Origin: Jiangella aurantiaca
Lineage (GTDB): Bacteria; Actinomycetota; Actinomycetes; Jiangellales; Jiangellaceae
Direction of reading: 5' to 3'
DNA length: 60,433 nt
NCBI RefSeq assembly: GCF_004349105.1
Contig: NZ_SMLB01000034.1
Coordinates: 1-60,433 of the forward strand
Shown here: piece by piece, positions 1-60,433 of the stretch
How the letters are laid out: the number at the start of each line of letters is the position of its first letter
Position numbering within the stretch: position 1 is the stretch's first letter
The notes under the pieces: model-generated
What the model was told of the DNA's origin: nothing
The model's database searches: none
Seen by the model: only the letters and a program-made list of their open reading frames with translations
Program-made: the position numbers and the translations under genes

Positions 1-677
1 GCCTCCGGCGGGGGCGGGTCAGCCGAGACGAGCACCTGCTCGCCGTCGGTGAGGACGCGGGCGAGGTTGATCGGGGTCAGGTCGGCGTCCGCAGTGGCTC
101 CGCCGGCCGCCTCGATGGCGTCCACCACCCGGGAACCGGCCGGCAGCTCGACCACGCCCGGACGGGCGACCAGCCCGGCCACGTGCACCACGATGGCCGC
201 CGGTGAGCCCGACGGCGGCGGCTCGCCGGACGGTGTCTCGCTGGAGGGAACCTCGTCGGCCGGCGGCTCGGTCCCGGTGGCGATGGGCCGGCCGGTGGCC
301 ACGAGCTCGGGCTCGAGGGGCACGACCTCCGGCCTGGCCAGCAGGAACAGCACCGCCGCGCCGATCACGCCGACCAGGACGACGAGCACGATCACCGCGA
401 GGTGGGTGCGCTCCAGCCCGAGCCGCGCCGGGCGGACGGCCACCGGCAACCGGTTCTGCAGTGAGTCCAGCCACTCCTGCGATCGGGCGTCGCCGTCGTG
501 ACCCGCCTCGTCCGCGCGGTCGCCGCCCGGCACCGGCTCGTCCCGCGGCGCCGGCGCGCTCTGATCCGTGGCTTCAGCGGGCGCTCCACCGCGCTGGGCG
601 CCGGCCAGGTGCGCCACCCGAGCACGGACGAGCGCCGCCGTCCGGTCGTCAGCGGGGCGGGAACGGAGCGATCGCAT
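1..677 (-). CDS. comEA: ComEA-like competence DNA-binding protein, 3' end cut by the window
   Basis: The reading frame begins at ATG 677 (MRSLRSRPADDRT) and runs off the left edge with no stop. Residues about 1-65 are charged and probably cytoplasmic. One membrane segment follows (AVIVLVVLVGVIGAAVLFLL), then a Pro/Glu/Ser-rich linker, then a soluble-ligand-binding beta-grasp (SLBB) stretch reading VHVAGLVARPGVVELPAGS and INLARVLTDGEQV. This is the usual layout of Gram-positive ComEA, whose C-terminal helix-hairpin-helix DNA-binding part would lie outside the window. ComEA is membrane-anchored and binds incoming DNA outside the cell. In many actinobacteria comEA lies near leuS and a degV-like gene; here an ECF module sits between them. 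No strong ribosome site is visible before the ATG, so the start is likely but not certain. Confidence 0.85.
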   Translation of the reverse strand, partial: MRSLRSRPADDRTAALVRARVAHLAGAQRGGAPAEATDQSAPAPRDEPVPGGDRADEAGHDGDARSQEWLDSLQNRLPVAVRPARLGLERTHLAVIVLVVLVGVIGAAVLFLLARPEVVPLEPELVATGRPIATGTEPPADEVPSSETPSGEPPPSGSPAAIVVHVAGLVARPGVVELPAGSRVVDAIEAAGGATADADLTPINLARVLTDGEQVLVSADPPPPE

Positions 678-730
678 GCCAGCGACGCTAGGTCCCACCA
701 CCGACCGCGGCGACCGCCGAAACCGGCTGC

Positions 731-768
731 TGTGGACAACTGAAGGAACTGGTCAGGGCTGTGGACAA
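731..768 (-). promoter_or_regulatory. Two exact actinobacterial DnaA boxes
   Basis: TGTGGACAA occurs at 731-739 and again at 760-768, 29 bp apart in the same orientation. Its reverse complement, TTGTCCACA, is the DnaA-box consensus of high-GC actinobacteria. The pair lies in the roughly 200-bp non-coding stretch (678-882) just upstream of comEA. No AT-rich unwinding element, dnaA, dnaN or parAB is nearby, so this is not oriC. It may titrate DnaA or let DnaA regulate comEA. Confidence 0.5.
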
Positions 769-882
769 GCTGGGACGCGGCTCGCCCGACACTGCCGATG
801 AGCGTGCGGTCGACATGGGAATCGATCCGGGCGCCGCCGCCTTCGACCACAACGCCCGGACCGTTCGTGTCGACGATCGAGC

Positions 883-1593
883 TCAGTCCCGAGCTGGTGC
901 GTTCAGCCTGTGAACCTCTGCAGAGCCGGGAACCACTTCACCGTTGATGAGGAGCTCGGCGGTGAACGCCTCAACGTCGTCGGGCACTTCGAACAGGGCG
1001 TAACCAGCGCCGTCCACCGTGTATACGGGCAGGTCCTCGACGTCGGCCGACGTTGTGATGCGCACCGCGGTGACGTCTGGGTGAACCGCCCAGAGCCAGA
1101 CGAGCGCATCTCCGACGGGGACTCCGCCGTCATTGAAGAGGGCCGGGTTCGCGAGGTACCGCTTGGTGTCGACCCCGCAATCGTCGACGCGCTCGCCGTA
1201 CTGCTCGCCGACGGTGTTCCACTCACTTCCGAAGAGGTTCTCGCGCTCCTCGACGAGTTCGACGCCCTGTGCCGGCCGATCACACTCGGTTCTGCGGTTC
1301 TCCACGAGCAGATAGTCGCTGCCACCCACGTTTCCCTTCGCGATGATCGACTCGGGGGGGATCTGGTCGACGTACTCCGGTCCCGACTGGATGAACGCGG
1401 CAGCCGCCAGGGCGAGGGGAACGGCGACGGCTCCGGCGACCAGCCCGATGCGGCGATAGCGGCGGTGCGGCCGCTTGCCGGTGTTACCACCTGGCGCGGC
1501 GGACACGTCGGCCGTGACGGTTTCGGCGACCGTCTCGAGGGTGTGTCGCAGGTGCTGGTCCAGCCGAAGGTCGGTGATGGGTTCGTTGGTCAT
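883..1593 (-). CDS. Single-pass membrane protein, probable ECF sigma partner
   Basis: A 236-residue protein beginning MTNEPITDLRLDQHLR. An N-terminal cytoplasmic region of about 48 residues ends in a basic patch (GKRPHRRYRR), followed by one membrane helix (IGLVAGAVAVPLALAAAAF) and an extracytoplasmic domain of about 165 residues that I do not recognise by fold. Its ATG overlaps the stop of the sigma factor gene by ATGA, so the two are translationally coupled. By position and topology it is a candidate anti-sigma factor or signal-sensing partner. I see no HxxxCxxC zinc motif, so it is not a classical ZAS anti-sigma factor. Identity as an anti-sigma factor rests on context alone. Confidence 0.7.
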   Translation of the reverse strand: MTNEPITDLRLDQHLRHTLETVAETVTADVSAAPGGNTGKRPHRRYRRIGLVAGAVAVPLALAAAAFIQSGPEYVDQIPPESIIAKGNVGGSDYLLVENRRTECDRPAQGVELVEERENLFGSEWNTVGEQYGERVDDCGVDTKRYLANPALFNDGGVPVGDALVWLWAVHPDVTAVRITTSADVEDLPVYTVDGAGYALFEVPDDVEAFTAELLINGEVVPGSAEVHRLNAPARD

Positions 1594-2054
1594 CGCAGTG
1601 CCTTTCGCAGCTTGTCGAGGGCTCGACGATGGTCGGAGCGGACCGTCGATTCGGACCGCTCGAGGACCTGGGCGATCTCGACCAAGGGAAGGTCTTCGTA
1701 GTAGTGCAGGACCACGACAGCCCGTTGGGGCCATGGCAAGTGCTGGATCAGGGTCCAGGTCTCGTCCACCTCCGGAGGAAGGACGACCGCCTCCGATTGG
1801 GCAACCGGAACGAGCGTGGCCAGGCGGTATCGACGTCGTTGTCCGTCCTTCACCAGGTTCAGGACCGACCGTCTCAGGTACGACGCCGGGCTTTGAATCT
1901 GGTCCCATCGCGATTGAGCCGACGCGAACGCGCTCTGCACGACGTCCTCACTCGTCTCCCGCGAGCCACAGAGGAGATAGGCGAACCGCAGCAGCGGCAG
2001 TCGCTGCTCGCGGTAGGTCTCCTCGAACCCGGCCGAAGCCTTCTCAGTTGGCAT
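1590..2054 (-). CDS. ECF sigma factor, SigE-like family
   Basis: A 154-residue protein of typical length for the small SigE-like ECF family. Sigma-70 region 2 is seen near the N-terminus (LLRFAYLLCGSRETSEDVVQ, with the usual acidic residues before the -10 recognition helix). Region 4 is near the C-terminus (LPWPQRAVVVLHYYEDLPLV, then a helix-turn-helix with ESTVRSDHRRALDKLRKAL). I start at ATG 2054; a GTG immediately upstream (2057) is equally readable. The stop overlaps the start of the membrane-protein gene, as expected for a sigma/partner pair. It directs RNA polymerase to a small regulon that cannot be deduced here; a possible autoregulatory promoter lies directly upstream. Confidence 0.9.
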   Translation of the reverse strand: MPTEKASAGFEETYREQRLPLLRFAYLLCGSRETSEDVVQSAFASAQSRWDQIQSPASYLRRSVLNLVKDGQRRRYRLATLVPVAQSEAVVLPPEVDETWTLIQHLPWPQRAVVVLHYYEDLPLVEIAQVLERSESTVRSDHRRALDKLRKALR

Positions 2055-2066
2055 CACACCTGCAAT

Positions 2067-2092
2067 GTCGTCCGACGACGGTTCAGCGTTGC
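2067..2092 (-). promoter_or_regulatory. Possible ECF-type autoregulatory promoter
   Basis: Reading the minus strand, GCAAC (2092-2088) and CGAC (2070-2067) are separated by 17 bases and end about 10 bases before the sigma-factor start. Many ECF factors use -35 elements containing AAC and -10 elements containing CGTC or similar. The match is short and was found by eye. Confidence 0.25.
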
Positions 2093-2229
2093 ACCGAACC
2101 AGAGACGTCTGTCGTGTTGGTCGATGTGTTCGCCAAGGACGTTCGCCGCTTCGTCGGCACGCCGGCTCCCACCACAGTGCCCTCGGGCGGTGCGTGCTGA
2201 GCGTTCTCGCCGGCAGCTGCCGAATCCCC

Positions 2230-2688
2230 TCAGGTCACGCAGAACTCGTTGCCCTCCGGGTCCTGAAGGACGGTCCAGGAGTTGCCGTACTGCTCGGTCG
2301 TGCCGACCACCGTGGCTCCGGCGGCGACCAGCTCGGCGACCTTGGCATCGATGGCGGCCCGGACGTCGGCCTCCGGCGGCCGGCCGCCGTCGGCGGTGGT
2401 GTAGCGCCAGGCGCGGACGTCGAGGTGGACGCGGTTCTTGGCCGTCTTGGGCTCGGGCACCTTCTGGAAGAAGATCCGTGGCAGCGCGCCATCGGGGTCG
2501 ATGATGGCGCTGGCAGAGTCCCACTGATCCTCTGGGACGTTCCAGGCGGCCAGGGCCTCCTCCCAGGTGGCGAAGCCCTCGGGCGGCGGCTCGAGCCGGT
2601 ACCCGAGCGCCAGCGCCCAGAACTCTGCCAGCCGGCGCGGCTCGGCGGCGTCGAAGGTGAGGTTGAAGATCTCGGACGCGATCGGCAT
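2230..2688 (-). CDS. VOC/glyoxalase-like domain protein
   Basis: A 152-residue protein starting MPIASEIFNLTFDAAEP. The start at ATG 2688 is chosen because AGGA lies about 10 bases upstream; a TTG at 2718 would add ten residues. It has the two-module beta-alpha-beta pattern of the vicinal-oxygen-chelate fold: an N-terminal half with PRRLAEFWALALGYRLE and a C-terminal half ending SWTVLQDPEGNEFCVT. The HLDV segment in the middle could supply one metal ligand. This matches the short glyoxalase-like proteins common in actinobacteria, for which no substrate can be assigned from sequence. It lies about 32 bases after degV in the same direction, so it may be co-transcribed with leuS-degV. Confidence 0.85.
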   Translation of the reverse strand: MPIASEIFNLTFDAAEPRRLAEFWALALGYRLEPPPEGFATWEEALAAWNVPEDQWDSASAIIDPDGALPRIFFQKVPEPKTAKNRVHLDVRAWRYTTADGGRPPEADVRAAIDAKVAELVAAGATVVGTTEQYGNSWTVLQDPEGNEFCVT

Positions 2689-2720
2689 CCCCCAGATCCT
2701 GCCAGCCGCCACCGACAACG

Positions 2721-3632
2721 TCAGTGCGGGCTGATCACCGCGGCCAGCAGGCCCGGCCCGACGTGGGCACCGATGACGGCACCGACCTCGGTGACCACGA
2801 CGGAGCCGACGGACGGGAGGCGGTCAGCGAGACGGCCGGCCAGTTCGACGGCACGGGCCGCGTTGTCGAGGTGGTGCACGGCGACGTCGACGCGGCCACC
2901 GGCGGCCAGCGCCCGCTCGACGGCGAGGTCCTCCAGGCGCGCCCGGGCCCGCGCCGACGTGCGGACCTTCTCCAGCAGGTCGACCCAGCCGTCGCGCAGG
3001 TGGAGCAGCGGCTTGATCGCCAGCGCCGTCCCCACCACGGCCGAGGCCGCGCCCACGCGGCCGCCTCGGCGCAGGTACTCGAGCGTGTCCACGTAGAAGA
3101 ACGCCGACGACCGGACGGCCCGGTCCAGCGCCAGCGCCGCCACCTCGTCCGCCGTCAGCCCGCGCGCCGCCGCCGACGCCGCCACCAGGACCGCGAACCC
3201 GAGCCCCATCCCGAGCGACCGGGAGTCGACCACGTGCACCGGGATCGGCGCGTCGCGGGCGGCGAGCCGGGCCGCGTCCGCCGTCCCGGACAGGCTGCCG
3301 GAGATGTGCACCGACACGACGGCGGTGACCCCCGCCGCGGCCGCCGACTCGTACACGTCGAGGAACGTCCGCGGGCTGGGCCGCGACGTCGTCACGGGCA
3401 CGTGGGCCCGCAGCGCGTCGGCGACCTCCCGCGGCCCGAACCGCCGTTCGGCACCGGGACCGCCGACGCCCGCCCCGGCCCCCAACCGCGGCGACGCGGC
3501 CGGCGTCCACTCGTCGACGGCGACACCGTCGACGACCACCTGCAGCGGCACCACCCGGATGCCGTGCGACTCGACGTCGCCGGCGGCCAGGTGCGCCGTC
3601 GAGTCGGTGACGACCGCGACCCGCGCCGTCAC
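2721..3632 (-). CDS. DegV family fatty-acid-binding protein
   Basis: A 303-residue protein with the DegV signature blocks in order: VVTDSTAHL at the N-terminus, TSRPSP near residue 82 (the loop that binds the fatty acid carboxylate), VHISGSLSGT, VVDSRSLGMGLG, YLRRGGRVG, and the C-terminal GAVIGAHVGPGLL. DegV/FakB proteins carry a bound fatty acid and hand it to the kinase FakA for phosphorylation. No FakA homologue is in the window. The GTG start is 6 bases after the leuS stop, so the two genes almost certainly form one transcript. An Ala/Gly-rich insertion (about residues 46-62) is atypical but lies in a loop. Confidence 0.92.
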   Translation of the reverse strand: MTARVAVVTDSTAHLAAGDVESHGIRVVPLQVVVDGVAVDEWTPAASPRLGAGAGVGGPGAERRFGPREVADALRAHVPVTTSRPSPRTFLDVYESAAAAGVTAVVSVHISGSLSGTADAARLAARDAPIPVHVVDSRSLGMGLGFAVLVAASAAARGLTADEVAALALDRAVRSSAFFYVDTLEYLRRGGRVGAASAVVGTALAIKPLLHLRDGWVDLLEKVRTSARARARLEDLAVERALAAGGRVDVAVHHLDNAARAVELAGRLADRLPSVGSVVVTEVGAVIGAHVGPGLLAAVISPH

Positions 3633-3638
3633 GCGACG

Positions 3639-6512
3639 TCAGCCCGGGACGACGTTGACCAGCTTGGGCGCCCGCACGACGACCGTGCGCACGGGCCGGC
3701 CGTCCAGCGACCGCCGCACCGCCTCGGACTCCAGCGCCAGCGCCCGCAGCTCGTCCTCGCCGATCGACGGGGGGACCTCCAGGCGGTCGCGGACCTTGCC
3801 GGCGACCTGGACGACGCAGGTGACCGTCTCTTCCACCAGGTAGGCGGGGTCGGCCTCGGGGAACGGCTCGTGCACCAGCGACTGCGGGTGCCCCAGCCGC
3901 GACCACAGCTCCTCGGCGATGTGCGGCGCGACGGGCGCGAGCATCAGCACCAGCGCCTCAGCCGCCTCACGGGGGACGGTGTCCAACTTGGTCAGGTGGT
4001 TGTTCAGCTCGATCATGCGGGCGATGGCGGTGTTGAACCGCATCGCCTCCATGTCGGTACGGACGGCGTCGATGGCGCGGTGCAGGACCCGCCGGGTCTC
4101 GTCGTCGGCCGGAGCGGTCGACACGACCGTCTCGCCTGTGTCTTCTGAGACGATGTTCCGCCAGACCCGCTGCAGGAACCGCAGCGACCCGACGACGGCG
4201 CGGGTCTCCCACGGCCGGGACAGGTCCAGCGGACCCATCGACATCTCGTACACCCGGAAGGTGTCAGCGCCGTAGTCGCGATACATGTCGTCGGGCGTGA
4301 CCATGTTCTTCAGGCTCTTGCCCATCTTCCCGTACTCGCGGGTGACCGGGCGGCCCTCGAAGGTGTAGCCGTCCCCGTCCTCGACCACCTGCTCGGCCGG
4401 GACGTACTGGCCGCGCTCGTCGACGTAGGCGTAGGCCTGGATGTAGCCCTGGTTGAACAGCTTGTGGAACGGCTCCTCGCTGGACACGTGGCCCAGGTCG
4501 AACAGCACCTTGTGCCAGAACCGCGAGTACAGCAGGTGCAGGACGGCGTGCTCGACACCGCCGATGTACAGGTCGACGCCGCCGGCGTCACCGTCGCCCT
4601 GCGGGCCCATCCAGTACCGCTCGACCTCGGGGTCGACCAGCCGCTCGGTGTTGGTGGGGTCCAGGTAGCGCAGCTCGTACCAGCACGACCCGGCCCAGTT
4701 GGGCATGGTGTTGGTGTCGCGGCGGTACCGCTTCGGGCCGTCGCCCAGGTCCAGCTCGACCTCGACCCACTCCGGGACGCGGGCCAGCGGCGGCTCGGGC
4801 ATGGTATCTGCAGCGTCGGCGTCATATGTGCGCGGCGAGTAGTCGGGCACCTCGGGCAGGTCGACCGGCAGCTGGTCGTCCGGCACGGCGATGGGCTGGT
4901 CGTTCTCGTCGTAGACGATCGGGAACGGCTCGCCCCAGTAGCGCTGCCGGCTGAACAGCCAGTCGCGCAGCCGGTACGTGACGGCGCCCTCGCCGGTCCC
5001 CTTCGACTCCAGCCAGGCGATGATCGCGGCCTTCGCCTCGGCGACGCCCATGCCGTTCAGCGAGATCTCGTCGTTGGCGGAGTTGACCGCCGGACCCTCG
5101 CCGACGTACGCCTCGCCGTCGAAGCCGTCCGGCGGCTGCACGGTCCGGATGATCGGCAGGTCGAACCGCTCGGCGAACTCCCAGTCGCGCTCGTCCTGGC
5201 CGGGCACCGCCATGATGGCGCCGGTGCCGTACCCCATCAGCACGTAGTCGGCGACGAAGACGGGGATGCGCTCCCCGTTGACGGGGTTGACGGCGAACGA
5301 GCCGGTGAACACGCCGGTCTTGTCGCGGCCCCCTGAGGACCCAGCCTGACGCTCCGCATCTGTTTTTGTCGCGGCCTGGGCGCGGTAGGCGGCGACGGCG
5401 TCGGTGGGCGTCGCGTGCCCGCCGGTCCAGGCGTCCTTCGTCCCCGCGGGCCAGGCCGACGGCGTCAGCGCGTCGACCAGCGGGTGCTCGGGCGCCACCA
5501 CCATGAACGTCGCGCCGAACATGGTGTCGGGGCGGGTGGTGAAGATCTCCAGGTCGCCGGCGTCGGTCCGGAAGCGCGTGTTCGCGCCGGTGGACCGGCC
5601 GATCCAGTTGCGCTGCATCGTCTTGACCTTCTCGGGCCAGTCGATGCGGTCCAGATCGTCGATCAGCCGGTCGGCGTAGGCGGTGATGCGCATCATCCAC
5701 TGGCGCAGGTTGCGCTTGAACACCGGGAAGTTGCCGCGCTCGCTGCGGCCGTCGGCCGTGACCTCCTCGTTGGCCAGCACCGTCCCCAGCCCGGGGCACC
5801 AGTTGACGGGCGACTCGGACACGTAGGCCAGCCGGTAATCGTCGACGATGCGGCGCCGCTCGACGGCGTCCAGCTCACTCCACGCGCGGCCCCCGGGCAC
5901 AGCGCGCCGGCCGCTCTCGAACTCCTCGATCAGCTCCGCGATCGGCCGCGCGCGCCCGCGTCCGCCGTCGGCGGAGGTGTCGTACCAGGACTCGAAGATC
6001 TGCAGGAAGATCCACTGCGTCCAGCGGACGTAACCGGGATCGATGGTCGCGAACGTGCGTCGGTTGTCGTGCGCCAGCCCCAGCCGGCGCAACTGCCGGC
6101 GCATGGTCGCGATGTTCTCTTCGGTGGTCTTGCGCGGGTGCTGGCCGGTCTGGACGGCGTACTGCTCGGCCGGCAGCCCGAACGCATCGTAGGCCAGCGC
6201 GTGCAGGACGTTGTCGCCGCGCATGCGCCGGTAGCGGCCGAACACGTCGGTGGCGATGTACCCCAGTGGGTGGCCGACGTGCAGCCCCTTCCCGGACGGG
6301 TACGGGAACATGTCCATCACGAAGAACTTCTTCGCGGGCAGCTCGGTGCCGGGCTCGGCCAGCGGGCCGGTGGGGTTGGGCGCGTCGAACGTGCCCTCGT
6401 GCTCCCAGCGGTCCTGCCAGCGCTGCTCGATCTGGCCGGCCACCTCGGCGGTGTAGCGATACGGCGCGTCGTCGACGGGCGTCGTCGTCGTGCCGGTCTG
6501 CGTCTGGCTCAT
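3639..6512 (-). CDS. leuS: Leucyl-tRNA synthetase
   Basis: A 957-residue class Ia synthetase that charges tRNA-Leu in the cytoplasm. The HIGH motif appears as GLHVGH near residue 80 and the KMSKS loop as KMGKS near residue 730. Between them lie the CP1 editing domain ([20 protein letters not shown] and the [20 protein letters not shown] block) and the [14 protein letters not shown] zinc-domain region. The C-terminal anticodon-binding and [12 protein letters not shown] regions are complete. The KMGKS form is usual in actinobacterial LeuRS. A GAGGGAC ribosome site lies about 13 bases before ATG 6512. Expression is probably controlled by the leader peptide and terminator at 6554-6657. degV follows after 6 bases. 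Confidence 0.98.
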
Positions 6513-6553
6513 CGGAAATCGTCCCTCATCTGTGGTGTCGGGCCCGGAACGTG

Positions 6554-6579
6554 AAAAGACCCCTCACGCAGGAGGGGTC
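6554..6579 (-). terminator. Intrinsic terminator inside the leuS leader (attenuator)
   Basis: On the minus strand GACCCCTC and GAGGGGTC form a perfect 8-bp stem with a 6-base loop, followed directly by TTTT. It lies about 42 bases upstream of the leuS start and about 42 bases after the stop of the leader peptide, so it would end transcription before leuS. A second small hairpin (GACGCC/GGCGTC, 6594-6613) and a 7-bp complementarity between the end of the leader peptide (6625-6631) and the bases just before the terminator (6581-6587) are also present and could form alternative structures. Confidence 0.8.
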
Positions 6580-6621
6580 AGCCGCGCCGACGTGACGCCG
6601 CGAAAAGGGCGTCCGTTGCAG

Positions 6622-6657
6622 TCAGCGCGGCCCGATAAGGAGCAGCAGGCCTCGCAC
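6622..6657 (-). CDS. leuS leader peptide with four Leu codons
   Basis: An 11-residue reading frame, GTG start to TGA, encoding MRGLLLLIGPR. Four consecutive leucine codons (CTG CTG CTC CTT, 6648-6637) form its core. The GTG lies six bases after a TATCCT hexamer, so the transcript probably begins at the start codon and the peptide is translated without a Shine-Dalgarno site. A peptide rich in the cognate amino acid, followed by a terminator upstream of a synthetase gene, is the classic layout for ribosome-mediated attenuation. If charged tRNA-Leu is scarce, the ribosome stalls at the Leu run and leuS transcription continues. I found this by reading the leader; it is too short for normal gene calling. 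Confidence 0.72.
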   Translation of the reverse strand: MRGLLLLIGPR

Positions 6658-6663
6658 GTGGTC

Positions 6664-6669
6664 AGGATA
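6664..6669 (-). promoter_or_regulatory. -10 element of the leuS transcript
   Basis: TATCCT (TANNNT pattern) lies exactly six bases upstream of the leader-peptide GTG at 6657, placing +1 at or next to the start codon. No convincing -35 hexamer is visible in the GC-rich upstream sequence. The promoter overlaps the upstream region of the divergent terC-like gene, which starts only 49 bases away. Confidence 0.5.
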
Positions 6670-6705
6670 GCGCACTCGCCCGCCCCACGCCCCTCAGGTG
6701 TGGCC

Positions 6706-7920
6706 ATGGACGTCCCCGGCTGGGTGTGGACACTGACGGTGGCCGGCCTCGTCGCACTGCTGGCCTTCGACTACGTCTTCCACATCCGCAAGGCGCACGT
6801 CCCGACGCTGCGCGAGGCCGCGGTGTGGTCGGCGCTGTACGTCGGGATCGCCGTAGCCTTCGGCATCGGCGTCCTGGTGTTCGGCGGGACCGCGATGGGC
6901 ACGGAGTACTTCGCCGGCTACCTCACCGAGAAGGCGCTGTCGGTCGACAACCTGTTCGTCTTCCTGGTCATCCCGCACAGTTTCCGGGTGCCGCGCGAGT
7001 ACCAGCAGAAGTCGCTGCTGTTCGGCATCACGTTCTCGCTGCTCGCCCGGACCGCGCTGATCTTCGTCGGGTCGGCGCTGATCAACACGTTCGCCTGGGT
7101 GTTCTACCTGTTCGGGCTGGTGCTGCTGGTGACGGCGGGCAACATGCTCAAGCCCCGCGGCGGCGAGGTCGAGGAGGCCGGCAACATCGCCGTCCGCGCC
7201 GCCCGGCGGCTCTTCCACACGACGGACGGCTACGAGGACGGCCGGCTGTTCACCGTGCGCGACGGGCGCCGCGCGATGACGCCGTTGCTGCTGGTGATGG
7301 TGGCGCTGGCCGGCACGGACGTGCTGTTCGCGCTGGACTCGATCCCGGCCATCTTCGGGCTGACGCAGAACGTCTATCTGGTCTTCACCGCCGTCGCGTT
7401 CTGGCTGCTCGGGCTGCGGCAGCTGTACTTCCTCATCGACGGCCTGCTGGACCGGCTGATCTACCTGGCCTTCGGGCTGGCCACGATCCTGGCCTTCATC
7501 GGTGTGCGGCTCATCCTGCACGCGCTGCATGAGAACAACCTGCCGTTCGTCAACAACGGCGAACCGGTCGAGGTGGCCGAGCCCAGCACCGGGCTGTCGC
7601 TCGGCGTCATCGTCGTGGTCCTGGTGGTGACGGTGGTCGCGTCGCTGGTCAGCCACACCGGCCGGGCCCAGACGGCGATCGCCGGCGCCCGCCGGCACGC
7701 GACCGCCTACCTGGACTCGGAGTACACCGCCGACCCGGCCGAGCGGGAGCGGATCTTCCAGCGCCTGGTCGACGAGAAACAGCAGATCATCGCGCTCGGG
7801 CCGAAGTACAAGCAGATGGCCAAGGACGCCGAGGGCCTGCTCGACCTGGTCGACCGGGCCAAGGCCAGCCACGACGCGGCGGTGGCCCGGGGCGAGACCC
7901 CCGCCGGCCACCACCACTAG
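6706..7920 (+). CDS. TerC family integral membrane protein
   Basis: A 404-residue membrane protein with about nine hydrophobic helices. TerC hallmarks are EYFAGYLTEKALSVDNLFVF near residue 66 and the second acidic membrane motif GTDVLFALDSIPAIFG. The family is linked to tellurite resistance and, in other bacteria, to manganese export and metal loading of exported proteins; the ion for this one is unknown. After the last helix the C-terminus is hydrophilic and helical, ending in GHHH. The start at ATG 6706 is supported by AGGTG nine bases upstream; it gives MDVPGWVWTLTVAGLVALL, a normal family N-terminus. No yybP-ykoY type riboswitch is possible in the short 48-bp divergent gap to the leuS leader. 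Confidence 0.92.
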   Translation: MDVPGWVWTLTVAGLVALLAFDYVFHIRKAHVPTLREAAVWSALYVGIAVAFGIGVLVFGGTAMGTEYFAGYLTEKALSVDNLFVFLVIPHSFRVPREYQQKSLLFGITFSLLARTALIFVGSALINTFAWVFYLFGLVLLVTAGNMLKPRGGEVEEAGNIAVRAARRLFHTTDGYEDGRLFTVRDGRRAMTPLLLVMVALAGTDVLFALDSIPAIFGLTQNVYLVFTAVAFWLLGLRQLYFLIDGLLDRLIYLAFGLATILAFIGVRLILHALHENNLPFVNNGEPVEVAEPSTGLSLGVIVVVLVVTVVASLVSHTGRAQTAIAGARRHATAYLDSEYTADPAERERIFQRLVDEKQQIIALGPKYKQMAKDAEGLLDLVDRAKASHDAAVARGETPAGHHH

Positions 7921-8024
7921 GGTGCGTCGACACGAGTTTCGTGCGGAGTCGGTCGCCACACCGCAAGCGGCCGCCTGACGCTGCTGGTACTGGGGTCGCG
8001 GAGACGCGGCCTGCCGAGGCGGCG

Positions 8025-8660
8025 TCAGAAGACGAGGTACCAGCGGTCCCAGAACTCGATGGTGATGAGGATCGCGATGATGAGGAACCAGACGGTGACG
8101 ATGAGGCCGCGGCTCTCGACGACGGCACGCCGCAGCCAGGCGGGCGCCTTGAGGTGCCCCTCGGAGAGGTTGTAGCCCGTCGTGTAGACGAAGATCGGGA
8201 TGGTGACCACCCAGACGACCATGCAGTACGGGCACAGCGCGCCGATGTAGTAGGTGGTCTGGGTGAACAGCCAGGTGACGAACACCGCGCCGCCCAGCGC
8301 GCCGGCGTTGAGGCCCAGCCAGAACCAGCGCGGCAGCTTGGCGCCGGTGAGCGCGATGACGCCGGCCGTGACGACGATGGGGAACGCCGCCACGCCGATG
8401 ACCGGGTTCGGGAAGCCGAACAGCGAGCCCTGCCAGCTCTCCATGACCGTGCCGCAGGTGACGATGGGGTTGAAGCTGCAGGAAGGCGTGTAGTCGGGGT
8501 CCTCGAGCAGCCGCACGCGCTCGATGATCAGCATCGCCGACGCGAAGAGGCCGACCGAGCCGCCGACAGCGAGCAGCCAGCCGAGCACCTTGATCGAGGC
8601 CCGCGTCTCGGGCAGCTCGAACTCGGTGTCCTCGAGGTGTTCCTTCTCCTGCACGGCCAT
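8025..8660 (-). CDS. Vitamin K epoxide reductase (VKOR) family membrane protein
   Basis: A 211-residue four- to five-helix membrane protein. It has the full VKOR cysteine set: the loop pair Cys61 and Cys69 (CSFNPIVTC) and the active-site CPYC at Cys143-Cys146, followed by MVVWVV. The GFPNPVIGV segment after the loop is also typical. Bacterial VKOR homologues reoxidise a DsbA-like thiol oxidase and pass the electrons to menaquinone, thereby driving disulfide formation in exported proteins. No DsbA-like partner is adjacent. It converges with the terC-like gene with about 100 bases between them and no clear terminator. Confidence 0.92.
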   Translation of the reverse strand: MAVQEKEHLEDTEFELPETRASIKVLGWLLAVGGSVGLFASAMLIIERVRLLEDPDYTPSCSFNPIVTCGTVMESWQGSLFGFPNPVIGVAAFPIVVTAGVIALTGAKLPRWFWLGLNAGALGGAVFVTWLFTQTTYYIGALCPYCMVVWVVTIPIFVYTTGYNLSEGHLKAPAWLRRAVVESRGLIVTVWFLIIAILITIEFWDRWYLVF

Positions 8661-8769
8661 GACTCACCCAGGGTAGTTCGTAGGGATCCGACGGACCATC
8701 AACGTACGCTACCCGCGATTGGTGCCGCACGGGCCGAAGGTCCTTTGGCGATATGCGAGGATTGCCGCA

Positions 8770-9021
8770 ATGCACTGGCTCGAGCGACGTCCCGCCGGCG
8801 GGCCACTCGCCGCCGCGGCGGTCGCCGTGGCCGCCCCCGTCGTCGTGCTGGCGCCGGCCACAGGGCCGGTCGACGTCCAGAACCGGAGTGGTTCAGCGGA
8901 GCCGACCCCTCCACCGACGTCGAGCCGATCGAGCCGCTGCCCACCAACGAACCCGATAAGGCTCTCCGACCCGATCCGCGGGTCCGGCTCAGCTGCGAGT
9001 CGGCGCGCTGTCTCGGTGTGA
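8770..9021 (+). other. Doubtful small ORF with a frame switch (possible remnant)
   Basis: From ATG 8770 the frame reads MHWLERRPAGGPLAAAAVAV and looks like a signal peptide with strong G/C third positions for about 38 codons. After that the third-position bias leaves this frame and moves to the -1 frame, which reads EWFSGADPSTDVEPIEPL and TNEPDKALRPDPRVRLSCES. This suggests a small secreted protein broken by a frameshift, but the second frame has no nearby stop. Nothing else coding is seen in the 390-bp gap between the VKOR gene and the PLP enzyme. Confidence 0.25.
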
Positions 9022-9051
9022 GGTTGCCTCGAACGCCGCCGTTCGGCCCGG

Positions 9052-10779
9052 TCAGTGCCGTGCGCAGCGGTCGTCGACCAGTACCTCGACCGAACGGTCC
9101 CCTGTCAGCACGCACGACGGCGGCAGGACGAACCAGCGCAGCGCCTCGAACTCGTCCGACAGCCCGGTCGGCCCGTCCTCGACGGTGTCGGGCCGCCCGG
9201 CCAGCACCGCGCGGGCGTCGTCGAGGTGCGCGGCCAGCGCCTCCTCGCCGACCCGCTCGTGCCGCTCGGCCCCGACCAGCGCCCCCTGCTCGTCGTAGTG
9301 CAGCCCCGTGAGCCGGACCGGCGGCCGCGACGTCCCTTCGCGGTGCCGCCACAGCCCGGTGTGCGGGTCGAAGCCGTAGTCGGGCAGCAGCCGGTAGCCG
9401 TCGCGGGCGATCAGCGTCACCGCGTCGACGAGGTAGTCGCGGACGGTGTCGGAGATGAAGTAGTTGAAGTTCAGCCGGGTCCAGCCCGGTTTGATGCCCT
9501 CGCAGCCGACGCCGACGACGTCGCGGAACGCCGTCGACTGCGCCGGGCCGACCGACAGCAGCCGATGGCCGTACGGCCCGGCGCACGAACAGCCGCCCCG
9601 CGCCTGGATGCCGAAAAGGTCGTTGAGCAGCGCGACCACGAAGTTGTGGTGCAGGAAGCGGTCGCCGTGGCGGATACGGAACGACACGATGGACAGCCGC
9701 GGCACGTCGCGGTTGCCGAGCACGTCGATCTGCGGGACGTCCTGCCAGCGACGCAGCGCGTACTTCCAGAGCTGCTCCTCGCGCTCCTGGATGAGGTCGG
9801 TGCCGACGGCCTCCTTGAGCCCGAACACCAGTCCGGCCCGGATCGACTCGACGATCGCCGGCGTGCCGCCCTCCTCGCGGGCGACCGGGTCGTCGAGGTA
9901 GCGGTGCTCGTCGGGGCTGACGAACTCGACGGTGCCGCCGCCGGGGACGGTCGGGACCTGGTTCTGCACCAGCGCGCGGTCGACCACCAGCACGCCGGGA
10001 GTCTGCGGTCCGCCGACGAACTTGTGCGGCGACAAGAAGATCGCGTCTTTGTGGTCGCCGGCGCCGGGCGCGCTCTCGGCCATGCGGATCGGGACGTACG
10101 GCCCGGCGGCGGCGTAGTCCCAGAACGACAGCGCGCCGTGCTCGTGCAGAAGCGCGGCGATGCGGTCGGTGTTCGTCAGCACGCCGGTGACGTTGGAGGC
10201 GGCGGAGAAGCTGCCGATGCGCAGCGGGCGGTCGGCGTACGCGCGCAGCAGATCGTCGAGCTGGCGCAGGTCGATGTGGCCGTCGGCGTCGGTGTCGACG
10301 GCGACGACGTCGGCGATGGTCTCGCGCCACGGCAGCTCATTGGAATGGTGTTCGTACGGACCGACGAACACCGCCGGCCGGTTCTGCGGGACGTCGTAGA
10401 GCACGCCGTGCCGCTTCGGCGCGCCGGCCGGCAGCCGCAGCTCGAGGATGCCGACCAGCTTGTTGACCGCCGACGTGGCGCCGGACCCGGTGAACACGAC
10501 CAGATGGTCGTCCGTGCCGCCGACCGACGACCGGATGGTGCGCCGGGCGTCCTCGCGCAGCAGCGTGGTCTGCAACCCGGTGCCGGAGCTCTCGGTGTGC
10601 GTGTTGGCGTAGAGCGGCAGCACCTGCTCGCGGACGAAGTCTTCGATGAAGTCCAGCGACCGGCCCGACGCCGTGTAGTCGGCGTAGGTCATGCGGCGCG
10701 CCCCGTACGGCCCGTGCAGCACCTCGCCCTCGCCGATGATGCCGCTGCGGATCCGCTCGATCAGCGACGTCGTGACCAT
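9052..10779 (-). CDS. Class V aminotransferase-fold PLP enzyme (cysteine desulfurase-like)
   Basis: A 575-residue protein. The fold-type I class V pattern is clear: YADYTASGRSLDFIEDFV, the cofactor region FTGSGATSAVNKL, EHHSNELPWRE, and the PLP lysine in FLSPHKFVGGPQTPGVLV. A cysteine-bearing loop RGGCSCAGPYGHRLL resembles the catalytic loop of SufS/CsdA desulfurases. The protein is much longer than SufS (about 400 residues), with an extra C-terminal region of about 130 residues. I chose ATG 10779 (MVTTSLIERIR) because AGGGGG lies six to eleven bases upstream; a further upstream in-frame start is less supported. Substrate is unknown: cysteine desulfurase or another cysteine/selenocysteine lyase are options. 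It is divergent from the first phoX gene. Confidence 0.85.
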   Translation of the reverse strand: MVTTSLIERIRSGIIGEGEVLHGPYGARRMTYADYTASGRSLDFIEDFVREQVLPLYANTHTESSGTGLQTTLLREDARRTIRSSVGGTDDHLVVFTGSGATSAVNKLVGILELRLPAGAPKRHGVLYDVPQNRPAVFVGPYEHHSNELPWRETIADVVAVDTDADGHIDLRQLDDLLRAYADRPLRIGSFSAASNVTGVLTNTDRIAALLHEHGALSFWDYAAAGPYVPIRMAESAPGAGDHKDAIFLSPHKFVGGPQTPGVLVVDRALVQNQVPTVPGGGTVEFVSPDEHRYLDDPVAREEGGTPAIVESIRAGLVFGLKEAVGTDLIQEREEQLWKYALRRWQDVPQIDVLGNRDVPRLSIVSFRIRHGDRFLHHNFVVALLNDLFGIQARGGCSCAGPYGHRLLSVGPAQSTAFRDVVGVGCEGIKPGWTRLNFNYFISDTVRDYLVDAVTLIARDGYRLLPDYGFDPHTGLWRHREGTSRPPVRLTGLHYDEQGALVGAERHERVGEEALAAHLDDARAVLAGRPDTVEDGPTGLSDEFEALRWFVLPPSCVLTGDRSVEVLVDDRCARH

Positions 10780-10941
10780 GGCGGCCCCCTCTCCCCGTGG
10801 GTCCAGCATGCACCCTCGGGACCCGGTCGGGCACGCGGGAATCCGCCGCCACGCCATTCGTGACTTTTCGGTAGCCAACGGGTGAATGTTTACCTACGCT
10901 GTGACACCACGTTCGTGCCACTGGCAAAGGGGGTCGCGCCC

Positions 10942-13077
10942 ATGCCCGATCACGACGACGCACCCGTCCGGCGGTGGCTGCTCCCGCTGCTCGACGCCGA
11001 TCGCGGTGGCCGCAGCGCCATGACCTGCCGATACCGCTGTGCCGACGCCTGCGCGCACGAACCGGCCAACACCAGCGGCAACGCCTACTTCGGCGACGTG
11101 GTCGAGGCCGCGGTCAGCCGCCGCGGCCTGCTCCGCGGCGGCGCCCTGGCGGCCGCCGTCGTCGTCGGATCCAGTGCGGCCGGCACGCTCACCGCCGGCA
11201 CGCTCGCCACCGCATCGGACGACGTCGCCGGTGCCGCCACGCCGCCCACGCCGGACCACCCGGGTGGCCCCGAGTACGGCCGTCCGGTCGGCTTCCGCCC
11301 GGTCGGCGACAACACGCTCGACGCCGTCGTCGTCCCGAACGGCTACGACTGGTCGGTGACCATCGCGTGGGGTGACCCGGTGCTGCGCGGAGCGCCCGAG
11401 TTCGACTTCGACGACCAGACAGCCGCCGCCCAGCGCGAGCAGTTCGGCTACAACTGCGACTTCGTCGCCGTGCTGCCGCTGGACCGCCGCTTCGATCGCG
11501 CGCTGCTCTGGGTCAACCACGAGTACACCAACGAGGAGCTGATGTTCCGCGGCTGGACCGGCGCGGCCGGCGCGACGCGGCAGCAGCTGCGCATCGCGAT
11601 GGCCGCGCACGGCGGGTCCATCGTCGAGATCGAGCGGGTCGGCGACACCGGCGAGTGGCGGCCGGCCGGCGGCGGGCGCCGTCACAACCAGCGCATCCAC
11701 ACCGGCACCCGGTTCCGGGTCACCGGCCCGGCCGCCGGCAGCGCTCTGCTGCGCACCGAGGCCGACCCGTCCGGCACGGCCGTCCTCGGCATGCTCAACA
11801 ACTGCGCCGGCGGCACCACGCCCTGGGGCACCGTGCTGACCGGCGAGGAGAACTTCCACCAGTACTTCGGCGCGTCCGCCGACGTCATCGACTCGACGAC
11901 GGCCGCGCGGTACGCCCGCTACGGCATCCGCACGACGACCGGCACCGAGCGCGGCTGGGAGCGGGCCGAGCCACGGTTCGACGTCGCGCGTGAGCAGAAC
12001 GAGCCGAACCGCTTCGGCTGGATCTGCCAGATCGACCCGTACGACCCGCGCTCGACGCCGCAGAAGCTCACCGCGCTGGGCCGGTTCAAGCACGAGGGCG
12101 CGACGACGGCACTGACGGCCGACGGGCGGATCGCGGTCTACATGGGCGACGACGAGCGGTTCGAGTACGTCTACAAGTTCGTCTCGTCCGGCCGGTACCG
12201 CGCCGGCCGATCGGCGCGCGACCGCCGGCACAACCTCGCCCTGCTCGAGGACGGCGACCTCTACGTCGCCCGGTTCACCGGCGACAGCCCGGCAGCGGAG
12301 ATCGACGGCTCGGGCCGGCTGCCGTCGGACGGCCTGTTCGACGGCACCGGCGAGTGGCTGGCGCTGGTCGTCGGCGGCGAGAGCCGGGTCGACGGCATGA
12401 GCGTCGAAGAGGTGCTGGTGTTCGCCCGGCTGGCCGCCGACGCCGCCGGCGCCACGAAGATGGACCGGCCCGAGGACGTCGAGCCGCACCCCGTCACCGG
12501 CACCGTCTTCATGGCGCTGACCAACAACGACCGCCGCACCCCCGCCCAGGCCGACGAGGCCAACCCACGCGCCACCAACCGGTGGGGCCACGTCATCGCG
12601 TTGGACGAGGACGGCGGCGACGCGGCGGCGCTCGGTTTCACCTGGCGGATCGTGCTGGTCGCCGGCGACCCGGACGACCCCTCGACCTACTACGCGGGCT
12701 TCGACAAGTCGCGGGTCAGCATGATCAGCTGCCCGGACAACATCGCATTCGACCCGTCCGGCCGGCTCTGGCTGGCCACCGACGGCATGCCCGGCTCCGT
12801 CGGCGTCAACGACGGCATGTTCGTGCTGCCGCTCGACGGCGACGACGCCGGCCACCTGCGCCGGTTCGCCTCCGTCCCGGTGGGTGCCGAGTGCTGCGGG
12901 CCGTGCGTCACGCCCGACGGCCGGACCGCGCTGATCGCTGTCCAGCACCCCGGCGAGGAGGATGGCGCATCGCCCGACGCGCCCGCCTCGACGTTCCCCT
13001 ACGGCGACCAGCCGCGGCCGTCGGTCGTCACCGTCTGGCGCACCGGCCCGACCGGCGGGCCATACATCGGAGACTGA
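10942..13077 (+). CDS. phoX: PhoX family secreted alkaline phosphatase, copy 1
   Basis: A 711-residue DUF839/PhoX protein. The Tat signal is unusually internal: the twin arginines are at residues 60-61 (SRRGLLRGGALAAAVVVGSS), after a 59-residue leader carrying a Cys-x3-Cys-x3-Cys cluster (C29, C33, C37 in MTCRYRCADAC). The mature part has the PhoX blocks LWVNHEYTNEELMF, the NNCAGGTTPWGTVLTGEENF segment rich in metal ligands, MGDDERFEYVYKFV, and CPDNIAFDPSGRLWLATDGM. PhoX enzymes are calcium/iron-dependent phosphomonoesterases exported folded by Tat. The start at ATG 10942 follows AAGGGGG. The next gene is a close paralogue 354 bases downstream. Confidence 0.93.
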   Translation: MPDHDDAPVRRWLLPLLDADRGGRSAMTCRYRCADACAHEPANTSGNAYFGDVVEAAVSRRGLLRGGALAAAVVVGSSAAGTLTAGTLATASDDVAGAATPPTPDHPGGPEYGRPVGFRPVGDNTLDAVVVPNGYDWSVTIAWGDPVLRGAPEFDFDDQTAAAQREQFGYNCDFVAVLPLDRRFDRALLWVNHEYTNEELMFRGWTGAAGATRQQLRIAMAAHGGSIVEIERVGDTGEWRPAGGGRRHNQRIHTGTRFRVTGPAAGSALLRTEADPSGTAVLGMLNNCAGGTTPWGTVLTGEENFHQYFGASADVIDSTTAARYARYGIRTTTGTERGWERAEPRFDVAREQNEPNRFGWICQIDPYDPRSTPQKLTALGRFKHEGATTALTADGRIAVYMGDDERFEYVYKFVSSGRYRAGRSARDRRHNLALLEDGDLYVARFTGDSPAAEIDGSGRLPSDGLFDGTGEWLALVVGGESRVDGMSVEEVLVFARLAADAAGATKMDRPEDVEPHPVTGTVFMALTNNDRRTPAQADEANPRATNRWGHVIALDEDGGDAAALGFTWRIVLVAGDPDDPSTYYAGFDKSRVSMISCPDNIAFDPSGRLWLATDGMPGSVGVNDGMFVLPLDGDDAGHLRRFASVPVGAECCGPCVTPDGRTALIAVQHPGEEDGASPDAPASTFPYGDQPRPSVVTVWRTGPTGGPYIGD

Positions 13078-13188
13078 CCATTGCGGTCGGCCGCGAGTCG
13101 CCCCATCGGCGACTGACGGCGCCCCAGTGCCCCGGGGTGGGTGGGGCGTGGGCCGGCGTCCCTCGTCCGCGGCGCCGGCCCCGTCCCA

Positions 13189-13238
13189 CCATGATCGGCG
13201 ATCGGTGCCAACACGCCAGTGATCGCTGGTGATCATGG
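13189..13238. repeat. Nested palindrome in the gap between the two phoX genes
   Basis: CCATGATC (13189-13196) pairs with GATCATGG (13231-13238), and inside it GCGATC (13198-13203) pairs with GATCGC (13221-13226). It may terminate phoX copy 1, but no T-run follows. It shares the GATCA core with the intergenic palindromes at 25829 and 30634. The rest of the 13078-13431 gap holds no gene; it should contain the promoter of phoX copy 2, which I could not place. Confidence 0.45.
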
Positions 13239-13431
13239 GAGACGGGCGGGCGGGAGCGGCACGCCGGTCATGCGTGATCACTCTCGGCAAATGCGCTGGT
13301 CAGCGGCGTAGCGAAGGCTTGCCTAACTCATGCGCCCTTTACCTTCTGTTCGTCCTGATGTGGTGGCTACCGCTCGCACCTGTTCCTAGGTTCTGGTGAG
13401 AACGTGCCGGAGAAGTGACGAAGGGACTCCC

Positions 13432-15561
13432 ATGCCCGAACCCGAAGGCGCCCAGCGCCGCCGCCTGCTGCCCCTCCTGGGTGGCGTTCACGGCGGCCGC
13501 AGCGCCATGACGTGCAAGTACCGCTGCGCCGACGCCTGCTTCCACCCGGTGCCGAACGAGAGCGACAACGAGTACTTCGGCGACATGGTGAACAAGGCGA
13601 TGTCGCGCCGCGGCCTGCTGCGCAGCGGCGCCGTCGCCGCGCTGGTCGTCGGGTCGGGCGTCGGGAGCGGCGCGCTGGCCGCCGCCGCTGCCCCGGCGAG
13701 CACGAGGTCGTCGGGCCCCAAGCCGCCGACCCCGAACTTCCCGGACGTGCCCGAGCGCGGCCGCCCGGTCGGCTTCCGCTCGATCGGCGACAACACGCTC
13801 GACACCATCGTGGTGCCGAACGGCTACGACTGGTCGGTGACGGTGGCCTGGGGGGACCCGATCCTGCCGGGCGCGCCGGAGTTCGACTTCGACCACCAGT
13901 CCGAGGCCGCGCAGCTGAAGCAGTTCGGCTACAACTGCGACTTCGTGGCGATCCTGCCGCTGGACCGCAACTTCACGAAGGCGCTGCTCTGGGTGAACCA
14001 CGAGTACACCAACGAGGAGCTGATGTTCCGCGGCTGGACCGACGCCGCCGCGGCCACCGTCGAGCAGCTGAAGATCGCGCAGGCCGCGCACGGCGGCTCC
14101 GTTGTGGAGATCGAGCGGGTCGGCGAGTCCGGCGAGTGGCTCCCGGTCGGCGGGCGCCGCCGCTACAACCGGCGCATCCACACCAACACCGAGTTCACGG
14201 TGACGGGCCCGGCGGCCGGCAGCGACCTGCTGAAGACCAGCGCCGACCGTACCGGCACGAAGATCCTCGGCATGCTCAACAACTGCGCCGGCGGCACCAC
14301 GCCGTGGGGCACCATCCTCACGGCCGAGGAGAACTTCAACCAGTACTTCGGCGCGTCGGCAGCCGTCACCGACGCGGCCGTGGCGGAGCGCTACCGCCGC
14401 TACGGCATCCGCACCACGGCCGGCACCGACCGCGGCTGGGAGAAGACGAACAAGCGCTTCGACGTGGCGCAGGAGCCGAACGAGCCGAACCGCTTCGGCT
14501 GGATCATCGAGGTCGACCCGTACGACCCGACCTCCACGCCGCGCAAGCACACCGCGCTGGGCCGGATGAAGCACGAGGGCGCCACCGTCTCCATCGCCGA
14601 GGACGGCCGCGTCGTGGCCTACATGGGCGACGACGAGCGCTTCGACTACGTGTACAAGTTCGTCTCGAAGAACAAGTACCGCACCGGCGACAGCAAGCGC
14701 GACCGCGACTCGAACATGCGGCTGCTGGAGGAGGGCGACCTCTACGTCGCCAAGTTCACCGGCGACAGCCCGGCCGGCGAGATCGACGGTACCGGCAAGC
14801 TACCGGCCGACGGCGCCTTCGACGGCACCGGCCAGTGGATCCCGCTCGTGGTCGGCGGCCAGAGCAAGGTCCAGGGCATGACGGTCCAGGAGGTCCTGAC
14901 CTTCACGCGCCTCGCCGGCGACAAGGTCGGCGCCACGAAGATGGACCGCCCCGAGGACGTCGAGCGCAACCCCGTCACCGGCACCGTCGTCATCGCCCTG
15001 ACGAACAACACCGCACGCAACGCGGCACGCGGGGTCGAGGAGCCGAACCCGCGCCTGAACAACAAGTGGGGTCACGTCATCGGCCTCGACGAGGCCGGCA
15101 ACGACCCCGCCGCGCTCACGTTCACCTGGAAGATCCTGGTGCTCGCGGGCGACCCGAGCGACCCGTCGACCTACTACGACGGCTACGACAAGACGCAGGT
15201 CAGCCACATGTCCTGCCCGGACAACGTGGCGTTCGACCCGGCCGGCCGGCTGTGGATCTCCACCGACGGCATGCCCGGCCCGTCCGGCATCCACGACGGC
15301 CTGTTCGTCATGCCGGTCGAGGGCCCCGACAAGGGTCACGTGCGCCGGTTCGCCTCGGTCCCGAAGGGTGCGGAGTGCTCCGGCCCGTTCATCACCCCGG
15401 ACGGCCGCACCGCGACCATCGCGGTGCAGCACCCGGGTGAGGACGACGACGCCTCGCCGGACAACCCGTTCTCGACGTTCCCGTATGGCGACCAGCCGCG
15501 GCCGTCCGTCGTCACCGTCTGGCGCAAGAGCCCCACGGGTGGGCCGTTCATCGGCGACTGA
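13432..15561 (+). CDS. phoX: PhoX family secreted alkaline phosphatase, copy 2
   Basis: A 709-residue close paralogue of the preceding protein, collinear throughout. The Tat motif is at residues 59-60 (SRRGLLRSGAVAALVVGSGV) and the upstream cysteine cluster C28, C32, C36 (MTCKYRCADAC) is conserved. The metal-ligand and catalytic blocks are the same: LWVNHEYTNEELMF, NNCAGGTTPWGTILTAEENF, MGDDERFDYVYKFV, CPDNVAFDPAGRLW. The linker and mature surface have more Lys and Asn than copy 1, so the copies have diverged and are not a recent duplication. ATG 13432 follows AAGGGAC. A strong terminator follows at 15588. The pair suggests different regulation or substrate range for phosphate release outside the cell. 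Confidence 0.93.
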   Translation: MPEPEGAQRRRLLPLLGGVHGGRSAMTCKYRCADACFHPVPNESDNEYFGDMVNKAMSRRGLLRSGAVAALVVGSGVGSGALAAAAAPASTRSSGPKPPTPNFPDVPERGRPVGFRSIGDNTLDTIVVPNGYDWSVTVAWGDPILPGAPEFDFDHQSEAAQLKQFGYNCDFVAILPLDRNFTKALLWVNHEYTNEELMFRGWTDAAAATVEQLKIAQAAHGGSVVEIERVGESGEWLPVGGRRRYNRRIHTNTEFTVTGPAAGSDLLKTSADRTGTKILGMLNNCAGGTTPWGTILTAEENFNQYFGASAAVTDAAVAERYRRYGIRTTAGTDRGWEKTNKRFDVAQEPNEPNRFGWIIEVDPYDPTSTPRKHTALGRMKHEGATVSIAEDGRVVAYMGDDERFDYVYKFVSKNKYRTGDSKRDRDSNMRLLEEGDLYVAKFTGDSPAGEIDGTGKLPADGAFDGTGQWIPLVVGGQSKVQGMTVQEVLTFTRLAGDKVGATKMDRPEDVERNPVTGTVVIALTNNTARNAARGVEEPNPRLNNKWGHVIGLDEAGNDPAALTFTWKILVLAGDPSDPSTYYDGYDKTQVSHMSCPDNVAFDPAGRLWISTDGMPGPSGIHDGLFVMPVEGPDKGHVRRFASVPKGAECSGPFITPDGRTATIAVQHPGEDDDASPDNPFSTFPYGDQPRPSVVTVWRKSPTGGPFIGD

Positions 15562-15587
15562 TCCGCAGGAACCATCCGCAGGCAGAA

Positions 15588-15620
15588 GGCCCCGGTGCCA
15601 TCCAGGCGCCGGGGCCCTTT
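15588..15620 (+). terminator. Intrinsic terminator after phoX copy 2
   Basis: GGCCCCGGTGCC and GGCGCCGGGGCC form a 12-bp GC-rich stem (one G-T pair) with a 5-base loop, followed by CTTT. It lies 26 bases after the phoX stop and separates it from the next operon. Confidence 0.8.
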
Positions 15621-15640
15621 CGCGTCCGGGGTGCCACCGA

Positions 15641-15661
15641 TAGGCTGGGAGAGCGCTTTCC
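15641..15661 (+). promoter_or_regulatory. Promoter with LacI-type operator before the PmoA-like operon
   Basis: A TANNNT -10 element TAGGCT (15641-15646) is followed directly by GGAGAGCGCTTTCC (15648-15661), a near-perfect palindrome centred on CG. It closely matches the GGAAAGCGCTTTCC-type operators bound by LacI/GalR repressors. Its position over the transcription start implies repression relieved by a sugar ligand. No LacI family regulator is encoded in the window. Confidence 0.6.
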
Positions 15662-15695
15662 GCACCTGCGGACGAGAAGGACCAGGAGGACGTGG

Positions 15696-16628
15696 ATGAA
15701 CCTCGGCTGCGTGCACGACGTCGGGAGGTCGGTCACCGTCACCCACGACGGCGCCGAGCTGGTGCGCTACGTCTACGCACCGGACGACCCGCAGCGGGAG
15801 GCGCCGCGGCCGTACTTCCACCCGCTGCGAACCCTCGCCGGCGAGCTCGTCACCGTCAACCGCCCGCACGACCACGTATGGCACAAGGGCCTGGCGTGGT
15901 CGCTGCCGCACGTGGGCCCGGACAACTTCTGGGGCGGCCGCACCTACTCGCGCGACGAGCAGCGCTACGTCCAGTACCCGAACAACGGGGCGATGCGGCA
16001 CCAGCGGTTCACCACGCTCGACGCCCAGCCGGGCGGGGTGACGTGGCGGCACGACCTCGCCTGGATCACCGAGGCCGGCCGGCACATCGTCGACGAGGAC
16101 CGGGCCGTCGCCGTCGCCATGCCGCTCGGCCAGGACGCGTGGACGCTGCGGTTCGACACCGCCATGACGAACCGCACCGACGCCACGCTCATGCTGGGCA
16201 GCCCCACCACCGCCGGGCGCGAGAACGCCGGCTACGGCGGGCTGTTCTGGCGCGGCCCGCGCGCGTTCACCGGCGGGACGGTGCTGGCGCCCGGCGTCGC
16301 CGGCGGCGACGACCTGCGCGGGCAGCGGGCGCCGTGGATGGGGTTCACCGGCCGGCACGACGAGACCGGCGGCGCGTCGACCGTCGTCATCGTCGACCAC
16401 GCGGACAACCCGGCGCATCCGCCGCAGTGGTTCGTGCGCACCGAGGCGTTCGCGGCTGTCTGCCCGGCGCCGTTCTTCAGCGAGGAGGTACCGTTCGAGC
16501 CGGGCGCCACGCTGCGGTTCTCGTACACCGTCGTGGTGGCCGACGGCGCGAGCGACCCGGACCGCGCGGCGGCGCTGGCCACGCTGGCGCAGCCGGTCGG
16601 CACGCGGCTCGAGGAGGTGGCGCGATGA
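15696..16628 (+). CDS. PmoA-like (DUF6807) family protein
   Basis: A 310-residue protein recognised by VRYVYAPDDPQREAPRPYFH, LVTVNRPHDHVWHKGLAWSL and NFWGGRTY near the N-terminus. These are the hallmark blocks of the family usually annotated PmoA, found in sugar-catabolic operons across actinobacteria. The name PmoA is historical; it is not the methane monooxygenase subunit. The fold is probably a galactose-mutarotase-like beta sandwich; biochemical function is not established. It has no signal peptide. The stop overlaps the ATG of the cupin gene (ATGA), and a LacI-type operator precedes it, so it belongs to a sugar-induced operon. Confidence 0.85.
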   Translation: MNLGCVHDVGRSVTVTHDGAELVRYVYAPDDPQREAPRPYFHPLRTLAGELVTVNRPHDHVWHKGLAWSLPHVGPDNFWGGRTYSRDEQRYVQYPNNGAMRHQRFTTLDAQPGGVTWRHDLAWITEAGRHIVDEDRAVAVAMPLGQDAWTLRFDTAMTNRTDATLMLGSPTTAGRENAGYGGLFWRGPRAFTGGTVLAPGVAGGDDLRGQRAPWMGFTGRHDETGGASTVVIVDHADNPAHPPQWFVRTEAFAAVCPAPFFSEEVPFEPGATLRFSYTVVVADGASDPDRAAALATLAQPVGTRLEEVAR

Positions 16629-17365
16629 CCGCGCCGCGGCCGGGGTTCCCCGGTGGGACGGCGGTCAGCCATCTCACCGTCTACGACTGGCCGACGGCGG
16701 ACGGGCTGGCCGGCGGGTCGCCGCACCTGCACACCGCCTCCGGCGAGGGCTACGTCGTCGTCGGCGGCAGCGGGCGGCTGCAGACGCTGAGCGGCGACGG
16801 CGCCGCCGAGCACCCGCTGGCGCCCGGCTCGGTGCTGTGGTTCACGCCGGGGACGGTGCACCGGCTGGTCAACGACGGCGGGCTGGAGATCGTCGTGGTC
16901 ATGCAGAACGCCGGGCTGCCCGAGGCCGGCGACGCCGTCTTCACCTTCCCCGACGACGTGCTGGCCGACCCGGACCGCTACGCCGCGGCCGCCGCGCTGC
17001 CGGACGACGACGCTGACGAGGACGCGATCGCGGCCGCTGCCCGCCGCCGCCGCGACCTCGCGCTGGAAGGGTTCGCCCAGCTGCGCGACCGCGTCGCCAC
17101 GGACGGGCCGGCCGCCCTCGACCAGCTGCACGAGCGAGCCGGCGCGCTGGTCGCCGCGAAGGTGCCGGACTGGCGGGCCACCTGGGAGCAGACCGTCAGG
17201 GCCGGCGTCGACGACACCGCTCGGGTTCTCGCGAACCTCGCCGGAGGCGACGCCGGCCACCTGCGCGCGGCGTCGGTGCACGTCGGCGAGCGGCGGGAGC
17301 GGACCTACCGCTACGGCATGTGCGGCCGGCTGCGCACCTGGGACGTCGCGGCCCTAGCGGAATAG
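16625..17365 (+). CDS. Cupin domain protein
   Basis: A 246-residue protein. An N-terminal cupin barrel shows metal-site motif 1, PHLHTASGEGYVVVGGSGRL, and motif 2, LAPGSVLWFTPGTVHRLVND. The metal ligands would be His, His, Glu and a second-motif His. The C-terminal half (about residues 120-246) is helical and Ala-rich, with [20 protein letters not shown], and I cannot assign it. The gene overlaps the PmoA-like gene by ATGA, so it is translationally coupled to it. Its 3' end overlaps the convergent epimerase gene by 12 bases. It probably acts on a sugar or sugar acid in the same pathway, as an isomerase or sensor. Confidence 0.8.
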   Translation: MTAPRPGFPGGTAVSHLTVYDWPTADGLAGGSPHLHTASGEGYVVVGGSGRLQTLSGDGAAEHPLAPGSVLWFTPGTVHRLVNDGGLEIVVVMQNAGLPEAGDAVFTFPDDVLADPDRYAAAAALPDDDADEDAIAAAARRRRDLALEGFAQLRDRVATDGPAALDQLHERAGALVAAKVPDWRATWEQTVRAGVDDTARVLANLAGGDAGHLRAASVHVGERRERTYRYGMCGRLRTWDVAALAE

Positions 17366-18238
17366 ATCCTCCTCAGACAGGCGGGCGAGCCGGGTCGCCG
17401 TGAACCCGATCAGCTCGCGGGCGGCGGTCAGGTCGACCGGCGCCTCCCGCCCCGAGAACGCGCGCCGCCGCGGCACGTCCGGGTGGAACGCGGCCAGCAG
17501 CTGCTCCGTCGGGTACGGCGTGGAGTTCTCCGGCGCGGCGACGAAGACCGTGTGCGCCCCCGGCCGGGTGGGCCGCAGCGCGAGCTCGGCCGCCCGCGCG
17601 GCGTCGCGGGTCTCCAGGTAGAGCCACAGGTCCGGGGCGGCGTGGCCGGGGTCGGCGGCGATCTTCTCCAGGTAGCCCACCAGCCGGTCGTCGCCGACGG
17701 CGTCGTCGCCAAACCCGCCGATCATCGGGAACCGCAGCGCGACGACGTCCATGCCGTGGCGGCGGTGCATGGCCTGCGCGGTCAGCTCGTCGACGACCTT
17801 CGACAGTGAGTACGGGTCGGCGGCGCGGCTGGGCACCCGTTCGTCCAGCGGCAGGTACTCCGGGTGCGCCGGCTGCTGCCGCCCGTACCGGTAGCCGAGC
17901 GCGTTGATGCTGCTGGCGATGACGGCGTTGCGCACGCCCCGCTCCCCCGCGGCGTCGAGGACGGTGAACGTCGCGGCGGTGTTGCCCGCGAAGACGGCCT
18001 CGGGCGAGCCGAGCTCCGGCGCCGGGAGCGCCGCCAGGTGCACCACCGCGTCGGCGCCGTCCAGCGCGGCCGTCACGGTGTCGCGGTCGGTGGCGTCGCC
18101 CACGACGACGCGATCGGCCGCCAGCCCGCCTGGATCGTCGAGCACCAGCGCGGTGACCCCGTAGCCCGCCTCGGCGAAGTGCCGGCAGGCGGTCCGGCCG
18201 ATCAGGCCCGCGGCCCCGGTGATGAGTACTCGCCTCAC
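17354..18238 (-). CDS. NAD-dependent epimerase/dehydratase (extended SDR)
   Basis: A 294-residue extended short-chain dehydrogenase. The Rossmann nucleotide motif is at the start (VLITGAAGLIGRTACRHFAE), followed by VVVGDATDRD, the VVHLAALPAP strand, catalytic Ser region VIASSINALGYRYGR, and the YSLSK Tyr-x3-Lys pair. The GTG start follows GAGAGG. These proteins interconvert or oxidise sugars or sugar acids; uronate dehydrogenase-like activity is a possible alternative, given the neighbouring PmoA-like and cupin genes. It is transcribed towards the cupin gene. Confidence 0.87.
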   Translation of the reverse strand: MRRVLITGAAGLIGRTACRHFAEAGYGVTALVLDDPGGLAADRVVVGDATDRDTVTAALDGADAVVHLAALPAPELGSPEAVFAGNTAATFTVLDAAGERGVRNAVIASSINALGYRYGRQQPAHPEYLPLDERVPSRAADPYSLSKVVDELTAQAMHRRHGMDVVALRFPMIGGFGDDAVGDDRLVGYLEKIAADPGHAAPDLWLYLETRDAARAAELALRPTRPGAHTVFVAAPENSTPYPTEQLLAAFHPDVPRRRAFSGREAPVDLTAARELIGFTATRLARLSEEDLFR

Positions 18239-18371
18239 GAGCGCCCATCCTCTCAGGTATCTCCGCAGGACGATGGCGGTGGGACGTCATGACAACTGGT
18301 GGTCAGGACCTCGTGCGAGGTCTACCGTCCCGCCTTGAGTGCTCCACCGGCACGACACGAGGGGGTCGTCG

Positions 18372-21300
18372 ATGAGCCGGCACCGGATTCTCGCCCTCTG
18401 CGCCGCCATCGCCGTGGCCGCGCCGGCCGCACTGGCCGCCACCGGGCCGGCTGCGAGCGCCCCGAACCCGGTCGCAGCCACGGCCGCGACGACCAGCGCG
18501 GACCCACCCGCCGAGAAGGCCGTGCTGTTCGCCGCCGACGGCATGCGGCCCGACCTCGTCGACCGGTACGCCCGCCAAGGAGCGCTGCCGACGATGGCGC
18601 AGCTGATGGACGACGGCGTGACCGGGCGCAACGGCTTGCTGCAGGGGTTCCCGCCCAACACCGGCGTCGGCTGGGCGACGCTGGCCACCGGGACGTGGCC
18701 AGGCGAGCACGGCTCCACGAACAACACCTTCCACCGCACCGGCGAGGGCAACTTCAACAACTCCACGAGCTTCGCCGCCACCGGCGTCCTGCAGGCCGAC
18801 CACATCGCCCAGGCGGCCGAGCGGGCCGGCAAGACGGTCGTCTCCGTCGAGTGGGTGGCCGCACGTTCGCTCACTCCCGCACTGCAGGGCCCGGTGGTCG
18901 ACTTCCGCAGCTTCTTCTCCCGTCGCGGCATCGTCCTCAACTACGACCTGCCCGGCCAGCCCGCCGGCGCGAACGCGTTCGGCGTCGACTACCAGCGCGT
19001 CGGCCTCGAGCCGGCCACCGGATGGACGAACGTGCCGGCGTCGTTCAGCCCGGCGCAACAGCAGCAGTTCACGCTCACCACCACGTTCGCCGCCGCCAAC
19101 CCCACCCGCGTCGTCGACCTCTACATCTATGACAGCACCGACGACGGCCAGCAGAACTACGACCACGTGTTGCTGGTGCCGGCCGAGGCGGGCAGAAATG
19201 GTGCTGCGGCGACGGCCGATTTGGCGCAGGGTGACTGGGCCGACGTCAAGGTGTCGCTGATCGGCCCGCGCGCCGGCCAGACCGCCGGGTACTACGTGAA
19301 GGCGATCGACATCGCGCCGGACCTGTCGCAGTTCCGGCTGTACTTCACGTCCGTCGCCCGGGTGAACGCCACCTACAACGCGCTCGGCCCGGCCGGGTCG
19401 GCGGCCTTCGAGGAGACGCTGGCCAGCCAGTTCCCGACGTCGACGGCGGCGGACTTCGCGCCGCTGGAGGCGGGCATCGTCGACGAGGACACCTACGTCG
19501 AGCAGGGCCTGATGTGGAAGGACGCGCACTGGGCCTACCTGGAGCACATCTTCACGACCCTGGACGTGGACCCCGACCTGCTGCTGCTCGGCACGCCGGT
19601 GACGGACGAGTTCAGCCACCAGTTCATGGGGCTGGTGACGCGCGACGACATCGACGGCAACCCGAACCCGTTCTTCGACGACGTGACCGACGACGACGTC
19701 CCCGACGGGCGGGTCGCCGTGCGCGAAGGCTACATCCGGGCCGCTTACGAGGAGGCCGACGCCACGCTCGGACTCGGGCGTGCCCTCATGGGCGGCGGCG
19801 ACGTCACCACGTTCGTCACCTCCGACCACGGCTTCGCGCCGCAGTGGTTCGCGGTCAACGTCAGCGCCAAGCTGGTCGAGCTCGGCCTGCAGGGCGCCGA
19901 GCAGACCGGCAATTGCCGCAAGGCGGCCAGCGGAGCCACGCTGGCCAAGGAGTGTCACGCTGGCGGTACCTCGCAGATCTACCTCAACCTGGCCGGCCGT
20001 GACCCTGCGGCGGGAAACGAGCCGCAGGTGCCGGCCGCCCAGTACGACGCGGTGCGGCAGCGGATCGTCGAGGCGTTCGAGGGCCTCGACGACCCGAATC
20101 TGCCGGGCCGGCAGCAGGTCGTCGACGAGGTCTTCCTCAAGGAGGAGCTGCGCGACGTGGCCGGCACCGACGCGCTGCACCCGAACCGCAGCGGCGACGT
20201 CGTGGTCGTCTTCCGTCCGCCGTACCAGACCGACGCCGCGACGCCGGGCGAGCTGATCGCGCCGTCGCAGTTCTTCGGCCAGCACGGCTATCTGCCCGAC
20301 CTGGTCAAGCTGAACCGCAACGTCAACCTGCACGGGACGTTCATCGCGGCCGGGGCCGGCATCGTGGAGGCGAGGAAACCCATCCGCGACGTCCGGGCGA
20401 TCGACGTGGCGCCGACGCTCGCCTTCCTGCTCGACATCCCGGGCCCGCAGAACGCCCGCGGCCGGATCCTGTACGACATCGTCGAGGGCGGAGACCGGCT
20501 GTCCGAGCTGACGCTGCTCGACATCAGCGACTACCACGGCCAGCTCACACCGCTGGCCGAGGCCGCGGACACATTGAGCGGCGGCGGCGCGGCCAACCCG
20601 AGCTTCGGGATCGGGGGTGCGGCGTTCCTGAAGCCGTGGTTCGACGTCTACCGGCATGAGGCACGCGATGGCCACCTGACGCTGACGGCGGGCGACGCCG
20701 TGGGGGCGACCCCGCCCATCTCGTCGTTCTTCGGCGACAAGCCCACCATCGAGCTGATGAACCTCATGGGCTTCGATCTCGACGGGCTCGGGAACCACAA
20801 CTTCGACCGGGGTGAGCAGTACCTGCGGCAGGAGCTCATCCCACTGGCCGACTTCGACTACCTGTCGGCCAACATCGTCGACGACGCCGGGCGGACGCCG
20901 GACGAATGGCAGCCGTCGACCGTGGTCCGCGTGGGCGGGCTGCGGGTCGGCGTCGTCGGCTTCTCCAACGAGGACATCCCCGAGCTGACCAAGCCCGGCT
21001 CACTGGGCCCGTTCCACGTCGAGCCTCGGGTGCCCAGTGTCCAGGCCGAGATCGACCGGCTCCGGGCGACCGAGAAGAATCTCGCCGCCATCGTCGTCAT
21101 GGGTCACGACGGCGCGACCTCCGGCACGCTGACGAACCCGTCCGGGCCGATCATCGATCTGGCCGACGCGATCGAGGGCGCGGACGTCGTGGTCGGCGAC
21201 CACACGAACTTCCAAGTGATCTCGCCGCGGCCGAACGGGTCGCTGGTGGTCGAGAACCTGAGCCGTGGCGTCCGCTTCACCCGGGTCCGCGTGGTCATGG

Positions 21301-22127
21301 ACGAAGTCCGGGGCGACCTCGTGTACACCACGGCCGACTTCCACAAGCCGTGGACCATCGGCGTCACCCCCGACCGGCGGATCCAGGCCGAGATCGACGA
21401 GCTGAACGCCCAGCTCGCGCCGATCCTCGGCACTGTCATCGCGGAATCGGACGTCTTCGTGCCACGGTCGGACTCCTGCGGACGCGTGGACGGCCGGCTG
21501 TGCGAGTCGCTGGTCGGCAACGTGGTCACCGACGCCATGCGCGCCACGTACGGCACGGACGTCGCGATCACCAACTCCGGTGGCCTGCGCGCCGACCTCA
21601 CCTGCCCGACCGCGGACAACCCGAGCGACTTCTGCCCGCCGTACACACCGCCGCCGTATCCGATCACCCGCGGCCAGGTGCTGGGCGTGCTGCCGTTCGG
21701 CAACGTCGTGGTCACGCTCACGGTGACCGGCGCGGAGCTGAAGGCCATGCTGGAGAACGGCGTCTCGGCGATGCCGGCGGCGAACGGCCGGTTCCCGCAG
21801 GTGTCCGGGATGTGCGTGACGTACGACGTCTCGGCGCCGGTCGGCAGCCGCGTCACCTCCGTGGTCCGGCAAGCGGCCGACGGCTCGTGCACCGGCGCGC
21901 CAGTCGACCTGACGGCGTCGGCCACCTACACGCTGGCCGAGAACGACTTCATGGCCACCGGCGGCGACGGCTATCCGAACTTCGCGGCGCGGGCCACCAC
22001 CCGCGAGATCATGGACCAGGTGGTCGCCGACCACCTGGCGGCTACGACCCCTATCAGTCCGGACATCCAGGGCCGCATCGTCTGCACCACCAGCGGCGCC
22101 ACGGCCTGCCCCGTCGTCACGCCGTAG
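18372..22127 (+). CDS. Secreted fusion: nucleotide pyrophosphatase/phosphodiesterase plus 5'-nucleotidase
   Basis: A 1251-residue exported protein with a Sec signal peptide of about 30 residues (MSRHRILALCAAIAVAAPAA, then ATGPAASA). Residues about 50-690 form an alkaline-phosphatase-superfamily type I phosphodiesterase domain: metal Asp in LFAADGMRPD, likely nucleophile Thr97 in PPNTGVGWATLATGTWPGEH, LLLGTPVTDEFSHQ, and TFVTSDHGFAP. From about residue 712 a complete 5'-nucleotidase follows: metal motifs DISDYHGQL, TAGDAVGAT, LGNHNFDRG, VMGHDGA and GDHTNF. Its C-terminal substrate domain shows VGNVVTDAMRATYG, ITNSGGLRADL and GDGYPNF. The first half would cut phosphodiester or pyrophosphate bonds, and the second would release phosphate and nucleoside. 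GAGGGGG precedes ATG 18372. Both active sites look intact. Confidence 0.9.
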   Translation: MSRHRILALCAAIAVAAPAALAATGPAASAPNPVAATAATTSADPPAEKAVLFAADGMRPDLVDRYARQGALPTMAQLMDDGVTGRNGLLQGFPPNTGVGWATLATGTWPGEHGSTNNTFHRTGEGNFNNSTSFAATGVLQADHIAQAAERAGKTVVSVEWVAARSLTPALQGPVVDFRSFFSRRGIVLNYDLPGQPAGANAFGVDYQRVGLEPATGWTNVPASFSPAQQQQFTLTTTFAAANPTRVVDLYIYDSTDDGQQNYDHVLLVPAEAGRNGAAATADLAQGDWADVKVSLIGPRAGQTAGYYVKAIDIAPDLSQFRLYFTSVARVNATYNALGPAGSAAFEETLASQFPTSTAADFAPLEAGIVDEDTYVEQGLMWKDAHWAYLEHIFTTLDVDPDLLLLGTPVTDEFSHQFMGLVTRDDIDGNPNPFFDDVTDDDVPDGRVAVREGYIRAAYEEADATLGLGRALMGGGDVTTFVTSDHGFAPQWFAVNVSAKLVELGLQGAEQTGNCRKAASGATLAKECHAGGTSQIYLNLAGRDPAAGNEPQVPAAQYDAVRQRIVEAFEGLDDPNLPGRQQVVDEVFLKEELRDVAGTDALHPNRSGDVVVVFRPPYQTDAATPGELIAPSQFFGQHGYLPDLVKLNRNVNLHGTFIAAGAGIVEARKPIRDVRAIDVAPTLAFLLDIPGPQNARGRILYDIVEGGDRLSELTLLDISDYHGQLTPLAEAADTLSGGGAANPSFGIGGAAFLKPWFDVYRHEARDGHLTLTAGDAVGATPPISSFFGDKPTIELMNLMGFDLDGLGNHNFDRGEQYLRQELIPLADFDYLSANIVDDAGRTPDEWQPSTVVRVGGLRVGVVGFSNEDIPELTKPGSLGPFHVEPRVPSVQAEIDRLRATEKNLAAIVVMGHDGATSGTLTNPSGPIIDLADAIEGADVVVGDHTNFQVISPRPNGSLVVENLSRGVRFTRVRVVMDEVRGDLVYTTADFHKPWTIGVTPDRRIQAEIDELNAQLAPILGTVIAESDVFVPRSDSCGRVDGRLCESLVGNVVTDAMRATYGTDVAITNSGGLRADLTCPTADNPSDFCPPYTPPPYPITRGQVLGVLPFGNVVVTLTVTGAELKAMLENGVSAMPAANGRFPQVSGMCVTYDVSAPVGSRVTSVVRQAADGSCTGAPVDLTASATYTLAENDFMATGGDGYPNFAARATTREIMDQVVADHLAATTPISPDIQGRIVCTTSGATACPVVTP

Positions 22128-22359
22128 AGCCCGGGCGCTCCGACGTCCGGGACTCGGCTGGACGTCGCGGCCCGGGCCTCTCGGCGGTCGCGGTCACGAG
22201 CACGTCGTGCAGCCGGCGCAGCACGTCGCGATCGGACCGGAGGATGCGGCGGTAGGTGGGATTGTCCGCGTGCGAAATCTCCATGGACAGGTCGCCCAGA
22301 CGGCGGCCCAGATAGTCACACAGTACCTCGGCCTCATCGTCGGACAGGTTGAGCTGCAT
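22117..22359 (-). CDS. Small conserved hypothetical protein
   Basis: An 80-residue acidic-then-basic protein beginning MQLNLSDDEAEVLCDYLGRR and continuing LGDLSMEISHADNPTYRRIL. The start is decided by a perfect AGGAGG eight bases upstream of ATG 22359; the in-frame sequence further upstream is not codon-biased. The LSDDEAEVLxxYLxxxLxDL...I..T.N..YR..L pattern is seen in small actinobacterial proteins of unknown function and predicts two or three helices. The 3' end overlaps the convergent phosphodiesterase/nucleotidase gene by 11 bases. Confidence 0.75.
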   Translation of the reverse strand: MQLNLSDDEAEVLCDYLGRRLGDLSMEISHADNPTYRRILRSDRDVLRRLHDVLVTATAERPGPRRPAESRTSERPGSTA

Positions 22360-22432
22360 CGCCGCCTCCTCTTCTGCTCTCAGACCAGCATGCACCCGCA
22401 CACCGACACTGGCGAGGATGCAGCGCGCGCGC

Positions 22433-22465
22433 CGTCCCCCGTCCTCGGCGCGAGGACGGGGGACG
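22433..22465 (-). terminator. Hairpin terminator after the M14 peptidase gene
   Basis: A perfect 15-bp inverted repeat (22433-22447 with 22451-22465, 3-base loop, sequence beginning CGTCCCCCGTCCTCG) lies 16 bases after the stop of the M14 peptidase. No T-run follows, as is usual for high-GC actinobacterial terminators. Confidence 0.7.
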
Positions 22466-22480
22466 AGCGACGCGACGGGG

Positions 22481-25400
22481 TCAGTCCAGCAGGTGCTCCA
22501 GCGCCCGGCCGACGACCTCGGCACGGACGGCGGGATCGTCGATGCCCTCGAGGCCGAACCCGGCGTACAGCGTGCCCGGTGTCGCGGTCACCGCGGCCTC
22601 CGGGAAGCCTGCCGCCGTCGTGCGGACGAAGTCGTTGGCGTTCGGCGCGCTTCCCGGCGGCGAGCCCGGCACCGCCCAGCCGTCGAGGTCGGTCTCGAAG
22701 TCCGTCGTGCCGTCGCCCGTCGACACGGTGATGTCGTCGACGAACACGCCGAGCCCCTGCACCGCCCAGTCGCTGGCGTAGCTGATCGACACCTCGACGT
22801 CGCCACCGGCGTACGCGGACAGGTCCACCGTCCACTGCTGCCAGCCGCCGGAGCTGCCGGACGCGGCGTTCCACTCGCCGGTCGTGCCGGTCGGCGTGCA
22901 GGTCTCGTCATCGACGACGGTCTGGTAGTGCTCCAGCTGCGGGTGCAGCGCGTTCCAGCCGGCTGGGCAGCTGTCGCCCGTCGCCGTCGTCGTGTGGCCG
23001 TTGAGGTCCGGCAGTGTCGTCCAGTCGTCGGTGCCGGCGGGACGCGCCTCGACGAACAGGTGGTCCCAAGCAGCCTCGGTGTCGTACGACGTCCAGAACG
23101 ACATCGTCGCGCCACCGGCCGGGACGCTGATCGTGTTGGTCAGCCGCTTGAAGGAGACGTCGGCGATCTGCGAGTACACGTAGAACTCGCCGCTGTGCGG
23201 GGCGAACGGCCCGCCCTCACGGTCCCAGCGCGCCGCGACCCAGCTCTCGAACTGCGGGAACTCCTCCACCGGCAGGATGCCGCTCGTGACGACCTGCGAG
23301 TTGCTGTGGTCCTGGTTCCCCGCACCGTTGAAGCCCCAGGCCAGACCCTCGAATGGGCCCAGCTCGCTGCCGATGACGTCGAGCAGCTCGCCGTCGTCGC
23401 CGGTGCCGGCGTCATCGACCACCAGGTACGCACCCAGCCAGTACTGCAGCACGTCGTTGGTGAGGTCGCCGGAGCCGGCCAGCAGCCGGCACCGTTCCAG
23501 CGCCTGCCCGCCGGGCGGCGCGCACTGCGCGTTCGCCGCGGTCGGGTCGTACGCCTGCAGCCCGAGGTTCTGCGTGTACTGACTGCCGGCGTACTTGCCG
23601 GTGTAGAGCACCTGCCCGCCCTCGTTGAGGAAGTCGCGGACCTCCAGCAACTCGTCCATGGCCAGCCGGGACGCGTTGCCCGGCCCCCAGCCCGGCTCCC
23701 GCGTGACGACGTCATCGCCGGTGTACCAGATGACGGCCTCGTAGTGCGACAGCACGCCCAGGGCGTCCGGCGCGATCCGGCCGCGGGCGTCGACGTCGTA
23801 CACGTCGTAGCCGACGCCGTTGGCCGTCAGCGCCTCCTCGTAGGCGGCCAGGTAGTGCGGCCCGGCGGTCTGCACTGGCGAGGCACCGGTGTAGTCCTCA
23901 GCGGACAGGATCAGGACGTCGTTCCCGGTCTCCTCGACAGCGGTGTACGTGAACGACTCGCTGGTGGCGCCGCCGCCCTCGAACCAGACCTCGACGGTGT
24001 CGCCGGGCTCCGTCCCGGTGACCAGGCCGCTCATGACGCGGTAGTACACGGCCGTGGTCCCGCCATAACGGTCGCCGCCCTTCCACTCCTCGGTGGGCGC
24101 ACTGACAGCCGCGCCGCCGTTGATGCTGTACCTCAGCGTCACCTCGCCGAGCTCGCGCTTGGCCAGTACCCGGACCTCCTGCGGGTCGCCGTAGGAGTAG
24201 TCGAAGGTGAAGTTCGCCAGCGGCAGCCCGGTCTTGTAGGTGTCCTCGCTCTCCAGGTAGAACGGCTCGGTCGTCAGGCCCAGGTGCGACACCGGGTCGT
24301 CCGGGTCGGCCGCCGACATCGCCACGTCCAGCGCGAACGGCAGCGTCTTCTCGAACTCGGCCTGGATGAGCGCCTCGTCGTCGGGGAAGACGAAGCCGCT
24401 GCCCGGAACGCCCTCGCCCAGCTCAGGGGTCCAAGCCAGTGTGCCGCGCTGGGCATGGGCGAAGTCGGTGGTCTCGCCGTTGGTCACGTAGAGCACGTCG
24501 GACGACAGGCCGGGCTCCCAGCCGGGGATCGCGGGGGTGTCACGGTTGCCGGACAGCGCGAAGTAGATCGGGTCATCGGCGGTCGGCGTGCCGATCTGCC
24601 AGCCCTCGGGATAGAGCAGCCACTCCCCCGTCGAGTGCCAGTTCACGTGGAAGGCGAACCGGACTCGGTCGTACAGGTCCATCATGGCCTGGGTCTCCGG
24701 CTCCGACGCGGCCGCGGGTCCGCGGTAGGTGTCGCTGGAGGACAGCGACGACGAGCCCTCCTCGTCGTACTTGAAGTGCTCGGGGTAGTTGCGGTTCGGG
24801 TCGACGCCGTCGAGCTGCGTGATCTCGCCGTCGCCGTCGTTGTCGCGCAGGTTCTTCCGCCAGAGCCGCTCCTCGTCGAACGTGTACTGGTAGCCGTCGG
24901 GGTTGGCGACCAGCACGAACCAGTACTCGTTGCGGCGCAGCAGGCTCCGGATCTCCCGGTCGTTGGCCCGCCAGCCGTCGACGAAGTGGTGCAGCAGCCG
25001 GCGGTTGACCTCGCCGGAGATCCATTCGCGGGCGTGCTGCAGCGAGCTGTAGAGCACGGCCGGCCGGGTGCCGTCGGCGATGCCGCGGGCGCCCTGGGTC
25101 AGCTTCAGCGCGATGATCTCGCGGCCGTTGTACGTCTCGCCGAGGACGACGAGCTTGGCGATCTGCGGGTTGCGCCGGGCCAGGTCGTAGAGTTCGTCGC
25201 GCAGTCCGCCCTCCTCGTCCCAGGACCGCCAGACCTGGAATCCGCTGGCGGCCTGGCTCGCCGCCAGCTGGGTCGCGCTGAGCCCGTCCTCGTTGCGCTT
25301 GACCCGCAGATCGACGCCCCGGCCGCGCAGGGCCTGGGCCTCGTCCTCGCTGAGCACCAGGTCGACGGTGACGCCGCCTGCGGTGGGCTCGGTGGCGACG

Positions 25401-25591
25401 ACGTCCAGTCCTTCGCCTGCCAGCGCGGCCGCCTCCGCGCCGGTCACCTCCGCGGTGTAGACCTCGAGTGACTGCTCGTCCGGGGCGCCCTCCTGAGCAC
25501 CGGCGCCGCTGGTGACCAGCAGGGAGAGCCCCAGACCGGTGATGGCGAGAGCGGCGGCGAGCCGCCTGGACGTGGAACGCGCTACAGCCAT
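22481..25591 (-). CDS. Secreted zinc carboxypeptidase, peptidase family M14
   Basis: A 1036-residue exported protein with a signal peptide (MAVARSTSRRLAAALAITGL to about residue 32) and a propeptide-like region to about residue 115. The M14 domain follows: zinc ligands His186 and Glu189 in LQHAREW, substrate-binding DPNRNYP, third zinc ligand His in FHVNWHSTGEW, and the catalytic Glu in LAWTPELGEG. The remaining 550 residues hold a fibronectin-like stretch, a ThuA/GATase-like Rossmann segment (VLILSAEDYTG, AVIWYTGDDVV), and a C-terminal domain like that of immune-inhibitor-A/MAM proteins (VPAGGATMSFWTSYDTEAAW, VEVSISYASDW, VFVDDITVSTG). It probably degrades peptides outside the cell. A hairpin terminator follows. 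Confidence 0.9.
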   Translation of the reverse strand: MAVARSTSRRLAAALAITGLGLSLLVTSGAGAQEGAPDEQSLEVYTAEVTGAEAAALAGEGLDVVATEPTAGGVTVDLVLSEDEAQALRGRGVDLRVKRNEDGLSATQLAASQAASGFQVWRSWDEEGGLRDELYDLARRNPQIAKLVVLGETYNGREIIALKLTQGARGIADGTRPAVLYSSLQHAREWISGEVNRRLLHHFVDGWRANDREIRSLLRRNEYWFVLVANPDGYQYTFDEERLWRKNLRDNDGDGEITQLDGVDPNRNYPEHFKYDEEGSSSLSSSDTYRGPAAASEPETQAMMDLYDRVRFAFHVNWHSTGEWLLYPEGWQIGTPTADDPIYFALSGNRDTPAIPGWEPGLSSDVLYVTNGETTDFAHAQRGTLAWTPELGEGVPGSGFVFPDDEALIQAEFEKTLPFALDVAMSAADPDDPVSHLGLTTEPFYLESEDTYKTGLPLANFTFDYSYGDPQEVRVLAKRELGEVTLRYSINGGAAVSAPTEEWKGGDRYGGTTAVYYRVMSGLVTGTEPGDTVEVWFEGGGATSESFTYTAVEETGNDVLILSAEDYTGASPVQTAGPHYLAAYEEALTANGVGYDVYDVDARGRIAPDALGVLSHYEAVIWYTGDDVVTREPGWGPGNASRLAMDELLEVRDFLNEGGQVLYTGKYAGSQYTQNLGLQAYDPTAANAQCAPPGGQALERCRLLAGSGDLTNDVLQYWLGAYLVVDDAGTGDDGELLDVIGSELGPFEGLAWGFNGAGNQDHSNSQVVTSGILPVEEFPQFESWVAARWDREGGPFAPHSGEFYVYSQIADVSFKRLTNTISVPAGGATMSFWTSYDTEAAWDHLFVEARPAGTDDWTTLPDLNGHTTTATGDSCPAGWNALHPQLEHYQTVVDDETCTPTGTTGEWNAASGSSGGWQQWTVDLSAYAGGDVEVSISYASDWAVQGLGVFVDDITVSTGDGTTDFETDLDGWAVPGSPPGSAPNANDFVRTTAAGFPEAAVTATPGTLYAGFGLEGIDDPAVRAEVVGRALEHLLD

Positions 25592-25828
25592 GATGGACTC
25601 CCTTGTCCGCAGGCGACTGACGTCGACGACGAACTCGAGAGCCGCGGCTGGTTGCGGCCCAGGCCGCCCCCCGGGCTCGCCCCCGGGCGGACGCTACCGG
25701 TGGCATTGATCTTCGCGCAGCCACTGGTCCGGACCGCGCGTGCGCGTCCGAGGGCCTCCGGCCGACGTGGCATCCAGGATCCGCTACACCACGAGGATTT
25801 CTGGTGCTACCGCCAGCCAGAAGTTGAC

Positions 25829-25883
25829 GATCATGGAGAAGGTGCCCTTTCGAGGAGCTCGAAAGGGGCGTTTCTCCGTGATC
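25829..25883. repeat. Long imperfect intergenic hairpin
   Basis: GATCATGGAGAA at 25829 pairs with TTTCTCCGTGATC ending at 25883, and the inner arms TTTCGAG/CTCGAAA also pair, giving an imperfect stem of about 25 bp with a 3-base loop. It lies 57 bases downstream of the DUF2203 gene on the minus strand and may be its terminator. It could also be a member of a GATCA-bordered intergenic repeat family. The remaining sequence of the 25592-25939 gap has no gene I can support; it must carry the promoter of the M14 peptidase. Confidence 0.5.
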
Positions 25884-25939
25884 AACATGACGGTGTGAGT
25901 CCGGCACACCGGTCGACTGTCGGTCATCCCAGCCAACGA

Positions 25940-26311
25940 TCACGCCGATGGTGGAAGCGGCCGGCGGCCGGCGAAGCCGAGGTCGGCCCGGTGGTACCAG
26001 GCGAGGTCGGCGTCGCCCTCCAGCCAGCACAGCAGCACCGGCTCGCCGTCGAGCACCGACGGGAAGTCCAGCAGCAGCGGCGCGATGCCCTTCACCTCGG
26101 GCCCGGCGGCGACGACGGCCGACAGCAGCTCGTCCAGGCGGGCCTGGGCGGCCTTCAGCTCCGGCAGCCCGCCCAGCGGGGTCGCCGGGCCGCCCTGCAC
26201 CGCGGCGCCCAGTTCGGCGAGGTCGGCGCGGACCTCGATCAGGCCGGCCAGGACCGGGCGCAGCCGTTCGAGCACGGCCCGCGCCTCGGCGGCGGTGTAG
26301 ACGTCGCTCAC
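25940..26311 (-). CDS. DUF2203 family protein
   Basis: A 123-residue cytoplasmic protein, MSDVYTAAEARAVLERLRPV at the start. The DUF2203 pattern is seen in a helical N-terminal half, then VKGIAPLLLDFPSVLDGEPV, LLCWLEGDADLAWYHRADLG and a C-terminal FAGRRPL. Length is normal for the family, which is conserved but has no established function. The family often lies near DNA metabolism or stress genes, which gives no clue here. A small zinc-ribbon-like gene lies 34 bases upstream in the same direction and may share its transcript. Confidence 0.88.
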   Translation of the reverse strand: MSDVYTAAEARAVLERLRPVLAGLIEVRADLAELGAAVQGGPATPLGGLPELKAAQARLDELLSAVVAAGPEVKGIAPLLLDFPSVLDGEPVLLCWLEGDADLAWYHRADLGFAGRRPLPPSA

Positions 26312-26345
26312 TCCTCGATTGTCCCGGAGCGGCAGGGCGGCGCCG

Positions 26346-26510
26346 TCAGGGCCGCGGCACGAGGACGCGCAGGGTGTCGGCCGGGCCGAGGAACCGGTGG
26401 TCGGCGGCGCAGTGGACGGCGACGTGCTCGACCGGACCAGAGGTGCTGGAGAACGTGCCGCGCGGCGTGACGGTGGCCGGCAGCCCGCATTCGGGGCAGT
26501 CGTAGAGCAT
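26346..26510 (-). CDS. Small CPxCG zinc-ribbon-like protein
   Basis: A 54-residue protein, MLYDCPECGLPATVTPRGTF, with CPEC near the N-terminus and a possible second ligand pair CAADH near residue 35. This suggests a single small zinc-binding knuckle. The second half (FLGPADTLRVLVPRP) is not diagnostic. Codon third positions are strongly G/C from ATG 26510 onward, which supports that start. Function is unknown. The gene is co-directional with the DUF2203 gene downstream. Confidence 0.65.
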   Translation of the reverse strand: MLYDCPECGLPATVTPRGTFSSTSGPVEHVAVHCAADHRFLGPADTLRVLVPRP

Positions 26511-26683
26511 CGTGCGCACTCCTGGCGTGGGACGGGGTTCGCGCCGTCCTCGCCGCGAGTCGCTGCTACGTCCAGAGTGCCCAGTGCCCCGCCGTGATCG
26601 CCAGACCGCCGTGAGCACGGTCACATGTGCCGTGGGTCACACCGGTTCGGGCGAAACCCTTGCGGTGTCAGCATTCGCCGACT

Positions 26684-26699
26684 TTGCTGGGACCAGCAA
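26684..26699. promoter_or_regulatory. Perfect 16-bp palindrome upstream of the hydroxylase operon
   Basis: TTGCTGG, two bases, then CCAGCAA form a perfect 7+2+7 palindrome about 140 bases upstream of the 2Fe-2S subunit start. It is of the size bound by a dimeric repressor or activator. A strong AGGAGG at 26749-26754 lies between it and the operon, but no convincing ORF follows it. Otherwise the 26511-26839 gap appears empty. Confidence 0.35.
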
Positions 26700-26839
26700 G
26701 CGCGCATCGGGATCCGGACGCCGCCGGCGACTCCTGGATCGCGACCCGAGGAGGTGACAGCGCGCCGCGGTTTGCTCCCGTTGCGCTCTCGGTCGGGCCG
26801 GTCGAGGCAGCGCCGGTCCCTGGCGTAGGCGGGAGTCCC

Positions 26840-27367
26840 ATGACCAGAATCAGCATGACCGTCGATGGCGTCCGGTACGACGACGACGTCGAGCCACGCA
26901 CCCTGCTCGTCCAGCACCTGCGCGACCGTCTCGGCAAGGTCGGCACCGTCGTCGGCTGCGACACCAGCAACTGCGGCGCCTGCACGGTCCTGTTGTCCGG
27001 CAAGAGCGTCAAGAGCTGTTCCATCCTGGCCGTGCAGGCGGACAGCGCCGACGTCACCACCATCGAGGGCCTGGCCGGCGACGGCGGCGAGCTGCACCCC
27101 GTCCAGGCGGCCTTCCACGAGCAGCACGGCCTGCAGTGCGGCTACTGCACGCCCGGCATGATCATGGCCGCGGTCGACCTGCTGACCGAGAACGCCGAGC
27201 CCACCGACGCGGAGATACGCGAGGGGCTCGAGGGCAACCTGTGCCGGTGCACCGGCTACCAGAACATCGTGCGGGCGGTCCGCGCGGCCGCCGAGTCGAT
27301 GCGGACCAGCGTGCCGTCGACGCCGGAAACCGCCGAGGCCGGCGCCCGCGAGGGGGTGACGACGTGA
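26840..27367 (+). CDS. Molybdenum hydroxylase, 2Fe-2S small subunit
   Basis: A 175-residue protein. The plant-type ferredoxin cluster is bound by Cys40, Cys45, Cys48 and Cys60 ([20 protein letters not shown], then SC). The C-terminal helical-bundle cluster is bound by Cys100, Cys103, Cys135 and Cys137 ([18 protein letters not shown]). These two clusters pass electrons from the Mo site to FAD in the xanthine dehydrogenase/CO dehydrogenase superfamily. After residue 150 there is a short Thr/Glu tail unlike the core family. GGGAG lies nine bases before ATG 26840. The stop overlaps the GTG of the Mo subunit gene (GTGA). Confidence 0.95.
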
Positions 27368-29763
27368 CGGTCACCGAGCAGCGCCCGTCCGGCGAGGTCG
27401 GCCGCGACCGCCGCCGCAAGGAGGACGCCCGGCTGATCACCGGCCGGACCACCTGGACCGACAACCTGTCCCTGCCGGGCATGCTGCACCTCGCCATCCT
27501 GCGCAGCCCCATGGCTCACGCGCGCATCACCGGCATCGACGTGACCGCCGCCCGCGAGATGACCGCCGTGGTGGACGTCTTCACCGGCCGCGACGTCGCC
27601 GACGTCCAGGGCAGCCTGCCATGCGCGTGGACGGTCACTCCGGACCTGAAGCATCCCGACCACCCGCCGCTCGCGGTCGACGAGGTCCGGTTCGCCGGCG
27701 AGCCGATCGCCGTCGTCGCCGCCCGCGACTGGGCCAGCGCACTGGACGCGCTCGAAGCGATCGACGTCGACTACGAGCCGCTGCCTGCGGTCTTGGACAT
27801 GGAGGCGGCTCTCGCCGACGGTGCCCCGCTGGTCCACGACAGCCTGGGCACCAACAAGGCCTTCACCTGGGTCTTCGACTCCGCCGAGGCCGGCACTGGC
27901 GGCGACCTGGCGGACGCGCTGGCGCAGGCCGAGGTCGTCGTCCGCCGGCGGTACGTCCAGCAGCGGCTGATCCCGGCGTTCATGGAGCCGCGCAGCGTCG
28001 TCGTCGACCCGACCCCCGACCAGATCACGATGTGGTCCTCGACCCAGGTGCCGCACTTCGTCCGGTTCTTCCTGGCCGCCCTGCTGGGGACGCCTGAGCA
28101 CAAGATCCGGGTGATCGCGCCGGACGTCGGCGGCGGCTTCGGTGGCAAGCTGCAGATCACGGCGGAGGAGTTCATCACGTTCCTGACCGCGCAGCGGCTG
28201 CACAAGCCGGTGAAGTACACCGAGTCCCGGTCGGAGTCGATGCTGGCGGCGCACCACGGACGGGACATGATCCAGGAGGTCGAGATCGGCGCCCGCCGCG
28301 ACGGCACGGTCACCGGCCTGGGCGTCCGGCTGCTCGCGAACATGGGCGGCTACCTGCGGCTCCTCACGCCCGCGACGCCGCTCCTGGGCCGCTACATGTA
28401 CAACGGCATCTACAAGTTCCCGGCGCACCGGTTCGAGTGCACCGGCGTCTTCACCACCACCACGCCGACGGACGCCTACCGCGGCGCCGGCCGGCCGGAG
28501 GCCACGTTCGCCATCGAACGGGCGATGGACGACCTCGCCGCCGAGCTGGGCATGGAGCCGATGGAGCTGCGCCGGCGCAACTGGATCCGGCACGACGAAT
28601 TCCCGTTCACGACGGTGACCGGGCTGACCTACGACTCGGGCGACTACGAGGCGGCCACCGAGCGAGCGATGGAGCTGTTCCGGTACGACGAGCTGCGCCG
28701 CGAGCAGCAGGAGCGCCGGCACCGCGGCGACCGCGTCCAGCTGGGCGTCGGCATCTCCACCTACACCGAGATGTGCGGGCTCGCGCCGAGCCGCTGGCTG
28801 GGCTCCCTCGGCTACGCCGCCGGCGGCTGGGAGTCCGCGTCGGTGCGGATGCTGCCCACCGGCAAGGTCGAAGTGCTCACCGGCACCACGCCACACGGCC
28901 AGGGGCACGAGACGGTGTGGAGCCAGATCGTCGCCGACCAGCTCGGGGTGCCGTTCGAGGACGTCGAGGTGATGCATGGCGACACCCGCACGTCGCACAA
29001 GGGCCTGGACACCTACGGCTCGCGCTCGCTCGCGGTCGGCGGGTACGCGCTGGTCGAGGCGTGCAGGCGGGTGGTCGAGAAGGCCCGGCCGATGGCCGCG
29101 CACATGCTCGAGTGCGACCCCGCGGACCTGGAGTTCGTGGACGGGCAGTTCCGGGTGCGCGGTGCGCCGGGCGCGGCGAAGTCCATCACCGAGTGCGCGC
29201 TGGCGATCTTCGCCGCACATGACCTGCCCGACGGGGTCGAGCCGTACCTCGACGCGGACGCCAGCTACGACCCCGTCGACTTCTCGTTCCCGCACGGCAC
29301 CCACCTGTGCGCCGTCGAAGTCGACACCGAGACCGGCATGGCGACGATCCGCTCGTACGTGGCCGTCGACGACGTCGGCCGCGCGGTCAACCCGCTGATC
29401 GTCGAGGGGCAGGTGCACGGCGGCGTCGCCCAGGGCATCGCGCAGGCGCTGTTCGAGGAGGCCCGCTACGACGAGGACGGCAACCTCATGACTGGGACGT
29501 TCGTCGAGTACACGATCCCGAGCGCGTCGGACCTGCCGGACCTCGTCACCGACCGCACCGAGACGCCGGCGCCCGGGCACCCGCTCGGCGCCAAGGGCGT
29601 CGGCGAGGCCGGCACCATCGCCTCGACCCCGGCGGTTGTCAACGCCGTGGTCGACGCGCTGCGACCGCTCGGCGTCACCGACGTGCGCATGCCGTGCACG
29701 CCGGAACGGGTGTGGTCGACGATCCAGGCTGCCCGCTCCGCGAACGGAGGTGAGCCCCGATGA
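27364..29763 (+). CDS. Molybdenum hydroxylase, Mo-pterin large subunit (form II CoxL-like)
   Basis: A 799-residue protein. Cofactor blocks are present in order: [19 protein letters not shown], the molybdopterin glycine loop [20 protein letters not shown] near residue 370, [13 protein letters not shown], and the catalytic glutamate in GAKGVGEAG near residue 746. The active-site loop reads AYRGAGR rather than the AYRCSFR of true form I CO dehydrogenase. It is therefore a form II/aldehyde-oxidoreductase-like enzyme, and CO oxidation should not be inferred. The substrate is likely an aldehyde, purine or N-heterocycle, but cannot be read from sequence. The GTG start is coupled to the upstream gene, and the stop is coupled to the FAD subunit gene. 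Confidence 0.93.
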
Positions 29764-30614
29764 TCCCCGCGGCGTTCGACTACACCCGGGCGGCCTCGGT
29801 CGAGGACGCCGTCACCGTGCTCGCCGGCGCCGGCGACGACGGCAAGGTGCTGGCCGGCGGGCAGAGCCTGCTCCCGATGCTGCGGCTGCGGCTGGCCGCG
29901 CCGACGATGGTGGTCGACCTCGGCGGCGTGGCCGAGCTGCGCGGCGTCCGCGACGACGGCGACGCGCTCGTCATCGGCGCCATGACCACGCACGACGACG
30001 TGACGAAGCACCCGCTGGTGCGCGAGCACGCGCCGCTCATCGCGCAGGCCGCCGAGACCGTCGGCGACCGCCAGGTCCGGCACATGGGCACGTTCGGCGG
30101 GTCGCTCGCGCACGCCGACCCGGCCGGTGACCTGCCCGGCGTGGCGCTGGCGCTGGACGCGGTGATGTCGGTGGCCGGGCCCGACGGCATGCGGGACGTG
30201 CCGGCCGGCGACTTCTTCGTCGACTACTTCACGACGGCGCTCGGCGCCAGCGACGTACTGGTGTCGGTGCGGGTGCCGAAGCTGACCGGCTGGAGCACCC
30301 ACTACGAGAAGTTCCACCAGATGGCGCAGTCGTGGTCGGTCGTCGGCGTGGCCGCGGCGGTGCGCCGGTCCAACGGCAGCATCGCCGAGGCCCGGGTCGC
30401 CCTGACCAACATGGGCGTCACCCCGATCCGCGCCCGCGGCGTCGAAGAGGCCCTGACCGGCGCCCCGGCGACGGCGGACACGGTGGCGGCCGCGGCCGCG
30501 CGGGCGATGGAAGGCGCGTCGCCGCTCACCGACGGCACCGCGTCAGCGGAGTACCGGACCCAGCTGGCGCCCGTCCTCACCCGGCGCGCCGTCATGGCGG
30601 CCGGCGGACTGTAG
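29760..30614 (+). CDS. Molybdenum hydroxylase, FAD-binding medium subunit
   Basis: A 284-residue protein of normal length for the CoxM/xanthine-dehydrogenase FAD subunit. FAD pyrophosphate motifs are AGGQSLLPMLRLRL near residue 32 and TFGGSLAHADPAGDLP near residue 115. The C-terminal domain ends LTRRAVMAAGGL. It accepts electrons from the Fe-S subunit and passes them to an external acceptor. It overlaps the Mo subunit by ATGA, so all three subunits come from one transcript (order S-L-M). No maturation gene (XdhC, CoxD/E/G type) lies alongside, so insertion of the cofactor must rely on genes elsewhere. Confidence 0.95.
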   Translation: MIPAAFDYTRAASVEDAVTVLAGAGDDGKVLAGGQSLLPMLRLRLAAPTMVVDLGGVAELRGVRDDGDALVIGAMTTHDDVTKHPLVREHAPLIAQAAETVGDRQVRHMGTFGGSLAHADPAGDLPGVALALDAVMSVAGPDGMRDVPAGDFFVDYFTTALGASDVLVSVRVPKLTGWSTHYEKFHQMAQSWSVVGVAAAVRRSNGSIAEARVALTNMGVTPIRARGVEEALTGAPATADTVAAAAARAMEGASPLTDGTASAEYRTQLAPVLTRRAVMAAGGL

Positions 30615-30633
30615 CCGCGCCCTATACGCCCTT

Positions 30634-30683
30634 GATCATCAACCTTCCGGGCTGCCATGACGACACCAACGGTTGATGATCAC
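30634..30683 (+). repeat. Perfect 12-bp inverted repeat after the hydroxylase operon
   Basis: TGATCATCAACC (30634-30645) and GGTTGATGATCA (30672-30683) are exact inverted repeats separated by 26 bases. They lie 20 bases after the operon stop. This is a plausible terminator or a member of the GATCA-containing intergenic palindromes in this window. Confidence 0.5.
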
Positions 30684-30772
30684 GGGCCGCCGCATCTGCT
30701 CACCGGCGCGGGAGCGGCCATGCGTCCGGCGCAGCCTCTAGGATCACCTCCACCGTCGTCTGGAGGCTCCGC

Positions 30773-31261
30773 ATGCCCGACAGCGTGTTCTTCGCCCTGA
30801 CGCTCGCCTCGGCGGTCTCCGCCGGACTGATGGCCGGCATCTACTTCGCGTTCTCGAGCATGGTGATGCCGGGGCTGCGCCGCCTGCAGCCGGGCGAGGC
30901 CGTGCGATCGATGCAGGCGATCAACGTCGCCGTCATCAACCCGTGGTTCCTCGCCGCGTTCCTCGGCTCCGCGGCGCTGGCCCTGGTGTCGTTGATCTTC
31001 TCGCTCGTCCGTTGGGGCGAGGAGGAGGCGATCTACCTGCTCATCGGCGGCCTGCTGCTGATCTTCGGCTCCATCGGCCTGACCCGCGGCTACCACATCC
31101 CGCGCAACAACGCGCTGGCCCTCGTCGACCCGGACGGGCAGGAGGCGAAGGAGCGCTGGGAGACCTACGACGCCGAGTGGACGTCCTGGAACCACATCCG
31201 ATCGATCGCCAGCCTCGCCTCGGCCATCCTGTTCGCCGCAGGCCTGGCCGCCGTCGAGTAG
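30773..31261 (+). CDS. DUF1772 (anthrone-oxygenase-like) membrane protein
   Basis: A 162-residue protein with four hydrophobic helices. Family blocks are LMAGIYFAFSSMVMPGLRRL near the N-terminus, INVAVINPWFLAAFLGSAAL, RGYHIPRNNALA in the loop, and W-x3-NHIRSIASLAS in the last third. DUF1772 proteins resemble anthrone oxygenases of polyketide pathways, but most members, including this one, stand outside any such cluster and their role is unknown. The start is ATG 30773. In the 255 bases after it, one frame reads GLRAAGCHLYAVGVSETDPD and looks faintly like an old gene fragment, but I cannot name it. Confidence 0.88.
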   Translation: MPDSVFFALTLASAVSAGLMAGIYFAFSSMVMPGLRRLQPGEAVRSMQAINVAVINPWFLAAFLGSAALALVSLIFSLVRWGEEEAIYLLIGGLLLIFGSIGLTRGYHIPRNNALALVDPDGQEAKERWETYDAEWTSWNHIRSIASLASAILFAAGLAAVE

Positions 31262-31516
31262 GTCCGATCCATACAAGCCGCGCCGGCCGCGGCCGTGCGA
31301 CGGGCTGCGCGCCGCCGGATGCCACCTCTACGCCGTCGGCGTCTCCGAGACCGACCCAGATCTCGTCGTGGTCAGCGAGCAAAGATCACGAACTCTCTCC
31401 AGTCGGCTCACGCATTGGACCGAGGACTCAGGGGACCTCCGGCCCCCCCATCGCCCGTCGGTTTTGCATCACCCTCCCACGGGCACATGTCGAGGGTGGC
31501 CTCGGCGTCGACGCGC

Positions 31517-31939
31517 TCACCGGTGCAGCTGGGCGCCCTTGACGATCTTGTCGACGGCGTTCTTCGGGCCGTGTACGGCGAGCCCGACCAGGTCGAGGTC
31601 GGCCCGCTTCACCGCAGCCACGGCGGCCCGGTTGTCGCGGTCATTGCCGGTGCCGAACAGCTCGCGCGTGAAGATCGCCGGGCGGAGCCCGCGGTCCAGC
31701 GCCCGGCCGTGCGCGGCGGTCAGGACGGCGGCGTCGCCGGCGAACACCAGCACCGGCTGGCCGAACATCGGCAGGTAGCCGGTGCCGTCGGCGTCCTCGT
31801 ACGGCTCACCGATCAGCTCCGGGGAGGTCGCGGCCACGCCGCTGACCAGGAACGCCGTCACGTTGAGGCGTTGCCAGACGGCGAGGTCGTCGGCGAGCAG
31901 CACAGCGATCTTGGTGGCGAAGCGGATCTCGTCGGTCAC
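31517..31939 (-). CDS. DUF2000 family protein
   Basis: A 140-residue cytoplasmic protein. It starts at GTG 31939 with GGAG seven bases upstream and reads MTDEIRFATKIAVLLADDLA. Family features are the ATKIAVLLADDLAVWQRLNV strand-helix, VSGVAATSPELIGEPYEDAD, YLPMFGQPVLVFAG and LFGTGNDRDNRAAV. The fold is predicted alpha/beta (a PTH2-like relation has been proposed for the family). Function is unknown. It is divergent from the AraC regulator, with about 50 bases between the genes, so it is a candidate target of that regulator. Confidence 0.85.
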   Translation of the reverse strand: MTDEIRFATKIAVLLADDLAVWQRLNVTAFLVSGVAATSPELIGEPYEDADGTGYLPMFGQPVLVFAGDAAVLTAAHGRALDRGLRPAIFTRELFGTGNDRDNRAAVAAVKRADLDLVGLAVHGPKNAVDKIVKGAQLHR

Positions 31940-32047
31940 CGCTCCAGCATGCGCCGACCGGCCGCCGCGGGTCTTGTACGTTATTAGCCGATGGCCGACC
32001 GCGAGGTCCCAAGCGGCGGCGAGTCCCACAGCGGAAAGGGGGATCGC

Positions 32048-32848
32048 GTGTTCGCCCCCGCCGGCGCGACGGTCCGGGCCTGGCGTCCCGACGTGCCCGG
32101 GCTGGTCGAGGTCTTCCACGCCCGGTTCACCCACCACGCCTATCCCGCGCACACCCACACCGCGTGGACGCTGCTCATCGTCGACGACGGCGCCATCCGG
32201 TTCGACCTCGACCGGCATCACCACGGCGCCGCCGGGTCCGCCGTCACGCTGCTGCCGCCCCACGTCCCGCACGACGGCCGGGCCGCGACGCCGGCCGGGT
32301 TCGGTAAGCGGGTGCTCTACCTCGACCCCGACGTCCTCGGCGAGGAGCTGATCGGCGCCGCCGTCGACCACCCCACGTTCGCCGACCGGCAGCTGCGGCT
32401 GCGGGTCCACCAGCTGCACCGGGCGCTGGAGCGGCCCGGCGACGCACTGGAGGCGGAGAGCCGGCTGACGCTGATCGGCGCCCGGATCGCCACCCTGCTG
32501 AGGTCCGGCCGGACCGCCGCGGACCCGCCGCGGCCACCGTCCGGCCTGGCCGGCCGGCTGCGCGACCTGCTCGACGCGCACGTCACCGACGGCGTCACGC
32601 TGCGGGCCGCGGCCGCGCAGCTGCACGCCCACCCGACCCATCTGGTGCGCTCGTTCACGACGGCGTTCGGCCTGCCGCCGCATCGGTATCTCACCGGCCG
32701 CCGCGTCGAGTTGGCCCGCCGGCTGCTGCTGGCCGGGCAGCGTCCGGCCGAGGTCGCCACCGCCGCCGGCTTCTACGACCAGGCGCACCTCACCCGGCAG
32801 TTCAGCCGCTACCTCGGCGTCAGTCCGGGCCACTACGCAAGGGCTTGA
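32048..32848 (+). CDS. AraC family transcriptional regulator
   Basis: A 266-residue regulator. The N-terminal cupin-like ligand domain has AHTHTAWTLLIVDDGAIRFD and LLPPHVPHDG. The C-terminal double helix-turn-helix has TLRAAAAQLHAHPTHLVRSF, FGLPPHRYLTGRRVELARRL and the signature AAGFYDQAHLTRQFSRYLGV. I chose GTG 32048 because AAAGGGGG sits seven bases upstream; ATG 31991, 19 codons earlier, is the alternative and would follow a TACGTT -10-like element. AraC regulators of this form respond to a small ligand and usually activate an adjacent gene, either the divergent DUF2000 gene or the aldo/keto reductase just downstream. Confidence 0.88.
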   Translation: MFAPAGATVRAWRPDVPGLVEVFHARFTHHAYPAHTHTAWTLLIVDDGAIRFDLDRHHHGAAGSAVTLLPPHVPHDGRAATPAGFGKRVLYLDPDVLGEELIGAAVDHPTFADRQLRLRVHQLHRALERPGDALEAESRLTLIGARIATLLRSGRTAADPPRPPSGLAGRLRDLLDAHVTDGVTLRAAAAQLHAHPTHLVRSFTTAFGLPPHRYLTGRRVELARRLLLAGQRPAEVATAAGFYDQAHLTRQFSRYLGVSPGHYARA

Positions 32849-32882
32849 CCTCGACCGCGCTCGAAGTGGCAGCGTGTTCGGC

Positions 32883-33896
32883 ATGACTGTGACGACGCGC
32901 ACATTGGGCCGCAGCGGCATCGAGGTCAGCGCCCTGGGCATGGGCTGCTGGGCCATCGGCGGGCCGTTCTGGGGCGGGACCCAGCCCTTCGGATGGGGCG
33001 AGGTCGACGACGACGAGTCGGTGGCGACGGTCCGCCGGGCGGTCGAGCTCGGGGTGACCCTGTTCGACACATCCGACGCGTACGGCACCGGGCACAGCGA
33101 GACGATCCTGGGCCGCGCGCTAGCCGGGCGCCGCGACGAGGTCCTCATCGCGACCAAGTGGGGCAACACCATCGACCCGGCCACGCGGCAGCTCACCGGC
33201 AGCGACCCGTCGCCTGAGTACCTGCGCCGGGGGCTCGAGGGGTCGCTGGCGCGGCTGGGCACCGACTACATCGACCTCTACCAGCTGCACCTCAACGACC
33301 TGCCGATCCCCGTGGCGAACGAGCTGCTGGGCACGCTGGAGGAGCTGGTCGAGGAGGGCAAGATCCGCTGGTACGGCTGGAGCACCGACCACGCCGACCG
33401 CGCCGCCGCGTGGGGCGAGGCCGGCCCGCATTGCACCGCCGTCCAGCACGCCTTCAATGTCCTGCACGACGCCGCCGAGGTGCTGGCCGTGTGCGAGGAG
33501 CACGATCTGGCGAGCCTGAACCGCAGTCCACTCGCGATGGGCCTGCTCACCGGCAAGTTCACCGCATCGTCGACACTCGGGCCGGACGACGTCCGCGGCC
33601 TCGCGCCGGACTGGCTCTCCTACTTCCGCGACGGCCGGCCGGTGCCGCTGTGGCTGGACCGGGTCGCCGCGATCCGGGAGGTGCTGCGCAGCGGCGGACG
33701 GACGCTGGCGCAGGGGTCGCTGGCGTGGATCTGGGCGCGCAGCGGATCGACGATCCCGATCCCCGGCTGCCGGACCGTCGCCCAGGTCGAGGAGAACGCC
33801 GGCGCACTGGCCCACGGGCCGCTCACCCCGGCCGAGCTGGCCGAGGTCGAGCGGCTGCTGGCGGACCTGCGCGCCGAACCGGCCGGCGCGATGTGA
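32883..33896 (+). CDS. Aldo/keto reductase
   Basis: A 337-residue NADPH-dependent oxidoreductase of the (beta/alpha)8 barrel family. The full catalytic tetrad is visible: Asp62 (LFDTSDAYG), Tyr67, Lys92 (IATKWG) and His136 (DLYQLHL). The C-terminal cofactor segment [19 protein letters not shown] is also normal. It begins 34 bases after the AraC gene, so they are probably co-transcribed or co-regulated. The [21 protein letters not shown]-terminal region is typical of actinobacterial members; substrate unknown. Confidence 0.93.
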
Positions 33897-33913
33897 CGCG
33901 CGGCCAGGCGGCG

Positions 33914-34261
33914 TCAGCCGCCGATGACCTGCCGAACCTCCATCGCCCACCGGGAGGCGTCGGGCCAGCGGGCGGCGATGTCGAGCGCCCGTTCCTCCGA
34001 CGCCACGTCGACGGTGAGGTAGCCGGCGAGGTGCTCCTTGGCCTCCAGGTACGGGCCGTCGGTGACGATCGTGGCGCCGTCACGCACCTTCACCGTCTTC
34101 GCCCGCACGGCGTCGACGAGTGCCTCGCCGCCGGCCCACTCCCCCGACTCCTGCAGCTCCTTCATCAGCACGTCGACCTGCCCGAAGATGGCCGACTTCT
34201 CATCGTCGGACATCGTCTCGAACGCGGCGGCGTTGTTGTAGATGAGCAGCATGTACTTCAC
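33914..34261 (-). CDS. YCII-related domain protein
   Basis: A 115-residue protein, [20 protein letters not shown] from GTG 34261 with GAAGGG upstream. The YCII fold motif [20 protein letters not shown] and the ALDIAARWP helix are present. In actinobacteria these proteins are typically encoded beside ECF sigma factors of the SigJ/ECF41-42 type, but none is next to this one. Members are small ferredoxin-like-fold dimers whose chemical role is unsettled. It converges with the aldo/keto reductase. Confidence 0.88.
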
Positions 34262-34399
34262 GACGTGACCCTTCGTGCTCCGGCGTCCCCACTGGACACC
34301 ACTCGTGCGAGACGTCGGAGCCGGCGCCCGCGTCTCGACATCCTCCCCCACCCGTGCCGCGGGTGGGTAACGTCACACGTGACAAGAGAGGGGACCGAC

Positions 34400-34771
34400 A
34401 TGTTCGAGCAGACGAAGGCCTACAGCGGCTTCTCCGTTGACGACATCCCGCGGGCCAAGCAGTTCTACGCCGAGACGCTCGGCCTCGAGGTCAGCGAGGC
34501 GAACGGCATGCTCACGCTGCACATCGCCGGCAGTAACGGGGTGCTCGTCTACCCCAAGGGCGACGCGCACACGCCGGCGTCGTTCACCATCCTCAACTTC
34601 CCGGTCGACGACATCGACGCGGCCGTCGACGAGCTCGCCAGCCGCGGCGTCGGGTTCCAGCGGTACGAAGGTATGAAGGCCGACGCGAAGGGCATCCACC
34701 GCACAGACGGCCCGCCGATCGCCTGGTTCACCGACCCGGCGGGCAACGTGCTCTCTGTGCTGCAGGAGTGA
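34400..34771 (+). CDS. VOC/glyoxalase family protein
   Basis: A 123-residue single-domain VOC protein: [20 protein letters not shown] at the N-terminus, then [38 protein letters not shown] and [15 protein letters not shown]. The first-position metal ligand is not the usual His (YSGFSV), so metal binding is doubtful. GAGAGGGGAC lies just upstream of ATG 34400. A very strong terminator follows the stop. It could be an antibiotic-binding or isomerase-like VOC, but no substrate can be named. Confidence 0.87.
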
Positions 34772-34776
34772 CCCAC

Positions 34777-34817
34777 ACACGAAGGATCCGGCTCGCCCCG
34801 AGCCGGATCCTTCGTGT
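34777..34817 (+). terminator. Strong hairpin terminator after the VOC gene
   Basis: A perfect 19-bp inverted repeat (34777-34795 with 34799-34817, beginning ACACGAAGGATCCGGCTCG) with a 3-base loop begins six bases after the VOC stop. No T-run follows; such perfect stems serve as terminators in actinobacteria. Confidence 0.75.
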
Positions 34818-34882
34818 CCTGCGGTGACCCGTCCACCCCCGTCACGGGACGAGCGACCCCAGGACGCTGGAGCGCTGCGGCG

Positions 34883-35005
34883 TCACCTGGCGACCACCAC
34901 CGCATCCGGATCATCCCCACGCCCGCGCGAGGCGCTCTTCAACCAGCTGAGCGGCCAGCTCTTGCGCGACCTGGTGGGACGCCGCCGCCTGTGCCTGCCC
35001 TTCAT
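34883..35005 (-). CDS. Small Arg-rich peptide (hypothetical)
   Basis: A 40-residue ORF beginning MKGRHRRRRPTRSRKSWPLS. GGGAGG lies four to nine bases before ATG 35005, and most third positions are G or C. A promoter-like pair TTGAAA/CATAGT lies about 110 bases upstream on the same strand. The peptide is strongly basic in its first half and could bind nucleic acid. An overlapping -1 frame is also open and helix-like, so the choice of frame is not certain. Confidence 0.4.
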   Translation of the reverse strand: MKGRHRRRRPTRSRKSWPLSWLKSASRGRGDDPDAVVVAR

Positions 35006-35117
35006 CGTTCCTCCCTTGTGGGTTGGAATGACCCCCGAGAAGCGGTGACACAGCCGCTCGGGGACCAGTGTCGAGCCGGTCGTCCCGAGCGGGACTCCAG
35101 TGTTCTGTTGTGACTCC

Positions 35118-35147
35118 ACTATGACACTCGCTGTTACAGATTTTCAA
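35118..35147 (-). promoter_or_regulatory. Sigma-70-like promoter in an AT-rich patch
   Basis: On the minus strand TTGAAA (35147-35142) and CATAGT (35123-35118) are separated by 18 bases, an unusually consensus-like pair for this genome. It would transcribe toward the small Arg-rich ORF at 35005. Confidence 0.45.
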
Positions 35148-35154
35148 GAGGAGA

Positions 35155-35213
35155 AGTAATTTTGTTTGACGCCGCCGGAAGGCTTCTCAAGGCATGATGA
35201 CAGGTAAATTACT
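35155..35213. repeat. AT-rich intergenic patch with an 8-bp inverted repeat
   Basis: AGTAATTT (35155-35162) and AAATTACT (35206-35213) are exact inverted repeats in a stretch of about 110 bases that is markedly less GC-rich than everything around it. It separates the small Arg-rich ORF from the DUF5134 gene and presumably holds their divergent control region. The rest of 34818-35332 has no gene apart from the small ORF. Confidence 0.4.
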
Positions 35214-35332
35214 GGCTGTCTTGGCCTAGATCAAGACTGTTGCGGGTCAGTTGCGTGCATTACCGTGGACTCACGGCACTGCCTGCGCCGGAGCACGGCC
35301 GGCGTACGAACATCGAGCGGGATGTGAGGCCG

Positions 35333-36157
35333 ATGTCCCCGATCGAAATGACGCGCACGGTGGCCGTGGTCGTGTTCCTGGCAGTGGCCCTGTATTCGGC
35401 CGCGCGATTCACGTGGTCGGTGACACGACGCTCGACGAGACCGCGCATCAGCGCGGCCGACGTCCCCGATCTCTCGCACGCGCTCATGGGAGCGGCGATG
35501 GCACTGATGGTCAGCCCGGCCGGGCCGGCCGTCCCCGAGCCGCTCGGCATCGCCGCGTTCACGGCGCTCGCCGCCTGGTTCGCCGCCCGCCTCCGCCACG
35601 ACGGCGTCCTGAGCCGGGCCGCCCTGCCGGCACTCACCGACGGCCGGCACGCCGCCGGGTGCTGTACCCCCAGCCGTCTCGGCGGTCTCGGTCACCGAGA
35701 CGGGGAGACCGCCGGGCACGGCGGCTACCACCTGCACCACTTCGTGGGCTGCGCGGCGATGGTCGTCATGTACCTGACCGGCCATCGCGCCCTCAGCACT
35801 GCAAGCGCGACGACGGCCGCCCTGGCCGGCAGCGGCCCGGCGCCGTCCGACGCGGCCGCCCTGGACGCCCACGGCGCTCTCGGCGCACACGCCGCACTGC
35901 CGCCGCTGGCCGCGCTGTGCTGGCTGTTCGGCTTGTACTTCCTGGTGGCCGCCACGTCGTTGGGCTTCCGTGTGGGCGAGTCGGCCGTGCAGCTGACGCA
36001 CCACACGGCGTCCGGGTTCCCGCCCGCGGCCGCGGCCGCCGCGTCGGCCGCGGCGCCCGCGCCTGCCGCGCGGTTGCTGACCTCGCCGGCCGGCGCCTGC
36101 GCCCTCGAGGTCGCCCTCAGCGCCGGCATGGCGGTGGTGTTCTTCAGCGGCCTCTGA
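35333..36157 (+). CDS. DUF5134 family membrane protein
   Basis: A 274-residue membrane protein of six or so helices. It matches the DUF5134 pattern: VPDLSHALMGAAMALMV near residue 45, a His-rich loop GHGGYHLHHFVGCAAMVVMY in the middle, and a C-terminal LEVALSAGMAVVFF helix. GAGG lies before ATG 35333; ATG 35348 is an alternative five codons downstream. The conserved histidines (HGGYHLHH) and the Cys of CAAM suggest a metal or haem site within the membrane, but no function is known. The loop before the last helix is almost pure Ala/Pro, which is unusual. Confidence 0.8.
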   Translation: MSPIEMTRTVAVVVFLAVALYSAARFTWSVTRRSTRPRISAADVPDLSHALMGAAMALMVSPAGPAVPEPLGIAAFTALAAWFAARLRHDGVLSRAALPALTDGRHAAGCCTPSRLGGLGHRDGETAGHGGYHLHHFVGCAAMVVMYLTGHRALSTASATTAALAGSGPAPSDAAALDAHGALGAHAALPPLAALCWLFGLYFLVAATSLGFRVGESAVQLTHHTASGFPPAAAAAASAAAPAPAARLLTSPAGACALEVALSAGMAVVFFSGL

Positions 36158-36336
36158 GTCTCACCGCGTCCACGTGCCGATACGGTCGACGCCTCCATGA
36201 CTTACGGTCCCGGCCGTTGTCCCTAACGCCTTGCAGAAAAGTCAATTCCGACATACCTGTACATGACAGGATGATGACTGTATGTTGAGGCATCTCGTCG
36301 AACGCGACGAACTGCCTCATCAGGGAGGAATGGGCA

Positions 36337-37272
36337 ATGAGGAGACCCGTCATCCGATCTCTCCTGGCCGGAGCCGCACTCGTGGTGTCCGGTATCGCTG
36401 CCACTCCGGCGCTGGCCGGAACGGATGTGACGACGGCGACCACCGGCGGCATCCGGGCGTCCGAGGTCGCGCACCACGAACTGGCGACGACGCGGGCCCA
36501 GCAGCGCACCACGGAGGCCTACTGGACGCCCGAGCGCATGCGGGCGGCCATCCCGGCCGACGCCACCCGCGTCGGCACCGCGAGCACTGCCGCGACCACC
36601 GCCGCCAAGGCCAAGCCGCGCCCGGCCGCCGTACCGGAGAACCCGCGCCCGCAGCTCGGCAAGGTGTTCTTCACCATCGGCGGCGTCAACTACGTCTGCT
36701 CCGGCACCGCCACCAGCAGCGGCAACGGCGACGTCGTCACGACCGCCGGACACTGCCTGCACGAGGGCGACGGCGGCGCGTTCGCCTCGAGATTCACCTT
36801 CGTGCCCGCGTACAACAACGGCTCCGCGCCGTACGGCCAGTGGACGGCGTCGGATCTGTTCACGTCCAGCGGCTGGGCGAACAGCGGCGACTTCAACGTC
36901 GACGTCGGCTTCGCTGTCATGAACGAGAACTCCTCCGGCCAGAGCCTCACCAGCGTGGTCGGCTCGTACCCAATCGCGTTCAACCTGGCCCGCGGCCTGA
37001 GCTACACCTCCTACGGCTACCCGGCGGCCCCGCCGTTCAACGGCCAGCGGCTGTACTCGTGCAGCGGCACCGCGCGCAACGACCCGTCGGGCCTGCAGAC
37101 CCAGGGCATCCCCTGTGACATGACCGGCGGCTCGTCGGGCGGCGGCTGGATCACGGGTGGCCGGCTGAATTCGGTGAACAGCTACAAGTACAACAACGAC
37201 CCGAACACGATGTACGGCCCGTACTTCGGCAGCACGGCGCAGTCCATCTACAACGCGGCCGCGGCCGCCTGA
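36337..37272 (+). CDS. Secreted trypsin-like (V8/glutamyl endopeptidase-like) serine protease
   Basis: A 311-residue exported protease with a signal peptide (MRRPVIRSLLAGAALVVSGI to about residue 27) and a propeptide of about 80 residues. The catalytic triad is visible as His in VVTTAGHCLH, Asp in FNVDVGFAV, and Ser in MTGGSSGGGW. Two cysteine pairs (VCSGT with AGHC, and LYSCSG with IPCDMTGG) suggest two disulfides, as in this family. It would be activated by removal of the propeptide outside the cell. GGGAGGA precedes ATG 36337. A palindrome CCTGT-ACATG-ACAGG lies about 70 bases upstream and may be an operator. A hairpin terminator follows. Confidence 0.92.
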   Translation: MRRPVIRSLLAGAALVVSGIAATPALAGTDVTTATTGGIRASEVAHHELATTRAQQRTTEAYWTPERMRAAIPADATRVGTASTAATTAAKAKPRPAAVPENPRPQLGKVFFTIGGVNYVCSGTATSSGNGDVVTTAGHCLHEGDGGAFASRFTFVPAYNNGSAPYGQWTASDLFTSSGWANSGDFNVDVGFAVMNENSSGQSLTSVVGSYPIAFNLARGLSYTSYGYPAAPPFNGQRLYSCSGTARNDPSGLQTQGIPCDMTGGSSGGGWITGGRLNSVNSYKYNNDPNTMYGPYFGSTAQSIYNAAAAA

Positions 37273-37296
37273 CGGCCGGCGCACCAAGCCAGCGTC

Positions 37297-37330
37297 GCTC
37301 CACCGGCGAACCCCCGAGCGCCGGTGGAGC
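37297..37330 (+). terminator. Terminator after the serine protease
   Basis: GCTCCACCGGCG (37297-37308) and CGCCGGTGGAGC (37319-37330) form a perfect 12-bp stem with a 10-base loop 24 bases after the protease stop. It also lies downstream of the convergent GH4 gene and may serve both. Confidence 0.65.
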
Positions 37331-37384
37331 GGCGCTGCCATGTGTGCGGACACCCCCGCGGTCCGCACCGACCCGAATGCCGGG

Positions 37385-38716
37385 TCAGTCCTTCGTGAGG
37401 ACGGCGCGCAGCTCGGGCAGCGCGGCCAGCTCGGCGTCGACCAGCCGTTCCGCCGTCGTGACGGAGTCGACCAGCGGCTGGCTCGCCAGCGCCGCCACCG
37501 CCGCTCGCCGGGAACCGGACCGGGCCGCCGCGATGGTGGCCCTCTCGGTCGCTTTCACCGACGCCACCAGCGCGGCCGCCGCCGGGTCGAGCGCGCCGGC
37601 CGCCAGCGGGTGGGCGCCGTTGCTGCCGACGAGGCAAGGCACCTCGACGACGGCGTCTGCGTCGACGCCGGGCAGCGCGGAGCGGTTACGGACGTTGAGC
37701 ACCAGCGTGGCCCGCTCGTCGGCGGCGATGGCCCGCATGAGCGCGAGCGCGACGCGGTCGTAGCCGCCGCCGTCGAGGTCGGCGGTGTCGCGGTTGCCGA
37801 CGCCGGCGGCCTCGCGGCTCTCGGCCATGTAGGTGGCCTCGCGCTCGCGCCGCACCTCGTCCCAACGCTCGGCCGCGCCCCCACCGGACGACGACGCGTA
37901 GAACCCGGCCTGCTGCTCCAGCAGGAACTCCCCGCGGGTGGCCGGCGCCGCCTGCGCCGACGCGATCGCGTCGCGGGTGAAGTAGTAGTAATAGAGGTAC
38001 TCGTTCGGGATGGCGCCCAGCGTGCGCAGCCACGGCGCTCCGAACAGCTTGCCCTCCTCGAACGAGCCGAGCGCGTCGTCCGACGCCAGCAGGTCGGGCA
38101 GCACGTCGCGTCCGCCCACCAGCACCCGCCGCAGCCAGCCGAGGTGGTTGAGCCCGGCGTAGTCGAACCACGCCGCGCCCATCGGGATGTCCAGCGCGCG
38201 GGCGACCCTGCGGAACAGCCCGACCGGGGAGTCGCAGATGCCGATGACGCGGTCGCCGAGCACCGAGCTCATCGCCTCGGTGACCATGCCGGCCGGGTTG
38301 GTGAAGTTGATCACCCAGGCGTCCGGCGCCTCCGCGGCGATGGTCGACGCGATGCGCAGCGCCACCGGCACCGTCCGCAGGCCGTACAGCACGCCGCCGG
38401 CGCCCGTCGTCTCCTGGCCGAGCACGCCCTGGCCGAGCGCCGTCCGCTCGTCGCAGGACCGGCCCGCCAGCCCGCCGACCCGGATCGCCGAAAAGACGAA
38501 GTCGGTGCCGCGCACTGCCGCCGCGAGGTCGCTCTCGACCACCAGCGCCGGGCCGCGGCCACCGGAACGTTCCTCGAGCACCGCCCGCACGGCCTGCACC
38601 CGTTCGGCGTCGGTGTCGTGCAGGACGACGGTGTCGACGCCCGACGCCTCGCTCGCCAGGGCGCGGTGCACCAGCGGGACGCGGAAACCGCCGCCCCCGA
38701 GGATCGTCAATCTCAT
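37385..38716 (-). CDS. Glycoside hydrolase family 4 (6-phospho-beta-glucosidase type)
   Basis: A 443-residue cytoplasmic enzyme. GH4 features are the N-terminal NAD loop LTILGGGGFRVPLVHRAL, FVFSAIRVGG, the INFTNPAGMVTEAM block, the metal-binding Cys in GICDSPVGLFRR and the His of LNHLGWLRR. GH4 enzymes use NAD and Mn2+ and act by an oxidation-elimination route. The ICDSP form and overall blocks are nearest to the 6-phospho-beta-glucosidase group, though the exact glycoside is unknown. The ATG overlaps the stop of the DeoR gene (ATGA), so they are translationally coupled. It is the catabolic hydrolase of the 37-47 kb sugar locus. Confidence 0.92.
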   Translation of the reverse strand: MRLTILGGGGFRVPLVHRALASEASGVDTVVLHDTDAERVQAVRAVLEERSGGRGPALVVESDLAAAVRGTDFVFSAIRVGGLAGRSCDERTALGQGVLGQETTGAGGVLYGLRTVPVALRIASTIAAEAPDAWVINFTNPAGMVTEAMSSVLGDRVIGICDSPVGLFRRVARALDIPMGAAWFDYAGLNHLGWLRRVLVGGRDVLPDLLASDDALGSFEEGKLFGAPWLRTLGAIPNEYLYYYYFTRDAIASAQAAPATRGEFLLEQQAGFYASSSGGGAAERWDEVRREREATYMAESREAAGVGNRDTADLDGGGYDRVALALMRAIAADERATLVLNVRNRSALPGVDADAVVEVPCLVGSNGAHPLAAGALDPAAAALVASVKATERATIAAARSGSRRAAVAALASQPLVDSVTTAERLVDAELAALPELRAVLTKD

Positions 38717-39465
38717 ACGAGAACCACCTTCACACCGCTCTCCCGAAGTGCGCCGAGAGCCTCGGTGCCCTCGGCCGCATCGGTCACGACGACGTCCAGG
38801 GCGTCGGGTCCGCACACGGTGGCGAACCCCGTCCCCGGGAACTTCTCCGCGTCGGCGAGCAGGATGACCTGGTCGGCCGCCGCGATCATGGCCCGGCGCA
38901 CCGGTACCTCGACCACCGTGGTGTCGACGACGGCGCCGTCGGCGCGCACCCCGCTGGTCCCCATGAACAACTTGCCGGCGCGCAGCTGGCGGACGGCGTC
39001 CTCGGTGAGGAAGCCGACCAGCGACTTGTAGTTGCGCCGTACCACGCCGCCGAGCAGGATCAGCTCGATGTCGGGGTCGGGCAGCAGCTCCTCGTACACG
39101 GCCATGTTGGCGGTCATCACGGTGACCTTGCGGCCGCGCAGGTGGACGGCTAGGCGGTGCACCGTCGTGCCGATGTCGAGCAGCAGCACATCGCCGTCCT
39201 CGACCATCTCCGCCGCGCGCCGGGCGATGGCGTCCTTGGCCTGGTGCGCCTCGGTGGCGACGGCCGCGAACGACGGCTCCAGCGACGGGCTGGCGGCCGC
39301 GCCGCCGCGCACCCGGGTGAGCAGTCCCTGCTCCTCCAGCCAGGCGAGGTCGCGCCGGATGGTCGCCTGGCTGACCCCGAGGCGGGTGCCCAGCGTGGTC
39401 ACCGACACCGGGCCCTCGGCACGGAGGGTCTGCATGATGAGCTCGTATCGGCGCTGCGCAAGCAC
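38713..39465 (-). CDS. DeoR family transcriptional regulator
   Basis: A 250-residue regulator. The N-terminal winged helix reads RRYELIMQTLRAEGPVSVTT, with the signature VSQATIRRDLAWLEEQGLLT. The C-terminal sugar-phosphate sensor domain has LLLDIGTTVHRLAVHL, MTANMAVYEEL, IELILLGGVVRRNYKSLVGF and LFMGTSGV. The GTG start (39465) lies exactly six bases after TATGGT, so the mRNA is probably leaderless. It is the probable repressor of this locus, sensing a phosphorylated sugar made by the divergent PfkB kinase. It is coupled to GH4 downstream. Confidence 0.93.
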   Translation of the reverse strand: MLAQRRYELIMQTLRAEGPVSVTTLGTRLGVSQATIRRDLAWLEEQGLLTRVRGGAAASPSLEPSFAAVATEAHQAKDAIARRAAEMVEDGDVLLLDIGTTVHRLAVHLRGRKVTVMTANMAVYEELLPDPDIELILLGGVVRRNYKSLVGFLTEDAVRQLRAGKLFMGTSGVRADGAVVDTTVVEVPVRRAMIAAADQVILLADAEKFPGTGFATVCGPDALDVVVTDAAEGTEALGALRESGVKVVLV

Positions 39466-39471
39466 GGCTGC

Positions 39472-39537
39472 ACCATATCAGTCATCTTCGCTCAATCGAA
39501 CAGTAGTCGCGCCGAAACGTGAGCAGAACTGAGCGAA
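39472..39537. promoter_or_regulatory. Divergent control region: leaderless deoR promoter and candidate operator
   Basis: On the minus strand TATGGT (39477-39472) sits six bases before the deoR GTG. Just upstream, TTCGCTCA (39487-39494) and TGAGCGAA (39530-39537) are exact inverted repeats 35 bases apart, and a degenerate third copy (TGAGCAGAA) lies at 39520. Spaced 8-bp half-sites in the divergent gap are what a DeoR repressor would bind to control both directions. Confidence 0.5.
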
Positions 39538-39668
39538 ATGCCAAGTCCGGGCCAGTGGAGACGCGAGGGATCCATCACAAGCGCTCATATCTTGTCATTT
39601 ACGCGCAGCCCCACTAGGGTTCGACCCAACCCTGTGGCACACGCATGGGACACAGGGAATGGGGAGGA

Positions 39669-40772
39669 ATGGCCGTGTCCAACATCGCTCGCGACCCGTA
39701 CCGCGCACCCTCGCGGCACGACCCGCTGGCCGGGCTGCGCCCTGACGGTGGTCCCGAGCTCGACGTCTTCCTCACAGGCACCGTCTTCTTCGACATCATC
39801 TTCATCGGCATGGAGGGCCCGCCGAAGCAGGGCACCGAGGTGTGGGCCGACGGCATGGGCTCCAGCCCGGGCGGCGTGGCCAACCTCGCCGTCGCCGCCG
39901 CGCGGCTGGGGCTGCGCACCGGCCTGGCCGCGACGTTCGGCGAGGATCTCTACGGCGACTACTGCCGGCAGACGCTCGGCGTCCAGGAGGGCGTCGACCT
40001 CACCTACTCGCGCTACGTCACCGGCTGGCACTCGCCGGTCACGGTGTCGATGGTCTACCAGCGCGACCGCGCCATGGTCACGCACGGGCACCGCCCCGAG
40101 GCGCTCGACCGCCTGGTCACCCACCCGCCGCAGGCCCGGTCCTGCTTCGTCGACCTGGGTGCCGAGCGGCAGCCGTGGGTCGACTCCGTCACGGCAGCGG
40201 GCGGCCGGGTCTTCGCCGACCTCGGCTGGGACCCGGAGGACCGCTGGGACTTCGGCCGGCTGCGCGAGAGCCTGTCCGGCTGCTACGCGTTCTCCCCCAA
40301 CGCCGTCGAGGCGATGAGCTACACCCGCACCGACAGCCCCGAGGCGGCTGTGGAGAAGCTGGCCGAGCTGGTGCCGCTGGCGGTCGTCACCAACGGCGCC
40401 GACGGCGCGCTCGCGTTCGACACGGAGACCGGCCGGCCGGTGAAGGCCGCGGCGGTCCCCGTCGAGGCGCTCGATCCCACAGGTGCCGGGGACGTGTTCG
40501 TGGCCGGCCTCATGGTCGGTACGCTGGCCGGCTGGCCGTTGGTGCACAGCCTGCGGCTGGCCAACCTGGGTGCCGCGCTCTCGGTGCGGCACTTCGGCGG
40601 GGCGCTGGCCTCGCCGGGCTGGGGCGACATCGCGCTGTGGTACCGCGAGACGGGGTCGAAGGACCCCGCTCTCGCGGGCGACTACGAGTTCCTCAACACG
40701 ATCGTCCCGGACGACGCCGTCCCGGAGGTGTCGCGGGCCATCGCGACGCTCGGCTTCCGGGCCGGCCGCTGA
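39669..40772 (+). CDS. PfkB family carbohydrate kinase
   Basis: A 367-residue ribokinase-fold kinase. Signature 1 region is GSSPGGVANLAVAAARLGLR and signature 2 is DPTGAGDVFVAGLMVGTLAG, containing the catalytic Asp of GAGD. The VVTNGADGALAF strand for ATP binding is also clear. GGGGAGG is very close to ATG 39669; GTG 39675, two codons in, has better spacing and may be the true start. It would phosphorylate the imported sugar (or the fragment released from it), giving the substrate for GH4 or the effector for DeoR. It is divergent from deoR and heads the ABC transporter operon. Confidence 0.9.
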   Translation: MAVSNIARDPYRAPSRHDPLAGLRPDGGPELDVFLTGTVFFDIIFIGMEGPPKQGTEVWADGMGSSPGGVANLAVAAARLGLRTGLAATFGEDLYGDYCRQTLGVQEGVDLTYSRYVTGWHSPVTVSMVYQRDRAMVTHGHRPEALDRLVTHPPQARSCFVDLGAERQPWVDSVTAAGGRVFADLGWDPEDRWDFGRLRESLSGCYAFSPNAVEAMSYTRTDSPEAAVEKLAELVPLAVVTNGADGALAFDTETGRPVKAAAVPVEALDPTGAGDVFVAGLMVGTLAGWPLVHSLRLANLGAALSVRHFGGALASPGWGDIALWYRETGSKDPALAGDYEFLNTIVPDDAVPEVSRAIATLGFRAGR

Positions 40773-40812
40773 GGACACCTGGGCACACCGACATTTGCGA
40801 AAGGGCCGACTC

Positions 40813-42303
40813 ATGACGCTGTCGATCACGAGGACCAGCACCCGGCACCGCGGAGTGCCGGGCGACACCGATCGGCGACAGGGGGCCGAAGGTCCCCTCG
40901 AGCCGTCGGTCCTGACCGTGAGGGGACAGGAGAGCGAGAGCGCTCGTCGCCCGGCGCGACGCTTCCTGTGTATCGGCGCGGCTGCCGCCGTCGCACTGCT
41001 GATCGGGGCCTGCGCGCCGGGCGACGACGGTGACGACGCCGACGCGACCGGCGCACCCACCGCGGGCGACGTCGCCACCGATCCGTCCGAGCTGGGCGAC
41101 GTCACGCTGACGGTGTGGGACCAGGAGGTCCGCGAGGGGCAGACCGAGCAGATCGAGGCGCTCAACGCCGCGTTCGAGGAGGCCTACCCGAACATCACCA
41201 TCGAGCGGGTGTCGCGCTCCACCGACGACCTGCGCACCACGCTGCGCCTGGCGCTGTCCGGCGAGGACGCGCCTGACGTCGTGCAGGCCAACAACGGCCG
41301 CCCCGAGATGGGCCAGTATGTCGCGTCCGGCCTGCTCACGCCGCTCGACGGCTACGCCGAGGGGTACGGCTGGTTCGACCGCTTCCCCGAGTCGGTGCGT
41401 GCGCTGGCGTCGTACAGCGAGGATGGTGCGAACTTCGGCGAGGGCGACCTCTACGGTCTGCCGCAGATGGGCGAGATCGTCGGCCTCTACTACAACAAGA
41501 CCAAGCTCGCCGCGCTCGGCCTCGAGCCACCGGAGACCACCGAGGACTTCGAGGCGGCGCTGCAGGCGGCGCAGGCGGCCGGCGAGGTGCCGATCCAGTT
41601 CGGCAACTCCGAGCCGTGGGCCGGCATCCACGAGTTCGGGTTCGTCCAGAACCAGTTCTCCGACGCCGAGACCATCCGCAACCTCGGGTTCGGCCGGCCG
41701 GGCTCGTCGTGGACGTCCGACGACAACGTCGCGGCCGCGCAAGCGACCCGCGACTGGGTCGACGCCGGCTATTTCGTCGACGGCTTCAACGGCGTCTCCT
41801 ATGACAGCGCCTGGCAGGCGTTCGCCCAGGGCACCGGCGTGTTCTTCGTCGGCGGCACCTGGCTGGTCGCCGACCTCACCTCGGCCATGGGCGACGAGGT
41901 CGGCTTCGTGCTCCCGCCGGTTGGCGCCAGCGGGCAGCACCTCGTCACCGGCGGCATCAGCATCCCGTGGGCGATCCCGGCCAACAGCGACGCCAAGGAG
42001 GCCGCGGCCGCCTACATCGACTTCATCACCAGCTCCGACGCCATGACGGCGGTCACCGAGGCCGGCAACCTCCCGGTCATCGAGGCCGACCAGCAGACCA
42101 CCACCGGGCTGCAGTCCGAGGTGTTCGCGGCGTGGGCGCAGGCCGGCCAGGAGGACCTGATCGTGCCGTACCTCGACTACGCGACCGAGACGTTCTACGA
42201 CACCATCACCGTCGCCGTGCAGAACCTCATGGCCGGTCAGAGCGACCCGCAGCAGTTCCTCGACACGCTCGAGGCCGAGTACACCGCGGCTACTGGTAGC
42301 TGA
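40813..42303 (+). CDS. Sugar ABC transporter substrate-binding lipoprotein
   Basis: A 496-residue family 1 solute-binding protein. The lipobox is LLIGAC with Cys67, preceded by an N-terminal stretch of about 48 residues before the hydrophobic core, which is longer than usual. Either the start is further in or the n-region is extended. The mature protein shows VTLTVWDQEVREGQTEQIEA, ITIERVSRSTDDLRTTLRLA, DVVQANNGRPEMGQYVASGL, and GLPQMGEIVGLYYNKTKLAA. AAAGGG lies upstream of ATG 40813. The gene overlaps the first permease by TGATG. It binds an oligosaccharide or glycoside at the outer face of the membrane. Confidence 0.93.
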   Translation: MTLSITRTSTRHRGVPGDTDRRQGAEGPLEPSVLTVRGQESESARRPARRFLCIGAAAAVALLIGACAPGDDGDDADATGAPTAGDVATDPSELGDVTLTVWDQEVREGQTEQIEALNAAFEEAYPNITIERVSRSTDDLRTTLRLALSGEDAPDVVQANNGRPEMGQYVASGLLTPLDGYAEGYGWFDRFPESVRALASYSEDGANFGEGDLYGLPQMGEIVGLYYNKTKLAALGLEPPETTEDFEAALQAAQAAGEVPIQFGNSEPWAGIHEFGFVQNQFSDAETIRNLGFGRPGSSWTSDDNVAAAQATRDWVDAGYFVDGFNGVSYDSAWQAFAQGTGVFFVGGTWLVADLTSAMGDEVGFVLPPVGASGQHLVTGGISIPWAIPANSDAKEAAAAYIDFITSSDAMTAVTEAGNLPVIEADQQTTTGLQSEVFAAWAQAGQEDLIVPYLDYATETFYDTITVAVQNLMAGQSDPQQFLDTLEAEYTAATGS

Positions 42304-43253
42304 TGGCGGCTCCGCTGGCGCCCGCCGGGCGGAGGGCACCCGACTCGTTGAGGACGCACAGATCGGCAGTGGTCCGAGGTGGGCGGCCCGGGGAGCCTCG
42401 TCGGGTCGCGTACCTCTACATCCTGCCGGCGCTGCTGGTCTTCGGCCTGTTCGTCCTCGTCCCGCTGGTCCGGACGGCGCAGTTCTCGCTCTACGAGTGG
42501 AACGGGCTGGGCGCCAGCACGTGGGCCGGGTTGTCGAACTACCGCGACCTGTTCACCGAGCCGCAACTGCGCGGGGCGTTCGTCCACGCGCTCGTGCTGG
42601 TCGTGTTCTACGCGGTGATCCCGGTGCTGCTGGGGCTGCTGCTGGCCGCGGCGATGAGCCGGGCGGTGCTGCGCGGCATGGGGTTCTTCCGGGTCGTGCT
42701 GTTCCTGCCGCAGGTCATCCCAATGGTCGTGGTGGCCATCGCGTGGCGGCAGATCTACGAGCCGAACGGGCCGCTCAACGACACGCTCCGGTTCGTCGGC
42801 CTCGACTCGCTGGCGCGGCCGTGGCTCGGCGACTACACCTGGGCGCTGCCGTCGGTGGGCATCGTCGGCACCTGGGTCGGCACGGGCCTGTGCCTGGTGC
42901 TGTTCCTGGCCGGCATGTCACGCATCCCGCGCGAGCTGTACGAGGCGGCCCGGCTCGACGGCGCCGGCGCGCTGCGGGAGTTCCGGGCCATCACGCTGCC
43001 GTCGCTGCGCGGTGAACTGGCGGTCGCGCTGACGCTCACCGTCATCGCCGCGCTGAAGACCTTCGACCTCGTCTACGTCATGACCAGCGGCGGGCCGGGC
43101 ACCGAGACCACCGTGCCGTCGTACCAGGTCTACAACAACGCGTTCCTGCTGGGCCGGGTCGGCATCGCGACGGCGCTGGCCGTCGTGCTGACGCTGGTGG
43201 TGTTCGTGGCGACGGTGCTCATCAACCGGGTCGGCGAACGGGGGCAGCGATGA
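42303..43253 (+). CDS. Sugar ABC transporter permease (MalF/UgpA type)
   Basis: A 316-residue protein with six predicted helices after a basic N-terminal tail of about 35 residues. The cytoplasmic EAA loop that contacts the ATPase reads YEAARLDGAGALREFRAITL. The ATG overlaps the upstream stop (TGATG) and its own stop overlaps the next permease (ATGA). It pairs with the following permease to form the channel. Confidence 0.95.
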   Translation: MAAPLAPAGRRAPDSLRTHRSAVVRGGRPGEPRRVAYLYILPALLVFGLFVLVPLVRTAQFSLYEWNGLGASTWAGLSNYRDLFTEPQLRGAFVHALVLVVFYAVIPVLLGLLLAAAMSRAVLRGMGFFRVVLFLPQVIPMVVVAIAWRQIYEPNGPLNDTLRFVGLDSLARPWLGDYTWALPSVGIVGTWVGTGLCLVLFLAGMSRIPRELYEAARLDGAGALREFRAITLPSLRGELAVALTLTVIAALKTFDLVYVMTSGGPGTETTVPSYQVYNNAFLLGRVGIATALAVVLTLVVFVATVLINRVGERGQR

Positions 43254-44062
43254 TCTCGCGCGGTGAACGGCTGGCGAACTACGCCATGCTGGCGCTGTTC
43301 GCGGTGATCGCCGTGTTCCCGGTGCTGCTGATCCTGCAGACGGCGCTGTCGAACGACGGAATAGTTTCGGAGGGTCGTGCCTCTTCTCTTCATTTCGAGA
43401 ACTTCGCCGACGCCTGGGACCAGGGCCACTTCGGTTCCTACCTGCGCACCAGCGTCGTCGTCGCGATCCTGGTGGTCGGGCTGTCGACGCTGTTCTCCGT
43501 GCTGGCCGGCTACGCGTTCGGCACCATGCGGTTCCGCGGTTCAGAGGTGCTGTTCTACGTCATCCTGCTCGGCATCATGGTGCCGGCCGAGGCGCTGGTC
43601 ATCGCGCTCTATTTCGACATGCGCGAGCTGGGGCTGACGAACACGCTGGTGGCGATCGTCATGCCCCAGGTGGCGCAGTCGACGGCGTTCGGCACGTTCT
43701 GGATGCGCGCCTACTTCCGTGGCAGCTCCCGCGAGGTGGTCGAGGCCGCCCGCATCGACGGCGCCGGGCATTGGACCACGCTGTGGCGGATCCTGGTGCC
43801 GATGGGCCGGCCGGCGCTGACCACCATGATCGTGCTTGTCTTCATGTGGACGTGGAACGAGTTCCTCATCCCGCTGATCATGGCCACTGACGAAAGCCTG
43901 CGCACCGCACCACTGGGCCTGGCGTTCTTCCAGGGCCAGTACACGTCCGGAACGGCGCTGCTGGCCGCCGGCGCGACCCTGGTCGCGCTGCCGGTGATCG
44001 TGCTCTACCTGTTCCTGCAGCGTCACTTCATCCGGGGGATGGTCGAGGGCGCCGTCAAGTAG
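43250..44062 (+). CDS. Sugar ABC transporter permease (MalG/UgpE type)
   Basis: A 270-residue protein with six helices. The EAA loop is VEAARIDGAGHWTTLWRILV and the helix VFMWTWNEFLIPLIMA is typical of MalG-type permeases. No ATP-binding gene lies in the operon; in actinobacteria such CUT1 transporters usually share the MsiK-type ATPase encoded elsewhere. A PIG-L deacetylase gene follows after 33 bases. Confidence 0.95.
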   Translation: MISRGERLANYAMLALFAVIAVFPVLLILQTALSNDGIVSEGRASSLHFENFADAWDQGHFGSYLRTSVVVAILVVGLSTLFSVLAGYAFGTMRFRGSEVLFYVILLGIMVPAEALVIALYFDMRELGLTNTLVAIVMPQVAQSTAFGTFWMRAYFRGSSREVVEAARIDGAGHWTTLWRILVPMGRPALTTMIVLVFMWTWNEFLIPLIMATDESLRTAPLGLAFFQGQYTSGTALLAAGATLVALPVIVLYLFLQRHFIRGMVEGAVK

Positions 44063-44095
44063 CGCCCGGTTCGTCACAATTCGAGAGGAGTCACC

Positions 44096-46870
44096 ATGCG
44101 AGCAGCCATACCCGCTGCTGCAGCCGCCACCGCAGCTCTCCTCGCGGCGACGCTCCCGGCGGTCGCCGCACCGGCCGCATCGGGAACGCCAGCCGCGAGC
44201 GCGGACGCCGTCGACCTCGACGTGCTCTATATCGGGGCGCACCCCGACGACGAGGCCGGATCGCTGGCCGCGTTCGGCCAATGGAACGAGTACGACGACA
44301 TCCAGGCCGGTGTCATCACCGTCACCCGAGGGGAGGGCGGCGGCAACGCCGTCGGCCTCGAGGAGGGGCCGGAGCTGGGCATGCTGCGCGAGGCCGAGGA
44401 GCGCCGCGCCGTCGGCAACGCGAGCATCGATAACGTCTACAACCTCGACGAGCTCGACTTCTTCTACAACGCCAGCGCGCCGCTGACCGACCAGGTCTGG
44501 GGCGACGACGCGTTGGAGCGAGTGGTGCGCGTGGTCCGATCGACGCGGCCGGAGGTCATCGTCACGATGAACCCGTCGCCGACGTCGGGCAACCACGGCC
44601 ACCACCAGCAGGCCGCGCGGCTGGCCGTCGAGGCGTACGAGGCGGCCGCCGACTCCGAGGCGTTCCCGGAGCAGCTGTCCGAAGAGGGCCTGTCCACCTG
44701 GCGGGTCTCCCGGATCCTCCGCGGCGGCGCCACGGGCACCGGCGTCACCGGTTCGGCCTGCGAGACCACGCCGTACAAGCCGGCCGACCCCACCGACCGC
44801 GTGTTCGGCGTCTGGCAGGGCCGGGTGTCCGAGGAGACCGGCGAGCTGTGGGCGCTGCGCGAGCGCAAGTCGCAGTGGGAGTACGTCAGCCAGGGCTGGG
44901 CGGTGTTCCCGCCGCCGCCGACCGACCCGCAGCAGAACGGCTGCGACTGGTTCACGCTGATCGCCAGCCGGACGCCATACCCGGCGACCACGGCCGGCCC
45001 GACGGCGGCGCTGCAGGGCGCGCTGCTGCCGGCCGAGGGCGGGCTGCCGCTCGGCACCGAGCTGACCATCGACCCGGAGCCGTTCCTCGTGCTGCCGGGA
45101 GCGGAGTTCAGCGCGACGGTGCAGGTCAAGGCGCCGGCGAAGCGGCCGCTGGTGCGGCCGTCGCTGTCCGTGACCGGCCCCGAGGGCTGGACGGTGTCGG
45201 TTCCGGACGGCGCGCTGCCGCGGCTGATCCGGCCCGGTCAGGAGATCACCGTGGATGTCACGGTGACGCCCCCGGCCGACGCCGCCACGGGCCAGCGGGT
45301 GGCACTGAAGGCCGCGCTCGAGGCGGGCGGCGCGTCGGGTTCCAACGAGGCCGCGGTCGAGACCACCCCGGCCGTCCACGCCGAGCTGGCGCAGCGGCCG
45401 GAGGCGGAGGTCTTCGCCCAGTGGACCGCCGACCAGGACCTGCCGAAGCTGGAAAGCCTCATCGCGCCGATCGCCTCCGTGGGTGTCGGCCGCACCCAGC
45501 CGGTCTCCGTCGACGTCAGCAACGACGGCATGGCGCCCGCGTCCGGCTCCGTCACGCTGGACCTCGCCGACGGCTTCAGCGCGTCGCCGGTGTCCGCGTC
45601 GTTCTCGGACCTGGCGCCGGGCGAGTCGACGACGGTGACGTTCTCCGTGACGAACGAGAACACGTCGCTGCCGACGTCCAACCGGGCGCCGAACGGCGGG
45701 TACCCGTTCCAGATCGTCACCGAGTCCGGCTCCAGCGCGGACACCTCGAACGCCGTCCTCGAGCTCGTGCCGAGCACGACGATCCCCGACGTGTCCACCG
45801 CGCCGGTGGTCGACGGCGTCGCGGGCGAGGGCGAGTACCCGGGCGAGGCCATCGACTCCTCGACGATGTGGGAGGGTCAGGCGGTGCCGCCGGCGGACGC
45901 CTCGTCCACGACCCGGCTGAGCTTCACCGACGACGCGCTCTACGTGCTGGTGGAGGTCACCGATGACACCCTGGGCACGGTCCTGCCGCTGGAGGACTGC
46001 AAGCGGCACTGGCGCACCGACTCCGTCGAGATCACCGTCGACCCGCGCGGCACATCGTCGAACACGTCGACGACGTTCAAGACCGGCATCTTCCCGACGA
46101 CGGTCGAAGGCGAAGCGTGCTTCCAGCGCGACGCCGACAACCGTCAGGGCCCGGGAGCCGAGACCGCACCCGGCATGGAGGTCGCCGCGGTGATGGGCGC
46201 CGCCCGGACTCAGAACGGCCACACCAGCAGCTGCGGTTCGTGCGGTTGCGCGGCCTGCACCGGCGGCGCGACGGCGGCCGAGGGCTACACGGGGTACACC
46301 GTCGAGGCGAAGATCCCGCTCGATGTGCTGCCGGACAACGTCGACCCCGAGCGGATGGGGTTGAACGTACTGGTCTACGACTCCGATACGCAGGACAAGA
46401 CCGGCCAGACACGGATCGGTTGGTCCACGTTCAACGGGGTGCAGGCCGACCCGTTCCGGTGGGCGCTGGCGACACTGCCTGGGTTGGCCGACGCCGGTTC
46501 CGACCCGGTCGCGCCGATCATGCCCGACACCGCCGCGCTGAGCGTCGACTCGCCCCAGAGCATCGCCCAGTCGGCCGTCGACGGCGTCGGTCTGGGCGGC
46601 GGTCCGGAGCTGCCGGCGGGCACGGCCGCGATCACGTCGGCTCGCGCGTCCGGCGACGAGGTGGAGGTGCGGCTGCGCACCCGCGAGTCCGGCCGCGCGA
46701 ACGTCTTCCTCTGGGACGGCGAGAGCGTGGCGGGCTCGGTGTCGGTGGAGGTCGGCTCCGGCCAGACCACCGTCGACGTGCCTGTGACCGGCGGCTCCGG
46801 TGAGCTCACCGCGCTGGTCGCATTCATCACCGACGACGGCACGCTGGCCCTGGCCGAGCCGGTCGGCTGA
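44096..46870 (+). CDS. Secreted PIG-L/LmbE deacetylase with NEW3-like and CBM9-like domains
   Basis: A 924-residue exported protein with a signal peptide to about residue 30. Residues about 40-330 are a PIG-L (LmbE) zinc-dependent deacetylase: AHPDDE at 48-53, TRGEGGGN, LREAEERRAVG, and the third zinc ligand in SGNHGHHQQAARLAVEAY. Beta-sandwich linkers follow, one resembling the NEW3 domain (VQVKAPAKRPLVRPSLSVTG). From about residue 575 a CBM9-like module is seen (VDGVAGEGEYPGEAIDSSTM, DDALYVLVEVTDDTLG, HWRTDSVEITVDPRG). It probably removes N-acetyl groups from an amino-sugar-containing polymer, with the CBM holding it to the substrate. It is the last gene of the uptake operon. Confidence 0.9.
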   Translation: MRAAIPAAAAATAALLAATLPAVAAPAASGTPAASADAVDLDVLYIGAHPDDEAGSLAAFGQWNEYDDIQAGVITVTRGEGGGNAVGLEEGPELGMLREAEERRAVGNASIDNVYNLDELDFFYNASAPLTDQVWGDDALERVVRVVRSTRPEVIVTMNPSPTSGNHGHHQQAARLAVEAYEAAADSEAFPEQLSEEGLSTWRVSRILRGGATGTGVTGSACETTPYKPADPTDRVFGVWQGRVSEETGELWALRERKSQWEYVSQGWAVFPPPPTDPQQNGCDWFTLIASRTPYPATTAGPTAALQGALLPAEGGLPLGTELTIDPEPFLVLPGAEFSATVQVKAPAKRPLVRPSLSVTGPEGWTVSVPDGALPRLIRPGQEITVDVTVTPPADAATGQRVALKAALEAGGASGSNEAAVETTPAVHAELAQRPEAEVFAQWTADQDLPKLESLIAPIASVGVGRTQPVSVDVSNDGMAPASGSVTLDLADGFSASPVSASFSDLAPGESTTVTFSVTNENTSLPTSNRAPNGGYPFQIVTESGSSADTSNAVLELVPSTTIPDVSTAPVVDGVAGEGEYPGEAIDSSTMWEGQAVPPADASSTTRLSFTDDALYVLVEVTDDTLGTVLPLEDCKRHWRTDSVEITVDPRGTSSNTSTTFKTGIFPTTVEGEACFQRDADNRQGPGAETAPGMEVAAVMGAARTQNGHTSSCGSCGCAACTGGATAAEGYTGYTVEAKIPLDVLPDNVDPERMGLNVLVYDSDTQDKTGQTRIGWSTFNGVQADPFRWALATLPGLADAGSDPVAPIMPDTAALSVDSPQSIAQSAVDGVGLGGGPELPAGTAAITSARASGDEVEVRLRTRESGRANVFLWDGESVAGSVSVEVGSGQTTVDVPVTGGSGELTALVAFITDDGTLALAEPVG

Positions 46871-46901
46871 CGACCGCTAGTTGATCAGGTTGAGCACCAC
46901 C

Positions 46902-46955
46902 AGGATTACCCGAGCCTCAACACGATTGCAGGCGTGTTGAGGCTCGGGTAATCCT
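46902..46955. repeat. Perfect 23-bp inverted repeat
   Basis: The arms 46902-46924 and 46933-46955 (beginning AGGATTACCCGAGCC) are exact inverted repeats with an 8-base loop. The hairpin begins 31 bases after the deacetylase stop and may terminate the operon, but the arms are AT-richer than other terminators here and no T-run follows. It lies immediately before the SDR remnant, so it may mark an insertion or deletion end. Confidence 0.7.
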
Positions 46956-46963
46956 CATGACGG

Positions 46964-47266
46964 CCAACCCCCTCCGCCGCACTCGCGGTCGCCGCCTTCG
47001 AACGCGAGGACGCCGCCGTCGTGCTGACCGGCCGCGACACCGTCGACGAGTTCGGCGCCACCGTCACGCCGCGCCGCCAGGACGAACGCCGAACGGACCG
47101 CCACTCGGGCCTGCCCCCGGCGAGCGTGGCGAACGTGATCGTCCACGCCGTGACCAGCCGAAACCCCGCACCACGGCGCGTGATCGGCCGCGACGCCCGC
47201 GCCGTCGCCGTCCTGACCCGCCTGCTCCCCCACCGCCTGATCTACCGCCTGACAGCCGCCCGCTAA
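46964..47266 (+). pseudogene. Short-chain dehydrogenase remnant with internal deletion
   Basis: The frame ending at 47266 reads AVAAFEREDAAVVLTGRD near its beginning, which resembles the second helix and strand of a classical SDR Rossmann fold. It then passes in a few codons to GLPPASVANVIVHAVTSRNP, VIGRDARAVAVLTRLLPHRL and IYRLTAAR, a typical SDR C-terminus. The GxxxGxG loop, catalytic Ser, and Tyr-x3-Lys are all missing. About 150 residues are therefore lost from the middle while both ends stay in frame. No proper start is seen; the 23-bp inverted repeat lies where the N-terminus should be. Confidence 0.6.
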
Positions 47267-47323
47267 CTCCCCCCGGTCGACGCGGAGGCCGACCACCCGC
47301 CCCCACGCAACAGCACCCCAGGC

Positions 47324-48532
47324 TCACGGAGCAGTCAGCGCAAGAGCCGGCGCCAGTCGCGCCGCTCGGACCGCCGGATACAGCCCGGCGAGCGCCCCGA
47401 TGAGCAGCGTCGCGCCGATCCCACCGCCCATGGCCCACGCTGGCACCACGACGGGCCAACCCTGCGCGGTCGCGTAGCCCGCCGTGACCGCGATGCCGGT
47501 CAGCACCCCGCCCACGCCGCCGAGGGCGGACAGGAGCAGCGCCTCGAAGACGAATTGCAGCCGGATCTGCCCGCGGGTGGCGCCGAGCGAGCGCCGCAGC
47601 CCGATCTCGGCGCGCCGTTCCAGCACCGAGATGACCATGGTGTTGGCGACGCCGACGCCGCCGACCAGCAGGGCGACGGCGCCGAGGCCGAGCAGCAGCG
47701 CGTTCAGGGTGCTGTCGGCGGCGGCCTGGGCGACCAGCGCGTCGGACGGCCGGGCGACGTCGACCTCGTTGGGTGCCTCCGGGTTCGCCGTCGCCGCCAG
47801 CACCTGTTGGACCGCGCCGACAGCGTCCTCCATGGCCCGCGCGTACACCGTCGTCGGCAGGCCGTCGAAGCCGAGCAGCGACTCCGCGACCGGCCAGCCG
47901 ACCAGGGCGGCGGTGTCCAGCTCCGGCGCGAGCGGCACCGGATCGAGCACGCCGACGACGGTGAACCACTGGCCGCCCAGGTAGACCGTCTGCTCCGGCC
48001 CGGCCGCGCCCACGCCCAGCCGGTCTGCCGCCGTCGCACCCAGCACGACTGCCGGGTACTGCGCCGTGGCCGTGTCGAGGAACGCGCCACTGGACACCGT
48101 CGCCCCGACGGTGTCGAGCAGGCCAAGGTGGGCCGCGAGGACGGCGAGGCTGTTGGTCTCGCCGGGCAGGACGAGGTCGTTGCGGTAGACCGCGGTGTCC
48201 GGGACGACCGCGCTCGCCGCCACCGACATCACCGGCCCGATCTGCCCGATCATGCCGACGGACTCGGGCGGCAGCTGCGCGTCGTCGCCGAACAGGTCCT
48301 GTCCCGGACCGACCGAGAGGAGGTTGGTCCCGAGCGCGTCGAGCTGACGCTTCAGCTCCTCGCGGCTGGACGTGGAGATGCCGACGACGGCGATCATCGC
48401 GGCGATGCCGATGGCGATGCCCAGCGCGGACAGCACCACCCGGGTGGGCCGCGACCGCAGTCCGGCGCCGCCGATGTGGACGACGTCCGCCGGCCGCAGC
48501 CGGGCCGGCCGCAGCGTGCCGGCGGCGCTCAT
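47324..48532 (-). CDS. MacB/FtsX-type ABC transporter permease
   Basis: A 402-residue protein with one N-terminal helix ([20 protein letters not shown]), a large extracytoplasmic MacB-core domain (about residues 60-270), and three C-terminal helices. The FtsX signature [38 protein letters not shown] is clear. The ATG overlaps the stop of the ATPase gene (ATGA). With the ATPase, adaptor and lipoprotein genes it makes a four-gene unit. Such mechanotransmitting transporters export antibiotics, peptides or lipids, or act as sensors. Confidence 0.93.
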
Positions 48533-49197
48533 GGCGTCACCCGCTCGATCCGCCCGTCGCGCATCTCGACCCGGCGCGGTAGCCCGGCCGCGATCTCCCG
48601 GTCGTGGGTGATGATCACGACGGTGGTGCCGGCCGCGTGCAGCTCGCGCAGCAGCGTCATCACCCCGGCGCCCGCGGCCGAGTCGAGGTTGCCGGTCGGC
48701 TCGTCGGCCAGCAGCAGCCGCGGCCCGCCGACGACGGCGCGGGCGATGGCGACCCTCTGGCGCTCTCCGCCGGACAGCTCGTGCGGCCGGTGCCGCAGGC
48801 GATGCGCGAGCCCGACCCGCTCGAGCGCCTCCTCGGCGCGTCGCCGTCGTCGTGACCTCGGCGCGCCGGCGTACAGCAACCCGTCGGCGACGGTGTCCAG
48901 CGCGGCCACGCCCGAGGTCAGGTGGAACTGCTGGAACACGAAGCCGATGGACCGGGCCCGCAACGCGGACAGCTGCCGGTCGCTGAGCCCGGCCACGCGG
49001 TGCCCGGCGATGCGCACCTCGCCCGACGTCGGCCGGTCCAGAGTGCCGATGACGTTGAGCATCGTCGACTTCCCGGATCCGGATGGCCCGACGATGCCGA
49101 CCAGCTGGCCCGCCTCGACGGTCAACGTCACGCCGCGGACCGCGGGCACGCCGCCGGGGTACGTCTTGGCCACGTCGTGCAGTTCGACGATGCTCAT
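48529..49197 (-). CDS. ABC transporter ATP-binding protein (MacB/LolD type)
   Basis: A 222-residue ATPase. Walker A is GPSGSGKST, the Q-loop is [12 protein letters not shown], the signature is [20 protein letters not shown], Walker B is [13 protein letters not shown] and the H-loop is VVIITHD. Length and the DEPTGNLDS motif are those of the LolD/MacB group. An Arg-rich insertion ([17 protein letters not shown]) is just a basic loop. It is translationally coupled to the permease downstream and overlaps the adaptor gene upstream by 4 bases. Confidence 0.96.
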
Positions 49198-50270
49198 ACT
49201 GGCACCCCCACGACGGTGCCGTCCTCGATCCCGGCCCCGCTGACCTCGACCAGGCCGGACGCGAACATGCCGGTCTCGACCGGGACGAACTCGGTCTGCT
49301 CGCCGTCGACCACCTGGACGGCGTAGCCGCCCTCGGCCAGCGCGACCAGCGCGCCCACCGGGACGGCCAGCACGTCCTGCGCCTCGGCCGCGACCAGATC
49401 GACGTCCACCGGCGCGGAGTCCAGCGCGCCGGCGGCGGCCGGGTCGGCCAGCGCCACGGTCACGCTGATGGTCGTGGTGCTGGTCTCGGGGTCGCCGGTG
49501 TCGACGGCCGTGGCCACGGGGCTGACGGCGGACACCGTCGCGGCCGTGGTGGAGCCGTCGGGCAGCAGCACGGTGGCCGGCGTGCCGGGCGCCACCAGGT
49601 GCTGCTGCGCCGGGTCCAGCCCGACGACGACCGCGGGCGTGGTCCCGGTGTACGTGACCACCGACTCGTTGCCGCCCTCGCCGCCGCCGAGCGTGTTGCC
49701 GACGGCCAGCGTCTGCAGCGCGATCCGGATGTCGGCCGGCACGACGACGATCTGCTCGACGCCGACGGTCCCGGTCTCCTCGACGCCGAGGTCGTCCTGC
49801 CACTCCTCCACCGCGTCCGCCGTCGACCACGTGTACTCGTCGTCGACGGTGAACCCGGTGTAGCCGAGCGCGGCCAGCGCCTCCTCCAGCTGCTGGACAT
49901 CCGGCCCGGTCACGCCGGGTTCGAGCGGCCGGTACGGCGGCACCGTGCCATGGATCAGCACGACCGGGTCGCCGTCGACCGCGTAGACCGGCTGCCCCTG
50001 CCCGACGACGGCGCCGGGCGCCGCGATCCAGGTGAGCGTGCCGCTGTTGGACTTCGCCGGCAACGCGACCGGAGTGCCGTACCCCAGCACGCCCGGCACC
50101 TGCACCGTCTGCACGAGGTCGGTGGTGGTGACCGTGGCCGTGGCCGGCGGCAGGCCGTCGGGCGCCGGGCTGCCGGACGGCGAGCCGCCGCCGATCCCGC
50201 GGGCGGCCAGGGCGCCCGCGGCGATCACCGCCGCCACGCCGAGGGGCACCAGGACCCGCCGCGGCGTCAC
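49194..50270 (-). CDS. HlyD-like efflux adaptor with peptidoglycan-binding domain
   Basis: A 358-residue protein. It starts at GTG 50270 ([20 protein letters not shown]), giving one membrane anchor. Residues about 125-175 form a PG_binding_1 domain ([20 protein letters not shown], then [20 protein letters not shown]). This is embedded in a membrane-fusion-protein fold, with beta-barrel segments ([20 protein letters not shown]) before and ([20 protein letters not shown]) after. It would link the exporter to the cell wall. The GTG overlaps the lipoprotein stop, and the stop overlaps the ATPase start. Combination with MacB-type ATPase and permease is typical in actinobacteria. Confidence 0.9.
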
Positions 50271-50812
50271 TGCCCGCCACCCGCGGGCAGGACGTCCTGG
50301 CAGGCCTCGAGCGCGCCTTGGAACGCCGGGCTGGTGCGGTCGATCCCCTCGAACAGGCCCTCGCCGCCGGGCTGCGGGTCCGGGAACTCCGGCAGCCCGT
50401 TGTCGCGCATGCACTCGGCGAACGCCTGGTACTGCTCCAGCTCGGCGGAGTCCGGCTCGGCCAGCGCTCCGCCGGGCAGCAGGTCGGCACACGCGTCCAT
50501 CGCCTCCTGGTAGGCCGGCGAATCCGAGTCGACGCCGTCGCCCACCTGCGGCCGGCCGGTCGTGGGATCGGGGTCCGCCATGTCGATCCCGTGGTCGCGC
50601 ATGCACTCGGTGAACGCCAGCGGCCCCGGTTCCGCGCTCGGCTCGGTGCCCGCATGGGTGCCCGGCTCGCCGCCGCCGGTCGTGGGTGGCGCGCTGGGCG
50701 CGCCGGTCTCCACCGTCGCGACCTCCGGCGCGTCCTCGCCGTCGCTGCAGGCGCTCAGCCCGCCCACGCCGAGCAGCAGGAACGCCAGCGTCATCGTCGT
50801 GCGTCGATTCAT
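50267..50812 (-). CDS. Lipoprotein with two repeated ECMRD domains
   Basis: A 181-residue lipoprotein. The signal peptide ends in LSAC with lipid Cys22. Two similar units follow, about residues 67-114 and 131-178. Each has ECMRDxG, a DPxP loop, an aromatic-E/Q-x3-A-C helix (AYQEAMDAC and AFQGALEAC) and LLPGG or VLPAGG at the end. Each unit keeps one cysteine pair (C70/C108 and C134/C171), suggesting one disulfide per unit. GGAGGAG lies upstream of ATG 50812. It is the first gene of the exporter operon and is divergent from the response regulator. The likely role is a sensor or cargo-binding subunit at the outer face of the membrane. Confidence 0.88.
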
Positions 50813-50951
50813 CGCTCGTCTCCTCCGAAGGGTTCGGCACCGGCCTTCGCCGGCCGGTCGTCCCTCCACTGAAGCGAGCGGCCGGTAACCTCAGCGTGAC
50901 CACGCTCCCGCTGGTTACGCGGGGGTTATTCACGATGCGTGATGATGAGGT

Positions 50952-51611
50952 ATGCGCATCCTGGTGGTCGAGGACGAGCGGATCCTGGCCGACGCGGTGG
51001 CCGAGTGGCTGCGGCGCGAGTCGTTCGCTGTCGACGTCTGCTACGACGGGGACGCCGCGCTCGAGCGGCTCCCCGTGCACGCGTACGACGTCGTCGTGCT
51101 CGACCGCGACCTGCCCGGCACGCACGGCGACGACGTGTGCCGGTGCATCCTCTCGTCCGGTGCGGAGTCGCCGCGGATCCTCATGCTGACGGCCGCGGCC
51201 GGGGTCCGCGACCGCGTCGGCGGGCTGGGGCTGGGCGCCGATGACTATCTGACCAAGCCGTTCGCGTTCGCGGAGCTGTCCGCTCGGGTGCACGCGCTGC
51301 TGCGCCGCGCCCGGCCGGCCGCACCGCCGGTGCTCGAGCGCTCGGGGATCCGGGTCGACCCCGCCCGCCGCGAGGTTTCCCGCGACGGCCGTCCGGTCGC
51401 GCTGGCCAACAAGGAGCTGGCCGTGCTGACCGAGCTGCTCCGGGCCGACGGCGCCGTGGTCAGCGCCGAGCAGCTGCTGGAGAAGGCATGGGACGAGAAC
51501 ATCGACCCGTTCACGAACGTCGTGCGGGTGACGATGATGAAGCTGCGGCGCAAACTCGGCGACCCGCCGGTGGTCGAGACGGTGGCCGGCGCGGGATACC
51601 GGCTGCCGTGA
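50952..51611 (+). CDS. OmpR/PhoB family response regulator
   Basis: A 219-residue regulator. The receiver domain has the acidic pocket VVEDE, phosphoacceptor Asp51 (VVVLDRDLPG) and the conserved Lys in YLTKPF. The C-terminal winged helix has LANKELAVLTELLRADGAVV, EQLLEKAWDENIDPFTNVVR and VTMMKLRRKLG. Its stop overlaps the kinase GTG. Divergent placement next to the lipoprotein-exporter operon (139 bases apart) suggests that operon is its main target. Confidence 0.96.
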   Translation: MRILVVEDERILADAVAEWLRRESFAVDVCYDGDAALERLPVHAYDVVVLDRDLPGTHGDDVCRCILSSGAESPRILMLTAAAGVRDRVGGLGLGADDYLTKPFAFAELSARVHALLRRARPAAPPVLERSGIRVDPARREVSRDGRPVALANKELAVLTELLRADGAVVSAEQLLEKAWDENIDPFTNVVRVTMMKLRRKLGDPPVVETVAGAGYRLP

Positions 51612-52783
51612 CGCGCTGGACTTTGCGGCTGCGGCTGACGACGCTGTACGGCGGGCTGTTCGTGCTGGCCGGCGCGCTCGTGCTGGCCGTGACGTACCTC
51701 CTGGTGCGGCAGAGCCTGGAGTCGATCACCGACCCGGACCGCGAGGAGTCCGACCTCGCCGCCCTGCGGGCATCCGCCGCCGTGACCGGCAACGTCGACG
51801 AGGTGATCACGCAGGTGCAGGCCCAGCAGGACGCCCTGCAGGACGCCGCGCTGGACTCGCTGCTCACGCAGGGCGCGCTGGCGCTGCTGGCCGTTGGCAT
51901 CGTGGCCGCGGCCGCCGGCTGGCTGGTGGCCGGGCGGGCGCTGCGCCCGCTGGTCATCATCACCCGTACCGCACGCCGCATCGCCCGCGGCGGCGGCGTC
52001 CGTGGCCTGCACGAGCGCATCGCGCTCAGCGGCCCCGACGACGAGGTGAAGCGGCTCGCCGACACCTTCGACGACATGCTGGAGCAGCTGGACCGCTCCT
52101 TCGACGGGCAGCGCCGGTTCGTGGCAAACGCCTCGCACGAGCTGCGCACCCCGCTCGCCCTCAATCGCGCACTGGTCGAGCTGGCGGTGACGCAGCCCGG
52201 CGCGGCCGAGGAGACGCAGCGGCTGGGCGCGGCGCTGCTCGCGGTCAACCAGCGGCACGAGCGGCTCATCGACGGCCTGCTCACGCTGGCCGACAGCGAG
52301 CACGCGGTGGCCGAGCGGCCCCCGGTCGACCTCGCCGAGGTCGCCGCGCACGCGTGCCGGTCGGCCGGGCCGGATGCCGCGCTGGCCGAGGTGACCCTGC
52401 GGGCCGGCCCGCTGAACCCAGCCCCGACGTCCGGCGACCCCGTGCTGCTGGAGCGGCTGGCGCACAACCTGATCGAGAACGCCGTACGGCACAACGTGGC
52501 CGGCGGCTGGCTGTCGGTCACGACGGGAACGGCGCCCGACGGGGTCCGGCTCACCGTCGCGAACACCGGCACCGAAGTGCCGGAGTACGAGGTCGAGGCG
52601 CTGTTCCAGCCGTTCCGCCGGCTCGGCGACCGGCGCGCCGGCCCGGACCGCGGCTTCGGCCTCGGCCTGTCGATCGTCCGGGCCGTGGCCCGGGCACACG
52701 GCGGCGACGCGACCGCCGCCGCCCGGCCGGGTGGAGGCCTGACGGTCACCGTCTTCTTGCCGATGCGCCCCGGCGTTCGTTGA
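51608..52783 (+). CDS. Sensor histidine kinase
   Basis: A 391-residue kinase. Two membrane helices (about 13-33 and 88-108) bracket a short extracytoplasmic loop of about 55 residues, so the ligand domain is small. HAMP follows, then the HisKA phosphoacceptor His177 (FVANASHELRTPLAL). The ATPase domain has the N-box LIENAVRHN, and the G-boxes GPDRGFGLGLSIVRAVARAH. The GTG at 51608 overlaps the regulator stop (GTGA). It probably senses envelope stress or the substrate of the adjacent exporter; the small sensor loop would suit contact with the neighbouring lipoprotein. Confidence 0.95.
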   Translation: MTRWTLRLRLTTLYGGLFVLAGALVLAVTYLLVRQSLESITDPDREESDLAALRASAAVTGNVDEVITQVQAQQDALQDAALDSLLTQGALALLAVGIVAAAAGWLVAGRALRPLVIITRTARRIARGGGVRGLHERIALSGPDDEVKRLADTFDDMLEQLDRSFDGQRRFVANASHELRTPLALNRALVELAVTQPGAAEETQRLGAALLAVNQRHERLIDGLLTLADSEHAVAERPPVDLAEVAAHACRSAGPDAALAEVTLRAGPLNPAPTSGDPVLLERLAHNLIENAVRHNVAGGWLSVTTGTAPDGVRLTVANTGTEVPEYEVEALFQPFRRLGDRRAGPDRGFGLGLSIVRAVARAHGGDATAAARPGGGLTVTVFLPMRPGVR

Positions 52784-52840
52784 GGTGCTGCGGCGTGGGG
52801 ACGTGTGGTCGTCCTTGCGCGTCCGGTTACGCTCGCGGGC

Positions 52841-53225
52841 ATGGCGCTGGCGTACGAGACCCGCGGCGAGGGACGGCCACTCGTCGTGTTGCCGTGGTTC
52901 GGACTGGACCGGAGCTCGGTGGTCGCGGCGTTCGAGCCGATGTTCCGCGGCCGGACCGGGTGGCGGAGGGTCTACGTGGACCTGCCCGGCACCGGCGCGT
53001 CGCCGGGCGGTGAACCGACGTCCGACGCGGTGTGTGCGGCCGTCGTGGAGTTGCTGGCGGCGCCGGCAGGACCTCGTCGCCGGGTATGCCGACCAGTTCG
53101 CCGCGCTCGAGCGCTATCCGGACGGCGCCTTCGCCGTCGTGCCGGACGCCGGGCACTATCTGCCGTTCGAACAGCCCGCCGTGTTCGCCGACCTCGTTGG
53201 GCACTGGCTGGCCAGGCTGCCGTGA
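52841..53225 (+). pseudogene. Alpha/beta hydrolase remnant, central part deleted with frameshift
   Basis: From ATG 52841 the protein reads MALAYETRGEGRPLVVLPWF, then RVYVDLPGTGASPG, the normal N-terminus of an alpha/beta hydrolase. After about residue 74 the coding bias moves to another frame, which reads RQDLVAGYADQFAALERYPD, then VVPDAGHYLPFEQPAVF and VGHWLARLP, a normal hydrolase C-terminus with its catalytic His. The nucleophile elbow GxSxG and most of the cap domain are absent, so the middle (100 or more residues) has been lost with a change of frame. The product cannot be active. Confidence 0.72.
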
Positions 53226-53942
53226 TCACCGGCCGGCGAGGCGGTCCAGCCACTGTTCGAGCAGGGCGCGCTCGGCACCGGTGAGCACGCCGGCGCCGTC
53301 GTCCGCGGTCCGCAGCGCCTCGCGCAGGGCGCCCGCCTGGGTGGCTACCGGGTCAGCGGCCACCGCCGGCGGGTCCGCCGTCCCCGCGACCACGGTACGC
53401 AGCACGCTCTCCCTGGCCAGCTCGGACAGCGACAGGTCGCGCTCGGCATCCGGGGCCGCGATGAGGGTCAGCACGACGCCGACGGCGGTGGCGTGGGTGA
53501 ACTCCGCGGCCCGCTCGACGCTCATGGTGAGCCGGCCGGTGGCGGCGACCCGGCCGAGGAGCCGGCGGAGGATCGCGGTGGCGTCCCGGCCCGCGGGCGA
53601 GGCGCCGGCCGCCCGGGCGTTGCCGTACATCAGCACGTAGAACGCCGGCCGCGTGAGGCCGAACTCCACATGCTGGTCCCAGCCGCGACGCAGATCGGCC
53701 ACGGGGTCGTCGGTCTCGTTCAGGGTCTGCTTGCCGCACAGATACTGCTCGAAGCCGTAGGCCGTCACCGCGTCGAGCAGGCCGGTCATGTCGCCGAAGA
53801 TCCGGTAGAGCGTGGGCGCCTGCACGCCCGCCGCGGCGCTCACCGCCCGAGTGGACACGGCCTCTCGGCCCTCGCGTTCCAGCAGGCCGGCGGCCGCGCG
53901 CACGATGCGGTCGCGGGTGTCGCCACTGTCGGCCGGAGTCAT
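53226..53942 (-). CDS. TetR family transcriptional regulator
   Basis: A 238-residue regulator. The N-terminal DNA-binding domain reads RDRIVRAAAGLLEREGREAV and STRAVSAAAGVQAPTLYRIF. The ligand domain is all helix. It is divergent from the aldo/keto reductase at 54040, with 97 bases between them containing inverted GATAAC/GTTATC half-sites. It most likely represses that gene and itself. Its stop is directly adjacent to the end of the hydrolase remnant. Confidence 0.93.
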   Translation of the reverse strand: MTPADSGDTRDRIVRAAAGLLEREGREAVSTRAVSAAAGVQAPTLYRIFGDMTGLLDAVTAYGFEQYLCGKQTLNETDDPVADLRRGWDQHVEFGLTRPAFYVLMYGNARAAGASPAGRDATAILRRLLGRVAATGRLTMSVERAAEFTHATAVGVVLTLIAAPDAERDLSLSELARESVLRTVVAGTADPPAVAADPVATQAGALREALRTADDGAGVLTGAERALLEQWLDRLAGR

Positions 53943-53951
53943 GGAATCAAT

Positions 53952-53980
53952 GATAACAGGCCTGCGTTAGCATCGTTATC
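53952..53980. promoter_or_regulatory. Candidate TetR operator
   Basis: GATAAC (53952-53957) and GTTATC (53975-53980) are exact inverted half-sites 17 bases apart, ten bases upstream of the TetR start. The whole gap to the aldo/keto reductase is AT-richer than its surroundings, as expected for a shared promoter region. Confidence 0.5.
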
Positions 53981-54039
53981 GAATCAGTGTTAACGTCAAG
54001 TGGTTAGCACTGGAAACACCGTTCACCAAGGAGCCCTCC

Positions 54040-55035
54040 ATGCGCACCACCACACTCGGCAGCACCGGACCCGCCGTCTCCGCTCTCGGCCTCGGCCTCA
54101 TGGGGATGTCCGACCTGTATGGGCCGGCCGACCGCGACGAGTCCGTCGCCACCATCCACGCCGCCCTGGACGCCGGCGTCACCCTGCTCGACACCGGCGA
54201 CTTCTACGGCATGGGCGACAACGAGATGCTGCTGCGCGACGCGCTGCGCGACCGGAACCGCGACGACGTCGTCATCAGCGTGAAGTTCGGCGGCCTGCGC
54301 GCTCCCGACGGCGCCTGGCTCGGGTTCGACACCCGGCCGGCCGCGGTCAAGAACTTCGCCGCCTACAGCCTGCGCCGGCTCGGCACCGACCACATCGACG
54401 TCTACCGGCCGTCGCGGCTGGACCCCGCCGTGCCGATCGAGGAGACCGTCGGCGCCATCGCCGAGCTCGTCCAGGCCGGGTACGTGCGGCACATCGGCCT
54501 GTCCGAGGTCGGCGCCGACACGCTGCGCCGCGCTGCCGCCGTCCACGCGATCTCGGACCTGCAGATCGAGTACTCCCTGCTCTCCCGCGGCATCGAGGCG
54601 GGCATCCTGCCCACGGCCCGCGAGCTCGGCATCGCCGTGACGGCGTACGGCGTCCTGTCGCGCGGGCTGCTCAGCGGCCACTGGCGGCCGGACCGGGAGC
54701 TCGCCGCCGGCGATTTCCGCGCCACCAGCCCGCGGTTCCAGGACGGCAACCTCGAGCGCAACCTCGCCCTGGTCGACGCGCTGCGCGGCATCGCCGACGA
54801 GAAAGGCGCGACGGTGGCTCAGGTCGCCATCGCCTGGGTCGCGGCCCAGGGCTCCGACGTGGTCCCGCTGGTCGGAGCGCGCACCCGCGAGCGGCTGGCC
54901 GAGTCGCTCGGCGCCGACGACCTGGTGCTCGGCGACGCCGACCTCGCCCGCATCGAGCAGACGGTCCCGGCTGGCGCGGCCGCGGGCAACCGGTACGCCG
55001 ACTACGCGTACGCCCACCTCGACAGCGAGCGCTGA
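54040..55035 (+). CDS. Aldo/keto reductase with altered catalytic His
   Basis: A 331-residue protein of the aldo/keto reductase barrel. Asp51 (LLDTGDFYG), Tyr56 and Lys82 (VISVKFG) are in place. Where relatives have YYQHRVDP, this protein has VYRPSRLDP, so the catalytic His is replaced by Ser125. The rest (RHIGLSEVGADTLRRAAAVH, LQIEYSLLSRGIE, VPLVGARTRERLAESLG) is normal. The reductase step may be changed or slower, or the protein may serve another role. It is divergent from the TetR regulator, which probably controls it. Confidence 0.9.
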   Translation: MRTTTLGSTGPAVSALGLGLMGMSDLYGPADRDESVATIHAALDAGVTLLDTGDFYGMGDNEMLLRDALRDRNRDDVVISVKFGGLRAPDGAWLGFDTRPAAVKNFAAYSLRRLGTDHIDVYRPSRLDPAVPIEETVGAIAELVQAGYVRHIGLSEVGADTLRRAAAVHAISDLQIEYSLLSRGIEAGILPTARELGIAVTAYGVLSRGLLSGHWRPDRELAAGDFRATSPRFQDGNLERNLALVDALRGIADEKGATVAQVAIAWVAAQGSDVVPLVGARTRERLAESLGADDLVLGDADLARIEQTVPAGAAAGNRYADYAYAHLDSER

Positions 55036-55221
55036 CGGTTCGCTGCGCCGGCCGGCTCCGCCGGGGTGCTCTGGCGTGGGGGCGGGTGGTTCGCCCGGTT
55101 CGCGCGGCCCCAGCGGAGCATTCACCCGGCCGCCCAGCGCCGTTCATCGAGGCGCCGTCGGCTCCACGCCGTGGTCTGGCTTCGTGGCGGTTGACGTCTC
55201 TGGTCGACCGGCAGGAGCCCG

Positions 55222-56802
55222 ATGTCCCTCACGTCAGCCGCCACCGCGCTGCGCGACCCGCCGCGCGCCACGCTGGTGGCCGGCGCGGCCGCGTCGGCGA
55301 CGGTCGCGATAGCCGTCACGCGGGCCGGCCCGATCCCGGGGGTCGTCCTGCCCGACGGGCCGCTGGGATTGTGGCGGGCCGCCGACGCCGGCCGGCCCGT
55401 CTGGGGCGTCCTGGCGGTCGTCGGCATCACGGCGCTGTCGCTGGCGTTCGTCCGGCTCTACCTGCTGGCCCGCCACCGCATCGTCGACGTCCGGTGCGTC
55501 GCGCGGACGGCGGCCGTGTGGACGGCGCCGGTGCTGCTGGCCCAGCCGATCCTCAGCCTGGACGCGTACTCGTACGTCGCGCAGGGCCAGCTGCTGGTGA
55601 TGGGCATCGACCCGTACGTGACCGGCCCGATCGTGTTCGGCGGCGGTCCGCTGCTGGACCCGGTCGCACCGGTCTGGCGGATGACGCCGGCGCCGTACGG
55701 GCCGCTGTCGCTGAGCCTGCTCGGCAGGTCCGCCGACCTCACCGGCGCCGACCACGTGCCGTTCGTGCTGCTGCTGCGCGCACTGGCGATCGTCGCGGTG
55801 GTGGTCGGGACGGTGGCAGCGGCGCGGCTGGCCCGGCCGGACGCGCGGGCCACCGCCGTCGCGCTGGTCGCCGCGAACCCGATCGTCGTGTTGCACATGG
55901 TCGGGGGCGTGCATCTGGACGTGCTGGTCGGCGCGTTGGCACCGGTCGTGCTCCTGGCGGTGCGCAAGCGGTGGTGGTGGCTGGCGGCGCTGACCGCGAC
56001 GGCCGCGTTCGCGATCAAGCTGCCCGGCCTGATCCTGGTCGGCTACGTGTTGTGGGCCCGGTTCCGGCAGCCCGGCCGGCGCTGGACCGGAACGGCTGAG
56101 GTGCTGGCGGTGACGGCGGCGGTCACGCTGGCCGCGGCGTCGACGGTGCCGGACGGCTGGGGCTGGGTCGCCACGCTCGACACCCCGGGGAGGGTGGAGC
56201 TGCTGTACACCGTGCCGGCGGCGGTCGCCGGCGTCGCGTACGGGTTCCTCGGCCTGACGGTGGGCGGCGTCGGGTTCGGCGAGCTGCTGGACTGGTCGCG
56301 GTGGCTGTGCGCCGTCGCCGGCGCGGGCCTGATCGGCTGGCTGATCGTACGCGGCGGCGACCCGTCGACACCGGTGCGCCGGGCCGGCGTGCTGGTCGGC
56401 AGCGCCCTCGTAGTGCTGGCGCTGGCCGCACCGGTCATCCACGCCTGGTACCTCTCGTGGGCGCTGGCGCTGCTGGCGGCCTGCGCCGGCATCGTCGGGC
56501 ACCGCTGGCTGATCGGCCTGAGCGTCGCGCTGTGCTTCTCGGCGCTGCCCGACCCGCTGACCCGGTGGCACCACGGGCTACTGCCGCTGACGCTGCTGTT
56601 CCTGGTGGTGGCGCTGGCGCTGACCTTCTGGTGGCTGGCCGACGCGCGCACCCCGAGGGCGGCGCGCTCCGACGCAGCGGCCTACGCATCAAGACATCAC
56701 GGGAGCTATGCTTTGATGCATGAGAACGACGCTGACCCTCGACCCGGACGTCGCGAAGATGATCGAGACGATCCGGCGCGAACAGGGCGCTTCGCTGCGT
56801 GA
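55222..56802 (+). CDS. GT-C mannosyltransferase, MptB-like
   Basis: A 526-residue membrane protein with about twelve helices. The first large external loop has SLDAYSYVAQGQLLVMGIDP and YVTGP, which resembles the catalytic acidic loop of polyprenyl-phosphate-mannose-dependent alpha-1,6-mannosyltransferases (MptA/MptB). Later helices hold VAANPIVVLHMVGGVHLDVL, a further family signature, and APVIHAWYLSWALALLAACA. It would elongate a lipomannan-type glycan on the outer face of the membrane. AGGAG precedes ATG 55222. The last 28 codons overlap the start of the VapB antitoxin gene, where the frame becomes a charged tail (RPGRREDDRDDPARTGRFAA) that is probably not ancestral. Confidence 0.82.
   Translation: MSLTSAATALRDPPRATLVAGAAASATVAIAVTRAGPIPGVVLPDGPLGLWRAADAGRPVWGVLAVVGITALSLAFVRLYLLARHRIVDVRCVARTAAVWTAPVLLAQPILSLDAYSYVAQGQLLVMGIDPYVTGPIVFGGGPLLDPVAPVWRMTPAPYGPLSLSLLGRSADLTGADHVPFVLLLRALAIVAVVVGTVAAARLARPDARATAVALVAANPIVVLHMVGGVHLDVLVGALAPVVLLAVRKRWWWLAALTATAAFAIKLPGLILVGYVLWARFRQPGRRWTGTAEVLAVTAAVTLAAASTVPDGWGWVATLDTPGRVELLYTVPAAVAGVAYGFLGLTVGGVGFGELLDWSRWLCAVAGAGLIGWLIVRGGDPSTPVRRAGVLVGSALVVLALAAPVIHAWYLSWALALLAACAGIVGHRWLIGLSVALCFSALPDPLTRWHHGLLPLTLLFLVVALALTFWWLADARTPRAARSDAAAYASRHHGSYALMHENDADPRPGRREDDRDDPARTGRFAA
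56686..56719 (+). promoter_or_regulatory. vapBC promoter with candidate autoregulatory operator
   Basis: GCATCAA (56686-56692) and TTGATGC (56713-56719) are exact inverted repeats flanking TATGCT (56707-56712), a TANNNT -10 element. The antitoxin ATG follows seven bases after the -10, so the transcript is probably leaderless. An operator of this kind, overlapping the start, suits repression by the VapBC complex. Confidence 0.6.
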
Positions 56803-56962
56803 CGTCGTCAACGAGGCTCTTCGCAGGGGGCTCACGCAGGCGAAGCCCTCCAGACGCCGCGCGTTCGCCACGCGCACGGTCACCCTAGGCCGGCCCAGCC
56901 TGCCCAACGTCGACGACGTCGCCGATGTTCTCGACCAGGTCGAGGGCGGCTCGCACCCGTGA
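56720..56962 (+). CDS. vapB: VapB-type antitoxin
   Basis: An 80-residue protein. The N-terminus RTTLTLDPDVAKMIETIRRE, SLRDVVNEALRRGL is a ribbon-helix-helix DNA-binding domain (strand, then two helices). The C-terminus (PSLPNVDDVADVLDQVEGGS) is acidic and would wrap the toxin. The gene begins inside the 3' end of the mannosyltransferase gene and overlaps the toxin gene by GTGA. As usual it binds the operator upstream and neutralises VapC. Confidence 0.88.
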   Translation: MRTTLTLDPDVAKMIETIRREQGASLRDVVNEALRRGLTQAKPSRRRAFATRTVTLGRPSLPNVDDVADVLDQVEGGSHP

Positions 56963-57387
56963 TTCTCGTCGACGCCAACATCCTTCTCTATGCGCATGTC
57001 GTCGACTATCCGCAACACGAGGCCGCGCGCCGATGGCTCGATACAGCACTCAACGGCGTCAGCCGAGTGGGCCTGCCATGGGAGAGCCTGCTGGCGTTCG
57101 TCCGCCTCGTGACCAACCCCAAGCTGTTTCCACGACCGGAGTCGGCCGCCGATGCCTGGCTTCAGGTCGGCGAATGGCTCGACGCCGATCCCTCCTGGGT
57201 CCCGGTACCCACCGACCGTCATCGTGAGGTGCTCGACTCCCTGGTGCCGTCGGTGACCAGATCCACGCTGGTCCCCGACGCGCACCTCGCGGCGCTCGCC
57301 ATCGAGCACGGCCTGGCGCTCGTCTCGACCGACGGCGACTTCGCCAGGTTTCCCGGGCTGCGCTGGGAGAACCCGCTTGCCGAGTGA
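56959..57387 (+). CDS. vapC: VapC-type PIN-domain toxin
   Basis: A 142-residue PIN-domain ribonuclease. The acidic active-site residues are Asp5 (ILVDANILLYA), Glu42 (LPWESLLAF), Asp107 (LVPDAHLAALA) and Asp125 (STDGDF). The whole length is normal and no residue is missing, so it should be an active Mg2+-dependent RNase, held by VapB. The GTG overlaps the antitoxin stop. The target RNA cannot be inferred from the sequence. Confidence 0.92.
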   Translation: MILVDANILLYAHVVDYPQHEAARRWLDTALNGVSRVGLPWESLLAFVRLVTNPKLFPRPESAADAWLQVGEWLDADPSWVPVPTDRHREVLDSLVPSVTRSTLVPDAHLAALAIEHGLALVSTDGDFARFPGLRWENPLAE

Positions 57388-57420
57388 GTAACCCGGCCGC
57401 CGGTCGAGACGAGCGCGTAC

Positions 57421-57714
57421 TCAGCGGCGCGGCTTGACGCCGTTGACCGTCGAGGTGTCGTAGGCGAAGGTCAGCACGGCCGAGCCGATCACGTCGGCGT
57501 TGATGTCCAGCGCCTTCGTGTTGACGTTGCCGACGAGGTCGTACTCCGCCTGCAGCGCGTCGTAGATGGCCTCGTCCTGGCCGTCGCCAGTGAGGTTGTC
57601 GCAGAACGAGTGGTAGCACGGGTCGAACGAGACGCCGGCCAGGCCGCCGCACGTCGCGGCGAGTACGCCAGCACTGGCGACGGCGGCCGTGCGCCTGGTC
57701 GGTCGTCTCGTCAT
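57421..57714 (-). pseudogene. M28 aminopeptidase remnant with internal deletion
   Basis: A 97-codon frame with a strong CAGGAGG ribosome site before ATG 57714. Residues 1-22 (MTRRPTRRTAAVASAGVLAA) look like a signal peptide. The rest (AGVSFDPCYHSFCDNL, GNVNTKALDINADVIGSAVL, TFAYDTSTVNG) is the C-terminal end of a secreted M28 aminopeptidase of the Streptomyces griseus type. It includes the last zinc-ligand His (His35, CYH) and its neighbouring cysteines. The other zinc ligands and the catalytic Glu are gone. The start and the end are joined in frame, so it is probably still translated and exported but not a peptidase. Confidence 0.7.
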
Positions 57715-57961
57715 CGGGCAACCTCCTGCACAGGTTTCCTGGATGCCGGCCTGCGGACCGGAAAATGATGACCGAGACACTAGACGGAGCGGCGCCCTTT
57801 GCAGAAGACCCCCGCAGTGTCGGATTTATGACGGTTACGCTGGAGCGACGCTGCGGTACGCGTACGCTGGTGCCGTTCGACCGTGGACGACGGCGTCGCG
57901 GAGGAGCGGCCGTCGCCGGGCGCCGACGCCGCCGGTGGGAACGGAGCGAACCCGAGACCTC

Positions 57962-58879
57962 ATGACCAGCGTCGTCACCGGGTTCGCCGTCATCGTCTCG
58001 ATCATCGCGGTCGGCTACGTCCTGGGCCGCACCGAGCTGCTCGGCCCGGCCGGCCCCATGGTCCTCACGCGGCTGGCGTTCTGGGTGGCCAGCCCGGCGC
58101 TGATGTTCCACACCGTCGCGGAGGCCGACCTCGGGGTCATCGTCGCCGAGCCGCTGATCGCGACCGGCGGCAGCGTCGTCATCGTGATGGCCGTCTTCGC
58201 CGTTGCGGGCTGGTGGCGGCGGTGGGGCGTCTCGTACTCCTCGCTCGGCGTGCTGTGCTCCGGCCTGGTGAACGCCGGGAACCTGGGCATCCCGATCGCG
58301 GCGTACGTACTCGGCGACGCGACGCTGGTGGCGCCGATCCTGCTGATGCAGACCATCGTCATCGTGCCGGTGGCGCTGACGGTGCTCGACCTCGCCGGCC
58401 GCGGCGCGTCGATGCCGGTGTGGCAGCGGTTCCTCACCCCACTGCAGAGCCCGATCACCGTCGCCTCGCTGGCCGGTGTCGTCGTGGCGGCGACCGGTGT
58501 AACCGTCCCGGAGCCGCTGATGGAGCCGTTCGTGCTGGTGGGGGCGATCTCGATCCCGTCGGTGCTGATGGTGTTCGGCATCTCGCTGCGCGGCAGCAGC
58601 TGGCCCGGCCGTGGTCCGGATCGGGGGCCGCTGGCGCTGGCGGTCGGTCTGAAGACGGTCGTGCATCCGGCGGTGGCATATCTGCTCGGCCGGGCGCTGG
58701 GGCTGTCGGAGCCGGAGCTGCTCGCCGTCGTCGTCCTGTCCGCTCTGCCGACGGCGCAGAACGCGCTGACGTTCGCGCTGCGGTACGGCCATGCGCAGGT
58801 GCTGGTGCGTGAGGCGGTGCTGGTGACGACCGCGCTGTCACTGCCGGTGCTGGTCCTGGTGGCGGCGCTGCTCAGATAG
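57962..58879 (+). CDS. AEC family transporter (auxin efflux carrier-like)
   Basis: A 305-residue membrane protein with ten predicted helices in two five-helix halves. Diagnostic segments are LTRLAFWVASPALMFHTVAE in the first half, SGLVNAGNLGIPIAAYVLGD before the second, and VVLSALPTAQNALTFALRYG near the end. AEC members export organic anions such as malate, or other small solutes; nothing here defines the substrate. ATG 57962 is chosen from the start of strong coding bias. Its 3' end overlaps the convergent polymerase gene by 8 bases. Confidence 0.9.
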   Translation: MTSVVTGFAVIVSIIAVGYVLGRTELLGPAGPMVLTRLAFWVASPALMFHTVAEADLGVIVAEPLIATGGSVVIVMAVFAVAGWWRRWGVSYSSLGVLCSGLVNAGNLGIPIAAYVLGDATLVAPILLMQTIVIVPVALTVLDLAGRGASMPVWQRFLTPLQSPITVASLAGVVVAATGVTVPEPLMEPFVLVGAISIPSVLMVFGISLRGSSWPGRGPDRGPLALAVGLKTVVHPAVAYLLGRALGLSEPELLAVVVLSALPTAQNALTFALRYGHAQVLVREAVLVTTALSLPVLVLVAALLR

Positions 58880-60110
58880 CGGGCTCGGTGGTGTCGTCGG
58901 CGCCCTCGGTGTCGAGCGTCAGCTGGACCGCCGCGCCGGCCGGCTGCAGGCCGGTGACGGTGATGCCGGCCTTCTCGACGCGGGTTCCCGTCGCCGGCAG
59001 CAGCGACCGGATCGCGGCCGCCAGCCGCTCTGCGTCGGCTGTGGGTTCGGCCAGCCGGAGGCGGCCGCGGTGCTCGAGGCCGGTGGCGTAGAGCAGCCCG
59101 ACCCCGACAGCGGCGCAGGTGAGCCCGGCCTCCCCCAGCCGCCCGGCCAGCTCGTCCGCCAGGCCGTCGACGTCGACGCTGGTACCGCGAGGCAGCACTC
59201 GCTGGACGCTGAACGAGCGGCGCAAGCGCTCGGGCCGCACGGTCGCGTCGTCGGAGCCGGCCGCGATGGCGGCCAGGCGGCGGGCCATCAGCGTGCCGGC
59301 GATGTCGCGCAGATGCTCCGGATGCACGAGCCCGATGTCGGCGACGGTGCGGATGTTGTGCAGCCGTAGCCGCTCGCGGGTCACCTCGCCGACGCCCCAC
59401 AGCTCGTCGACCAGTAGGGCCGGGCGCAGGTAGCGTTCCTCGGCCGGCTGGATGACCCGCAGGCCGCGCGGCTTCACCGACCGCGACGCCAGCTTCGCCA
59501 TCAGCTTCGTCCGCCCGGCGCCGACCGTCACCGGCAGACCGACCTCCTGCCAGACGGCGCGCTGCACCTTCGCCGCCAGCTGGTCGGCCGTCGCCCACGG
59601 CGTGGCCCGGGTGTCGAGGAACGCCTCCTCCATCGAGCCGGGCTCGACCCGTGCGGCGAACCGTCCGAACACAGCGAACAGCGCCGCACTGGCGGCCGCG
59701 TAGGCGTCGGGCCGCAGCGGGACCACCCGCAGCCGCGGGCACACGGCGACCGCGTCGGTGACGGACATGCCGGCCTGGACGCCCCACTCGCGGGCCTCGT
59801 AGCCGGCGCACGCGATCACGATGTCCCCGGCCGCCATCGGGATGCCGCGGAGAGACGGGTCGTCGCGCTGTTCGACCGCCGCGAAGAACGCGTCGGCGTC
59901 GACGTGCAGCAGCGGTCCGCCCGGGAGCGCCCGGGCGAACTGGTCTCCCCCGCTCGGCAGCGCGACGAGGGCCTCCGGCTCGGCGTCGATGTCTCCCAGA
60001 CTAGGCGGAGGGTCTGACGGGTGGCGTGTGCTGCGGCGCGCCGGCGTCCCGAACGTGGCGAAGGGCTGCCCCCGGCGGGGTAGCCCTTCATCTGGTCCAA
60101 CTCTCCGCAT
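58872..60110 (-). CDS. Y-family DNA polymerase (DinB/Pol IV-like), start uncertain
   Basis: The core domains are clear: LLHVDADAFFAAVEQRDDPS with the first catalytic Asp, MAAGDIVIACAGYEAREWGV, MSVTDAVAVCP, the helix-hairpin-helix LLVDELWGVGEVTRERLRLH and the little-finger domain from about SVQRVLPRGTSVD onward. The second catalytic motif, normally SxDEAF, reads SMEEAF, so the metal-binding Asp is replaced by Glu. The first in-frame ATG is 60110, but strong coding bias begins only near 59990, and a hairpin (60060-60089) lies between. A non-ATG start such as CTG 59999, after TAGTCT, is possible. It would be a damage-tolerant polymerase of low fidelity, or partly disabled. Confidence 0.8.
   Translation of the reverse strand: MRRVGPDEGLPRRGQPFATFGTPARRSTRHPSDPPPSLGDIDAEPEALVALPSGGDQFARALPGGPLLHVDADAFFAAVEQRDDPSLRGIPMAAGDIVIACAGYEAREWGVQAGMSVTDAVAVCPRLRVVPLRPDAYAAASAALFAVFGRFAARVEPGSMEEAFLDTRATPWATADQLAAKVQRAVWQEVGLPVTVGAGRTKLMAKLASRSVKPRGLRVIQPAEERYLRPALLVDELWGVGEVTRERLRLHNIRTVADIGLVHPEHLRDIAGTLMARRLAAIAAGSDDATVRPERLRRSFSVQRVLPRGTSVDVDGLADELAGRLGEAGLTCAAVGVGLLYATGLEHRGRLRLAEPTADAERLAAAIRSLLPATGTRVEKAGITVTGLQPAGAAVQLTLDTEGADDTTEPAI
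60060..60089. terminator. Hairpin between polymerase gene and rRNA operon
   Basis: GAAGGGCT and AGCCCTTC form an 8-bp stem, with an inner CCCC/GGGG pairing, between the rRNA operon and the polymerase. It may be a second terminator of the rRNA operon on the minus strand. Confidence 0.55.
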
Positions 60111-60265
60111 GCGCGGCGGGTTCCCGGCCCGGGCGGCGAATCTACGGGCCCGCAGGCACGCCTGGCGGCGTACCTTGAACCTCAGGTGCAGCACCCGGTC
60201 GCCCTGGATGACAACGTGGGGGAGCTTGCGAGCGAGGTCGACCCTTCCTGGACGCTCGTGAACGC

Positions 60266-60300
60266 ACGAAGGCCCACCTGGACTCCAGGTGGGCCTTCGT
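60266..60300 (-). terminator. rRNA operon terminator
   Basis: A perfect 17-bp inverted repeat (60266-60282 with 60284-60300, beginning ACGAAGGCCCACCTGGA) with a single central base lies ten bases after the 3' end of the 5S gene. It is the expected strong terminator after 5S in actinobacteria. Confidence 0.8.
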
Positions 60301-60310
60301 CCAAACAAGT

Positions 60311-60428
60311 GTCCGGCGGTGTCCTACTCTCCCACCCCCGCTGGGGGGCAGTACCATCGGCGCTGGTGGGCTTAGCTTCCGGGTTCGGAATGGGTCCGGG
60401 CGTTTCCCCGCCGCTATGACCGCCGGCA
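60311..60428 (-). rRNA. rrf: 5S ribosomal RNA
   Basis: The minus strand carries the universal 5S core: CCCATTCCGAACCCGGAAG, AAGCCCACCAGCGCCGATGG and GGGAGAGTAGGACACCGC. The 5' and 3' ends (GCCGGCGGT with ACCGCCGG) pair to close helix I. About 118 nucleotides, as normal. The 23S and 16S genes should lie to the right, outside the window. The exact ends may shift by one or two bases. Confidence 0.97.
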
Positions 60429-60433
60429 CGTTC

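Follow-up and report, generated by a model that had tools for sequence, protein, structure and literature searches.

A probable ribosome-mediated attenuator with a conserved helix abutting the terminator upstream of leuS in Jiangella aurantiaca and its relatives

We analysed a stretch of 60,433 nucleotides from Jiangella aurantiaca (contig NZ_SMLB01000034.1, hereafter the window), in which leuS, encoding a leucyl-tRNA synthetase (LeuRS) of 957 amino acids, occupies positions 3639..6512 of the minus strand with its ATG at 6512 (TIGR00396, E 1e-268). The leader of this gene lies on the same strand. It opens with a -10 element read from the sequence, TATCCT (6669-6664), whose form TAnnnT also served as a selection criterion of the comparison set described below, and beside it stands a TGCG (6674-6671) that is conserved in relatives. 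Six bases separate the -10 element from the GTG (6657-6655) of a putatively leaderless uORF of 11 codons, MRGLLLLIGPR (6622..6657), with a TGA stop codon at 6624-6622. After the GTG its codons read CGA GGC CTG CTG CTC CTT ATC GGG CCG CGC TGA (6654-6622) and include a run of four Leu codons, CTG CTG CTC CTT (6637..6648), the final one being the rare CTT. The Leu run is followed by a 5-nt spacer (6632..6636), after which comes the first core G-C pair of a helix, here called helix A, of which the 5' strand (6621..6631) is made up of the uORF end, the stop codon and one further base, and the 3' strand (6581..6591) abuts the terminator. Helix A encloses a small hairpin (GACGCC/GGCGTC, 6594..6613), which by eye is missing in some relatives (e.g. 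L030, L091). The terminator stem-loop (T, 6558..6579) has a perfect 8-bp stem, GACCCCTC at 6579-6572 paired with GAGGGGTC at 6565-6558, and is followed by a TTTT run (6557-6554).

A first-pass annotation of this DNA had listed the TATCCT element, the 6-nt distance, the GTG, the uORF with its four-Leu run, the 8-bp terminator and leuS, and all of these were recovered where it had placed them. It had also reported a 7-bp complementarity between 6625-6631 and 6581-6587, which is real but forms only part of an 11-bp helix (6631-6621 / 6591-6581), or of 12 bp when a G-U pair counts. Its statement that leuS is without a T-box agrees with the absence of any RF00230 match in the window at the gathering score, and at 6500-6720 up to E 5. 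When the 145-nt leader is folded to minimum energy (z -2.58), the terminator is present and the 11-bp helix A lies directly before it. We scanned the window for leaderless uORFs (TAnnnT, 5-8 nt, ATG or GTG, at most 25 amino acids) and found a single one with at least two adjacent Leu codons, the one before leuS, while 20 random windows drawn from a dinucleotide model held a mean of 0.15 with two adjacent Leu codons and 0 with three or more. The -10 element is at a fitting distance from the GTG for a leaderless start, the 5' end having been mapped only in leuL2 of S. lividans, and transcription probably starts at or next to the GTG. Looking upstream of the -10 element for a -35 element we saw none, and upstream conservation is mainly the TGCG. 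A divergent plus-strand frame beginning MDVPGWVWTLTV starts by eye at 6706 (6706-7920; a longer open frame covers 6490-7920), and with that start the leuS promoter would lie within a very short divergent intergenic region.

For comparison, leuS and its upstream DNA were taken from 60 genomes (30 loci obtained) and from 80 named records, and 8 loci were removed as duplicates before counting, leaving 102 distinct upstream regions. The first-pass annotation had suggested looking in relatives for a conserved Leu-rich uORF and terminator: 50 of the 102 regions have a TAnnnT box followed by a uORF in which Leu codons are adjacent, a recognised uORF is absent from the other 52, and the terminator was found by script in 49 of the 50 uORF-bearing leaders. 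The encoded peptides are MRGLLLLIGPR and variants in Jiangellales, MRAVRLLLSEPR in Streptomyces, MAGVFLLLTGPC in Micromonospora and MTAAVLLTQPR in Georgenia. Several Cellulomonas, Promicromonospora and relatives without the uORF have a TAnnnT 6-7 nt before the start codon of leuS itself (a GTG in L043, L044, L046, L047, L052, L059 and similar loci), so leuS there looks leaderless and unattenuated. The resulting set of 49 leaders (alignment A1) was chosen by TAnnnT, two adjacent Leu codons and terminator before any model was built, and 20 of the 49 are from Jiangellales; the terminator of L020 was not found by the script, so this leader is outside A1 but inside the wider alignment A3.

A model of the leuS leader (R1) was then used to search genomes of the class at E 0.01, and matched 164 of 393 genomes and 66 of 137 genera, with at least six of these matches (G089, G135, G250, G266, G290, G329) lying not at leuS leaders but at the coordinates of strong matches to the cimA model described below. 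A search across the phylum matched 21 of 296 genomes, of which 14 were class genomes already counted; of the other seven matches, one precedes leuS, three precede ilvB and three precede no known gene. Alignment A3 comprises 91 hand-chosen leaders, 50 fetched via leuS itself, for which the downstream leuS is trivial because they were fetched through it, and 41 fetched via R1, all of which precede leuS (41/41, matches without leuS having been left out). Also left out were R1 matches at three ilvB loci, three without a gene, those at cimA and leuA loci and chance matches; L182, which ends at a contig end, was dropped. Loci L199, L200 and L201, where no known gene was found, were taken as chance, as were weak R1 matches in the genome of the window itself (E 1.7 and worse), where no leader was visible. 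The leaders of A3 precede two very different types of LeuRS, 65 of them the long type and 26 a short, distant type. Examples of the same leader before both types include L150, L151, L175 and L128, and in genome G020, which has two leuS genes, both are preceded by this leader (L128, L154).

RNAalifold recovered helix A and the terminator unaided from the 49 aligned leaders. Pairing holds in 94.9% of the cells of this unfitted alignment, and both-side changes occur in 43 cells, compared with 12.5 in shuffles, although one of five covariation measures showed no excess (16 pair types, against 16.6 in shuffles). In the larger set of 91 leaders, which was aligned with the model and is therefore biased towards it, pairing holds in 95.8% of cells. 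Both-side changes affect 13 of the 19 pairs and amount to 114 cells against 24.0 in shuffles, a value reached by 0 of 500 shuffles; structures slid along the same alignment pair in only 39.6-54.1% of cells. Micromonospora has CCGTGC/GCACGG in helix A, against CCGCGC/GCGCGG elsewhere, at the cost of an Arg to Cys change in the peptide. Helix A is also retained where the stop codon precedes it (L064, L084, L090, L100) and where the stop codon follows it (L178, L211), which indicates that the tail of the uORF peptide is dictated by the RNA helix. We had considered the PR tail as a peptide that slows release, and discarded this since helix A persists untranslated in L064, L090, L100 and L084.

These data bear on the proposal that LeuRS or another protein binds the leader RNA, with the uORF secondary. 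Protein binding has been proposed for the leuA LEU element, according to the accessible part of PMC1262725, and the four outer pairs of helix A are near-invariant in sequence (89-91 of 91 leaders); yet its inner pairs vary while pairing is kept, the leader precedes two deeply different LeuRS types, and cimA has the same layout with other codons and another helix sequence. We regard such binding as highly improbable.

Exactly 5 nt separate the last Leu codon from the core G-C pair of helix A in all 49 leaders, and likewise in 87 of 90 leaders of A3 (L206 has no Leu run by script), an alignment that, like the cimA alignment A4 below, was fitted to a model fixing much of the layout, so that its gap and spacer counts lean towards that layout. 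Where gaps of 3-4 nt are listed, the helix has the same position but gains one or two outer pairs. Helix A ends 0 nt from the terminator stem in 36 of the 49 leaders, 1 nt in 6, 2 nt in 6 and 3 nt in 1, as measured by a script that considered only helices ending 0-4 nt before that stem. The last Leu codon is CTT in 49/49 leaders and in 81/90 of the wider set. Among 80 leuS genes, with 5438 Leu codons in all, CTT accounts for 1.6%, and the leuS of the window uses it at 0 of 65. The helicase of the ribosome acts at +11, counted from the P-site codon, and when CTT occupies the A site helix A starts at about +12, next to that position. The base after the last Leu codon is A in 48/49 leaders, but in only 77/90 of the wider leuS set and 8/50 of the cimA leaders. 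Known +1 slippery sites suggested a frameshift at CTT-A, and we rejected it: by eye, the +1 frame after CTT runs open into the terminator in the window but ends early in close relatives such as L002. Pairing of the Leu codons with the 3' arm of the terminator (CUCCUU/GAGGGG) was likewise set aside, not being kept by eye in the Streptomyces and Georgenia leaders.

Weaker R1 matches led to uORFs with Ile codons, followed by a helix and an abutting terminator, before the citramalate synthase gene cimA (TIGR00977 for the two proteins tested). A second model, R2, was built from seven of these leaders and gave matches in 228 of the 393 class genomes, spread over 99 of 137 genera; leuS leaders are among these matches. 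Among the fetched matches outside the training set, 45 of 47 precede cimA and two precede no nameable gene; the latter (L260, L262) carry Ile-run uORFs, MFALVIIM and MFTPRIII, and were left out of A4, the alignment of 52 cimA leaders that includes the seven training loci. The genome of the window has its own cimA leader (L241, G000:C38:36814-36905; uORF MTYSLIIS). Both-side changes in the cimA leaders amount to 48 cells against 8.1. Of the 50 leaders used for spacing (L251 and L253 have no Ile run), 39 have a gap of 5 nt and 47 a helix-to-terminator spacer of 1 nt, both counts leaning towards the fitted layout. The last Ile codon is ATC in 31/50 and ATT in 19/50, so that a last codon ending in U is no general rule. 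We found no report of a leader before cimA or citramalate synthase in the open-licence literature, and the cimA leader appears to be unreported.

Related arrangements were seen at other genes. At three ilvB loci outside the class (L196, L197, L198) the codons are CTC GTA CTT ATT; only in L197 was a start codon identified. Their gaps are 5, 3 and 3 nt, the last two having two extra outer pairs; their stop codon is right before or in the helix, and the terminator abuts it. Three leaders were assigned to leuA by eye: the gap is 5 nt and the helix 12 bp long in two of them, and the third pairs further out (gap 1). The one T-box match in the genome of the window (L265, G000:C7:30300-30522) scored 43.1 of 93 bits, below the Rfam cut-off, and the frame downstream resembles IleRS by eye. 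Tentatively, and with less than even confidence, we suggest a ruler common to Actinobacteria, in which the last regulatory codon stands 5 nt before a helix, placing the helix at the mRNA entry of the ribosome during decoding of that codon, and this helix abuts the terminator and blocks it by space and not through shared bases; leuS (Leu), cimA (Ile) and some ilvB leaders (branched-chain amino acids, BCAA) would form one class, and the leuA LEU element would follow the same ruler without a terminator.

The folding of the 49 leaders was computed with and without a masking ribosome. Without a mask, helix A and the terminator coexist (mean P(A) 0.96, mean P(T) 0.99). With ribosome entry at +11, mean P(A) is 0.94 when the ribosome is at the last Leu codon and falls to 0.65 one codon further on, to 0.11 after two and to 0.00 after three; with a wider footprint, which extends 11 rather than 5 nt beyond the A site, it is 0.11 at the last Leu codon and 0.93 at the first. 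Mean P(T) stays at 0.94-0.99 at every ribosome position tested, and its lowest single values occur with the ribosome at the stop codon (L090 0.42, L019 0.66). The suggestion of the first-pass annotation that uORF translation can alter folding was borne out in these computations for helix A, which is opened, but not for the terminator, which is not removed. In thermodynamic terms no switch in the required direction is seen, and the small drop in P(T) falls where the model needs the terminator.

Because the consensus and the single folds alike contain helix A together with the terminator, helix A is not an antiterminator that shares bases with it. A base-sharing antiterminator of the trp/his layout was looked for in the 49 leaders and not found, P(T) being high in all masked states; the spacer script saw only helices ending before the terminator and gives no independent proof against base sharing. 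The leader might still be a classical base-sharing attenuator as in enterobacterial trp, helix A being the protector (1:2) or pause hairpin and an overlapping antiterminator having been missed. Helix A ends by eye 10-12 nt before a CCT|G in many leaders, a distance that resembles that of known pause hairpins. In the trp geometry the stalled ribosome covers region 1, whereas here helix A starts 5 nt past the last Leu codon, so that a stalled ribosome need not cover it; moreover, no stalled state brings mean P(T) below 0.97 in the 49 leaders, and the distance from stop codon to terminator is merely 18-24 nt in some (L084 18, L030 23, L075 24, L079 24). The accessible text of PMC1262725 reports antiterminator and terminator hairpins at leuS of two Streptomyces, and the antiterminator there may be helix A. 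On balance we think a classical arrangement unlikely, though it deserves weight. A pause-hairpin reading outside that arrangement was dropped, the G at -10 of the supposed pause not being conserved by eye.

That the terminator folds whatever the position of the ribosome would also suit a constitutive terminator, with helix A merely slowing the ribosome or the polymerase, the promoter setting leuS and the uORF acting as a minor tuner. Leader-codon changes in S. coelicolor, as summarised in the accessible part of PMC1262725, had no effect at ilvB and at leuA an effect inconsistent with classical attenuation, which points the same way. However, the codon run agrees with the amino acid of the gene in both cases, Leu before leuS and Ile before cimA, and different families retain both the 5-nt gap and, at leuS, the rare CTT; we consider constitutive termination improbable.

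The reading we prefer is that the leuS leader is a ribosome-mediated transcription attenuator with helix A as its translation-sensitive element, to which we assign a probability of roughly 0.78. The leader combines a Leu-rich uORF, an intrinsic terminator and an RNA structure whose sensitivity to the ribosome is computed only; the uORF, helix A and the terminator, with their covariation and spacing, are read from sequence and comparison. The CTT bias, the parallel Ile layout at cimA and leuL2 of S. lividans also favour this reading; against it count the high P(T) at all ribosome positions, the loss of helix A at the last Leu codon under the wider footprint, the 52 of 102 upstream regions in which no uORF was recognised, the leader-codon results at ilvB and leuA in S. 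coelicolor, and the covariation measure without excess. With high confidence the leader is an attenuator that senses leucine, and uORF and terminator very probably switch leuS on when charged leucine tRNA is short, in line with the response to charged tRNA-Leu that the first-pass annotation had inferred. The transcript would begin at or next to the GTG of the four-Leu leader peptide, which ends its run in the rare CTT. A ribosome awaiting Leu-tRNA at any Leu codon, the final one included, would leave helix A intact, and a ribosome past the last Leu codon would run into helix A and open it; that translation past this codon opens the helix is a step we hold to be likely. An intact helix A would then give readthrough and an opened one termination, a direction we assign because starvation must turn the synthetase on. 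Since helix A and the terminator share no bases, we propose that the intact helix hinders the terminator sterically or kinetically, the base of the terminator being unable to close inside RNA polymerase. This steric antitermination is put forward as a possibility that we rate below even odds; the accessible parts of the open-licence literature on steric antiterminators and entry-site helices in leaders held nothing that settles it. It raises a testable question, namely whether a helix that touches a terminator without sharing bases with it can act as an antiterminator.

The attenuator interpretation of leuS is not new. In the portions of the cited papers available to us, leuS attenuators were predicted in Streptomyces coelicolor and S. 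avermitilis (Seliverstov et al. 2005, PMC1262725), which likewise have a Leu leader peptide and antiterminator and terminator hairpins before leuS; two species are covered there, whereas the present comparison has 91 aligned leaders and both LeuRS types. The leader leuL2 of S. lividans TK24, found leaderless in 2021 with its start mapped by RNA-seq and a -10 element of TAnnnT, also joins a leaderless uORF, MRAVRLLLSEPR, to a hairpin with uridines and leuS, but belongs to another genus, and the available text gives no spacing rule or covariation (PMC8079986). At the ilvB1NC attenuator of Mycobacterium tuberculosis a uORF with BCAA codons and a terminator similarly control readthrough, and the terminating ribosome is said to mask about 26 nt and to block the antiterminator; according to the same partial source, the gene differs and terminator and antiterminator are mutually exclusive there (PMC13236596). 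The Corynebacterium ilvB uORF motif, as far as the accessible text goes, shares the BCAA-codon uORF and two stems, the second a terminator, but its stem P1 is said to contain a complementary antiterminator sequence and the gene is another (PMC11109978). Mycobacterial polycysteine uORFs are also leaderless, with an amino-acid run and a role as attenuators, but in the part of that work available they act by translation attenuation, whereas a terminator stands at leuS (Canestrari 2020). The T-box (RF00230) likewise senses tRNA charging for synthetase genes, but none is present at this leuS. The accessible parts of PMC4833913, PMC2965389, PMC9413887 and PMC11109978 contained no treatment of a leuS or cimA leader, and no Rfam 15 family matched the leuS leader above its gathering score. 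The spacing ruler, the absence of shared bases and the cimA family are, we think, the new parts, and the comparison makes the leuS attenuator a measured, common element outside Rfam 15, linked to a sister at cimA that would sense isoleucine.
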